DNA of 64,000 nucleotides from Quercus robur (Eukaryota; Streptophyta; Magnoliopsida; Fagales; Fagaceae), in the NCBI RefSeq assembly GCF_932294415.1, contig NC_065541.1, positions 52,120,290 to 52,184,289 on the forward strand, written 5' to 3'. The notes beneath the pieces were generated by a model. It saw nothing but the letters and a program-made list of their open reading frames with translations. It searched no databases and was not told where the DNA came from. This document shows positions 1 through 64,000 of this stretch, one piece after another. Made by a program: the position numbers and the translations under genes. The first letter of the stretch is position 1; every line of letters begins with the position of its first letter.

Positions 1-2293
1 GAGCGTCCTTGGAGACCCCGTCAGCTTTATCCTTCACAATCTGATCTGAAGGCCCAACAGGGGTAGCAACAGCAGGCTGGGCCAAAACAACTCCAGCGTC
101 ATTAAGCAAGGAATCCAAGCTAAGGGGTTCGTCATCTCTGTCAGCGGCAGGAGTCATTGGAACGGAAGTGTCCATGGTGATTCCAGACAGATCCAGCTCC
201 GGATAAGCTAACGACACTTGCTTCAGACAATCATCAAAACCTGCGCCATAGTAATCAGCACAAGAATCGATGAAGGACTGAGTTGTCTTGAACTTTTCAA
301 CTGCGTCAGCCCCAGTCGTCACCACCTGCGCACGCAGAGACGAAACCTCCTCCTCAAGTCTCTTCTGCTCACCCTCTGCTTCTCCTAGCTTCTCCTTCAC
401 GTCCTTCAGGTCTGTGTTTAAGAGACGGACGGCCTCCTTGTATTGCGCCTGCTGATCCATCAGGGTGGAATTGTGCCTCCTCACCCGAGAGACGACGCCT
501 TCTTTGGCCATGCAACGATCTTGGAGTGCTTTAACACGAACCAAGGCCTGAAGGAAATACAACCGTCAGCTATTAAGCAAGGAAAAATATCAGATTAATC
601 AAAGTAGGAAACATACCCGTGCAATATCAAAGAAGGCTGACGCCCCCAGGTCATCCGTCCCAAGCTGAGCACAAGGATCCAGATCCGTCTGTTTGATAAG
701 AGACTCCAGACTCTCGACAGCATGATCCTTGTGAGTCAGCAAGCAACGGGGCCCCTCAATGACGGGACCAGAGGAAGTCATCACTCCTTTCCCAGCACCG
801 TGACTAAGCTTGGGAGGTGACTTCTGGAAGGGCGCGTCCGTAGGAGTGACGGCCACCTTTTTAGAAGGAGGATCATCCTTTCCGTCAGATTTCCTCTTGA
901 TTGAGCCCTTCAAAGAGGAATGAGGAGTTGACGCTCCATCCTTCCCCTTAACTTTATCTTCTTCCTTCTTACGGGCGGCAGCGGCCCTCACCCTTTGCTT
1001 CGCAGCCTCCATCTCTGCAAAAAGAAAGCTAACGGATAAGTAATCTGACGGATGAATAGTAGCAGACGGATTAAATAACGCATTTACTTACGTTTTCTTG
1101 AAAATTCTTCCAACTTCCGTGCTTCGACCGTCGGCTCAGGACCACCACAATACAAATGTAGAGTGTCTAGGGTTATCAAGTCCCTACACCTACGTTGCTC
1201 AAGTGAGATGGTGAGTATCCGACGGATGAAATCCCTCTGTTCGTCAGACACCTCCGGACGAGTGATGGCTGAGACAAAAGGAAACAGACGGTGTTAAAAA
1301 GAGACGGTGAAAATGAAAAGCGACGGTAAAAAGAAAGAGACGGGGGCAACCTGACTCCCTAATATAAGCCCAAGTGTTATCAAAATAACCCCCGGGCAAC
1401 TTATCCCATTCATCCGGGCGACACACCCAGTCCGTCCCTTTAACAAAGAAAAATCTATTTTTCCAATTCCTATTTGAATCCGGCATATCAAACACCAATC
1501 TTAAGTTCTTTTCACGAGGTGCGAAGTGATATGTCCCCTTGGCGGATACTTTGTGCTGGGGTCTGTAGCAGTAAAAGAACTCGTCTAGCGAAAGTTGACG
1601 GTTCCCCCCACTCAAGCGACCCCAAAGAACCTCAGCTCCAATAAAGATCCTCCAGGCATTCGAAGAGATCTGGCTGACGGACAATCCTAAGAAATCCGCC
1701 AGCTGACAGTGTAAAGCCGTCAGTGGGAGCCTAAGGCCAGCTGCGAACATGGCGTCATACATCCCCACATCAGCCGTCCTTCCTGTATAACACTTCTCAT
1801 TCTTTTTAGGGAGACGGAGGGGAATGTGATCCGGGATCTGGAAACGAATACGCAACTCAGAAAAAACTCTGTTGCTCATCTTTGGGAGAAATTTATTGAC
1901 GGCCCACTCCTCTGGAAGGATGAAGGGACGGTTACCTCCAGAACTTCCTGAAGTTCCCTCACTGGACTCTTCGTCATCCTCATCCTCATTACCGTCACTA
2001 CTAACCTCGCTACCGTCACCCCTATCGTCGTCACTATCGATCTCTACGTCACCTTCCTCCCAGTTCCCGTCGTCAACAACTTCCTTGTCGACCCTCTCGA
2101 CCTCAACCTCACTTAACACCTCTTCCCTGACTCCCTCAACACGGTCCTCTACGTCAATACTAAGGGATTGGGCGGACGTTTCTCTTCCTGACGACTCCAA
2201 AAAGCCGTCGGACTCTTGACCTGAGCCAAAGACTTCGTCGTAGCCCGCTCCATCGCGGACTAACGACTGATCACTCGACGCGTCACTTGACAT
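1..2293 (-). CDS. Antisense transposon protein (aORF) of a Tat-type LTR retrotransposon, 5' part, four exons, runs off the window
   Basis: I read four exons on the minus strand: 2293-1351, 1268-1092, 1014-617 and 547-1. They join in one open frame of at least 688 residues, continuing past base 1. All borders are GT-AG. Residues 1-115 are very acidic and Ser-rich. Residues about 118-290 resemble the plant 'putative gypsy-type transposon' domain (Pfam Transposase_28 type), with LRLPLTAL and SNAWRIF blocks. Exon 3 is Lys-rich, and exon 4 is a heptad-rich coiled coil followed by a FIDSCADYYGAGFDDCL block that I associate with this plant transposon family. The gene runs opposite to the LTR at 2743-3302, whose polypurine tract and TATA box both point to the plus strand. 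Tat-lineage elements (Grande, Retand) are known to carry such an extra antisense ORF between pol and the 3' LTR. The function of these proteins is not settled. The domain name rests on memory of the family, not on a search. Confidence 0.8.
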
Positions 2294-2742
2294 CTGACTA
2301 CCTACAAGTGACGGATAAACCCTAAGTTCCTAGACTGACGTTCTCAATAAAAGAAAAAAATTCTTGGGCAAAAATAAAAATAAAAAGGAAGCAGAAAGGA
2401 AAAGGAACTTACAGGTGAAATAGATCTTGAATAAATAAAACAAAGTGTGACGGTATTGGTAAGAGCTGACGGAGCGAATCGTGAGTAAAAGCGACGGGTT
2501 CTCTCTTGAAAGATCTTCGAGGTTGAAATAGCGAAATAAGGCTGTGAGGCGTGATATTTATATAAGGGGAAAACGCACGAAACGCGAGGCGACGCCTGTG
2601 CCAGAAACGAGACCAACTACCGCGCGCCACGTGACCTTGCATTAAATAGCTCGCGGCCCGAGGAATCATTCGTAATTCTTCTTTAGAAATAACTCCACAT
2701 GCTGACGGTTCTAAACGTCAAGCATATAGAGTAGGGGGCAAC
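2294..2742 (-). other. Leader and spacer between the antisense gene and the 3' LTR
   Basis: No coding sequence is seen. The segment would hold the promoter and 5' leader of the antisense gene. It is rich in the hexamer TGACGG. On the plus strand it ends in a G-rich polypurine-like tract at 2731-2738, just before the LTR. Confidence 0.5.
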
Positions 2743-3302
2743 TGATGAGGATAAAAAGGAGAGAGCCTCAGACTGACGGTGTTATGCTGTCTTCAATAAA
2801 TAAATAGACGGAGCAATAGCTGACGGTTGGATTTGATGGCCTCCAAGACTGACGGTTTGACCAAGTGACGCCCAAAAAGCTGAAGGAGATGCATTGAGGG
2901 CGACGGACCAATCATGAAGTCGACTTGCTTCCCACGTGATAAGTCAAGAGTTGACTTGTCTCCCACGCAAGAGAATATTCAAAGGGACTCCTATAAGGAA
3001 AGGATCCCGGAAAATACGCCCAAAAGGACTCCTATAAGGAAAAGACTTCTACTCTAAGGAAAAGAGGGATGACCCTTGCTACTATAAAAACCTTAGCACT
3101 TTCGTTACCCAAGGTACGCATAATTTTACCCTCTCTAGCACTCTAGAGCAGTGAGATTAGTTCTAACTTGACCTTCGGAGGGTATTTGGCCGGTACCACA
3201 CCGGTGCTCTCTGTTAGGTTACTCCTTCTCGTTGTGCAGGTGCCATTTGCGATCGAGTGAGGAGCGTGCGACTCATTGGTGGTATTGTTTTCGGTATCAT
3301 CA
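2743..3302 (+). mobile_element. 3' LTR of the Tat-type retrotransposon
   Basis: The 560-bp segment starts TGATGAGG and ends TATCATCA, an inverted hexamer typical of LTR termini. The tract AGTAGGGGGCAAC lies immediately upstream and fits a polypurine tract, which marks this as the 3' LTR of a plus-strand element. A TATA box (ACTATAAAAACC) sits at 3081-3092. The partner 5' LTR and pol lie to the left of the window. The flanking sequence on the right is LINE-derived and reads as coding right up to the LTR edge, so the element probably inserted into an older LINE. Confidence 0.78.
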
Positions 3303-3608
3303 GTTGTAACATTAAGTTACAACTAATTTTCACAAGGCAAACCTTTACCCTAATGCTATCAGGAGCACACATCCATAGGAAAGTTTTAATATGAGGGAGA
3401 GTATCAACTTTCCAAACCTAGCTCGCAGAAAAAGGAGTATTACAGTCCTGACTTGAGGCAATTTTATAAGCACTTTTAAAATCAAAAGTCCTTTGAGGAG
3501 ATCCGGCCCAAGCTAGCTTGTCACTTCCTCTACTAGTAATTGTGATGGGAGTGGCCTGTATCATCCTTCTAATTTCCAGGGGAAGATCAAAGGAAATCCT
3601 ATCCCAAT
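3303..3608 (-). pseudogene. LINE reverse-transcriptase C-terminal (zinc-binding) remnant
   Basis: Read on the minus strand, this stretch gives a recognisable plant LINE zf-RVT region: DRISFDLPLEIRRM, then SDKLAWAGSPQRTFDFKSAY, then VWKVDTLPHIKTFLWMCA. An in-frame stop falls before VWK, so the copy is dead. It is cut on the left by the Tat LTR and on the right it changes abruptly, near 3605-3612, into copia gag sequence. Only the tail of the RT protein is present. Confidence 0.7.
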
Positions 3609-4868
3609 CTAGTTGTTAATTGCTGCAACTTATTAATTTTAACAACCTTTGTGCCTTCATGCACAATCTGGAGGATATTCCAAGCAGTATGAGTAACCTC
3701 AACATTAGAGATTCTCTTAAATTCCTCCATAGAAACAGCATTAAAGATAGCATTCATAACTTTGTTATTGAACGTGGCTACTTCTTTTTGAGAAGTTTGC
3801 CACTCACTAACAGGAGTAATGGGCTTCTCCCAACCGTATTCAACGGAATTCCAGACTCTCTCATCAATTGATTTCAGGAATTCTTTCATCCTTACTTTCC
3901 AATAAGCATAATTATTTCCATCAAAGTGAGATGGGATAACAAGAGAGTATCCGTGTTCCATGACAACAAGAGTCAAGGATCAGTTCAGAGATCAAAAGAT
4001 CAACAACAAGAGAGCAACCTGCTCTGATACCACTTGTATGTTTTTAGACCCTTTAAAACACAACCAGATTAATCTAGGTAATTAGCCAAGTAATTACTTA
4101 GTCAAATTAACAAATATAGGTTAACACAAATATATTATATCAATGTAAAGTGCGAAAAATAAAGAACACAAAGATATGATGACCTAGGAAACCAAACTGG
4201 TAAAAACCTGGGGAGGATTTAAGTTAGCTATCCTCAAGGTAAACCTGAATCCACTATGAAAGAATTGAAATTTACACAATAGTGACTTAAACCCCTAACA
4301 TCCTATTGCTACCTCGAGTAGGAAACTTACTACCACAACCACGTGACAACTTCGAGTCCACGGATTACTTCTTTCTTGGATTCCCAGCAAGTACAAGCAC
4401 ACCCGCTTGTGTATCTTTAAGCTCTTAATGCAGCAACTGAATCGATCACCAAGTTCTTGACATAATCTTGAAACTTAGAAACCCTAAGTATGTGTGAAGG
4501 CAACCACCTCTTGATCTCACAAAAGATTCACACACACAACATATGGAGCATCTCCAAAATGTGGTTAGGGTTTTCCCTTTTATACTTAAGACAAAACATA
4601 AAACCTTACACATCAAACGAGCTTGGGCTGAGTTGGAAATTTCTGTAGAAAAACAATCTGCATGACTTTCGATCGATCGAGTCTAATTCTCGATCGATTA
4701 AGCTAGACAGAATTGCACAATAAATTTGCAGTAACTTGATTCCAACTTTACATAAAAAGCAAATACTTTGAGCAAGTCTAAACAAGACTAAACCGTTTTG
4801 ATCATGGTTTGCCAACATTACAAATTGAAGTTCTAATACATTTAAATCAAAAGTCTTAGAACCCAACA
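3599..4868 (-). mobile_element. Truncated Ty1/copia element: 5' LTR, primer-binding site and start of gag
   Basis: On the minus strand the order is LTR (4868-4035), primer-binding site TGGTATCAGAGC (4032-4021, matching the 3' end of initiator Met-tRNA), then gag. The LTR begins TGTTGGGTTC and ends CATACA, is 834 bp long and has a TATAAAAGG box near 4580 in the same direction. The gag frame starts at 3961 (MEHGYSLVIPSHFDG) and runs through a block with YAYWKVRMKEFLKS, the usual copia gag start. It breaks off near residue 120 at the junction with LINE sequence around 3605. Protease, integrase, RT and the 3' LTR are missing, so the element cannot be autonomous. Confidence 0.82.
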
Positions 4869-5411
4869 AGCTTAACACAGATAGGTCATCTGTTGGCAGC
4901 ACGAGTGGTAGTTGTGGGGGTGTAGCGAGAGATGATCATGGCAGATGAGTGGCAGGTTTCTCTAAGCGCATTAGGCTGGCAAACAACTTTGTAGTAGAGC
5001 TATGGGGGTTAAGGGATGGGTTATTGATGTGTTGGAACTTGAATATCCAATCTCTTATAGTTGAATTAGATGCCAAAGCTATTGTAGATGTGCTTGGGAC
5101 AGCTTAATACGTAAATAATGAAATTTCCCCTATTTTGGATAATTGCAGGTTGTTGGCGTCTCGCTTCCACCGAATCCAGTTTCAACACTGCTATAGGCAA
5201 GCTAACCGGTGTGTGGACAGCCTTGCAAGGTTGAGCACTAGACAGGATTTAGATTTTATTTTATATGATATTTCGCTTGTGGATGTTGTTAATGCTTTTG
5301 AAAATGACATTAATGGCATGTACTCTAACAGGCTTTGCCCTGAATTTCTTATTGTTTCTTAGTTTGTTTTAATGAATCGTCTTTTACCAACAACCAAAAA
5401 AAAAAAAAAAA
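4869..5411 (+). pseudogene. LINE RNase H-like 3' end with poly(A) tail
   Basis: On the plus strand one frame gives an RVT_3 type RNase H domain: GVARDDHGR, FVVELWGLRDGL, IVELDAKAIVD and CYRQANRCVDSLAR, ending after a FLIVS tail at 5362. The frame carries two stops (after DDHGR, and before YVNNEISPI), so it is not functional. A poly(A) run at 5396-5411 follows about 35 bp after the stop, as expected for a LINE 3' end. The orientation is opposite to the LINE piece at 3303-3608, so these are two separate insertions. Confidence 0.72.
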
Positions 5412-5941
5412 GAACTAGTTTGAACACATAGGTCCCAGGACTTCAGCAAATCAAATGCTACTTTTTGTCCTAGATGTTTAATGACCTGGGTCAGAAAAAA
5501 GAAACAGAAAGAGAGAGACAAAGAGATCTGGGTTAAAGAAAGAGTTTTTTTTTTTTTTGGGGGGGGTTTGTAGAATTTTTGTTTTGGCTTTGAAATTTGA
5601 GTTTTTTTATGAGTATAAAACACATACAAAAATAAGATCTGATCTTATATTAAATTTTTACAAAACCCTCATTTTATTCTTATTTTCTAGTCTTTTTTTT
5701 TTTCTTTTGGTCTCAAGAGGAGAGAGACATAGAATGAGATCAAAAAAACACATTTATTCCTATTTTTAACAGAGGTTGGTTACTGGAAACAAATGGAGCA
5801 AATATTAGGAGGATAAAGTACCAACTTTCAAACTACAAGTAGGTAATATGAATTTGGGTCAAACCACAAGATAGTTTACTGTAATTGCACATTGATAAAA
5901 AGTTGTATGATTGTGCTTTAGGAACTAAGTTGCATTTATCA
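5412..5941. other. Intergenic, no gene seen
   Basis: AT-rich with T-runs (5546-5559, 5693-5702). The last 60 bases (about 5885-5940) resemble 13235-13290 elsewhere in the window. Confidence 0.5.
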
Positions 5942-6443
5942 CTCTGTTTGTTTTAAAGTAAAATATTTTCAAGCATACAATATTTTACAAGTAAAAAAAT
6001 TTATTTGCAAAATATTTTCAGTGAAATATTTTCAGATGTTTGGTATGTTATGTAAAAATTTTCAAGCAAACTACCAAAATCGGTGTTTCAACCATTGGAG
6101 TCGTAGATCTAGTGACTAAACCGTAGGAACCGACAGCCGAAGTAGTGTCTTCGATGACTGAACTACTAACACCAATCACTAAAATGACAGCTCTGACTAC
6201 CTCATCACCGCCTAAATAGTGTCTCTGATTACCAAACCACCAACTACCCAACCCACTAAACTGATGACCTAGCCTCTATATATTTTGTAAAATGTGTTAC
6301 TAAAATTTTAAAGGTAAAACATTTTATAATTTTTTATAAAGGATTTCATGGTTAATAGAAAATATTTTACAAATTTGACCAGATTTTACATGCAAACAAA
6401 CACCTGAAAAAAGGAAAAATATTTTACTTCAAAATAAACAGAG
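5942..6443. mobile_element. MITE with about 28-bp terminal inverted repeats
   Basis: The left end CTCTGTTTGTTTTAAAGTAA continues into AAATATTTT. The right end, read in reverse complement, is CTCTGTTTATTTTGAAGTAA followed by AAATATTTT. The ends therefore match over about 28 bases with two differences. Further inverted AAAATATTTTAC blocks lie inside. The length is about 500 bp and there is no credible ORF. A related copy of the flanking sequence at 13235-13345 lacks the element, which supports a real insertion. The superfamily and the exact target duplication are not resolved. Confidence 0.72.
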
Positions 6444-6546
6444 AGTATATATCTTAGTTGCAGCAATGGGTATTCAAAATCCAATTTCAAAGCATTTATT
6501 AGCAGTGATTATTAAGGAAAAGTTAGACATCTAAAACAATAGGATT

Positions 6547-6742
6547 AACATCTCATTTATTTATTTTTATTTTGTTTAGAGTTTCAAGCTATAGCGTCAG
6601 CTCCTGATGATAACTCTTTATCATCAGACTAAGACACCAATCGGTTTTTGGTATAGGTGGGGATCGAACCCTAAGTCTCTTATTCAACTATCAGAAACTT
6701 TACCAATTGAGCTAACTGGAACTCATATCAACGTCTCATTTA
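6547..6742 (-). mobile_element. tRNA-derived SINE with 13-bp target-site duplication
   Basis: The SINE body is 6560-6729, read on the minus strand from 6729. It has an A box (TTAGCTCAATTGG, 6715-6703) and a perfect B box (GGTTCGATCC, 6670-6661), the internal RNA polymerase III promoter of tRNA-derived SINEs. It ends in an A-rich tail. The flanks AACATCTCATTTA (6547-6559) and AACGTCTCATTTA (6730-6742) match at 12 of 13 bases and are the target-site duplication. The insertion looks fairly young. Confidence 0.88.
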
Positions 6743-7276
6743 GAACATGCAAATCCTTAAAACTTAATCCAAAAATTCATCCTCCATTTTTTAAGCACAT
6801 TTACAATTATATTCTCCTTGCCTTCAATCCAAATGGACCACTAAAAAAATATTCAATACACACATGGAAGTGAAATTAAGTTCCACAAAATATAAATAAA
6901 CTGGGGATATTTTTTTAATATATATGATAGGAGTTGAACAAATAATGTTGGATTTATAATAATTTCTTCCATCAATCATCATGCCAAGATATCGATTGGT
7001 TTCTTCTTTCTCAATTGTATTTTTCACTCCTTTGCCCACTTTAGATAATCTGCTACCAATGCTCTTAAGTTTGAATTATATAAGTATGCACATTAAAATG
7101 TGAGTTTAATAAGGTTTTAATTCTCAAATATAACTCATTAATGAGTGAAAATTTATTGTAAAAAAATTAACTTATATAATTAATGGATAAATAAATTACA
7201 AATGTTATTATGTTTTGTTTTTTCTTTATTAAAATAATCCTAACATTAATTGATAGATGAAACACAAAAATTGCAT
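6743..7276. other. Intergenic, 3' flank of the glucosyltransferase gene
   Basis: AT-rich. I see no gene or clear repeat. It probably includes the 3' UTR of the minus-strand gene that ends at 7277. Confidence 0.5.
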
Positions 7277-10200
7277 TTATTGTTTCTTGTTTAGATTTTT
7301 CCAATACTCATTTTCCCACATTTCCACTTCCTTTATTGATTTATCCTTTCTCTTGAGAAAACCTTGTAGTGATGAAGGATCATAAGGAGGAGGCAAGGTG
7401 CATGGGGTTAAATCACTGGGAGACTTAACCATGGATTCAACCATGAATTTCTCCCATGTACCTTTCGCAGGGCAAGCCATCATTTCTGAACATAGCTCAA
7501 CTGCTCCTTGAGGTATAGATGGTTTGAATTTCAAGAGCTTTGCATATTCATTTAACAAATGAAACATGTAGTCATATATGTAGTCCATCTTTAGATCCTC
7601 TTGTATGAAGTTGCTTGCTGCCTCTCCTATGGCTTGAGCCTACCAATTTTGTAAAAATAAAAGAGTTGAAAATATAAATCATTTTGTTAATATGAATTTA
7701 AATTAGTGAAAAAAGTGAAAGCATCTTCAAAAACTTAAAAGGTGAAAATAGGTATACATTATACATGAGTCTAGTTGAATCATAACAAAGATACTAGTCA
7801 ATAACCCAATGCACACAAAAAAAGTTTAGCAAAATATGATATTTTTTCTCTTTTATTTATTTTTATTTTTTTAAATATGAGATTTGATAATCATGATAGT
7901 TATTAATAGACATTTATTATGAGTGTTTTTGTATATGAAATTATATATTAATATAATATACTAAGATTCTAATAAAGATAAAGGGTTTAAATATCAAATA
8001 AAATTAAAGTAATTTAAAAATACATACATTAAATGAAATGTAAAATTGTTATGCTTAAAAAAAAAAAAAAAAAAACTAATTTAGCATTATATTATGAGAT
8101 CAACAAAAAGTCAAATGGTTTCAGTTTTATATGTATCATAGATTTTTCAACCCGACCAACTTGCTCAAGTTGAGAAATTTCAACCTAACCCATTATAGTT
8201 TAAAAACTAACCCAACACAACGGAACTTGTAGGAATTGGGTTGGGTCATTGAGTTTGAACAATTTTGTCGGATCTAATAAAAAAATTTATGCTTTCATTC
8301 AACTATGTAAGTTCATTATTTAATAGATAATTGTAATTTATATTATTAGGAGTAATATTCAAGTGTCATCAAACTAGGTCCCAAAATATCAAAATAATTT
8401 AAAGTAATTAACTTAACCTTAAGTCTCAAAATATAAAATAAATCAAACATGAAATTTTAAATTACATATTTTTATTAAAAAAAATTAATAGTGTGTAGGT
8501 TTGGTAAGGTTACTTACGGTTGGAAATTTTTTCAACTTGAATCCCACCCAACTCAAGTTTGGAAAAAAGAAAAAGAAAAAGAAAACAAATCAAGTTATCA
8601 ACCCATGAAATACAATTCAAATCGTTGGGTTAGATTAGTCTGTTAGATGGGTAGATGCACACCCCTTTGTGAAAACATTTTGATAATATGAGAGAGAGAG
8701 AGAGACCTTTTGTGTGTGATTGTTGCCCCATTCCACAGCAAATTTAAGAGAGGTGCACTTGCTATTATCCCTAATGGGCCAGTAGTGCTCCAATGGCACC
8801 ATGCCTCTAATGAAGAAATCATAGTAACGAGGCCTTATGAGCAAGGTCATCGAGTCACATGCTAAAATGTACTTCTCACTTACAGACCATGCCCATCCCT
8901 CTACATAAATCTTATATCTGACACAAATTACACTTTTCTCAATTAAAGAAGGGGAAAAATAAGAATAGTTAAAATGGAAATAAAATAGTTCACTGATCTT
9001 GTTTTTATAACTACCTGTGAGTGCATTGGTCTTCTAAATTTGATTGTTTATAACCCTGTTTAGATTCTTGCAGCCAATCCTGAAATTATAGCACATCATA
9101 CAAAACATTATAATGCAACATGTATACAATAGGAAAATGTTCAACATTTGTGAGTAAATGAGAAAAATGTGTATTAACCTGTGTATATAGGCGAGTGTTC
9201 CAATCATCTTTGTTTGAGACATTGCACTTCAAAAGGTCATTTCTAGTTGGAGCCACGCTTGGATTCCCTTTCCAATAAGCATAGGGTACTCTGTCCTTCC
9301 ATTTAGTTCTTGAGTTGCCTTGTTTTATGTCCTCCAACAAACTTTTCCACGGCCTTATATTGATCTCGGCCCTAACAAAATTAAGTCAAGCCTATGTAAA
9401 AGTTTAATTTCCCCACCCAAAAAAAAAAAAAAAAAAAATTGCTCTTTTAAATTTATATTTTTCTCTAGTACTCGATATATTATTAGATTCAAGAAATGAC
9501 ATTTTAGCCATGAAATGAAGAGGATCATATTTCCCTTTGGGCCAATGTAATAAGCATGATTGATTTACGTACCAGCCCCAAAAAGACCAATCAGGGAACA
9601 CAATATCCAAACTCCACCCATCAGAACAGTAACGAAACAATGGAGGTGGGCCCGCATTTGGGCCCCGAAAGTCCTTAGATGGGACAACAGGGCGATCATC
9701 ACAATCAAACATGAGTTCCAAGTCAGGCAATCTCCCAGGGTACAACCTTAGCAGCTGCAAAATGCCCCACAAGCTGAACATGTCCCTTGTCTGTATCGAC
9801 TGCCTATACTTCTCTACGTAGGCCTTACCGTCTACGATCACAAGCCTGAAATGCGCGGTCCTGCGGGCCCGCTCCACCATGTCTCTCGTGATTCCTGTGT
9901 GCTTCCAGTGCCGTAGATCTTCGTGGATCCAACGGAAGTATGATGGGCATGTTTCGTTTGATGATGATATTGGACGGTCAGGATTATGTGTTGTTGTTGG
10001 GTAGTAGTTTATTGGGCAGGTCTGTGTTTCGTTTCCTTTTGTGCATTTCAGTGGGAATTCTTGCTTTTTTGGTGATTTTTCTGTGGTTTTTATGATTGGT
10101 TTATCAGTGGAAGAAGAACTACCTAAAATTATGGACTGCAAAGCACAAATATAATAAATTATTGGTTTAGCAACTTTATTCTAAAAAAGTATGGTGGCAA

Positions 10201-12612
10201 TGAAATGAATGAAGATTAATAATTTAAAATAATTAGTCGACCCGTGCATCATGACAATATATAATAATAAATTTTTATTTTGTAATACGTTATGATGTAT
10301 AATTTATTGAAAAATTTTGTTTTTAAAAGTATTTTCTATCCATCTATCTCTAGATTTTCTAGTCTTTACAAATATATGATTCTATTATTTTGGATTTTTT
10401 TTTTTTTTTGAGAAACTTGGGTGTGATTGATTGGTATTATTCTTTTTTGAAATTTTTATATTCTTCAAATTTTTGTTATGGTGTGTTATGTTTTCCTTTA
10501 TTTTTGGGTACAAACTTTTTATGTTTCAAATTTTTCATTCTCATAAAAATATTATCATGATAATCAAATCTCATTACAAATTTACAATTGATATTACTCA
10601 AATAATTAATAGGCAAATTCGAATATATAGTTGTATAAATTGTATTTTGATATAAACTCAAATTCTCAAAAAACACACTACCAAAATGTATCAATCAATT
10701 TGGACCGATTATAAAATATGGGCTCGGACAAATTTGTTTTTCCTCAATTTTCAATCATTTTCTTTTTTCTCTTGTCAACCAAATAGAAGAAGCTACATTT
10801 CCTTCATACGTTAGTAAAACCCTTTTTATTTCTAGAATCCTTTTTCAACATAGGTAATACCATAATAAATAAGAACTTTATTAAGGAACTAATAATTTAT
10901 AAATTATGGGAAGAATCAGGAGCATAGCAAAGATTTTTTACTTAAGGAGGCCAAGTTATAGTGTTTTTATAAAATTAAAAACGTTAATATATCCATAAAT
11001 TGTCTAGTTCACCATAATCATACAAAATATCCAAACACACACACACACACACCCAAAAAAAAAAAAAATTGCATCAAAATTATGTCTACTATGAGTCTTT
11101 CATAGAATAAAATTAATCTATTATCATCAAATTCTAAATTCTAAATTTTGTTACAAGCATCTTAAATTCATCCATTATGGAGAAGATTTAAAATTTTGGA
11201 GTGGCCACGAGCAAGGTGGCTCCGCCCCTGGGAAGAACTCCAACTGAATCCTCTAATTCCCATTAATTTTAAGATATGTTCCATTTAAAAATCAATAAAT
11301 GTCATTAGTTGTACATTCAGCTAAAAATGAAAGGAACTAGTGGGAATCCTTTTACATAAATTATTATTATAATTGGCATGAGTAATGCACTCCTGGTATT
11401 ATAAAATATCTAAACTCTTTGTTTAAACAGGTGTATATACATAATCCCTTAATAATTAAAGGGAAAAACTTGTCCTAGAAATCATGACCACTACATCAAC
11501 CACTATCTTGATCATGATGTTGTTGATTAAAAAAATTAATCATTCAGTCGGTGCTAAGATGACAAGGATGAGAACTTATGGCAGCACAAGAAGGGCTATT
11601 GGGCCGTGGTCTAGTAAAATTTGAACTTAGCCCATTGAATGGACTTGAACCCGAATAGGGTGACGAAAATAGGGAACAAGGATAGCTTATTATAGATAAA
11701 AACTTTATTGTTTAAGTTTCAAGAAATTAAAATTCTTCTCATCAAAAAAAAAAAAAAAATTAATTCTATTCTACATAAAATTTCAAGAAATTTAACATTT
11801 ATTTTGATTTTTATCATAATTTTATGTTTTAACATAGTATAACTTACACACTACATTCGATAATATTAATAAAATATTTTCTTTCTGTTACATATATATT
11901 TTTTAATTAATCCATGAATCATACTAGAATATCACTGCTAGTTAATATAAAATTTTAATAGACGAATACACATAAACCAGACAAACTACATTTAAGAAAA
12001 ATTCCAACTTGGAGATTTATTTATTTTTACTCCCAAAAAAAAAGAGATTTAATTGTTATAAATATATATATTATTTGCCTCACTGCAAAGATTTGGTTCA
12101 TTATTTTTAGGGAATAAAAGTCTCAAATAAAAAAATTTAGGATCTTAGGGTTTGGAAGTTTTTAGGGAATTTTATAGATGAAGAAAATAAGCACAAAGAG
12201 TATCGTAGTATTGCTTGTAGGCAATACAATTGCACAAGATAAAGAAGGATTTGCAAAGGCAACATTGTAGCCTTGGTGATCGACTTAACAAACCTTTTCC
12301 ATTGCCATTAAAATTTCTTGTTACCATTATAGAATGGTAGGTCAAATGTGTAAGTTTGCTAAGGCTGATGACAAAAGATTGTAAGGAATAAGAAGAAAGA
12401 CTTACAGCATCAATCCAGCCTAGAAATACCAAAGCACTGACAAGAAGGAAGAAGAAGAAGAAGAAGATCAAGCTAGCTGTTGTAACTCTCTTCTTTAATG
12501 GTCGCCAGCCAGTTCCACTGTGATGCTTGTGAAGCCCTCCATTATAGAACATATTAAATTCCTTCTCACTATTCCTTTTCATAGTGTTTTTGATGGAAAC
12601 CTGAAAAGCCAA
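7277..12612 (-). CDS. Protein O-glucosyltransferase, CAP10/KDEL (Rumi/POGLUT-like) family, six exons
   Basis: Exons: 12612-12406, 10135-9573, 9371-9179, 9079-9015, 8917-8707 and 7639-7277. They join without frame loss into 533 residues plus stop, with GT-AG borders throughout. The protein is a type II membrane protein: a basic N-terminal tail, one transmembrane segment at about 47-66, a Ser-rich stem with N-glycosylation sequons (NETQTC, NETCPSY), then a CAP10/DUF821 glucosyltransferase domain from about residue 131. Family hallmarks are MVERARRTAHFRLVI, YAYWKGNPSV, KIYVEGWAWSVSEKYILA and FFIRGMVPLEHYWPI. Family members transfer sugar from UDP-sugar to protein in the ER/Golgi; the plant substrate is unknown to me. 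The start is uncertain. A splice acceptor (CTTTTCAG) lies only 12 bp inside the first ATG, so a 5' exon may exist, and translation may begin at the ATG at 12582 (MKRNSEK). Intron 1 (12405-10136) is 2.3 kb and AT-rich. Confidence 0.9.
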
Positions 12613-15600
12613 AAAAGCTTAACCTATGTTACATATCCAGAGTACTTTCATACAAAAAAGCGAGTCCACAGAACTAACCTCAATTCTTAGTTTGTGTCTT
12701 AAATGTACCCATATGCTATGTGTGATTGTGTGAAGGTGAAACTCCTCATTCTCTCACACACAAGAACAGACGTACTTACATGAAACTTGTGATTCCTTGA
12801 TTTTAAAGGGATAATTCACGTTTCATTTCCATAATTTGCTCCCTAATTGCATGCAAATTTCCACCAAAATAAGGACTCTTTTGAGTCTCAGCTTAAGTAG
12901 GGACAAAATTGTGAAGTCTCGAAAGTGTTAAATCACTTGCTAGTCCAAAACTATCCCTCACACTGTCATAAAGAGCTCATAAAGTAGTTGACTATTCTTA
13001 TGGCAGTTCAGTCTTTTTGATGTTGAGTCGCCTCTAATTGAAGTGTTCAACTAATAGCGACTAATTTAGCCATTATCATTGACCTAATTAACCAAATTGC
13101 CCTCCCCACCCAACCCCCATAGACTTCAACTGAAGTAGCCGTCGTATGTAAAAAGGTCAATTCCAATCTCCCTAGCCCATTGGCTTCTTAGCAGAAGATT
13201 GTTGACTAGATCTGGTGCATTTGGGTATTTGATAAAACGTTGTATGATTGCGGCTTGGGAACTGAGTTGTACTTATAAATCTTAGTTGAAGTAATGGGTA
13301 ATCAAAATACAATTTTAAAGCATTTATTTGCAGTGGGTTTTAGAGAGTTTTTTCGTTGCTGTAGTTTCTGTACTGTAGTTCTTTGTTTTAGATTATTTTA
13401 ATAATATTGAAGTTTATAATAAAAAAATAAGAACTCATAAGTTTAAGTGTCATATTATATTAAGGTCATAATTAACCTCGAAAATGTTATTTGCTGAACA
13501 AATAATATCAATGTTAATGACAATAAAGATAAGTCTAAAATCACGACATAATTCACAACGAATTTCAATTAGTCAACAAATTTTAATGTTGTCTAAGATG
13601 ACAATTTGTTAATGATAGATAATAAAGTAGTTTTAGTGATAAATCCATATGAAAATTAATAATAACCTTTCAACTGTGGCTCAACCATTGAGAAATTTGT
13701 TGACAAAACTATTAGCATTACTTGTGTTAATGGTTGCGTGCCAAAGTGACTTGGTTACCAAAATCCCTTTGACAATTGTCATAGGGAGGGGGTGAAGAAA
13801 GTTTTTCTTTAGAAATATGTAGGAAAATAAATAGTTAGACTATCACTATCTTTGAACACTGTGTTTGCATACGGTACCTATTCATTGTATGTTCTTTTCC
13901 TACAACACATCTAATTCTACCAAATTAGGTTGATTTTAGGTCAAATTCGACAAATGGTAGATTAGAGCTTTACCTACCATACAACATTGAATTGTTCTCC
14001 CTTGAGAATGGTTTAATTTGTGAATTTGGCAGCTTAGGATAATTGCAGACAGTATTGTACCTCCCAGGCTAAATAACTCGGTTGAGCTGCATTTTATCTT
14101 TCCTTTAAAATAAAGCATAGTGCGACAATCCACTCCCATTAATGTTTAAAAATAACCAGCTCAATTATGAGCTTGGTTATTCATAAACACATGGCATAAA
14201 ATGATCTAAGAAAGCTATTTGAAAAACTTATAGTTGACCTTGATCTGATGAATGAGTTTTTCCTCTGTAAACTTAAACTTTTGAATTAAATAGTAACCCT
14301 ACATGTAATATTAAGACCTCGATCAGAATCTCCCTAGCACTTATCAGAGCTCACAATGAGCATGGACCAAGTGAAAGGGATTCCTGAGATTTAGAGATCA
14401 CCAAATTATGGGGGCTCAATCTTGTTGTGGGCCTTACTAAAGTGATATCACCCAATTATATAAAATAAGACATGATTTTAGTGTCTTGTTGACATACATT
14501 GACATTGTTATTAAAATTGTGCAGACTCTATGCTTGCTTTGTCATAATTTTTATATATATATATATATATATTCACCCTATGGAGGAAGGGAATTCATTT
14601 GGTGCAATTAAATAAAACACCCCAAAAGTATCTCATTTTGGAATGTAGAATTATTTTTATACTGAACATCAAGTACTCCCACTCAGCTCAACGAGGATAA
14701 GACCCTGGTTAGCAAGCTAAATTGAAGAAACAAATCACTATCCACCATTTTTATTTATAGGTAACGCGTAAAATATTATTAAAAATAAGGCCAGCTCGAG
14801 TTCATTGAGGATGTACTAGCTATCTACCATCTTATAGTATAACTATTTTTGTGTAAACTCTCCAGCAAGCTACATACCCTTGATAAAATTTAAATACAAT
14901 ACTTTAAATACAATACCTTAGATACATTCTCTAATTGAATTCAAACACTTGTTTGTTTTGAATTTAATTGTTCTTAAAAAGGATAACACTATTTTTTTTT
15001 TTTTATGGATAACACTATTCTTATCTTATTGGTCAATGCAACTAAGAATTTGAAATTAATTAAGAAAAACTTAATATAGTGCACCTAAAGGACTATACCT
15101 AAGTTTAATTCTTTATCAAATCAAAATCAGTTTATACTGAATACCCCCATAGTATTGCCACATGGAAGATCATTTCCTAAAAACAAGATAAGCCAACCTA
15201 AAACGCTTTTGACTTTTTACTTTTAGGGTAAACAATACGGAACCCATAAAACAACCCATTGAAATATTATTGAACCAAGTGGCATGGCACATGTATAAAC
15301 GCAAACAGCTTATCAGAAGTCTTGCTTCCTTGGGCCCCCAAACCAGGCTGTCAGAGACGACCCAAATTAGAAAAATAGTCACACTCGGTAATAAATAAAT
15401 AAACTAAAAAATATGGTGTATTTTTCACTCAAGCTAATCATGTGCAGAACATGCAAAGCATCACCAGATTATTACTAATAATTAAGCATTCGATTATTGC
15501 AGCAGTATGAACAAATGAATATTATGATTGGTGTTCATCTCTCTAAACTTAGTCCTCAGTCTATACCAATGTCATTAGCTGAAATTCAAAAGGTTAGCAT

Positions 15601-16187
15601 GGATACAATTGGTGCACTAGGAGCAAGTACAAAGTGAAGACTAGAAAAAGGCGTCAAGCAGAATAATGCTTGTTATCTCCAAGTCCAGCATAATGTTTTA
15701 ACCTTTTTCCCACAACCCTATAAACTGATAAACATTTGTCCAAAAGTCAGTCAAAAGTTTTTCTATAATCAAACTAATCTCTGATAATTTGAATCTATTA
15801 AATGTAACCACTCAAAACTAGGCCCCATTGGAACCATTCACCAATGCCATAGACTCATCTATGACCTGGGTCGATGACACAGCTTAGCAACAACAAATGA
15901 ACATCCACACCATTCATACTCACAAATAAACTGGAAGAGCAGTTATAACATTGCAAGCAGTTACCTTAGCTTCCTCAAGTTTTTGTCTATCTGCTTTCAT
16001 ACTCTGAATGGCCTAAAAGAAAAAATGTGACACCTCTAACTTCCATTTCACATTGAAGACAGGGTTATGCACTCGCCAATTCATCTAGAACTATTTATTA
16101 TCTCACCAACAATTAATTTAGAACAATTTACCATCTCTCACTAATGTGCTACAGAATTGCAGACTAAGTAGCACATATCTCACCTTA
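12613..16187. other. Intergenic between the glucosyltransferase and TAD1 genes
   Basis: No open frame worth calling. 12613-12800 probably contains the promoter of the minus-strand glucosyltransferase gene. 13235-13345 is an uninterrupted relative of the sequence that flanks the MITE at 5942-6443. An (AT)n run lies at 14550-14571. A possible spliced 3' UTR exon of TAD1 lies at 16014-15965 (acceptor TTTTAG, donor GTAACT). The rest is AT-rich with nothing recognised. Confidence 0.5.
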
Positions 16188-19100
16188 CTATCTGAAAATG
16201 GAGAAGGCTTCATAGTCCTCCGGTTTCAATAGCCAATTGCTAAAAGGCGGTCTTCCTTTAAAAATTTTTGAAGTCAAGTTGTATTCCTGAGCCCTCTCCT
16301 GGAAAGGGATCATTATGTCAAACCAGTTAGAAGATGACAGGTAATATACATCAGTTCATACCAGCTAGCTGAATCCATTTTTCACATCTTCAGATACATC
16401 AAATCAATAAAAATGCTAAATCACAAATACATTGGTTTTTTTTGTGGGTCTAAATCACGAAGTACATTTACTTAAATTTACATCTCACAAGTTTAGGATG
16501 CCAGTTTATGGAACCTTCACTTGCCAAAAAATTACATAACTGATCACATGCTTGCTGCCTTTTTCTCTCATTCACACATGCACATTTCACTACTATATTT
16601 TTATTAACAAAAGTTTCTTCACAAAATAAACATGTTTTTGTAATTAGGCAACCAAATCATGAATATTGTATCCCTGGCATTCTTAACAAAAGTTACCTCT
16701 TTAACATCTTGAGTCTTAAATATGTAGGATGAGGGATAAAATAATGAGAAAAAATATTGAAATAAATTCAGGTGAAATTTGAAAATCAACTCCTTTTTAC
16801 ACATATCCCCATTGATGCAGCCTAAATGCTTCAACTAACTATATTCCTATAAATATTTACAATCCAGATAAAAGAAAAGAGATCGGTACAAAATATAGAG
16901 ATGTTAGCCAAATTTGAATACAAAAACCTAATTAGTAATTTTGTATTTCAAAAAGTGAGAAGATTGGATTTTAAATTAATAATAAAAATATAAAAAGTTC
17001 AAAAGATATTATTTATTTGATATTTAAATATAAGAAAATGTCTCAAATTGTATTGAGCCTGGTTTGCCAAAATAACTGAAGACAACATTTTCTTTTTGTT
17101 AAAAAATCCTGAAATTACCTCATCATCTGGATAACATAATAGTCAATCAAAAAGAGTCTGCAGATCAACATGCAGAAAATTAAAAATATTACCTTGAGTG
17201 CTCGATAAGAAATCTCATTGGCTGGATCTTTGGTTTGGCATTCGTGTCCTAGTGACAAGAAAATCTCCAATAATCGCTTTCTGTGCAATAATAGTGATGA
17301 TGGTGATTATGCTATTTCTACAGGTGAATTTTGTTCAAGCATATTATCAACTTACTTGCACAGAGAGGACTCAGTAGATGGAGAAAGTGCTCCTTTGGCA
17401 GAGGTGCCTTGCTTTCTTCCAGTGGTTCCGAGAATGACTTCATGCAAACCAGCTTCATTCCAACAAATCGAATACCTGACAATCAAAGCATGCAGAAACA
17501 TTTAGCAACCAAACAATTATAGGATAATATGAACTATAACTGGTCAAATTTAATTGAAGTACCCGCATGTTAAAGTGCTCAAAGCTGTTTCAGAATGTTG
17601 AAACTCCTTTGGTGGTATTGGGGCTGCCCAGAATTGTGGCTGCCAGTGTAGTTAGAGTAATGTTGTCATAAGCCTGCTTATTTTCCATTTTACAGAGATA
17701 ATACTCACTTTACAGACCTGGTTCACTTGAAAGGGACTCATTAGCTCACTTGAAAATGGTTGGATTCGATCATATATAGCTCTTTTCAAGCAATCCTCTA
17801 AGAGAAACTTTTCAGGACTGTTAGGGGATCCCCCAACGGTAACAGAAGAAAGGTAAACAGGTTGAAGAAAGTAGGAAAGCAGAGCCCCTGAAATGAGAGA
17901 ATGAATAACCTTTTTATTTTATTCCTCTAATAATAGTGCCCAACAATTTATAAAATTATAGTAAGAAAAACCGTAAACACTTGCCCAAGTGTCTATAACA
18001 AGAAAATAGAAAAACAGGTGATACAATCCTACAAACATGTATGCTCATCTTAACACAGCAACAACTACAATAACAAAGCCTTAGTCCCAAATTTTTAATG
18101 TTGGCTATCAATCCTCAACAAATTAGTCAAGGATATATGCATGTCTTATACGATCCTAAAATTAACACGTTTTACACTGGTACTCACACACACAATCGTA
18201 CAATTTAGATTATAGGAACTATTAATGATATTAAATGGTATCAAGATACTATTTTTAAATTTAAAGAACATCCAAGCCTTAGTCCCAAAATTTTGGGGTC
18301 AATTATGGATGCTCAACAGACTAATTAAGGTAGCAACATGTATCATTTTTCCTTGATTCTATTATATTCAAATTCATACTCTCTGTTATCTCTTTAATTG
18401 ACATGTATTTTTATACTTCTATTAAAGGTTTTTTTAGGTCTTCCTCTATTTTTTTTCATTCCCTCGACTTGAATTAACTCTCTTTTACTCACTAGTGCAT
18501 AAACCACTCTCCTATGCACATGACCAAAGTCCATTTCAAGTGACTTTCACTCATCTTTTCATCAATAGAGGGTCAAGCCTATCTTTAAGCAAAATAGAAA
18601 GCTAAAAATTATCCATGCTTGAACATGGGATCACAGTTAGTTATTAAAGGACAAACCTTGAACTCCCACAACATTCCAACGAGCTATCTTGTCAGAGCAG
18701 CTAACTGACAATGTTGTATCACCACGACCAGGCTTTCTTTGAACCGAGCCAATAAGTTTTGGAGTATCACCTGAAAATGAATCCACTTATACTCTACATT
18801 CAGATAAAATAGTTAGTAATAATTCTTCTCGTAGAAAGATGCAATTGCTACAAGTATGTCATAAAACAGAATTCTGTTATGAAAATATCGAAAGCAACGC
18901 AAGAAGATGAACAAGGAAACCATGTAATTTGAGAAACTAATAACCAAATGATCAGCCCTCTAAATGTCACAAGGTAGAGGTAGAATGAAGGAACTTTCAA
19001 CTCATAATGTTGCTCAAAGTTTGACAGTCCCTCTCTAGTGATATCCTGGTTCTTCTTCTTTTTTTCCTTTTTTCTTTTTCTCTTATGGTAAATAGATACA

Positions 19101-21775
19101 TTAGTTTTTCATCATAAAAGAAAACAACAATATAATATTACCACTTTACAGCATATCTGGTCCACGCTTCTATCTCGAGCTTTTTGAATAGACCTTGGTG
19201 TTCCATTTCTCCTGTCATTCAGGTTCCATTTCTATCTCTACCACACTCCTGAATTTTTGTATTTTTACACTTGCTTAGCTTTCTTCTTTCAACAATACTT
19301 CACATCGTTGAGCATGGGATACTAACCCTTGCCATGTACTGATAACCTAGACTGTTATAAGAAAGTCTAAATTGACTATATAAATATATTTTATATATGT
19401 ACCTATATAATATACTTATATAAACTTTCATATTATCTAAGTTTGGAAATAAGTGTATAAAATATTGAACTACTATTTTTAACTTATTAATAATGTAAAT
19501 AGTCATTTAATTTGTAGAAAAATATATATAATTTCTAATCATATAAGTTTAATGAATCTAGGTTTTGTAAGTTTATTTTCTAAGGAAAAAAAAATGAAAA
19601 TAAATCTATTTAATTATCTCAAATATAGTTTATTTATTAATCATAAGCATACATTTACGAAGAGATAAAAAATTGCACTTGTAGTACTTACTTTACACTA
19701 CCCTATAATCCATGGCATTCACGAACACTTTTTTTGAGAAACTAATAACCAAATGATCAGCCCTCTAAATGTCACAAGGTAGAGGTAGAATGAAGGAACT
19801 TTCAACTCATAATGTTGCTCAAAGTTTGACAGTGCCCCCTCTAGTTATATCCTGGTTCTTTATTTTCTTTTTTCTTTTTCCATTTTGGTAAATAGATACA
19901 TTAGTTTTTCATCATAAAAGAAAACAATAATATAATATTACCACTTTACAGTGTATCTGGGACTAACCACCCATACTCTTCTACTTCACTAAAGTAATAT
20001 AAAAGTTGTAATTCAGGATGAAAATGGCAATCCTAAGTTTGATTTGAATCACAATGATTACTACATAACAGCCACACATTTATCCACAATAAAATAGATA
20101 CAATGTGAAAAAAGCGACAGCCAAGAATTCACTAAGACTAGATTTGAGGTAACATGAATAACCCAAACAAGAGGTAACATCCAAGTGAGTTAAGAAGAGT
20201 TCGATGAGAAAGAGGAAGAAAGGAGAGGATAACTAAAATACTAATCTCACCATTATTCTTTACCGAATCCTCCAAGGGTTCACTTGTGGAATTGTCAAGA
20301 TCACCCAAACATGATTGTGAACCCCTTTCTCTTGGCAGGTTAGTTTTAAGAGGAGACAATGGAAAATCAAGTGATGCAGCCCCACCTACAGGAAACAAGA
20401 GAAAAATAGTATAACCAGAAACGAAGCGTCTCTGAAGAGTTTGGTAAAGTTTTAGTTAATGCATTAACCAAAAAGAAATAATTTTTCTATATGTCAGAAT
20501 TAAAAACAAAATAAATAAAACATCACTAAGAATTACATGGTAGTTGTGATATGTAGAGGTGTAATTGCCAGCCCGGTTTCATTTTGTATTTTCCTTGGCC
20601 TAGATTATTTGTGTCTAATTGAAAGGGCAAGCTGTCGATATCACCACCTTGCAATATTGTGCTTCCATCAATATGATTTTGCACATTATAAAATTGAGTA
20701 AGACATTGAATCTGTGCATAGAAAAACCTGGTGCCATAGACATAAGAAAAAGAAATCCTTAAAACCCCAATAGAAGTACCTTAAAAACTAAAAAGAAATT
20801 TCAGCTTTACTTCTTACACAACCTCCAAATTGTAAAAATTCACAGCAGAGAGCCCACACGAACAAAAGTCCATTACACAATAAAGTAAGCACAAAACAGG
20901 CGCAGTTGGGATCAGTTGCCCATAGCTTTTACTGGCTAGATGAGAGTACAAACTCCAAAGGGGCTCATCTTTAGAAAGGTTCCATAAGTTATCAAACAGT
21001 AAAAAGTATAACAATCTTCAATTATGCAATATTAATTTATTTTTCAAATGTAATGTATGACAATTGGTTAAAACAAAACAAAGCCTTTGTTGCAAAACCA
21101 TAGTATCATCTAAAACTGTAAAAAGTTCCAAAGCAGAGAGCCCAAAAGTTGGAAGTCCATTACTACACAATAACTAACAAGCTTCAATTACGCAATATAT
21201 TAATTCATTGTCAAATGTAAAAGGTAATGGCATTTGGTTAGAACAAAAACAAAGCTTTAGCTTTAGTTTCTTCCGCAAATAGTAAAAAAAAAAAAGCAAA
21301 CAGCACAACACAGTACAATGAAAATGGTACAACAAAACTAATGAAGCAGCAATCAAACAAGTGCAAGTGCAAGTAGTAAAAGAGAGATAGTGTACCTGAG
21401 CAAAGCTCTGCGTGCAATAATTTCAGCGTGCGAGTCATTGAGAATATCACCACGAGGGCTCAAGAGAGAGCGGCCTATACACTTTGTCCCAGTTCCCAAT
21501 GCCACAACTTCCAAATCATCTGAAAATCAAATCACCACATAGCATAAGAAATTCGAACACTTTGACAAAAATGGAAAAACTCTGTTTTGGTTTGTTAATT
21601 GTGAGAAGGTAAATGGGCTACTTTGAGAAGGAGAGGAGAGGAGAAAAGCAGCCAAGACAGTGACTTCGCGTCCCTGAGGCTTTCCTTTCTTTGGGAGAGA
21701 CTTGTATACAGACAACACTTCGTCTGAAACTTTCTCTCCCCACTTCTTCTCCGCCTCTGCCTCTGCCTCTGCCAT
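16188..21775 (-). CDS. TAD1: tRNA-specific adenosine deaminase 1 (ADAT1/TAD1), ten exons
   Basis: Exons: 21775-21622, 21519-21396, 20727-20537, 20385-20251, 18770-18657, 17887-17718, 17639-17563, 17475-17356, 17280-17193 and 16298-16188. They join in one frame of 427 residues, with GT-AG borders. The adenosine-deaminase/editase domain covers almost the whole protein. Zinc and catalytic residues are in place: H82 and E84 in [11 protein letters not shown]157 in QLPCGAA and C226 in [29 protein letters not shown] and CGYSICWN are further family blocks. The enzyme is expected to deaminate A37 to inosine in tRNA-Ala, step one toward 1-methylinosine. The start is the ATG at 21775, followed by an AEAEAEAE stretch. 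The last exon ends [16 protein letters not shown]. Intron 4 (20250-18771) carries a direct duplication. A TAAG/GTGAGA donor directly after the stop suggests a spliced 3' UTR. Confidence 0.93.
18931..19960. repeat. Direct repeat of about 230 bp, two copies in TAD1 intron 4
   Basis: Copy 1 is 18931-19160 and copy 2 is 19736-19960. Both begin GAGAAACTAATAACCAAATG and end CCACTTTACAG..TATCTGG, with very few differences apart from a pyrimidine-rich stretch of variable length. The 575-bp spacer is AT-rich and unrelated. Both copies lie inside the 1.48-kb intron 4, so they do not touch coding sequence. Confidence 0.9.
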
Positions 21776-22268
21776 CAAACTTCAAAGCTCAAAGCAAAAT
21801 CCAGAACTGTCTCATTTTCTCAAAGGTATGAGAATTTTTTATTACCCAGATAATGATTGTAAAGAACTTCATTTTGGGCTAGACCAGGTCTTGTCAAGCA
21901 CAAGGTGGAGCCCATTATCAAATACCATCTTACGAGGAGAGCCCAAACCATCTTGGGCTAGACCAGGTCTTCAAATTTTGTTCTAATGATTTTTAACCCT
22001 GGGTTTCCTAGTTTTATCCGACACTCAAAAGCATGTTTGTATTAATACTAGTTATAGCAGCACGTGCAAGTCACGTGCTTGTCGTGAGAAAAAAATACTA
22101 TAGTAATTAAGATCTATTTTAGATTTTATTTGTATTACAAAATAAAGATATGAATAATTTGATTTTTAAAGTATATAGAGATATACATTAATCAAAAGAG
22201 ACATTAATTTTAAGAATTTTGATAATTATATCGTAAAAAGTTAATATCATTTGTTTAAGAATTATGAT
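21776..22268. other. TAD1 5' flank with a possible Helitron 3' terminus
   Basis: The 5' leader and promoter of TAD1 should lie here. The phrase TTGGGCTAGACCAGGTCTT occurs twice (near 21875 and 21954). At 22079-22048 on the minus strand, a hairpin (AGCACGTG, loop, CACGTGCT) is followed by eight bases and then CTAG and T, which is the layout of a Helitron 3' end. I could not fix the matching 5' end. Confidence 0.4.
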
Positions 22269-23096
22269 TGTAGGGTCCTTAAGTCCAGGAGTTCATTATC
22301 TACCCGTATATTAAGCCTATGGCCCAAGCTGAGAACAAGGATCTGCCCGAGGAGGAGAAGTCTTCGTCAGAGGAGACTGTGTTGATGAATAAAAAGGTGG
22401 GATTTTGTCATAATAGCTCAAGAGAGTGTGCCAAGGATGAAGGTGTCCTCGGCTACACAAAGCCGAGGTCCTAAGAGATGGTTTATTAGCAAGAATGACA
22501 ATCCCGGAAATTCAGTTGAAGCGGACAAGCATTGCAGAGACATCAAATAAAGAGAAGTCTCTAAATATCTTAGGTAAAAGCTGCTGCCTCCGCATTAAAT
22601 GCACTGCAGCTAACTCTCTGGCCGCATTAATGTGGAGGTGATGCCTAAATAGTGGATTTCAACCTTACAACTACTACATAAGGGCTTATGGGGAGTGCTG
22701 ATGGGACAAGTATCCAAACCAACCATCTAGAATGCACGTGGAAAGTGGAGATGAAAGGGAAAGATAGTATAAAAGGAGAAGAAGTGAGTGAGAAAGGGGA
22801 TTGAAAAAAAAAAAAAAAAAAGAGGAAAGAAACAGTGTAGCAATTGAGAATCAAACTTGTAACGTTACCTAAGAACATTATATAAAAACCAATATCCTCG
22901 GACTTTGCCGAGGACGTTTTTGCTTTAGAATACACTTGTGTATTTTCATTCTTTTGACATCAAACCTACCTAATTTGTTGTTTGGCTAACTAAAGCCTAG
23001 TTTTTCTAACACATTCTCTACAAATTCATTGTTTTAGGCATTTTGGGCCCAAGTCCATTCAGACTTCGGGCTTGGGTCTTGAATCTGGTCCTTACA
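22269..23096 (+). mobile_element. Solo LTR with 5-bp target-site duplication
   Basis: The 828-bp unit starts TGTAGGGTCC and ends GGTCCTTACA, and is flanked on both sides by ATGAT (22264-22268 and 23097-23101). A TATA box (AGTATAAAAGG, near 22767) gives plus orientation. No internal domain, primer-binding site or polypurine tract is attached, so it is a solo LTR left by recombination. It shares blocks such as CCGCATTAAATGC and GGCCGCATTAATGTGG with the LTRs at 44757-45542 and 62059-62869. Confidence 0.88.
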
Positions 23097-24109
23097 ATGA
23101 TCAACCACAAAGTTAGGGTAGCTATTTAACATATAAATATTTATTTAACTATAATAGTTTTTTAGTACCTACTTGTTAAAGACAATATATCTATTCTCTA
23201 AAAACTTCTAAGAATGATAACAAATATCATCATCTTCCAACAATAAACAATTGAATTTTGCTAAGAAATTAAAAATAAAAAATAAAAAATAAAAAAGAAA
23301 GATAATAAAAGGCTTGTGTCATCGAATATCATCATTCTAACTTTCTAAGAATTTTTATCATTTAAAACTCAAAATACATGAAGAAAATTTTTAGGATGTT
23401 AAAATTTAGCAGAAGTAATTTAGACATTATACAATAAAATATTTTAAGAATCATAAGTTTTCATTATGGTTTAACTGAGAGAATAACAATATGACATATT
23501 TGCTCTTTTCCAAAATATTGTGGGAAAAATTGCTTGATTTTAAAGTTTAAGGAAGAATTGTAAACTACCCCAAACATAAAGGATGAAAAATGTTTTTTTT
23601 CCTAAGTTTTTGTTTTTGTTTTTGTGTGCAAAATTATGTGTTTTTATTTAAAATAGTGTGTAAAGAAAAAAAATATACAAAAAGTCAACCCAAGAAAATT
23701 GTATGTGGAATAATGAATTTTGGCTCAACAAAGTTGATTAAACCAACAAAAAATTTCTAAAAACACAACAAAATGACGCAACATTTTCATAATACCTTTA
23801 TAATTTTGTTATATTTTATTTTAACTTGTAAAGAATTGACAGCTCAGAAGTTTTGAAAATATTGTGACAACATCAAGATGTCTTAACATTTTTCACACAA
23901 AAAAATGTTATGTCCATGACATTTTCACAGCAAATCATTAGTAGGTTACTACAAGTTGTTATTGGTGGGCAAAAAAGTAGTTTTATTGGTAAGTTTAAAT
24001 TAGAACCAATAACAATTTACCATATTTGATTTGTTATGAAAGTGTTATGAAAATTATTGTGAACAAACCAAAAATAATATAGCAAATATACTACAACTTT
24101 ATGCATTCA

Positions 24110-24147
<38 letters not shown>

Positions 24148-24590
24148 CAGCAAAACAGTGAAAGTTAAACGAACCAAAACTACTGTAGTGAAATTACTGT
24201 AACTTTTCACATGCACTCTTTTTACATAATATATATATACACACACATTGCACTTACAATGTAACTTTATATTGTAAACACATAAAAATTGGTAAATGTT
24301 GTACACATTTGTAAAATTTGTACAATTTATTTTTTGCAAATTTATATAATATTTGCTACTTTTTGTGTGTATACAATGTAAGCTTACATTACAAGTAAAA
24401 AGTAACCATATAAAGATCCTTTAAAAGATAAAAAATAAAAAATAAAAAAAACAAGCTCAAACCAAGTTAGTAAACTTGAAAGAAAAAAAAAAAAAAACAA
24501 AAGGAAAAAGGCAAGTCACTAAACCGAAAATACTATTCATAATACTATTCATGAGTCTATTCGCTCTTTTTGTATATAAAAAAATAAAAA
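23097..24590. other. Intergenic, very AT-rich
   Basis: No gene seen. There is a 30-base poly(A) run at 24114-24143, and repeated phrases about ATTTTCACA and ATTGTGAAAATATTG that are related to the tandem repeat to the right. Confidence 0.5.
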
Positions 24591-25451
24591 AAAGAGCACA
24601 AATCGATGACTAAAAAAAAAAAGCGATGAATAGTACATATTGAACAAACCAAAAGTACTGTAGTTTTTACACATTCACCCAACAAGTGTCACAACATTTT
24701 CACAAAACATTTATTTTCAATTGTGGTTGGTCACAGTTTCATATTTTATTATTTTATTTTGACTTATAAGAAATTGACATCTCAATAATTGTGAAAATAT
24801 TGTGAAATTTGTTGTGTCAATATAACAATATATGTACGAGTTCTTATAAATATTTAAAAGAAAAAAAAGTACAAACGGAAGATAGAAAATAAAATAAAAT
24901 AAAAACAGTAGCTACAATGCCACTTGAACAAACCAAAGTGGCACTGTAGCAACTGTTCAAAACTTGGGGGACAAAAAATGACTCACTACACCAAAAGGGG
25001 CACTGTAGAGATATTGCCTCTTTTTATATAGTTAGTAGAAAAAAGAGCACAAATCGATAACTTAAAAATAAAAATAAAAGTACATATTGAACAAACTAAA
25101 AGTACGGTAGCTTTTACACATTCACCTAACAAGTGTCATAACATTTTCACAAAACATTTATTTTCGGTTGTGGCTGGTCACAATTTCATATTTTATTATT
25201 TTATTTTGACTTATAAAAAATTAACACTTCAATAATTGTGAAAATATTGTAAAATTTGTTGGGTCAGTATAACAATATATATAAAAGGAAAAAAAAGTAC
25301 AAATGAAGACTTAAAAATAATAATAATAAATAAAGCTGTAGTTACTGTTCAAAACTTTAAATAAAAAAGAAAAAAGAAAAAAGAGAGACAAAGTGGCTCA
25401 ATAAACAAAAATGGCAATGTAGAGGCATTGCCTCTTTTTATATAGTTATTA
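24591..25451. repeat. Tandem repeat, two copies of about 450 bp
   Basis: Copy A starts at about 24591 and copy B at about 25041; each begins AAAGAGCACAAATCGAT. Both share TACATATTGAACAAAC, TTTTACACATTCACC, the block TTTCATATTTTATTATTTTA and an end CATTGCCTCTTTTTATATAGT. Copy A holds an extra segment with GGCACTGTAGC. A third partial start precedes copy A near 24563. Read on the minus strand, each unit begins TCTA(A/C)TAACTATATAAAAAG, which resembles a Helitron 5' end, but the flanking base is T rather than A, so I leave the class open. Confidence 0.8.
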
Positions 25452-26074
25452 GAAATATATAAAATAAATAGTGTTTTCTTTTTTAAAGATAATTAAATTC
25501 AATCATTTAATTCATTAATCAATACAATTATATAGTTGAATTAATGTGCAAAGAACATAAGACATGATCTTGTATGGATTGAAGATGAACTTGAATTTTT
25601 GAGTGATAACTCGAGAAAAGATAAAGAGTTATGTAACTGATAGTTATCTGTTTAATAAAATCTCAATTTTTCCTGTAAAAAACAAAAAATATGCACTAGT
25701 TGAATTGGGTAGATTAAGGTTAAATTTTCAACCAAATAGCTATTTTGACAGATTAGAAAATTTCCTAACTATTATTAAACCACCAAAATCTACAACTATT
25801 ATGTCAATTGAAATATAGCTAGTTTGGATCCAATGAATTGCGTAGGTCAACAAGATACATTTGTTTAGATTGGACATTCTCTAACTAGACCATATATATA
25901 CACTGGAACTTTTTAATGGATCTTTTGGATGGGCATGTTTCAAATAGTTTTTCTTTTTAAATAAAAAAGAAAAGAAAAATAATAACAGATACCAACAAAA
26001 TTGACGCCAAAGCTTTTATATATATATATATAGGCAAGTCGAGTTTGGTCGATTCTTGGTGGGTTTAAAAGATT
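25452..26074. other. Intergenic, no gene recognised
   Basis: A 71-codon open stretch at 25603-25818 (plus) shows no family motif and has AT-driven composition; I do not call it. An (AT)n run lies at 26018-26032. Confidence 0.4.
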
Positions 26075-26869
26075 CAACCTACTGGATTTTTTAAAAAACT
26101 AACTACAAAACCCAAACAATATCATTAGTTAGCAAATGTTTCAAACTAATTTCGTTTATAACAATTCGAGTTCAGTGGACTCGATTTAGGAAAAACTGAT
26201 GTGGAGAAAACATGGAAATCGAGTTCAACGAACTCGGTTTCCATGTACAGAAATCGAGTTCATTGAACTCGATTTTCATGTATGGAAAACGAGTTCAATG
26301 AACTCAATTTCCATGTATTTCCAACGAGTTCATTGAACTCGTTTTCATTGGACTCGAAAGATCAGAAGATGGAAAACTAGTGCCATCAGATCGTGCTCTT
26401 GTTGTTGGGTTTGGCTGCGTCTGCCAGATCGTGCTCTTGTTGTTGCGTCTGCAGAAGATGGACCTTGCCATCAGATCGTGCTCTTGTTGTTGGGTTTGGC
26501 TGCGTCTGCAGAAGATGGACCTTATTAGCTTGTTGTTGGCAAATCAATTTCTTGTGGGTGTGATCGTTTCCATGTATGGAAAACGAGTTTTGGCAAATCA
26601 ATTTCCTGTGGGTGTGATCGTTTCCATGTATGGAAAACAAGTTCAATGAACTCGTTTTCCATACATGGAAATCGAGTTCGTTGAACTCGGTTTCTGTACA
26701 TGGAAACCGAGTTCGTTGAACTCGATTTCCATGTTTTCTCCACCTCAGTTTTTCCTAAATCGAGTCCACTGAGCTCGAATTGTTATAAACGAAATTAGTT
26801 TGAAACATTTGCTAACTAATGATATTGTTTGGGTTTTGTAGTTAGTTTTTAAAAAAATCCCAACCTACT
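26075..26869. mobile_element. Foldback Mutator-like element with perfect 9-bp target-site duplication
   Basis: The element is 26084-26860 (777 bp). It is flanked on both sides by CAACCTACT (26075-26083 and 26861-26869), a perfect 9-bp duplication as made by Mutator-like transposases. The two arms are inverted copies of about 220 bp with only a handful of differences, beginning GGATTTTTTAAAAAACTAAC. Towards the centre each arm contains short palindromes of the type CGAGTTCATTGAACTCG, separated by CCATGTATGGAAA-like spacers. The core (26380-26530) is less AT-rich, with direct repeats of CAGATCGTGCTCTTGTTGTT and GAAGATGGACCTT, and a 56-bp direct repeat at about 26540-26640. It encodes no transposase, so it is non-autonomous. 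High arm identity suggests recent movement. Confidence 0.93.
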
Positions 26870-28019
26870 CGTCAATCTAACTTTTCATTTTAATGGGTAA
26901 AAACTATCCAACATGTGCCACCATCTACACTAACACCACATGGGTTAGCCAATTAAGTTGATTTTTGTCAATTCAAGGTTGGATTTAATTGGGGAATCTC
27001 ATGTATGATATCTAAAGAATGGTATACATATAATTAATAATTCATATTTTAGTGTGGGAAAATACACTTACTCCGTTTAACATGGCTATATCACTAGTCA
27101 TATCCTATAATTCAAATTTTATCAAGAAACTAAAAGGTATGCATGCTCGACAAGCCGACACTTTTAGAGTAAATGTCAATTGTAGTTAAAGTGGAGTTTG
27201 TCTGGGCATGATTTATGAAGAAAATTAAGAGGGCCAATTTAAGAAAAAACTTTACAAGGTTCAAAGTAACTTTTCAAATGGCGACTATACACTATAGTTT
27301 TTACCTTTGACAACAATAGTAGAGAAGCAACACTTTCTAAACGTCTCTTGCACGTTCATATAAAGAAAATTACAAGAGTAAAACATGAAAAGCACATAAA
27401 ATGATAAAAATAACCAGTGAATCAGTGATGAGTTTGTTGTCTATATATATATACAATTCATCTCTTCTCATGAGCATCTTGAAATTAGGTTAGGAAGAAC
27501 CAAAAAAGAGAAATAGTAGATTTGAAAAATAAAAGGTGGATTAATAATTGAATTAGCACGTACAAAGTGGATTATAGATCATAATTAATATCTTAAATTA
27601 AGAACAAAAAGAAGCTCACCAAGCATTGTAAGACACACCACCTTTACGACTAATGAGGCATCGAATAAGATACAAAAATACAAAGAAGCCCCATTCATGG
27701 CCCGCAACGCACATGTTGATTCTCCTAAGCTCTCCGGCCAGTTGGTGGTCACTACTCACCAGCACACAAATCTGCATGAATGCGAAGCGGCCAAACATTG
27801 GGTCCCCTCACATGGTGACCGCCCTATAATTACAAAAATCCTTGTTGTGAAAAGAGCAGATGGTCATTGCTTGTAGTAAGTAGTAACATAAGGCATGCTT
27901 TATGATTTTTATTTTTTAACTGATTGAAAGAGATAGGGCCTAATTGTAAAGACTGAAATGGTGTCCATTCAGCAAAGCCTGTTAATCCCATGACAAAGGC
28001 AGGACCGGACCTGCTTAGC
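26870..28019. other. Intergenic, one unassigned short open frame
   Basis: At 27798-27616 (minus) a 60-codon frame stands out by balanced base composition against AT-rich surroundings and predicts a hydrophobic segment (WGFFVFLYLIRCLI). I do not recognise it and see no neighbouring exons. It may be chance or a gene relic. Confidence 0.3.
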
Positions 28020-28620
28020 TTGATCGCCACGCCTACCTCGGACGGTGATCATGGAGACTGGCCTACCTCGGACAGTGATCCCGAAGACCAACGTCAGTCC
28101 AACCATGTCGATGATTTAGTGGCCGAATACTTATGATTGCCGATCTTCATATTAGTATTTGAGCAAAATTCACCTAAAAATGAGTATTCATCAAATGTAC
28201 ATTCTATTCCATTATCAACATTTATTGCATCTCACCCATCTGATAGTCACATTAAATGCGAGTAAACCTATTGCCTATTGTTTTTTAGGTTGAAATCCTA
28301 GCATATGTGCACTCAACCAAGCTGGAGGGACAACTTACTGAAAAAGTCTATCACCTAATTATGAGCAGGAATTCCTACCAAATGCAAACCCCTTTCTTGC
28401 CCTATAAAATACCACATCACTATTCAAAAAATGTGTGTGCGCGCGCACTAGAAATGCCATTTCTCTGTAATTTTCCTTTACTAACTTGATCTTCAAAGCC
28501 TCCTCAGGCAAACTCACTAGTTGGCCCTAACGAAGCATAGGCCTCTGTTCATAGCATATCGCTTATTAGGTTATAAAGGTCTAATTGAGCATAGCCCTAA
28601 TAGAAGCCTTCGCGGTAGTT
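28020..28620 (+). mobile_element. Probable LTR remnant
   Basis: It begins with a short direct repeat GCCTACCTCGGACRGTGATC (about 28032 and 28060). A TATA box (CCCTATAAAATACC) lies near 28400, then a region like the transcribed end of plant LTRs (CTGTAATTTTCC, ACTAACTTGATC). Ends and target duplication are not found, so the borders are approximate. Confidence 0.4.
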
Positions 28621-30084
28621 TCTCTTCTTCTTATTTGCCCACTAACAATAATATTGTCTAGTTACAACAATTTTTTTGTAAGAAAAAAAGTACTTGAACT
28701 CCAAAATTTAAAATAATAATAATAATAATAACAACAGTGCTTAGTAATCATTAATTAAGGCAGTCTCAAATTGATCAATTGTCTCTCTAATGACTGAGGA
28801 GTGCATGTCAACTAACTCTTGACTGAGTCTCGATCAATCTAGAATCAAGATTTTTGATTCTAACTAGGCTCATTAAGTCAATTGTTTAAGTGGGATTTTG
28901 TGTCATGGATGCAAAACCATATAGGGGCACATAAAAGTTGACGAAAAATAGGTTTTTGGAGAGCTTGAGTCTTACCACATTGAAAGCAAACCCTAAACCT
29001 CTCTATTCACCACTATGAAGAGATCAACAAGTGATTTGAAGATCAGTTCTTCGAGTTTGCTATCAAGGTTGAAGACATGGTACCTTCCATGTTCGTTACA
29101 GTAGATAAGAATCTTAAAGGCGGTCTTTGAAGTCACGAATGCGATTCATATAAAGAATTCCAAATTAGAAGAGTCCAAGGAGCGTGGAGCTAGGGTTGTC
29201 CAAACCCAACCGCGACCTAACAGAATTATCCGACTCGACACCACTTGAACCAAAATTAACTCGATCCAAACAGAGAGGTGGTCGACAGTAAGTTTCTGGC
29301 ATTAGCAACCGATGTGAGCAGGTCAAGTGGTAGGGTTAGAGGTTTGAAACCCAATGGAAATCAAATCGATCAATATATCTTGCAGAAAATTGTCATTCTC
29401 CCTCACCCATTGTCCTCCCTTTCTCTCTCAATCTCAAATTTGTTGAGATCTGAACCAGATTTGTTGAGATTCAGCGAGATCTCGTTTGTCATTACCTCTC
29501 TCAATTTCAGCCAAAATCGACTCGATCTAACCTACCGGTACTCACGATCAACAGCAAGTCATCTATTCTACCACCCACCAAGATCGAGTCAAGTCTAAGC
29601 AGAGCCCAACCCTACTATCAGCCATTTGGAGTCACATCTATAAGTACTATTGAATGTAGCAATTAGAAATAACTATTAAGACATAAAACCAGGACATTGC
29701 CATTTGCACGCGTTAACTATTTTTTTTTCAAATACAACGGTCCATTTCGTGAAAAGGAAAATCTCAAATGGTCATGGTAAAAAAAAAAAAAAGATTGTCG
29801 TTTAGTGAGACTCATCCCTGTTTGTTACTTTGTTTTCATCGAATAAAACTGTCGCAATACGCGTACCGACATCATTGCATCTGATTTCATTATAATTATC
29901 CCCTCCGAGGCTCCGACACTTCTCTATTCCCTAATCTCTTTAACCCTTTATACCCTTTACCCGTCCCCAATTGATTTACCTTTGTCGGCACACAGCAACA
30001 TCAACCGCACCAACAACGTTGTGACTCTCAATATCCACCGTCGGATCAATCAGTCCGCGACACTCATCCATGATCATCGCTTCT
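28621..30084. other. Intergenic upstream of the remorin gene
   Basis: No gene is recognised. An open stretch at 29278-29598 has no family signal. There are poly(A) and poly(T) runs and an (AAT)n run near 28710-28730. Confidence 0.45.
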
Positions 30085-30180
30085 CACGCCACGTGTACAC
30101 AAATAGAACACTGTCTTTTCCAAACCAATAATCTGAGCGCGTATTTTACGTAGTTCCTAAAGGATATAAAAGGTCCAACG
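30085..30180 (+). promoter_or_regulatory. Putative remorin promoter: G-box and TATA box
   Basis: A G-box (GCCACGTGTAC) lies at about 30089-30099, and a TATA-like box (GGATATAAAAGG) at about 30161-30172. This is about 130 bp before the ATG at 30299, a sensible spacing for a plant core promoter. G-boxes bind bZIP and bHLH factors; any hormone or light response is inference. Confidence 0.55.
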
Positions 30181-30298
30181 TAGCCCTTTTTTTGATCTAT
30201 CGAACACTGCCAAATATAGAAAGATAAAGCACTCGCTATAGCTACACTATAATTTCCATTCAATTTCAAAGCTTTGGAAGTATTAGCTATTATTATTT

Positions 30299-33200
30299 AT
30301 GGAGACGGAGGTGATGAACAAGGTGGAACCCGTAACAACGCCAGCCATTTCTGATCCACCTATGGCTTCTGCTGAGGTCCCAAAAGATGTCGCTCGTGAG
30401 AAAGCTGTGGTTCGACCCCAAGAACCCAAACCTGACGATTCCAAAGCTATCACCTTAGTAGAGAGTGAGTGAGCTCTCTCTTTCTATTTCCTTCTTGGGT
30501 CTTTTTTTTTTTTTTTATTGCTTGATTTTTCGTTCAACTTCGTACTTGGGTTCATTTTTGGGTGCCTTTTTTTTATTGCTGTTTGCCAAACAGAAGACGA
30601 GGTAGTGTTTGGCACAGCCACATCGTTCTGTTCCATACGTGTGAAGTTCAATTGATTGCTTTGAAATTTATTTTCTGAACTATAAATTAACTTTCAGTTT
30701 GGTCCGGTGAATACATGCAAATTCATCATTGCTTTATTTGGATAGAAGTACTTAAGAGAAAGGATTTGGATTTCTTTTTTTTAGTGTAAATGGCTTGATT
30801 AAATTATGAGGTTTTTTTTTTCCTATTGATTGAATTTATGGATGATCATAGTAGTAATTATTGAATTCATATCAAACAATTTATATATACTAGCAATTAT
30901 TTCTCAAATTAATTCCTTGATTATAAATTTTCAAATTCAAACGCAAATCATGGTATTTCTAGTTCCTCATTTTGTTATTGCTTACAATGGGGGGAACTAG
31001 GAAATAATTCCAGAGTGCTCATAGTATGGTAGCCTATAGAAAATTCAAAAAAGACTGGGTATATCCGTATATAGGTAAAAACTTGTGTAGGTAAGGAAGG
31101 AATTTCAGTCTAGTAGACAGGGGTACCATCTGATTGTTTGGTTCGGCTTCAACTGTGCCAAAAACTTCCATTAGTGTTTTTGTCTTGTTTCTATCTTTTT
31201 TGTGGGAAAGTCATATTATGTTTGAATGTCACTTTGATTTGTAAATCTGCTCTTGATATGGCTAAATCGCCTTAATTATTAGTATCCTTACTTTTCAAGT
31301 AATTAATTGGATGATTTTGTGGAAATATCGTTATATAATTTTTTTTAATGCAATTGTTTAACAGAGTCACCAATTATATGTAATCATTTCATTAAACAAA
31401 TCCAATTGGACTTTAACTTTTAAAAGCAACATTCTTTTTGGAAAGAGAAGCATGAAATTTTTTAAGTAATTAACTTCCTAGAGTGAGAATCTACCTTCCA
31501 GGGCGTTGTTTCATTGGATGCCATGTACCAGTGGCAACATCATTTCCTTTTTCCATAATCACTTTAGAAGGCATTTTTTATGCATTACTGTATCTTTTAT
31601 AAAGCTTGATATGTATCTCGTAATGGATGCTAGCTCAACATTGTATCATCTGTGTTTTTATAAAAGTTCCTTTATTTAGTTCTCATGGAATTTAGAAATG
31701 GATCATTAGGACCCTCTTTCACTCATTTGAAGTTGGGTGATGTCAATGGATTTTATAAAGGCTGATAATGATGGTGGTTTCACCATCGGTCGTGTTATCC
31801 AAAATTTGAGACTTTAGGGAATCCACTTCGTGCTGTTTTCTGATACAGAGATTGAGAGTAAACATTAACCATGTTGACATTATTTAAGAAAATTCCAGAA
31901 GGAATAATTTCATTCTTCATTGTTTCAATAATATCATCTATCAACATCATATATCTTTTTATCAAAAAGAAAACTAGGTTGTATCCAATAATAGTCAATC
32001 AAATGCAAGTCATGGACTAAAATCCTGCTCTTCAGGGGAAAAACTGTGGAAATCTAGATAGGGTCAAGGGTTGATTGATATTAAACATGTATATTAATAA
32101 TGAATCATAAGTTGAACAGAATGTGATCTGTTGTAATTCTATTTGAATTATTGTCTGTAACAGAGACTTCAGAACCTGTGGTGAAGAAAGATTCAAAGGG
32201 TTCAATCGATAGAGGTAAGTGTTCGAAATACTTCTCAACTTACATTTATTTTCTCATTCACTATAATTTGGTGACCATGAAGAAACTTAGCACATTTTCA
32301 TGTACCCCAGAAATTGGACACAGCCTATTTTGTTCCATGAAGCATTTCAAATGATTCCGTTATGTGTGTTTTTGTTTTGTAAGCATTTTAAACAATATGT
32401 GGATTCCTAAACCCATTTTGTACCATGGGCATGGAAGGATTTCCAAATGAACTCTGCTCCATTTAACTTCAATGAATGATGGTGATAAATAAACACTAGA
32501 CCACTAACTCTCTTTCTTAATTACCGTGTAAAACACAACGCGGTGATTAATTTCCATGGGATGTGTAGTTCTTTTTTCTTTTCTTTTTTTTCATACAAAA
32601 AAAAAAAAAAAAGAGTTTCAACAAAAAAAACCAACTATTATTGAATTAACAATAATGTAAAAATTTTAGATTTAGAGATCCAATTACTTTATTTATTCAT
32701 TTGATCTTTTTTCATCAAATTTCCCCGTGGATAACTGATGTCCTGCTTTGAATTTTACAGATATTGCTCTAGCAGATGTTGAAAAGGAGAAGAGATTATC
32801 TTTTGTCAAGGCATGGGAAGAAAGCGAAAAATCTAAGGCACAGAACAAGTAAGTCTTTGTTACTGACTTATTGTTGAGACACCACTTCAATTCAAAAACT
32901 ATGTCAATAGGTTTGGGCCCAATTATTTATATATATCAATTACTTACTTTCTTCAGTTGTCCTCAATATAGGACTCGATTCTCACGCTTTAATAGATATT
33001 ATTCCTTAAACAAAAATTCTGATTAATGCTAATATAATTATGTCCTTTGTAGTTCAGAAAAGAACTTTATGTTTGCTATCTCTACATAAGCTTAAAATTT
33101 GTTGAAACTATACTAATAATTGCAACTATGCTGAACTGTTAAACAGGGCACAGAAGAAGCTATCTGCTGTTACTGCATGGGAAAACAGCAAGAAAGCATC

Positions 33201-33855
33201 TATAGAAGCCGATCTAAGAAAAATTGAGGTAATTTGGCCTCTGTTCCTTCTGTTTTAGATTTATCTTCTGGTTGCCCCCACCCACCCTATGTTGTTGTTG
33301 ACCATGATCATACTTTCTCTACCTTGATTACTTGATTGGTATGTAGCATGTACTGCAACATGATAATGTGGGTCATACTCATTAATTTACGGCAGCATAT
33401 GGTGATGTTTTTTAGAAATGACAAGACACATCTCTATCACGTGCTATGCACAGTAACTGAGGACCTATTTACACTTTACAATTGAAGCGTTGAATGGAAT
33501 GCGAATCCATTTATAGTGGAGAATATTCAGTATTTTACAGTTTAGATTTGTTAGAAGTATTGGTTAAATGATTAAATTTACCTTATCCTATCAGTTTAAA
33601 CTTTTGGAATAATTGGTAATTTAACAAGATTCAACTTTAACAACTTCAAATTATTAACAGGAACAATTAGAAAAGAAGAAGGCAAACTATGCAGAGAAAA
33701 TGAAGAACAAAGTTGCTTTGATTCATAAGCAAGCAGAAGAAAAGAAGGCAATGATTGAAGCTAGACGTGGGGAAGAACTTCTCAAGGCAGAGGAGACATC
33801 TGCAAAATATCGTGCAACCGGAACCATTCCAAAGAAGTTCCTCGGTTGCTTTTGA
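30299..33855 (+). CDS. Remorin, five exons
   Basis: Exons: 30299-30464, 32164-32214, 32761-32848, 33147-33228 and 33661-33855. They join into 193 residues plus stop with GT-AG borders; the length is normal for a canonical (group 1 type) remorin. Residues 1-75 are a Pro-, Lys- and acid-rich variable N-terminus. From about residue 80 the C-terminal remorin domain follows (KEKRLSFVKAWEESEKSKA, KLSAVTAWENSKKASIEADL, AEKMKNKVALIHKQAEEKK), a strongly charged coiled coil. The last residues, GTIPKKFLGCF, form the membrane anchor with a Cys two from the end that may be acylated. Remorins scaffold plasma-membrane nanodomains and plasmodesmata and affect virus movement and symbiont entry; the role of this copy is not known. 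Intron 1 is long (1.7 kb), as is common when it helps expression, but that is inference. Confidence 0.95.
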
Positions 33856-34921
33856 ACTGCTTTTGAAATGCTTTTGTGCCTGTATTCAACTTCAAATTTA
33901 ATTCCCGGTTTTTCTTTATATTTTTCTTGTCTGTTCACTATGTGTTCATTTTGTATGTAATTGTAAACTGATGGGAAAATCAGCAAAGGTATAATAGTTT
34001 GTGTGCATAAAACTAGCATGTTGATTTGAGGATGACTCTTTTTCATCTATAATAAGATTCTTTTACAAATACTTTTTATTTGAACCATCTCCGATATTGT
34101 TTTGAATTATTTGCAAACCTCCGTTGCGCATGATAATTTTTTTTTTTTTTGAGTGTTCTCATTAAATATATTTTTATTAATATTATTGTTTTAGTTATTA
34201 ATAATTGGTTTTCATTATCTTTTAAGTTAATAAAAACCTTACATATATATAACTTTTAAAAAAAAACTTTTACATATATATATATAGTGAATCTTTACCT
34301 ATACCTTTAAGTAAACTCTATATATCCCACTTCTTTAGATGCGTAAAACCATAGACTACTACTCTATAATGATAGTTGCTAATTGATTTTATCATTTTTT
34401 TAATGATTTCATTTGTAATGCTTCTTACCATTAACATATATTTATTGATGATTTTCATAATAGAATCGTTAAATGAGGTAGTATCATTCATTAGATTTTC
34501 AAAAAGTAGTAGTGTATGAAAATTATATATATAAATATATATATATATATATAAATAAATATATATATATATATATATATAAATAAGGTTAAATGAAATG
34601 TCAAAAAAATTATTTTAAAATTTTCTAACTTGATTTCTTATACAATTTCTATTATTACCGAAGAACATCTATTTTTTAGTTATGATTGGAAATATGGTTT
34701 CCATGATTAAAGTTAGATTAGTTTTAAATTTAAATTTAGTACTATAATTGTATTTAATTGTAGATTATTGATTTAATTTTTTAAGTGAAAGTAACGGTTT
34801 ATTTTACTGTGCTGTAAAGTTTTTAATATTCTCTATATTGTCATCTCTATTTATTTATTTTTTTTTTTTTACTTCTCCTTACATCCTCTTTGTTTTCCAA
34901 TAAAAAGTTACTAATGATGTT

Positions 34922-34924
<3 letters not shown>

Positions 34925-34967
<43 letters not shown>
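34925..34967. repeat. (CT)n microsatellite, about 21 units
   Basis: An uninterrupted CT dinucleotide run of about 43 bp in an AT-rich setting. Confidence 0.95.
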
Positions 34968-34969
<2 letters not shown>

Positions 34970-36415
34970 TTGACAACCTATCGTCTTTCAAAATTTGATG
35001 ATGATTCTATGGCAATAAATATACATTATTAGTTTCTTTATGTTATATTTGGTTTGATATCCTCGTTAATTTTTTTTTTTTAATTTAGTGTTTCTGAATT
35101 GGCATTTTTTTTTAATTCCATTTTTCCTTTAATGTATTGAATGTGAGAATGAGTGTTTCTCTAGCATTACTCCACTTTATGAGGACAATTTTTTTTATTG
35201 GATCTAAGTAAAATATTATATGTTTAATTTTTTAAAATAAGTAAAGAGATGAAATATAAATAATTTAATAATATGGAGGCCGTGGCTAAATTTAAATGCT
35301 GAATAAAATAATATGAGAAGAAAAAAAAAGTAAAAGTAAAAGACATACCATTTATTCTGAATTTTTTTTCTTTATCACTTCTAAAGAATGTAACCATTAG
35401 TTTCTTCTTATTATGGCTCTTTTGTAATTTGAATAAATTCCTATGTAGCTTTAGTTGTTATTTGTTTGAAATATTATTTTCTTCTCGATTTTAGAAGTGA
35501 TCAATATTGAGAAAAATAACGATTGTTTTTTTTCATTAAAACAACTGTGTAATTTAAATAAGTTCTTGCCTACTTTTTTTGTATACCATGTTTTCGTATA
35601 ATATATTTTTTTTTTGATTCAGTGATGAAATATTAATTTTCAATGACTTTGCATCCATTTGAGATTGCTTTTATTTATTTATTTTAAAAAGCTATATAAG
35701 AGTAAAGTTGTACGCCCCATAAAGAAATAATTTGAGAAGTATTCATATATATAAGTTGGATTTTAATCTTTTCCAAACCCAAATTTAAAGTGATTGAACA
35801 ATTATTATTTGTAGTAATCGCTAATCTATGTAATGCATTGAAAAGATTTGCAAAAATGTGTAACATATAAACACTCAAATCATTGATGAAACAATTTCTA
35901 CACTGTTAAAGTGAAAACTAAAATAATAAGACGACTCCATATAAACCATGTAAAGATCATTAGCACCTATCATCACAAAAACATGTCATGACCCAACTCG
36001 AATTCTGAATTTGCAACCATCTCCGACATGTTAATAACCTAATACCAAGCCTAGTGTAATGTTGAATAAAATAAGATGAGAAGAAAAAAAAGTATAAATA
36101 AAAAATAAATATATATATATATATATAACAATAAGCACTAAATTATCCAAATCATGCTATGTAATATAATAATACAATATTTTTATCTACTATCTTTAAT
36201 TCTTTATAATGCAATAGGATAATGTTTAACAATCAAAGAGAACAAAAAACAAAAACAAAACAAAACAAAAACTTAAAACACAAAACTATATTGCATCAAC
36301 CCAAATTAGAGTTCTAAAAATCCACCAAAAAATAGAGAGAGAGAGAGAGAGAAATAACCTTTTTGTGAGGAAAAACTATGTAAAGAATGGAAGAGACAAT
36401 AACAAATTTATAATA

Positions 36416-36652
36416 AGAGGTGTGAATAAAAGAGATAAATTAAAAGAAGATGAAGGGAAAGATGAATAATGATATTAAGGTAGATGGTAGTGGGGAGATG
36501 AAAAATAAGGGAGGGAGAAAGGTTAGAGAATAAGAAGGAGTGAATAAGAAGAGATAATATAAAGGAAGATGAAGGGAAATATGAATAGTAATATTAAGGT
36601 AGAAGGTAGTGGGGAAATGAAAAAGTAAGAGAGGGAGAAAGGTTGGGGAAAG
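36416..36652. repeat. Tandem duplication, two units of about 118 bp
   Basis: Units 36416-36533 and 36534-36652 share TGAATAA.AAGAGATAA, AGATGAAGGGAAA.ATGAATA, ATATTAAGGTAGA.GGTAGTG and GGGAGAAAGGTT, with scattered changes. Purine-rich on the plus strand. Confidence 0.85.
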
Positions 36653-37139
36653 GGTAAATATTAAAAAAATAAGTGAATGTCAAAAAAAATTTATAGGTAA
36701 ATTAGAGAAAAAAAAAAAAAAAAAAAAAAAAGAAGAAGAAGAAGAAGATAATGACGTGCGATGATGTGACTTAACTGAAATGTAACAACAACAAATGTAA
36801 CGCTTCAGTTATTAAGTACTCATTTGGCTAAGCTGTGCTTGTTTTTTGTAAGAAAATTGTCTAGACTTGCTGATTACTTTGTAAATGTAATTTGTCATTA
36901 GTGCCTACAATCCCTCATATATCCTTTAGCCAAAAGATGATATTTATTAACTGCATCAAGAATGTGAAACGATGACTTAGCATGAGTCATGAAAGGTTTC
37001 TTCCAACATTAGGCAGCAAATTTAGCCTCATAAATGTAAGGCTTGATCTCACCAGGGTATGTGCAAGGGAAACACCTTTGGTGTGCTACTGAAGCATGGG
37101 ACAATGGCGGAAAGAGACTACTAAAGGCCATATAAATAT

Positions 37140-37444
37140 GGCTCTGATACCATGTACCAAAAAAATAGTGACTTATTTTCTGAATGATATTTCTTTGTAA
37201 ATAATTGTCGTCTATATATATACACAGAACAGTTGAGCTATAAAGCCCTTTATTAGGCTTGAATCAAGAATAATTGATATGTCTTGATTCAAACCAGCAA
37301 TGTTAAGACATGCAACATGTACAAAATATGCTATATATTAACATCTAGAAAAATCAATTAAAGGACTTGGTCTTATACCTTATTCAAGGAACCAAATCTT
37401 ATCGTATCTATCGAAATTACGTTCAAAATATCCATCTCATAACA
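37140..37444 (-). mobile_element. Ty1/copia remnant: LTR (292 bp) and primer-binding site
   Basis: On the minus strand an LTR 37444-37153 (TGTTATGAGATGG to GGTACA) is followed directly by TGGTATCAGAGCC (37152-37140), the Met-tRNA primer-binding site of copia elements. No gag is recognisable beyond it to the left, so the element is truncated. It differs in length and sequence from the copia LTR at 4035-4868. It lies about 435 bp downstream of the MYB stop codon. Confidence 0.7.
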
Positions 37445-37878
37445 TAAACAAAAATAGTGTTAAGATTCAGTAGAGGAAAAGCCAGAGAAATTCTACAGGA
37501 ATAGCCACATAGCTGGAATAAAAATAATAACAATAATAATAGTTAATATTGATGAGCATCCATATTATAACATCGACACCACTTGAGTACAAGAAAGACT
37601 CTTGTGTGGCACTGGAGTTTCTTAATGAAAGAGAGGAATATGTATGTCCTATATATACTGAATAACAGGCCTGATCTAATAAACAAAACCTGGTAAAATG
37701 GTAAAGCACCATTTCTAACTGTAATCAGCCAAATAACTGACTGAAGTACACTTTGAATTAGCTCAACTCTTTGCTCTCTCAATTCCTTAACAGCTTAAAT
37801 TCCAAAAAAAAAAAAAATTCAGGACAAACTTCAGGTAGCAGAGGCTTCAAAATACATAGCAAGCATTTGAGGCATGAT

Positions 37879-39988
37879 TCAGAGGGGGCAGATGAACGAG
37901 TTTTCTGTCAACATGGCAGAAGGCGTAGAGTACTTATCTATGTCTTCTTCCAGAAAGCTCATGTCATTGTTAATGGGGAAATCCAACAGCATCTGTAATG
38001 CACTGTCCGATGAATCTTCTAATTCATCAGAGCTTGAGGTATCATACCCAACCATCATTTCTTCAGGGTAGGATTTGCAACTCTTGCATTCATTATCTTC
38101 ATTTTGATTGCTTCCCGCAATTGAGGATCCCAGTAAAATGGGGCTAATCTCAGTTGTAATGGCTGAGATTGATCCACATTTTGTGGATGAAGACGCCTGA
38201 GAAACTGGACTCTGGCATGCAGTTTTATCCTCCCTATTGAACTTTCGAAATGATTCTCCAATTTCTGAGTTCCAAATGCGAAGAAAATAGTCAGAATCAG
38301 TTTTTCCCAGAGGAATTGGATTGAAGAGTGATGACTCCCTTGAAAGCCTGGCCTCAGCTTCAAGCCTAGCACTCTCCCATTGTGCCATGTGGCGAGTGAT
38401 AGGGGAGGCAGGTGCTTTTACAGTCATAGAGCAAGAGCTAATGAGCTCATGTGTTTGTGGATCAAGGCCCATGCCCATGAGTCGCTTCTTCAGGTGTGTG
38501 TTCCATAAATTCTTGATCTCATTGTCAGTTCTACCTGGTAGTTGAGAAGCAATAGTAGCCCACCTGAAAATTTTAGCAAGTGAATTAATAGGGCACAAGG
38601 TTTATAATGCAGTTTCCAACAAATTCACTCTGGAATAGTTCTAGTTTGATTATGATATACAGCAGCAGAAGTTCAAGTTCTAGAAGTGTTAGATGTCACA
38701 CGAGAAAATTGATTTTGCTAAAGCATAAAGGGAATGCAGATTAAATTATCATTGTTGCAGCTTGTTTTGATTCTTGAAGGTTGATTGTGTATGCATTACG
38801 AAACAGGACAGTTTCCAAACACCACTGTATTATTAGTTTTAACTTTCGAGTTACATTTACTTTTAATACATGCAGATCAACCAAGCATGTGACTTAATAA
38901 CCCCTCCGAAGACAGTAGTACCCATCAGAATAATGGTCTCCTCAATGTTCTGCCATATGGTTTGTGTACTCTTACTTTTATAGTTTATATAGTTTGAAGT
39001 CCTGCAAATTAGGACTGATTCAAATAGCAAGAGAAGTCATGATTTAAATGCAAGCAAAGGAAGCAAAATGAAGTACCGGTTCCCAAGAATGCCATGAAGC
39101 TGTATGACAAGCTTCTCTTCCTCTTGAGTAAAGGGACCACGTTTAATGTCTGGTCGAAGATAATTTGTCCACCTAAGCCGGCAACTCTTCCCGCAGCGAA
39201 GAAGACCTGTACAAAAAGGAAACCCATGATTTATAAAACTAGGGAGTTGATGTTGCCGTGGATATCTTGAACAGTCTAGTAAATTTACCCTATAACGTTG
39301 CAGATTGGCTTTCAATAGGAAGCACTATCATTGGATTTTCAAAATACATACTGAGAAATTAGAGACATACAAACAACTATAATGAACTTACAGTAACACA
39401 AGCAAACATAGTAATCACATCGAAAGACAAAAATAAAAAAGACAAGTTCATACAAAGCCAGTTTTCTCAAATTCTAGATAGATTCTAGTACAACACAAGC
39501 AGAGCAAGGAACATTCAGTAAAACAGAAGTCAAACTATGGCAATGATTCGCATTTTCAACAACACCAAGGACATATCAAATTTAAACGCGATGAGTTGAC
39601 TTAGTTAGATGTTCGATACGAAGTCAAGTCTCAAAGCAAGTATATAGAATCTTACTAGCACCTTGAAAGTGCTGAAATGCTTTGGAAAGAAAAAAAAATG
39701 ACTTGGAAGTTGTTTTTCTTGCTCTCAGACTCAGAGCACAACAAATGCAAAAATGAATCAACTTTTACTTCCAAAGCAAGGAAAGCGTTTCCACAAGTTT
39801 CATCAGGCAATGACTGAAAAATAGTACCACCATAAAGTAGGAACACTCAAACCTGCAAGCTTGGGGAGAGACCTCCAGCTCCCATGCCCACCATTTTTCT
39901 TGATAAAATCAACAAGAATCTGATCCTCCTCAGGAGTCCATGGCCCTTTCTTCAAACCCTTTTTGTCACAACAAGGTGCCCTTCCCAT
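37879..39988 (-). CDS. R2R3-MYB transcription factor, MYB17-like, three exons
   Basis: Exons: 39988-39853, 39206-39077 and 38563-37879. They join into 316 residues plus stop; the intron positions are the two common to most plant R2R3-MYB genes. R2 (about 14-66) has W17, W38 and W58. R3 (about 69-117) has the usual hydrophobic residue in place of the first Trp (F71), then W90 and W109. The R3 end [20 protein letters not shown] and the following MGLDPQTHE fit best with Arabidopsis MYB17-like proteins (subgroup 9 neighbours, linked to meristem identity), but this rests on memory. The C-terminus is Ser- and acid-rich, as in activation domains. I see no bHLH-binding motif in R3. Oddity: the R2 helix region reads KKNGGHGSW, giving 20 residues between the first two Trp instead of the usual 19. 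Confidence 0.93.
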
Positions 39989-40502
39989 ATCCCTTCACTC
40001 ACTAAACACCAAAACAACCCAAAAGCCCCACAGTGTCAGACTCCACCACCACAAAACACTAACAAATAAAAGATCCAAGAAGACCCTCTAAAGGGATCAA
40101 CACCACCACCAACAAAACACCAAAAACTTATGACCCAATAAAACTCACCAGACCTTAAGACACCACTAGTAGCAAACACCAACAGTCCAACACATACAAG
40201 CGCCAAGAAACACTTATAAAGACAGAAACTTTCAGAGAAAAATTGCAGAGACAGAAGCTATAAATGCTAAAAACACTTATGACAGTATATTTCTAAGGGG
40301 CATTCGAAAGTGGCAATAAATGTTGTGGGCTTGCAAGGACGATTATCAGCGAGTTTTAGGCTGGCTTTTGCAATAAATGCTAGGTACAGAGACATTGAGA
40401 AATTGAATCATCATTGAGAGAAAATTTTGCACAAAACAATGTTAAGAGAGTTAATGGACTTGCTACTTTTTTGAGGTTTTAAATTGCACAGAACTGCTAT
40501 GT

Positions 40503-40524
40503 GAGAGAGAGAGAGAGAGAGAGA
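40503..40524. repeat. (GA)n microsatellite upstream of the MYB gene
   Basis: Eleven GA units, about 515 bp upstream of the MYB start codon. Read on the gene's strand this is a CT run, often found in plant 5' regions. Confidence 0.9.
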
Positions 40525-41101
40525 CTGCACTGTAGAAGCTGATAGTGAAAGCATTTATGGTGCATCTTACTATTCTAACACAGAAGACAGAATGGTTTCC
40601 AAAGAGAGAGAGAGAAACATTAATTCACCGACAATGACATGCATAGTACGGACACACCATGAAGTTACTTGTCATGCTTCTTGATAAATCTGAATTCATA
40701 ATCTTTTTCTCTATATAGTATTCATAATTTTGGAGGGATTTTCTCAATTTTATTGCCAAGTTACCTCATTTGATCAATTAGAAAACCAGGAGTGCAAAGG
40801 CAAAAAAGCTGTTTTCTTTAATAGTCTCGTAGACTTATGTTAATTAGTCTTTCTTCTAATAAAGTTCTTGATCCTTGATTTTTAAAAACATTGTTTGGTT
40901 AGCGAGAAATATAAACTAACCCCAAAAAGAAACAAAACCGATGTGTACTGTTATAGCTTCTCTGTGACTCTCTTTCACATGATGGATTTGAAAGAACATT
41001 GAGAAAATTAAAGCTCTAGTGGGTGGGTGAGAAATATCGATCTTTGAACATGCAAAGAGTTGGCACGTGGCCAAAGAAGGAAGGACACGTTAAGAGTCGT
41101 A

Positions 41102-41140
41102 CAGCGGCGCGTGTGCGAATAATTTGTACACGCGCCGCTG
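41102..41140. repeat. GC-rich inverted repeat (13-bp arms, 13-base loop)
   Basis: Left arm CAGCGGCGCGTGT (41102-41114) and right arm ACACGCGCCGCTG (41128-41140) are perfect inverse complements. The stem is 77% G+C in a region that is otherwise AT-rich. No U-tract follows and no gene ends here, so I do not call a terminator. Confidence 0.9.
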
Positions 41141-42234
41141 AGAACTCTTTGTCATTTTATGATTTTAATGATGTTTTTGCATGAGAAAAGTGGGTTCCGT
41201 TTACGTTTGATTGTTGAGAGTGGGAAGGACACAGACAGTTGCAGCAAATAGGCAAAGAGACGTCAAAGTAGGTAACATGGCAACTTCAATCTATGGCGCT
41301 TATAATAAATGTGGTCAATTGAAAAACAGAGATTCCAATAAACGTTACTGTTCTCGTTTGTTTGTTTGACCAACAGCTCTACATTTGTAAACTCCCTAAA
41401 ATTGTGTTTCTATGTCCTTTTCATTTATAATGCAATAAACGAAGTCTTCATTCATGTCTATTATAACGAATTGCAGACAATTACACACTAAAACAATAAA
41501 ACAGCAAGCATCCAATTTACAGAAATGAATGTGATTCAGCTAACTTTAAGTTTGTTAACCGAAATTCACTATCAATAATAGAGGTTTCAACCACACCAAA
41601 AAATCTAAACCAAACAAAATTCTAATACATACAAAAGGTGCTCCACACTAATATAATAGGCCGAATTTAGTATTTCGTACATGCACTTAAAAACTGAAAA
41701 CATTTGTTTGAAAATATGTGTGGAAATATATATAGATAAAAAAGTATATGAAAATACATATAATATTGTTTAAAAACTGAAATGTTTGAATAGGTATACC
41801 AGAGCCTTAGTCTTTAATACAAAGTTTTGCTTTAAATTCTCTCTCACAAAAGCAAAATTACACCGCCATTTTATTTTTAGGAACTTGCACACTTCTCTAC
41901 TTCTTTTTCTTTTTTAATGTGGAACTATCAGTTTTAAAAAAGAATTATTATCCTTCTAAGCGTCGATGTGGGATTCCAAAACCAATAATGATTCTCTGAA
42001 CTTCTCCCATCATTGATTGAACTTAACAGGAGGAAAAGATATGCTTGCTAAAATAGCATTACCAAAATACATTTCAAGAATTTAATTCTAAACTCATCCC
42101 ATTTATAATTGAAAGACCTAAATTCGTACCAAACTCGTGTCTTCAATGTAAGTAAGGTCGAATAAGAAATAATGGTATAATTTTTTTTATTAAAAAAAAA
42201 AAAGAGAAAGAAAAAGATAATGTAGTAATGTACA

Positions 42235-44198
42235 CTTGTCTATACTACTATTTAAGGGGCTTCCTTATTTGGACCGGATTTTTTTTGTTCCAAAATGCCC
42301 CTATAACCTACGTTTAAGCAGGGGCAACTCGATAAAAATACATCCTTAACTCCCACTAAAACATTGTCTACAAGATAGGACCACTCTCCTAATGGTTTTC
42401 AAATTACTTTATCCATTTTATATTAAAAAAAAAATTAAAACAAGCACACATTTGTTTGTAAAAATACATCTCTAATTAAAAAAAAAAAAAAAAAAACTTC
42501 TTTAACTCCCACGTAAAACACTATCTACAAAATAATACCATACTCCAAATACACTCACGTTGGTTTTTAAACTACTTTATTAACTTCCTAAGAACAACTC
42601 TTATTAATTTATTTTACATTTCCGGTTTTTATTTTCCGAGTTTGAAGCTATATCCTTCTTCTTCTTCTGGAAATATCAAACTAAACAAATTTGGATATGT
42701 ATAAATTACTTTGCTGGAAATAGACTTGATTACCTAACCGGATAAGTAGATGTAAGCAAATAATTTTCTTTTACTTATCCGATTATTTTCTTCTTCTCTT
42801 TTTATTTAAGTTTTCCTATTTCATATATTCAATTACTGTTTTTAAATATTTGTTTTGGTTTCTTATATTAAATGCCTCTCAAACATGTATTTGTGATAAT
42901 GAGATGTTACCGTCACAACCATGCTCTTGATATCATGCTTCCACCAAATCAAGAAGGGCACAACATAGCCGCAATTATGTTTCAAGCCACTGGCTCCTCC
43001 TGCTTTGTCAATATCTCACCAACAACCAATTAACACCTATTTGGTGAAATCCTGACTTCACAATATGTATTTGGTTGTCACCTGCCACATGACAATTTCT
43101 ATTTGTTTGGTATTTATTTCTCTTCTTTAATGTCAAATTGTTCTTTCTTTTCTTTTCTTTTTTTCTTTTTCTTTTTTTGAATTCAATAATTTTGCATCTA
43201 ATATGACAAATGAGATCTTTCTTTTGGTTCCCTTTATTTATATCTCTTCATTTTGGCTTCTATTATTGGTTGTCTAGAAAAGTTTTTCATTTTTTTTTAG
43301 TTTCCTTTTTGTTTAGAATGATGTTGTTTCAAAGTGTCTCACAAGATTAACACAAAGTTTCTATTTAAATTCATCATCTGCATGCTAGGTGCCCAAGTTA
43401 TTGAATCTTTAAAAAGTTTTTATAAAATATGCTCACTACATTGAGTATTTTCTATTAGTTTCATGTTATTCATGTATGTGAGTTTTTCTTAGAACACTTT
43501 CTTTTAATTTGAACCTATATGCCAATAGAAACTATTAGGAAATCCAAAAGAAAAAGGGGAAAAAAAGAAACTAAAAAGCCTATAAAAATGTGCATAGAGT
43601 GTGTGATATAAAGAAGGCTACACACAAATGTTCTTTTGATGGTTTAGAATGCAAGTGACACATTTTGTTCATTTCTCTTTATTATTTTTGTATGCATATG
43701 GATATTTTATTTTTTGTTGATAATCATGTATATGAATATTGTACATATGTTGTTTTTCAATGTCATGTAAAAGGTTATATGATTTTGATATTGTATCAAA
43801 ATAAATTGTTGAGTTTCATTTTGAATGCTTTTGATAATTTTTTAATGCTTTAATCAGCTTCCTTAAATAAAACTAGCCTCTGAGCACGCGCTCACGTGCG
43901 TGCTCAGAAACTCTTTTTTTTTTTTTGGTAAAGGTTAATAATTTGCATTCATTATAAATTGGGATTACTACATTTTTCAATCACAAAAATACCTAGGAGT
44001 GTGGTGAGTATTATGCATTTGTACCAAATATTAAAATCATTAACCTTTCTCCATGCATAACACTCATCACAGTCTTAGGAATTTTTGTGATTGAAAAATG
44101 TAGTATCCCAATTTATAATGGATGAAAATTATTAACCTTTACCCAAAAAAAATAAAAGAGTCTCTAAGCACGCGCATGAGCACGTGCTCAGAGGCTAG
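42235..44198 (+). mobile_element. Candidate non-autonomous Helitron
   Basis: The start TCTATACTACTATTTAAGGG resembles plant Helitron 5' ends, which begin with TC. The end at 44198 has a GC-rich hairpin (GAGCACGTGCTC, 44178-44189), five bases AGAGG, then CTAG and T, the classic Helitron 3' layout. There is no Rep/helicase frame, so it would be non-autonomous. Internal similar blocks around 42335-42400 and 42498-42590 (TTAACTCCCAC, ACA..CTATCTACAA) point to an older duplication. The base before TC is G rather than the expected A, so the 5' end is uncertain, and the two ends may belong to different elements. Confidence 0.4.
43873..44198. mobile_element. Palindromic element, 326 bp, with a Helitron-like end at both sides
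   Basis: The left and right halves are inverted copies of about 150 bp each. Matching blocks are CTAGCCTCTGAGCACG, GGTAAAGGTTAATAATTT, AATTGGGAT.CTACATTTTT and CAATCACAAAAAT. Each end reads outward as hairpin, AGAGG, CTAG, T. The transcript would fold into one long hairpin. It could be a MITE or two Helitron ends joined tail to tail; no target duplication is evident. Confidence 0.8.
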
Positions 44199-44756
44199 TT
44201 TATATAAAATCTCTAGTTTCGAGTAGATAAAATTAATAATAGGGTTTATTATAATAATTTAATTGTATAGTCCAATAAGTTTTCGAGTACGTAAGGTGTA
44301 AAACTCAAACATTTCCCAATCGGTAGCAATTTTAAAATTTTGAACTGCAACTCCATTTTTTTTTAAATCCAAAACCTTTATTATTAATGTTGAGTACTTA
44401 GGTTGGGTCGAAAACCTATTGAAATCAATCTATTGCCCTTCCTATTATAAAATTGTTGTACTAGTAAATACTCTTCCAGTTCTACTGTAATTACAAAACA
44501 AACACTTTCATTGATAAATATTGTCAAAACTAATTTTTGCAACAAAAATGAAACCTAGTTTTAGTTTTCTGCCACACTATTTGATTTTGTACATTGAAAG
44601 AAAAATTAAAGTGAAATTTAGTATAAATTTTATCCTAAATTATTTTTGGGACTTGCACAAACATCATATTTTAGTTTGATAGATGATTGAGTTGAAGTGC
44701 AAATAATGTTTAATTAGTTTGCATTTTTCTTTTGTTTATATTTTATTGATACTATA
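44199..44756. other. Intergenic, AT-rich
   Basis: Nothing recognised. Confidence 0.5.
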
Positions 44757-45542
44757 TGTAGGGTCTCAACTTGGGGCCTAAGCCCAACAAGTATGGGGTC
44801 TTAGTCCAAGGGGCCCAGAAACAATGAATTTGTAGAGAGTGGGCTACAGAACTAGGTCTTAGCGAAATGGACAGTGGCTAAGATTGGGCTACACAACAAT
44901 TAGACACAAGTAAATCCTGTTAATGTCCGTATATTGTCAATCCGAGGAGATGGGATGGATGTTTGTTGGTTCTTGCTCTAAGTCTCCAATTATTTTTTTG
45001 TTCCTCCGTTCTCCTCTCCTTTTTTCCGTCCCTTTCCTCATGAGGATTCCCTTTCTTATATAGTCCCCTTGAAGCCATCATGGCCTTATACTTGTTGATT
45101 ATCTGGACCCTCACTCGAGTGCTTGTCCCATCGGACACCCCCTCCATCTTTCTGTGAGTTGTGGTAGCCAAGGTAGCACTGTTCACAGGCTTCACATTAA
45201 TGCGGCCAAAAAAGTAGCTGCAACGCATTTAATGTGGCAGCTGCAGCTTCTCCTTGAACATCTTACGTTTCCTTCTTTGCCACGAGTCTGTGGGACTCGT
45301 CCTTGTTACTAATGTCCGTTAGGGTGGGTCCTTTTAGTAGGCAGAGTACATGTTTAAGCCATACTCGTCTCATCCGAGGAGACATTTCTCTTCGGACTGC
45401 CCTTTAAATGTCTTCATGCCCACGAGAATTGGGCTGGGAGCCCTTTTGGCACCCATGTCTTCTCCTCGAACATGATTGATCTTCCCATATGGGGCCCAAG
45501 GCCTATTGTATGATTTTGGGTCTTTGGGCCTTTGCCCCTACA
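44757..45542 (-). mobile_element. Solo LTR with 5-bp target-site duplication
   Basis: The 786-bp unit runs from TGTAGGGTCTC to GCCCCTACA and is flanked by CTATA on both sides (44752-44756 and 45543-45547). Shared blocks (CACATTAATGCGGCC, GCATTTAATGTGG) and a TATATAAG box read on the minus strand show it is a minus-strand member of the same family as 22269-23096. No internal region remains. Confidence 0.88.
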
Positions 45543-46753
45543 CTATAAATAGGAGTTAGTTTTATATTAGTTCAGTTTTGAATATTAACATTTTTTTTTT
45601 TTTAAAAAAAAAAAAACCAAAAGATTCATACATTAACTCCCTAAGCATGGAATTCTAGTTCATCCGTGGAACTTACATTTATTTAACAAATGGGAGATGG
45701 GCAAAGCTTCTAGTGTGCTAAAACGCTAGATAGGACATGATGTAGACATGTAACCAATTTTAAACACACATTGCATTGAGTTCAATAATACATTGAAACA
45801 CTGATGCAAGGTAGATCCAAAAATAAACTTTGCTTTACAAGCATGCGATTTGCCACTTGGCATTTATGGTTGTTCCCTGGGAAGATAATTGGGAGGGAGA
45901 TTTGAACATTAGTTGTCTTCGTTAGAAAATATTAGAAAGTGTCAACCAATTCAGCTAGCTACAATACTTTTAGATGATATTTCTAATGAATATTTTATCT
46001 TTTGAAGTTTTGAGTGTTTCTCCTATAGATACAAATAATTTTCACAATAGCTAATGTGGTGAGATGTTAGTGATAGATAAAAAAGTAATATCAATTTTGA
46101 ACTAGGATGAAACTGGTAAAAGTTTTTCAACTCAATTGCTACGAAAAAAAATTTGTTTTGTTTTTGTTTTTTTTTTTTTTTTTTTGTATTTATAACATTT
46201 CTAGTCTCTCCTCACGGTACTGTGCGGTCTTAATTTGACAACTTTAAACTCCTCCCCTATCAGCCGAACTAGGGGTGGCGGGTGGCGGGAGGGGGGCAGT
46301 ATTCCTGTCCACATAAATGAGGGCTGAAAATGAAGATAACGATTCGCTTTCTTACAATATTTATTCGGCCCAAAACATGAAGTACATTTGCCACCAGTTT
46401 CACTATTAATGAACTACGTATTTCGCGTGGATTAGGGTTTGTTATTTTTCTTTTCTTTAAAAAAAAAAAATTAAACATTATGTATTTGTTCAATTATGTT
46501 GTCGGCGAGTCATAAGTTTTATTACAATAATTCAGATGTAGCCCACATGCATGGCATCTATGTCTTATTTCTTCTTTTGTGTCGGCTATTTATTATTCTG
46601 TGCTGGCAGACCACCCAGCCGATTTTTGTACCCAGGGGTTAAAGTAACTAGTAATATGTAGGGCATTCCTTAAAAAGATTAAAATAAAAAATAAAAACGA
46701 CAACAACAAAAACTATGGTGGTGTGCTCTAACGAGCTCAAAGTTGCTAACTGC

Positions 46754-46937
46754 AAAGCAAATAAATTAAGAAATATTAAATAATTAATTATGACACATTT
46801 TTCTAAATGAAAAAACTAAGACCTATAGCATAAATTCAAGGCTGAAAAGCAAATAAATTAAGAAATATTAAATAATTAATCATGACACATTTTTCTAAAT
46901 GAAAAAACTAAGACCTATAGCACAAATTCAAGGCTGA
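46754..46937. repeat. Tandem duplication, two units of 92 bp
   Basis: Units 46754-46845 and 46846-46937 are almost identical, each with AAGCAAATAAATTAAGAAAT and GACCTATAGCAYAAATTCAA. Only one or two bases differ, so the duplication is recent. Confidence 0.92.
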
Positions 46938-47174
46938 AATCCAATTTAGTCTTTGATATTTATTTCAATCGTCAAAGTAATTCTTCTCTTCTTCCTTTTT
47001 TCTCCTTTTTTTTTTAAGAAGTAGTCTATATCATCTTCACAACAAATCCTAATTGACAAATTTTACCACTGAAATTACTTTCTTACCCACTAGTAACAAT
47101 ATGCTACATAAAATTTATTGTGAGTGTTATGAACATAGTATATATATATATATATATATATTTTATTGTCTTAA

Positions 47175-47395
47175 TCTCATAAGTCAATATAGGCACCATC
47201 CCGCATCTGTTAGTAAATGAAGATTTTTAAACTTTTTTCCTTTTAAAAAATTATATCCATTAAATAACAATATCGATTAAATATCCTATCTCATAAATGT
47301 TTTCTATTATATATATATATATATATATACATTTTAAATGTTCAAACAATATCATTTACTAACAGATTTGGATATAAGGAATAGATTGACTCATT
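47175..47395. mobile_element. Degenerate MITE or inverted repeat
   Basis: ATCTGTTAGTAAATGA (47205-47220) has a perfect inverse complement at 47352-47367, with weaker matches on both sides. An (AT)n run lies inside (47312-47331). The outer borders are approximate and no target duplication is certain. Confidence 0.45.
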
Positions 47396-49002
47396 CTTTA
47401 CAAAATAAATAATTAACTGGACACAAATTAAACATTAGAGACTAATTTGAAAATTGAAGTACAAATCAATTGACTGAATTAAATTTTAGCAAAATTCAAA
47501 GTGACTGTGTTCTTCATATTTGTGTTTAATTAAATTTTACTTCTTGAAAAAATAAATCAGATATCCTTTAGTTCGTACCCTTAAAACACTTGTTGACACA
47601 GTAATTATACTCTTTGCTTCCCAAGAAGAAACAAAAAAACACAAACATAATGAAGATCGACAGCAAAAGGCATAAGAGAATGAAAAGTTATTAATCAGGA
47701 ATGGCTTGGTGTATTATTTATTATAGGCCGGACTGCATGCAGCCCCATTGTCCTTTCTTATCTTCCTCCAATTTTTTTTTTTTTTTTTTTAACGAGTTAA
47801 TCAATTATTCCTATACCGAGACAACAATAATAATGAGTAGCTCTATAATAAGGATCCAATAAAGATCCAGAAAGTAAGTAAAAGAATACATAAAATCTTA
47901 CTTGGGTTAACCCAAACCATGCCCCAAACAAGAGTCCTAAAAAGGGATGGGGCAATACCTGGCCGAACTCCATCCTCCGAAGTCAGAATAGTATATATCC
48001 TAAATGAGCTCAGGAAACCCGGTCTGTGCCAAGGAAATCCTCAACTCAAATCAGAATGTTCTTCAAAAAGAAAGGCAGAGCAATTTTGATTCTTTCCTTT
48101 TTAATTTATTTTAGTTTTTCTGCAGTACATTCGAAAAAGGAGCCACTATATTCTTATCCTACTTGGACACTATATTTTTTCCAGTTTTCGAATACTCTTA
48201 CCATGCACAGACTGGTCATTTGTCAACCTGAGGAACATAAGCCCATCTGTCACCGGCATGATTGTACCAAAAAAGAGCTATAGGGAAAAAAAAGGAAAAA
48301 AAAAAAAGTCATGGATTTCTTCCGCAAGGTACACCCTTCAACGGTTCAACAGCAATTAAACTAGAATAAGAGTAAATAGCATGATACCAATCTGTTAATA
48401 AAATCTAAGTCAACTCTGAACTGGACCCAGGATCTACCCGGGATTTATAAGCCAATCTAAAACTCCATATCCTGTTAAGTCTCAGGGAAATGCAAATCCA
48501 GAAACTAATAAAAGCAATCCAAGGAAACGCCTTCCACATCAACCGAGACTTTTACCCACAATACATAACTTCCCTTGAATGCGTCCTCTATACTGAAGAT
48601 ACCTTCATGACAGGACAGCATCTGAAGAGAAAAGAAAATACATTATTAATTTCCAATTAACAATCAGTAAAACAGTCTAAATCATAGCACTCCAAGAAAC
48701 CTAATTTGGCAGGCCAATCTAGCATCAAGCAAAAAGCTCACAAAAAAAAATGCCAAGTAACTAGGAACAAGCTTATGTTGACGTTTTATTATAACCATTA
48801 TTTTCAGTTGAGGAAAGACGAGGAGATAATAATGAAGAGAAAGTGTCAGACTATCATTCAGTAACAAATATAGAATAAAAGATATAAGCAAGCTTGATCA
48901 AAATTTCTGAGACACAGCTAAAATTGACAATTAGGATATACATCAGTAAGACGTATGCTTCACTCACCATCTTGACCACTAGAGGAAGATATCTACCAAC
49001 AA

Positions 49003-52000
49003 TTATCGGCAATAAATTGCCTGATCAATGTGTGGTGGAATTTGCTTTATCTCGGTCCCAAGTTCTTGCTCAATCCTGTACCTATATGGGAAGAATATAT
49101 ATGGAAATAAATAAATCCTGCAACCACCAATAAATAACTTCCAGTAAACATAAATATAATAACATAAAACAGACATACAAGTTAAAGCGGTCCTCATATG
49201 TGATCAAATTCACAGCTAAACCAAGGTGCCCAAACCTTCCAGATCGACCAACCTGCATGTAAGCTATCAGTAAGCATAGAACACACAACTGGATAAAACT
49301 ACATGAGAAAACTATATTCTACATACCCTGTGCAGATATGTTTCTGAGTTCTTTGGAAAATCAAAGTTAATAACAACATTGACCGCTTGAATATCTATTC
49401 CCCTTGTAAATAGATCTGCCATTTCACCCCACCAAAAACATATATATTAGAAGAAACACTAAATAATTGAAGTACAAAAAAAATGGCAAACAATATATAA
49501 GAAAAAGTAAAGAATCAAATTTGTTGCAAATTCAGCCAACATATGATATTTAGGATGGGTCATATTAAATCTAACTGCTGACAACACAAATGTCATTTTA
49601 CCTTCCAGCATATTCACCAATTAAATGAAATCATCACCCCCACCCCCCCCGCCCCCCCAAAAAAAAAAAAAACCCTTTTCAACCCAAAAAAAAGAATAAT
49701 GCAGGGGGAGAACTAACTGCTGCATATCACAACTGACACCAAGTCTATTACATCTCTCTAAAAACCAAGGTTCAATAAGATGAGACTAGATCTGAAAAGA
49801 ACTTAAGTATACACAGGTCCAATCAGTACAAATATAGGCTTCTCATCAATCGAAAAACAAACATGGAAGCGAAAATACTTTGAAAGTTATGAAACATAGA
49901 GAAAAAATCATGTTGGTTGGAACAATTAACAGAAAAATAGGGAATGGAGGGAAATGGTCAGCCACATGACTGAATGATTAAAATATCATACCAGTACAAA
50001 CAAGATTCCTGCATGCACCATTGCGGAAATCATGAAACACTCTGTTACGATGGTCTTGCAGCATCTTTGCATGAATATAAAAACAAGAATAGCCAAGCTC
50101 TGTAATTTTCTTGGCCAACAGTTCAACCCGATTCACTGAATTGCAGAAGATGATTGATTGGTTTATTTGCAGCTGGGAGAAAAAAAATCCATTATTATAT
50201 CATATTCATATATAGAAGGAAACAAAGTATGCACGCATAAATAGTTCATATGAAACAAACCTTGGAGAACAGAGTGTTTAGGCAGTGGACTTTCTGTCTT
50301 TCTTCAACGAAAGCATAAAATTGTGTGATACCCTTTAGAGTAAGCTCATCCATAAGGTTAATTACATAAGGTTTTTGAAGATATCTGTCTTTAAAGTCCT
50401 TGACTGTAACAGGAAATGTTGCTGAAAACATCAAAATTTGACGACTTGTAGGCAAAAATCGAATCAGCTGCTCTACTGAAGGTTGAAATTCCGGGGACAA
50501 AAGCTTATCAGCCTAGAGACATTGATGAATACATCTTTAGAAGCTTGCAGTTCATGACGTTTAAACCAACCAAATTGCATGTAAAAGAATAATCAAATAA
50601 GAACACCACCAATGTCATAATTTTATTCCACAAGTCAGATTTGAACTAGAACAAACAACTAAAGAGGCCAGGAGGAACTGTACATAATCAGGGATCAAAA
50701 TAAAATAAAATTCACTTCACAATCATATGTGTAAATGTTCACCATAAAGAAGCTACATCAAGTAGGAATTAAAGCATTTTATTTCCGAAGTAGCTGGTAG
50801 AATCTGAGCCATTTGAAATATTCAAAACTGTAACACTTATAAATGTTTGGATATTTTGAATATGCAAAACTGCTACTTCACCTATCAACTTGACAAAAAC
50901 GTGCTGCACATTTATATATGTTCAGATACATTGAATACAATTATAGAAAAAGTATAAAATAAAATAAAATAAAAAAGGATGAAATAAGCTTGAGAAAACC
51001 ATCACATGCATTTTTTTAGACAGAAAATGAACAGTAAATAAAAAAACTATTGCCAACAAAACTGAAACATCAAGTATTTACCTCATCCATAACAAGCATA
51101 GAACAGTCCTTCAAAATGCAAACACCTTTTTTTGCAAGATCTAAGATTCTTCCTGGTGTTCCGACAAGTAAATGAACTGGTTGATATAAACGCATGATGT
51201 CATCCTTTAAACTAGTACCACCTGTAGTAACCATAACTTGGATTTTCAAATGCTTGCCAAGCTCTTTACACACTTGTGATGTTTGAAGAGCTAACTCTCG
51301 AGTTGGAACAAGAATAACAACTGCATGAAAAATAACATTTCAAGTAAATACACAAAATGAAGACAATTCAACCATCAAAATAAATTAAAAATCTGTAATA
51401 GCTCAAGCTGTGCGATGAAGATGACAATAGCAATCTCAATCATGCATCAAAGGTTCCACATTCTTGTCTTAAATAACCATGATAGCCATTGTCATTTGAC
51501 CGACACTAAAAAATGCTTTGCAAGTAGATGTATTCAGATACTGATGATCAAACCTTGAATAACATTGTTATCTTGATCAATCTTTTCCAATGCAGGAATG
51601 CAAAACGCAGCCGTCTTCCCAGTTCCATTTTTTGCTCTAGCAAGAATATCACTCCCAGTTAAAGCAATTGGAATACTTTCTTCCTGAATAGGAGATGGTC
51701 TTTCGAACCCCTTCTCGTATATTCCCATAAGCAACTCACGCTTCAGAAAGTAATCCTCAAATTCATTTCCCTTAGTTGCAGTCACATCCTGATGGAAAGA
51801 TTAATATGAACTTATCAGGCTAATTTGAAGATTATAATCTATAATCTATATGGTCAACCAATAAACAGTACCATTCATTATCCCTTTTTGCTAAATACAA
51901 AAAATAAGAATTACCAGATCCAATAACTTCAACAAAGAAAAAAAGGCTTATTATTAGTGCATAGCATATGTTGTTCAGTGCCAGAAAACCATGTGACAAG

Positions 52001-55000
52001 ATCAACTTCTGGCACAATATTCAACACACAGAAGGAATGTTTATGAAGTTATTTGAACTTTGGAAACAATAATTTTAGCAGGTGTTTAATAACTTTTACT
52101 CATGTACAGAAATCAAATTATTCAAACCCAAAAACCAATAAAATTAGTACGTGATCATTCCTTTTTTGTGTTTACATGAATAACACAAGAATGAAACTAT
52201 CTTCCACACAAATAGCAGGGTAAAAACCTTTCCTATTCAAGTAGACGCAAAACAGGTTAACATCCATGTACACCTTTAAGGTTGCAAATTAATTTTATAA
52301 AATTCTGTTCCCAGCAGACAAGGGCTCTGGCTTCTGTGGGGTCTAAAAGAGGTGGTCGGCAGGCAGCCTTAACCCCAAAGGCTGATTCCCAAACTTGACT
52401 CCTAACATACCACGTGGGTGGAGGGCACTTGCCATCACACTAAAGTCCAATGTCTACTATTAATAATTAACCACAGTAACATCAAAAATTTTCAAAAAAT
52501 ATAATAATAATAACAAACCTATGTTTCTGTCCTAAAGAAAAATATTGAAAATAAATTCAGAAGTTTTGGACCAAACAAATAGTTCGATTATAAAAATGTA
52601 GAAGGCCTTCCAACCAGTGAAGGTAATGCATATACGCATGCTGATACATGCATATTCTCTGTCAACTGTCAAGCAACTTCACTGACAGGGAAACTTATCC
52701 AAGATATGGAAAAACATACAGTAAAGAGACTTGTTGAAGTGATGTATAAACTTGGCAGGGTGTTTTATGCAGTCCATAGATAAAGTAGTGTGCCAAAGTA
52801 AACTGAAACAAATTTACATCCTGTAATCTAAGTTACATGGATCCTTTTAAAAATTAATTTCCACAACCATGTATCCATGCATAAATACCACAATCAACCC
52901 AAGTAAATGGGAGCAGAACAAGAGTAAGAAACTAATACGAATACAATGCATTGAATTCAAGCATCCAAAGTTCTCTAAGTACATAACTGTTTAATGCTTT
53001 ATAACAATTAATAACAAACACATACACAATCATACCTCGGTTCTGAAGCGTGTATCAGGTGGTGGTATCTTTAGCCTTGCCTTCCAATCTTGTGAACTAG
53101 AGAGGGGGAAAAATAGGATTATCATTAATGTAAACTATATGCTGTAAGATATACAATTTGCAGAAAACAAAACAGAGAGGATTCGGCAAACAACTGAACA
53201 TCAACAGAAATAATAACATTTGGAATAAAAAGCAAATCTTTTATGTTCACTACTTAGCCCCAATACAAAAATTCCAATATAAAAATTAAAAGCACTTGTG
53301 CATCAGCTTTTTGTAAAATCAAGGGCAATGTGAAAGATGCTCGATATAAAACACCTTGGGAAATATTTTTTTTATGCAAAAGGTGCTCATTATTGATTCG
53401 CAACCTGTTTTGAGTGGTCTCGAGTTTGGGGCTTTACTCATTGTACCTCTGTTTTAGAGTTTCATGATTCTAGTAGCTTTGCTGTGTAATTTTTTAATAC
53501 CCTTTGTGTTCATCATCATGAACATAAATTGTTTGATTTTTATTCAATAAAGCATTTATATTTATCACAAAAAGAACAAATGCCTTATCCTCTACAAGTA
53601 ACAAGACACCAATTAAGTCTTCTCCAACAAAAAAGCAATGATGAACCTAGTTGCACAATACTTCAGTCATACTATAAACTAAACCAGACCTCACCAGAGG
53701 CGTGACTTTGTAATTCTTACTACAACACACTGAAGGACAAAATTTACAAGAAAAATTACTCACACAAGGAGTGGATTCATATTTACAAATAATATCATAT
53801 CTTTATCAAAATAGGCTACTGTGTCATGCAAAATGAGACTTCGTAAGAGTCCTCTTCAATATAAATAAAATTTATAATCTTTATAAATACCAGATACATA
53901 CATACAAAATAGCAGAAAACAAAAATTGTTTCAGGGACACTTCTTTCTAGATTTGGATGGCCCAAGCACAAGTTGCACCAGGTCCTAGTCCGCTTTGGCT
54001 GTTGACCTAATTTTCTTCTAAACTCCCAGGCCCTAAGCTAGTCACTCAATTAGATCTATTGTAGGGTTCCTTCACATGTTGCATAATCCATTTAATACTA
54101 CCAAGAGTTGGCACAAATTACAGTATAACACATTCAGCCAGGACAAAACACCAGTTGTATTAGCTCAGAACGAAATCCATGACAGAAGGGAGCTAGTAAT
54201 GGGTTTTCATTACCAAAAAAAAAAAATTTAAAAATTAAAAATTGTCCCCCTTAAAACATTAATCAACCAATCATATGATATGGTTCTTGAGGCAGAGCAC
54301 TTCCAAGCAGGGATAATAGCTCCTTTACAATATCTAATTTTCTGACATGTCAACTCCAGCCAACTACCCACTCAATACATAAGAGGATCCTATTACAAAA
54401 TAAAAAACCATTATACATATTTATCAAAAACAGATTTATAACATACACAAGGTGATTAGACTAGGAGCTAGCAAGCACGACTACGTACTTCAAATTAGCA
54501 TCCATATCTGATACACATGTGGCAAGAAACCCACCTCTCTCAGTGAAACTAACCGCTTCTTACTTAGTAGTGTTATTTAGACATAATTTACACCTTTTAT
54601 CAGTAGTTACTTATCTTTTGATACTCTATTTACTTATATATATATGTATATATATATTGATTTAACTAAAGTTTCTTGGTCTTATTGGTGTATCAACATG
54701 TCTGTTTTGTCTCAAATTATATACCTATCCCATATTTGTCTCTAGATGTCTAGAAGTTTATCAAAGTAGTGAAAGCCTCGCCCATAACAAAGGCCTCAAT
54801 TCCGCATTCAAATGACACTACAGATAATCCACTCCACCACCACAATAACAAACTCATAGTAAAACAAAATTCCTCGGCCAATAGAACAACTCAAGTATAC
54901 ACATCCAGCACCATAATTTCCTTCATTTTTGCCCCGAAATGACCATTTCCACTATCATTTTCTTAATTCCGACATTTCAACTAAAATCGCAAAGGTTTCA

Positions 55001-55442
55001 TTTCTACCCTTATAGTTCCGCTATTTCCATCAACATTCTCATCATCCAAACACACAAACACAGCTATTTACATCATTCAAAAGAAACATACGCACCTCGA
55101 GTCAACGGCCTCGGACTGCACGGTCTTCTCAACCTCATCGACACTCGAATCTACACCGCCCAATTGGCCTCTCCTAAGCCAATGCTGCTGTTGTTGTTGT
55201 TGTTGTTGTTGCTGTTGTTGCTGGTGGTGCTGTTGCTGTTGCTGGTGGTGCTGTTGCTGTTGATGATGATGGTGTTGTTGTTGTTGGTGATGCTGATACT
55301 GCTGGTTCTGCAACATGCTCCTCTGCACGTACTGTTGCTGCGGATTCCTCGACTGGAACGGCGGGTTTGCGTTCATGCCGCCGCCTCGGCCCATGCCGCC
55401 CATCCCTGGCGGATACCTCCCTCTATTGTTGTTGTTGTTCAT
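49003..55442 (-). CDS. RH8: DEAD-box ATP-dependent RNA helicase, RH6/RH8/RH12 (Dhh1/DDX6) type, nine exons
   Basis: Exons: 55442-55096, 53096-53036, 51788-51554, 51320-51082, 50512-50261, 50172-49992, 49415-49327, 49252-49179 and 49081-49003. They join into 518 residues plus stop. The N-terminus is Asn/Gly/Arg-rich, then has a long His/Gln run at about 40-90. The helicase core follows with Q motif (GFERPSPIQ, 163-171), motif I AKNGTGKT (188-195), [16 protein letters not shown] (293-296, split across an intron), SAT (324-326), DLFTRGID and [10 protein letters not shown] (467-476). QWERTY-free core length and the ending [11 protein letters not shown] match plant RH6/8/12, cytoplasmic P-body and stress-granule proteins that repress translation and promote decapping. 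RH8 is my nearest label; the three paralogs cannot be told apart here. A 3' UTR intron is likely (donor after 48968, acceptor before 48621). Confidence 0.95.
52305..52455 (-). mobile_element. Probable degenerate tRNA-type SINE in helicase intron 2
   Basis: Read on the minus strand, TTTAGTGTGATGGCAAG (A box-like) is followed about 30 bases later by GGAGTCAAGTTTGGGAATC (B box-like), and then by a GGCTGCCTGCCGACC region, as in a common plant SINE type. Composition is clearly less AT-rich than the intron around it. No target duplication was found. Confidence 0.45.
55186..55300. repeat. CAA/CAG trinucleotide repeat encoding the Gln/His tract
   Basis: On the plus strand TGTTGTTGT and CTGTTGCTG units, read on the gene strand as CAA/CAG with CAC/CAT interspersed. 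It encodes the low-complexity N-terminal part of the helicase, which is likely to be length-variable. Confidence 0.9.
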
Positions 55443-55499
55443 TTCACCGATTCAAAGTTCCAAGCCCCAAAAAATCGTCCCCAAACAAAAATATCGGGT

Positions 55500-56035
55500 C
55501 GAAAAATCTAGGGTTTGTTTGCTCCAAAAAACCAAAAACTAAAAACAAAAAAAGAAACTAAAAGAGCTAGGGTTTCCTGGTGGTAAGGATCGCAAATTAG
55601 AACAAAACCGAGAGCGTTTTGAAAACTCTTTTTGTGCTATAAATTCTCTAAAATAAAAACCTAATTACACAAAGTTTCTAGGGTTCCAAAATGGCAGGAT
55701 CGCAAATAAGAAGCGAAAATGAGGGTAAAGAGACTGCGCTGGAGGCAAGATTCGAAGTCTGATATGAGATTCAGAAGGCTAGGGTTTTCTCGGTGGCGGG
55801 ATCGCAAATACAGAGAAAGATCCGAAACTGTTCGGAAATGGTAGAGATTCAAATACGAAGCAGAAAAATTACGGTTTATAGCAAAACCATGAGTGATTTG
55901 GGGCTGGGTTGGAGCGTAATTTGGGGCAAAACCGTGGGCTGAATTTGAAGAGATCCAGATCGAAAAAAAGAAAAAAAAGAAAAGAAAAGAAAAGAAAGAA
56001 AGAAAAAAGAGAGGATGTGGCTTTATTTATATGGG
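55500..56035 (-). promoter_or_regulatory. Helicase 5' leader and promoter with repeated telo-box blocks
   Basis: The phrase CTAGGGTT (AAACCCTAG on the gene strand, a telo-box) occurs four times, at about 55508, 55567, 55678 and 55779. The last three are each followed, about 15-20 bases on, by GGATCGCAAAT. A TATA-like box (ATATAAATAAAGCC, minus strand) sits near 56030-56020, with a long CT-rich leader after it. Telo-boxes are common in plant genes for translation machinery. Promoter status is inference. Confidence 0.5.
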
Positions 56036-57627
56036 AGAGTGAGAAAGAGAGAAAAAGAAAAAAAGGAATTTGGTTTTGAATTTTGAAGATTGATGAAGAA
56101 GTTGAGGGAATAGTAAAGAGAAGAGCAGAGCGAACAGAGAAGACGAAGACGAAGAAGAAGAAGTTTTGATGATGATGATTAGCGTCCACAGCAAGTGAGT
56201 AAAACCAAAAGGGAGCCTAGGGCGTAACACTCTCACAGACCAACAATATTGTTTCTTTCTAATTTTCTCTATTCGCCTTTGGCCCCATTTTTTTTGTTAT
56301 ATTCTTAAACCTACCGATTCTCTCGGCCCTTCTTCTTTTTTCTTTTTTTTTCTTTTTTTTTTTAAATTAAATATATCTTCCTCTTCCTAATTTTGTCAAA
56401 ATATATTGGATTATATAAAAATAGAAATAAGTCTATTACTTACTGCCTTATCACGAGCGATCAAGTTTTCCACCAAAGCTGGTGGATAATAAAAGTTACG
56501 AGTGTAGAGTTTAGATTTAGCCCGTTTTATCGGTGCATCAACATACTGGTTGGTTTTTATGAATACGTGATCAATTTGTGTCTAAGGAAAAGGTATAAGA
56601 AGATTCTTGAATTAAGGCATGAATCTCTTGCTCAGTGGTGTGTGAGCACATCCACTTGAACGAGATCAAAGCGCTTAACAACAAAATCCATCCAACAAAT
56701 TTGCCCCATCAAAAGGGAGAGCATCAATAATAGCATTAGGTAATAATTGGGATCGGTTTTTAATTCAGTCATTTTATATTGTGTTTTTTTTTTAAGTTTA
56801 ATATATATTTTTTTAATTTAGTCTATTTTGTTTAGTTTTGTCCAATGCTATCATTAATTTTAGTATTTTTCACTTTTCAAAATGATATATTTTTGTCCAA
56901 TTTTAAGATGTGGATGGGATGGAGGTGGATGCAATGACTACATTGGAAATAATCAAAAGTTAAATTACTGGAAATTTTCTTTTAAAAAAACGAAAAATGA
57001 CTGAATTGAAATGTCAAACTTAGAAGGTGTTATTCTTATTTCTATTCTTGCTTATATAGTTTGGATCAATTAGAAATTAAAATTTGTTAAAAAACTGAAG
57101 GAAAAAAAAAAGTGTTCTTGTTTTTCCAAAAAAAAAAAAATTCTTGACTACAACTTTTTTTTTTTCTTGACTACGAACTTGATTACTTAATAAACAAGTT
57201 GGTTTCTTTTTTTTTTGATTACTTAATAACCAAGTTGGTTTCTTTTCTTTTTTTAAGTGTTTAGTGTGTTCCTACATTTAGTCAATGTATAATTGTGTAA
57301 CCGTGTAAATTTACACAAACACTATTCATTTTACATTTAGTTTTTTTTTTTTTTTTTCTATACGTAACCCACTGATGAAGGAATTGAGTGGATAGTGGTT
57401 GTTGTGTGTGAACAAAAAAAAAAAAAAAAGAAAAAAAAATTAAGAAAAAAGAAAGATATTTTAATTAAATATAGTATAAAATTGATAATCTAATGTGTTA
57501 TATTTTGAAAAATTGGTATGAAAAATAAAAAGAATATATTCTTATATTACAATAAATTTTTAAAAAAAATTGCATGGACGGTTGCAAATGCTTTTACTAT
57601 CCAAACTCCTCCCCTCCCCTTCAACTC
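56036..57627. other. Intergenic, no gene recognised
   Basis: Simple-sequence A/T and pyrimidine runs. A short direct repeat GATTACTTAATAAMCAAGTT followed by GGTTTCTTTT occurs twice near 57180-57245. No gene seen. Confidence 0.5.
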
Positions 57628-58346
57628 TTAGGGTCCGTTTGGTTGAGATGACGGAAAAGTGGGAGAATAGAAAATTGTGGGAGGATGGAAAAATGGGAGG
57701 ATAGAAAAGATTTAGTTTTCCCTCATTTGTGTTTGGTTAGAGAGGTAGAAAAGTGGAGGGATGAAAAACTTTTTTGTTTAGTTGAGATACAAAATAAGAT
57801 GATAAAAAATAAAGTTGATATAAATTTACTATTATGTCCTTACAAATATATAAACAAAAAGTAACACATTTATTATTAAAAAAAAAAAAATTGTACGGAC
57901 ACTTTAATTTTTTTTTTATTTATAAAATAAGCAAATGCTAAAAGGATATTAAAAAAAAAAAGATAAAAACAAACAAAAAGAACCAACGTCTACGGTGCAA
58001 AATTTTATCCAAAAAAAAAAACCAAAACCAAACCAACGTGAACATACTGTGCAAACCAGAAGAAATTTTATCCAAGCAAAAAAAAAACAACAAAAAGACA
58101 AAAGTTGGCCACTGGATGGAGAAGGGCAATTTTGTCCAACTCACTCTTCCTCTTTTTCTCTCCCATTTTCTCTCAATTTTGGAGAGATTGAATTGTGGTG
58201 GGCCCAAAGAGAAAACAGTTGGGCCCCATCACTTTTCTCTCCCCCTCTCCCTCTCAACCAAACACCCTTCCCACTCATTTTCTCTCCCATTTTCCATTCT
58301 TTTTTTTTCATCCTCCCTAAAATCCATCTATCCAAACGTACCCTTA
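57628..58346. mobile_element. PIF/Harbinger (Tourist)-like non-autonomous element
   Basis: The element is 57631-58343 (713 bp). It is flanked by TTA on both sides (57628-57630 and 58344-58346), the usual 3-bp target duplication of PIF/Harbinger elements. The left end is GGGTCCGTTTGGTTGAGATG; the right end in reverse complement is GGGTACGTTTGGATAGATGG. Subterminal blocks (GGAAAAGTGGGAG type) also recur inverted. There is no transposase frame. Confidence 0.8.
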
Positions 58347-58531
58347 GGTTTAGGTACTTATGAAGAATAGACCATATGGGTGGTCGGCCTTAATAACAAA
58401 GTTTTTCTATTTTAAGAACTCTATATGTGATTCAAAAACTATACTACAAAGTTTAGAATGTCTTATGAACAAATTTGAATGAAGTACTGTTTTAGGCATT
58501 AAAGTCACTTCTTAGTTTTACAAATCAAACA

Positions 58532-58706
58532 ATATTTATCGGAAAATTATTAGGTACTCCCGAAATATTATAAATGCGTAATCTCTCATCTCACATGAAT
58601 TGTGGGTCCCAACATGAATTTAATTAGTGTGACCCACTATTTATGTAAGAGAAAGGAATACGCATTTATAGTACTCCGGAGTATACAATAATTTTCCATA
58701 TTTATC
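58532..58706. mobile_element. Small MITE with perfect 9-bp target-site duplication (Mutator-like)
   Basis: The element is 58541-58697 (157 bp), flanked by ATATTTATC at 58532-58540 and 58698-58706. Its ends are GGAAAATTATTAGGTACTCC and the inverse of GGAGTATACAATAATTTTCC. The halves continue as inverted copies (ATAAATGCGTA, GTGGGTC), so nearly the whole element can fold as a hairpin. Confidence 0.88.
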
Positions 58707-59012
58707 GTATTGAAAGTTTTTTTTGGCAATATTCTCTATTTAGGAAAGAATTGATCGCAGGTGAAAAGAGAATCAATCAAAAGAAAAGTTACGTTTGTAC
58801 TTTGTGGTACCTTATTTTGTTTTTGGCCATAGATGAAACGGAATAGAATATTAGGAAAATTTTGAGAGGCATTAAGATTGTGTTACAATTTTTTTTTCTT
58901 TGCTAAAAAATATGAGTTTATAGCCTATAGATGATAGATGTAAGTGTAACGTGCCTCTAGTAATAAATAATAATTAATAAAGTCCAACTTATTTTTCTTT
59001 TTTTTTAGAATC

Positions 59013-59205
59013 AACTTTAGATGGAATTTACCACCGTATATCATTGGTGCAATGGTCACTCCATAAGTATAAGTGTTTGTAGGGTGTGGAGAGTAAAGGC
59101 CGGGATTAAAGTCTCCAGGAGGGAGATTCACACACATATACACTTAGATTAAGCTAGAGTATAAATTATATATTGTATAAAAAAAAAAAATAACTTTAGA
59201 TGGAA
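59013..59205 (+). mobile_element. SINE with 14-bp target-site duplication, family B copy 1
   Basis: The body is 59027-59191 (165 bp) with a poly(A) end, flanked by AACTTTAGATGGAA on both sides (59013-59026 and 59192-59205). It has an A box-like TTGGTGCAATGGTC (59044-59057) and a weak B box (CGGGATTAAAGTC). The 3' part, TTCACACACATATACACTTA, is shared with the copy at 61193-61332. Confidence 0.87.
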
Positions 59206-61076
59206 CTTGCAAGTGTATTTTTGTACATCTCAAACAATTCTCTCTTTTGTCTAATATGAAAAGTGAATAAAATGCGAAAGTAATTCAATTGGCATTTTTT
59301 GAAATTTTATATAGAGACATCTAGACTTTGTAGTTTAAATTACTTCTCTTTTAATTATCAAATTATAAAATAAAAATAAAAATATCATTAAATTTTTTGC
59401 ACACACACTTCTCTTTCATTTTTTATTTCAATCCAAGCACATTCCATCCTAACATTCGTAAATAACATTTCATCCCCTCTCATTGTTGTAACTATCAAAT
59501 TTTTTTTTTTTTTTTTTAAACATTCATTTCAAATTTTTTAAACTTTGGCCAATATATAAAGTTAAAGACCACAATTTCTATCTAACACCGTTAACTTTTC
59601 AAAAATACACCATAAAATTGAATCTTCATTTTCTTACATCCAATTAAAATATTCATTATATGGAGTTTTCTTACAAACTAGTTTGAAGGCAAATTCATCC
59701 AACCTTCTGCGTGGTAACTTAAAAAGCTATAAATGTGTAATATACTAATATTAGTCACATGCACGGTTTAATAGTCATATGATTTATTTAAATAATTCAA
59801 TGAATAATGTGATTTAATACACATAAATCGTCGTATTCATTGTTAGGTAATGAATTAGAGGAGAAAATAAGAAAAGTTGTACAAAACACTAAAGTGCTCT
59901 CTGAACTTGTGAATACTAAAGTGTTTTGCAAAAAAATTGAATATTGTTTCTTCCTTTTTTTTGTGATTCTTGGCTACAATGCTCTATTTTTATTTTTATT
60001 TTGTTGATAATTTGATTGTTACAATGGGATGGAGATCTGGCTAAAAAAGTGCTTTGAAGAGTCGGATACTGATGTTGAATATTATTGTGCTTAAAATCCA
60101 ATCATATCAAATCTAATAATATAATAAAAAATAAATAGGAATATATTGGGTACTCTATAGACTTGAAGCAAATTCCGATTACAAAATAATGTATGAATTC
60201 TGCTTGAGATTTTGGATGCATCATGTATGAACTGCATGACCAAACTAGTCCTACTTTCTCTTGTAGGCACACGCTTTTTCCCTTAATTTCTTGACCTCTA
60301 AACGCCGTGGAAGCAAAGCAAGGAAATCAAAGGTTAAACTCAAAGTTGATATCTGTTTAAGCACTCTTTTTCCAATTAGTGATATCAATAATCTAAAAAT
60401 ATATTGAATAGGAGATTGTTATATGAGATGGAATTAGAGTGGAATCATCATTATTGAGCTAGGACTGTCTGTTTTACTTCTTTTTTTTTGGTAATAGATT
60501 TTTATAATTATTTTGGAAGAGAGAGAATTTTTAATGTTAAGGGAACCATCTTTTATTATGACTGTTTCATATGTGAAATATTTATATGATTGTTATCCTT
60601 AACATTGCATGAATTGGAGTGCCAGAATATTCAAATCCCACATAGATTTTAACTATGATTTAGTTTTATGTAGCAATTTTAGATTTATTTCTAATGAAGA
60701 GAAGACTTTCTTTTGCTTGATGAGTAAGACAAAAAAGGGTATCAATTTCAGATGATTAGTTTAATGTCAGTTTCAATATGATTGTAAACTTATGAATGAG
60801 TGAGCATAAATGCATAACCAATTTGTTGAAACTATGAGAAACTTTTTTTATCCAATCCTCCATATGCCCTCTGTCCAAATTTGTCTTCTTCTTCTACTTC
60901 TTCTTATTTTTTTTTGTTTTTTTTTTGGTTTTTTTTTTGTTTTTATTTATTTATAAAACAAACTACTACTTTTAAGTCCTCAAGATTTCAAATTTAATTA
61001 TTCTGGAACTTATGCAACTCATCAAGTCATGAGCTTAAATATACCAGGTGCGCCTTGTCAAGCTTGCACGGCACTT
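59206..61076. other. Intergenic, AT-rich
   Basis: No gene recognised. T- and A-runs are frequent (for example 59500-59517 and 60900-60945). Confidence 0.5.
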
Positions 61077-61192
61077 ATAATGAATTTGCTTTGAATCAAA
61101 TCAATTGCAACTAATTAATAATAATTATCATATTGTAATTAATAATGAACTTGCCTTGAATCAAATCAATTATAACTAATTATCATATTCAA
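61077..61192. repeat. Imperfect tandem duplication, 65-bp period
   Basis: Units starting at 61077 and 61142 share TAATGAAYTTGCYTTGAATC and AAATCAATT.YAACTAATTA. The second unit is cut by the SINE insertion at 61193. Confidence 0.8.
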
Positions 61193-61347
61193 CCACCACA
61201 CACCCTTAGGAGTGGGATGTGGGGGCAAAAGCTGGGGTTCAAGTCTTCAAAAGGAAGTTTCACACACATATACACTTAGATTCAATTAAAGTAAAATTTC
61301 TATCATGTAAAAAAAAAAAAAAAAAAAAAAAAAATTATCATATTCAA
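61178..61347 (+). mobile_element. SINE with 15-bp target-site duplication, family B copy 2 (5'-truncated)
   Basis: The body is 61193-61332 (140 bp), ending in about 24 A residues. The flanks AATTATCATATTCAA (61178-61192 and 61333-61347) are identical. The B box GGTTCAAGTC (61236-61245) is good. The sequence from there onwards matches the SINE at 59027-59191. The A-box region of copy 1 is missing, so this copy is 5'-shorter. Confidence 0.88.
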
Positions 61348-62058
61348 ATTTTGTATTGCGTATGCACTTTTGACAAAGCAAGAATTAGAACACTAGCTAG
61401 GCCTTTAAATGTTATTGGATGTTGCATTTTGAATATGAGCTGGCAACTTTTCATAGTAATGTTCATACATACTTATTAAGTTTGAGAAGGACTTTTATCA
61501 ACAAAAAAAAGTTTGAGGACTGCTATGAATGATAAACTTCGTGAAGTTTCTATTACAAGACAATTATACTGATTCAATGTTTTTACTCTACCAATTTTTC
61601 AAATCTACATTTTTTTTTTTTTTTTTTTGCCTTATTGAATGTATATTTTGGTGTTTAAAGCTAATTAAGGTTTAAGTTTTTTTTTTTTTGAGAAGGTAAT
61701 TGAGGTTTAAGTTACACTAACATAGTTTCTAAAAAAAAAAAACTACACTAATATAACTCTTTATTAATATTTTACCATTTTTAATTTTAATTGATTAATA
61801 TTTTTAATTGCATAGGTCTCCTCACTGATCTCTCCCCCAACTAGATCTCCTTTATTTCACTAGATAGTCTAGATTAGCATTTTTCTTCGTTCTTAACATG
61901 AATGCCAAAAAAATATTTTTAACTATCCAATGGGTAAAAGCTCATATTATGTGTATAATTATTAAATATAAAAAAAATGAAACATTTTATAGATAAAATA
62001 GTCATTAATCTATAAATATAAGGAATAAACTTGTTAAATATAAGAAGATGATATAAGA
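61348..62058. other. Intergenic, AT-rich
   Basis: Several T-runs (61611-61628, 61677-61690). No gene recognised. Confidence 0.5.
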
Positions 62059-62869
62059 CGTAGGGGTGGTAGGCCCAATAGTGCATATCTATGTATATGT
62101 TGGGTCGGGGGCTCAATCCGAGAACATTGGTTGTCCGAGGACGGGGAATCACTATCAAAGGAGTCTGCGTTAGTGAATGAAGAGGTGAGGTATGGTCATG
62201 AGAGTCCAGGAAAGTGATCCGAGGAGGGATGCCACCTCGACTGGTCAAAGCCGAGGTCCGAAACTGTGGTTCGCCATCCAAGGCAACATTCCAAGAAATT
62301 CTATTGGTAATGATACACATCCAGAAGGTACGGGACAGATGAGGACTAAGAAATATCTAAGAGAAAGTTGCTACTACCGCATTAAATGCTTTGTAACTAA
62401 CTCTCTGACCGCATTAATGAGGAATTTATACCTGAACAGTAATTTTCAGCCTTATAGCTACTACCAGAGACTTCAAGAAAGTGATGAAGGGATAAGGATT
62501 AACACCAGCAATCTACTCTACACTTGGAGGGTAGAGATAAAAGGAGAAAGATGGTATAAAACAGAGAGAAGACCCTAAAGATGAGGAGCGAAGAAAGAAG
62601 AGAGAATTACTATAGTAATAAGAACTATACTTGTAACTAGCTTCAAGAATTATATATAAGAACTGATCTTCTCATATTGTGCTAATGACGGTTTTCATTA
62701 GATACAACCAATCCATTTTTACTTTATTGTCATTAGAACTCACTATGATCGTTACTTAACTTATTAGAGCCTAGTTTTCTAACCCACTTTTTACAAATTC
62801 ATTATATTGGACTCTTTGGACTTAAATCCTTTTAACTTTTAGACTTAAGAATCAAATCGTGTCCCTACA
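62059..62869 (+). mobile_element. Solo LTR, older third member of the TGTAGGG family
   Basis: It begins (T to C in the first base) CGTAGGGGTGG and ends GTGTCCCTACA. It shares CCGAGGACGG, AAGCCGAGGTCC, ACCGCATTAAATGC, CTAACTCTCTGACCGCATTA and CCTAGTTTTCTAACCCA with the LTR at 22269-23096, in the same order and orientation. A TATA box (GGTATAAAAC) lies near 62553. The flanking 5-mers (TAAGA, TATGC) do not match, so the target duplication has decayed or the start is misplaced by a few bases. Confidence 0.75.
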
Positions 62870-64000
62870 TATGCCAAATATGATTTTGATCGTAACCCAT
62901 ATACATGCATGTATTCAGATTTTTTAACGCATTGCACAAGTTAATGGGTGGTTTATTACTTATATAATTTGATGCAACTTCTTCGATTTTTTTTTTTAAA
63001 CAAAAATAACCAAAACGACACCCGCCCATCGGCCCATGTCGGAAAATGTACACAATAAATTGGTGTCCCTACGTAAATCGCACTTAGAAATTCAAGGACC
63101 CAACGACCCAATAAAGCAACTATATTGGAAATTTTATAAGTGGGAGTTCCATGATTTTTCTGATGTTTTGGATTCAAATTGTATTAATAATAATAATTTT
63201 TAATTGGTCTTTATTTTGTTTTGCTTTTGAAGATTGGAGAAGAAACAAAAAGTTGAAGTGCGCGCTTGTCAACAACTTTCTTTTAAATTTTTTTTATTAA
63301 AAAAAAGATATATTATACTTTCTTTTGAAATTTTAATTTATTTACAATAGTGGTAGGTTTGTTTGGGATCGCTTATTTTATTGAAATTGAAATCTTTTTA
63401 CTGAAAGTACAGTAAATAAAAATAAAAATTAACTGAAATAGTATAATGGGACCTATAAATAGTACCAAAAAATGAAATGAAGTCGTAAATAGTAACAAAA
63501 ATAAACTGAATAATAAAATAAGTTAATTTTTTAATTTGGAGCCAAACGCACGTTATGAATAACTTTTTAAAACCCACTGTACTTTAACTAACTTTCAACA
63601 AAACTTTTAACAAATAAACTTTTAGCCAAAAGTTACATCCAAACACAGAAAAACCGTATAGGCTAAAGTGTTTGATAAATCCAAGATAAAGTCAGCAAAT
63701 TTTCAAAAGCACATAGTTGTCTGCAATTATTGAAAAAACTTATGGCAGTTCGCGTTACCTGGCTTCAAGAGGGATAAGAAAACAGGAAGAAATGGGAAAA
63801 AACTGAATCATGCCATGATAGGGACACATTCCTTTTCATGGTGGGAAGAGATGATTTGATCACGACAAGTTCTCATTTTCTCCCTCTCTCTCTCTCTCTC
63901 TCACCCACTAAAGGTCATATCATGTTTTTCTTTTTCTATTTCTTCATTTTGATTTTCTATCTGATTGACAATTATGGAGGATCTGAATCATTATTTTATA
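62870..64000. other. Intergenic with a possible MITE and a (CT)n run
   Basis: 63356-63550 may be a MITE: left GGTTTGTTTGGGATCGCTTA and right, inverted, GTGCGTTTGGCTCCAAATTA are roughly complementary, and the interior holds repeated AGTAAATA / ATAGTAACA phrases. A (CT)n run lies at 63884-63902. No gene recognised. Confidence 0.4.

Follow-up and report, generated by a model that had tools for sequence, protein, structure and literature searches.

Terminal arms that are modular or built from repeats are, going by the published descriptions, already known from three transposon families: MuTAnT, Tm1, and Tetris. The FARE elements of Arabidopsis were reportedly described by Windsor and Waddell in 2000. 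Among Mutator-like elements (MULEs), some lack long terminal inverted repeats (TIRs), and a 9-bp target-site duplication (TSD) is not exclusive to the group. In general, MULEs have TSDs of 8-11 bp, while their TIRs range from 14 to 500 bp in one survey (PMC6446971). MuTAnT, a MULE family of Medicago truncatula, combines 9-nt TSDs with long modular foldback TIRs (PMC4486113), and modules are also described for the Drosophila element Foldback4 (PMC2955051); SIRC repeats are the subject of PMC10342631. In the available sections of a review of Arabidopsis transposable elements (PMC7385966) the terms 'FARE' and 'foldback' do not occur.

The locus compared here with these systems lies in a window of 64,000 nucleotides of Quercus robur (the whole stretch of DNA that was analysed), and we regard it as likely to be a non-autonomous foldback transposon of the Mutator-like type. 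The element measures 777 bp (26084-26860) and is placed between perfect 9-bp direct repeats, CAACCTACT. The preliminary description had claimed a perfect 9-bp target duplication, and both copies are found exactly at the positions given there. The features of the locus, with the strand where one applies, are as follows:

26075..26083: left copy of the TSD, CAACCTACT, a perfect 9-bp match to the right copy
26084..26314, plus strand: left terminal inverted arm, 231 bp, starting with GGATTTTTT
26167..26183: first palindrome of the left arm counted from its outer end, CGAGTTCAGTGGACTCG, starting 53 bp ahead of the next palindrome
26215..26346: left array, period 35 bp, 3.8 copies, 82% matches
26340..26356: degraded palindrome with 5 of 8 pairs kept, which overlaps the left array at its inner end
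26381..26523: core tandem repeats, in our reading three copies of a unit of about 57 bp, two of them shortened
26536..26643: 54-bp tandem duplication (two copies, 96%) that takes in a spacer of the arm type and a partial palindrome
26621..26732: right array, period 35 bp, 3.2 copies, 83% matches
26630..26860, minus strand: right terminal inverted arm, starting with GGATTTTTT on that strand
26761..26777: first palindrome of the right arm counted from its outer end, with 6 of 8 pairs kept
26861..26869: right copy of the TSD, CAACCTACT, a perfect 9-bp match to the left copy

The perfect 9-bp TSD falls within the 8-11 bp of MULEs (typically 9), and the inverted repeats are long, as is usual for the group: over 231 bp the two arms are complementary at 220 positions, with 11 mismatches and no gaps. 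The expectation of arms of about 220 bp with very few differences was thus sound. Among the 4,596 pairs of 9-bp direct repeats in the window (69-6000 bp apart, low-complexity words excluded), only one, that of the present element, immediately encloses an inverted repeat (of 80% or more over 30 bp); no such pair was found among 13,278 pairs of 8 bp and 1,794 pairs of 10 bp in the window, nor among the 9-bp pairs of 20 randomised windows (first-order Markov). This control, together with the shuffle counts of palindromes given below, leads us to reject a chance origin of the structure. With both TSD and TIR present, the element arrived as a transposon. Nesting within an older element finds no support, as the 700-bp flanks, when joined, have one inverted 9-mer match across the site; their direct 9-mer matches, among the matches listed, are mainly TA runs. 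A (TA)8 run is situated at 26017-26032, 42 bp outside the left TSD, and the insertion was not into this run.

As in foldback elements, the arms make up the majority of the sequence (462 of 777 bp), form a long stem-loop, and contain tandem repeats, here the 35-bp arrays. From the outside inwards, each arm is organised in about 83 bp, a first palindrome, a 36-nt spacer, and the array of 35-bp period, whose unit joins a 17-bp palindrome, CGAGTTCANTGAACTCG, to an 18-nt, partly palindromic spacer. Palindromes of the CGAGTTCANTGAACTCG type (at most 3 mismatches) occur at 10 sites in the window, all 10 within the element, against a mean of 0.08 and a maximum of 2 in shuffled sequence; the exact form CGAGTTCATTGAACTCG is found at two sites (26255 and 26325). 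All eight pairs are intact in two of these ten palindromes, one pair is broken in six, two pairs in one, and three pairs in one. The best form of the spacer, ATTTCCATGTATGGAAAA (minus strand, 26655-26672), is nearly palindromic; in part of the spacers a non-symmetric ACAG variant occurs. The preliminary description had serial palindromes separated by a palindrome-like spacer: the palindromes stand, while the exact spacer CCATGTATGGAAA is limited to three places, all in the element (26570 and 26624 on the plus strand, 26656-26668 on the minus strand), and is absent from every spacer of the left arm. Since palindrome and spacer are both palindromic or nearly so, the array resembles its own reverse complement, with agreement at 24 to 32 of 35 positions in the seven units.

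The history of the arrays can be read in part from the pairing of units between the arms. Units L2 and R2 agree at 35 of 35 positions; L3 and R3 agree at 31 of 35, the best match for both; L4 and R4 agree at 30 of 35, the best match for R4 and, for L4, a tie with three others; and for unit L5 the ungapped arm offers no counterpart. As the best or joint best matches between the arms are those in register, the array is no younger than the present pair of arms. Differences between the arms amount to 8 of 99 positions in the array versus 3 of 132 in the remainder (Fisher p = 0.059), and the centre of R3 is CAACG, as in L2 and R2, that of L3 being CATTG; the higher divergence of the array and the centre of R3 are in line with exchange among units. 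With a substitution rate of 7e-9 per site per year, the outer 132 bp, which are 2.3% different, would be roughly 1.6 million years old, a rough figure that derives from three differences and may be affected by gene conversion. Where the other units have CG, the palindrome lying furthest inside the paired arms has CA on the left and TG on the right, which is the kind of change given by deamination of methylated CpG, although two sites are too few to serve as a test.

Direct repeats in the centre had also been predicted, and they are present: within 26381-26523, called by TRF with a period of 38, 3.0 copies, and 17% indels, stretches of 44 bp and of 23 bp are repeated at 100%, and the 54-bp duplication follows at 96%. 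Tandem duplication explains much of the core. The presence of three tandem-repeat systems in 777 bp suggests that slippage or template switching took place in DNA that folds strongly, and, as the core tandem repeats also indicate, replication slippage, aided by the palindromes of the array, is the probable way in which the 35-bp array grew. GC content in the core (26366-26565) is 0.48 versus 0.33 for the window. Capture of a host gene in the core finds no support apart from the higher GC: none of the three ORFs tested in the element has a Pfam match, which is also what a non-autonomous copy would show. The three long ORFs that cross the element read through repeats, have no Pfam match, and are not taken as genes. 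A blastn comparison of the element, and of three pieces taken from it, against the remainder of the window yielded nothing beyond matches of 11-24 bp (best E 0.06).

The element contains 31 CpGs, giving an observed/expected ratio of 1.09 versus 0.51 for the window, and 20 of the 31 lie in its ten palindromes; as the ratio falls to 0.59 with the palindromes masked, it is they that carry the excess over the window average. The ratio of the element is reached by 113 of 6,323 windows of the same size (step 10), 105 of them away from the element, and the CpG level, though above the window average, is not exceptional. The concentration of CpGs in palindromes fits a reading in which the arrays are functional docking arrays, for a dimeric transposase or an anti-silencing protein of the VANC type, that persist for this reason and keep the ends accessible. 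VANC targets are dense short motifs spread by the formation of tandem repeats (PMC5735166; VANC motifs are also treated in PMC10398659), and in our arrays 4 of 17 columns are variable in the palindrome versus 12 of 18 in the spacer (Fisher p = 0.018). Without the degenerate unit L5, however, the counts become 4 of 17 versus 7 of 18 (p = 0.47); selection on the palindromes was therefore set aside as suggestive, its signal being gone once one unit is dropped. Within the 17-bp palindrome none of the seven units has a two-sided (compensatory) change, while the column pair 9/27, just outside it, is seen both as T-A and as A-T. Also against docking are the 105 windows clear of the element that match its CpG ratio, the divergence between the arms, which is greater in the array than in the remainder, and the single orientation of the VANC21 motifs (PMC5735166), in whose paper the term 'palindrom' does not occur in the sections available. 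Taken together, a docking role is unlikely. A wider proposal, that the double-palindrome array binds a dimeric protein of the family and, each unit being nearly its own mirror image, would work in either orientation, so that the gene-less element borrows mobility and protection from silencing at the same time as its hairpin transcript feeds silencing, is very doubtful.

With regard to its class, the element is assigned to the MULEs from its anatomy, as neither a transposase nor a parent nor a second copy turned up in the 64-kb window, the plant sequence searched. No transposase is encoded by the ORFs of the window that were scanned against Pfam (20 of 203), and neither a second copy nor similar sequence occurs elsewhere in the 64 kb. 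Three patterns of the element had no exact match in viral contigs, where none was expected. The 17-mer palindrome was found in at least 118 stretches of bacterial genomes, in 80 of them, among the matches listed, at a single site; such matches are expected by chance, since 16 fixed bases in 257 billion bases would give about 60 at equal base frequencies. Six short words of the element do not occur in the literature searched; the terminal sequence GGATTTTTT could be assigned to no known family, and a name in repeat databases is possible. The anatomy would also fit a foldback of another cut-and-paste superfamily with 8-9 bp duplications (P-like, as Galileo, hAT, or Merlin) in which repeat-built arms arose by convergence. 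The duplications of hAT and P elements are of 8 bp. Several lineages may give rise to foldbacks, the majority of which seem to be Mutator, with exceptions (PMC4079207), and the element holds no visible transposase that would decide; yet a duplication of exactly 9 bp combined with arms of 231 bp is what MULEs usually show, and a different superfamily is decidedly unlikely. On the MULE reading, the insertion at this site would be the work of a transposase encoded elsewhere, acting in trans through recognition of the arms.

The Pfam scan covered 20 of the 203 stop-to-stop ORFs of at least 60 amino acids in the window; 13 of the 20 were without a match at E 0.01, and two of the seven matching ORFs had matches only below the curated cut-offs. 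The surroundings of the element comprise:

2-565, minus strand: weak coiled-coil matches in the Pfam scan
3602-3979, minus strand: similarity to copia-type gag, just below the Pfam cut-offs
9407-10180, minus strand: Glyco_transf_90 match (Pfam, E 3.7e-65)
17655-17918, minus strand: A_deamin match, a fragment of the adenosine-deaminase (editase) domain (E 5.6e-13)
37882-38601 and 39040-39324, minus strand: Myb DNA-binding matches (Pfam) in two ORFs
50249-50512: DEAD match (Pfam)

The two Myb ORFs are probably exons of one Myb gene, and the A_deamin ORF, about 8 kb from the element, perhaps belongs to a tRNA deaminase gene. The first 4 kb of the window are GC-rich (0.47) and hold the gag-like and coiled-coil ORFs as well as an ORF without a Pfam match (1247-2329, minus strand); this part perhaps represents the remains of an LTR retrotransposon.

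Folded as RNA, the element forms one hairpin at -454.8 kcal/mol, versus a shuffle mean of -191.8 (sd 7.7, n = 20; z = -34), and folded as DNA it reaches -285.4 versus -83.1 (20 shuffles). The computed stem is near-perfect over about 230 bp, in agreement with the long, almost perfect hairpin that had been foreseen for a transcript; likewise the foldback anatomy claimed at the outset is recovered in the long inverted arms and the single-hairpin fold, and it is consistent with a non-autonomous MULE. The left array alone (26196-26365) folds at -81.4 versus -37.9 (200 shuffles) and, being far below its shuffles, can fold on itself too. These energies indicate a capacity to fold rather than expression. 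A read-through transcript would give a hairpin of about 230 bp, well suited to processing by Dicer-like enzymes and to RNA-directed DNA methylation; from the predicted fold, an output of small RNA is plausible. If transcribed, the hairpin could bring about silencing of related elements, the effect that Mu killer has in maize. The same near-perfect hairpin could be taken for a small-RNA locus under selection (a MIRNA, or a locus that silences its own family in the manner of Mu killer) rather than for simply a transposon. Mu killer, an inverted derivative of MuDR, silences MuDR, and hairpin RNA was proposed as the cause, but the new model of the same paper invokes shorter antisense transcripts incapable of forming large hairpins (PMC3440606). 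As the TSD and TIR mark the arrival of a transposon, and as no Rfam family reached threshold in the window (weak evidence), such a locus is very unlikely. A local inverted duplication or an assembly error would account for the inverted structure and nothing beyond, and is extremely improbable given that a perfect 9-bp direct repeat flanks the arms precisely and that the arms differ from each other at 11 positions, differences not expected of a simple assembly copy.

Most likely, therefore, the element is an ordinary gene-less foldback MULE with palindromic arrays whose repeat pattern is unusually tidy: the MULE-type foldback way of working is well supported, and membership as such is unproven. 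It is a further clear case of foldback arms made of short symmetric repeats, and, with repeats that are palindromic and contain CpGs, its family would be a good place to tell by-products of slippage from binding arrays in arms.

Compared by description, the element resembles MuTAnT in being short and non-autonomous, with near-identical long modular TIRs (144 bp in a 292-bp MuTAnT element) and a 9-nt TSD, but MuTAnT prefers TA microsatellites, whereas the target here is CAACCTACT with the (TA)8 run 42 bp off, and its complete copies have between zero and four G at the end (PMC4486113). With FARE, as described in PMC4486113, it shares the form of plant foldbacks with long palindromic repeats at both ends, which are classed as MULEs there. 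Plant MULEs with tandem TIRs have also gained duplicated sequence at their ends, replication slippage being among the mechanisms discussed, albeit without clear support from the authors' own phylogeny; their duplicated stretches are at least 100 bp, versus a unit of 35 bp here (PMC3310237). The VANC-type target arrays of VANDAL have a published motif in one orientation, whereas here the motif is palindromic and the array alone is seen. Tm1, a Mutator/foldback family of root-knot nematodes, has a 9-bp TSD and composite TIRs with an internal repeat of about 14 bp in varying number, but it is an animal family with asymmetric 7-bp end motifs, and its 14-bp repeat contrasts with the 35-bp double palindrome here (PMC3169594). 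Tetris of Drosophila virilis has the same general plan, with an outer flanking domain, tandem repeats in the TIRs, a variable middle, a TSD of 8-10 bp, and no conserved ORF, although its repeat unit is about 220 bp and its TIRs extend up to 1,735 bp (PMC4079207).
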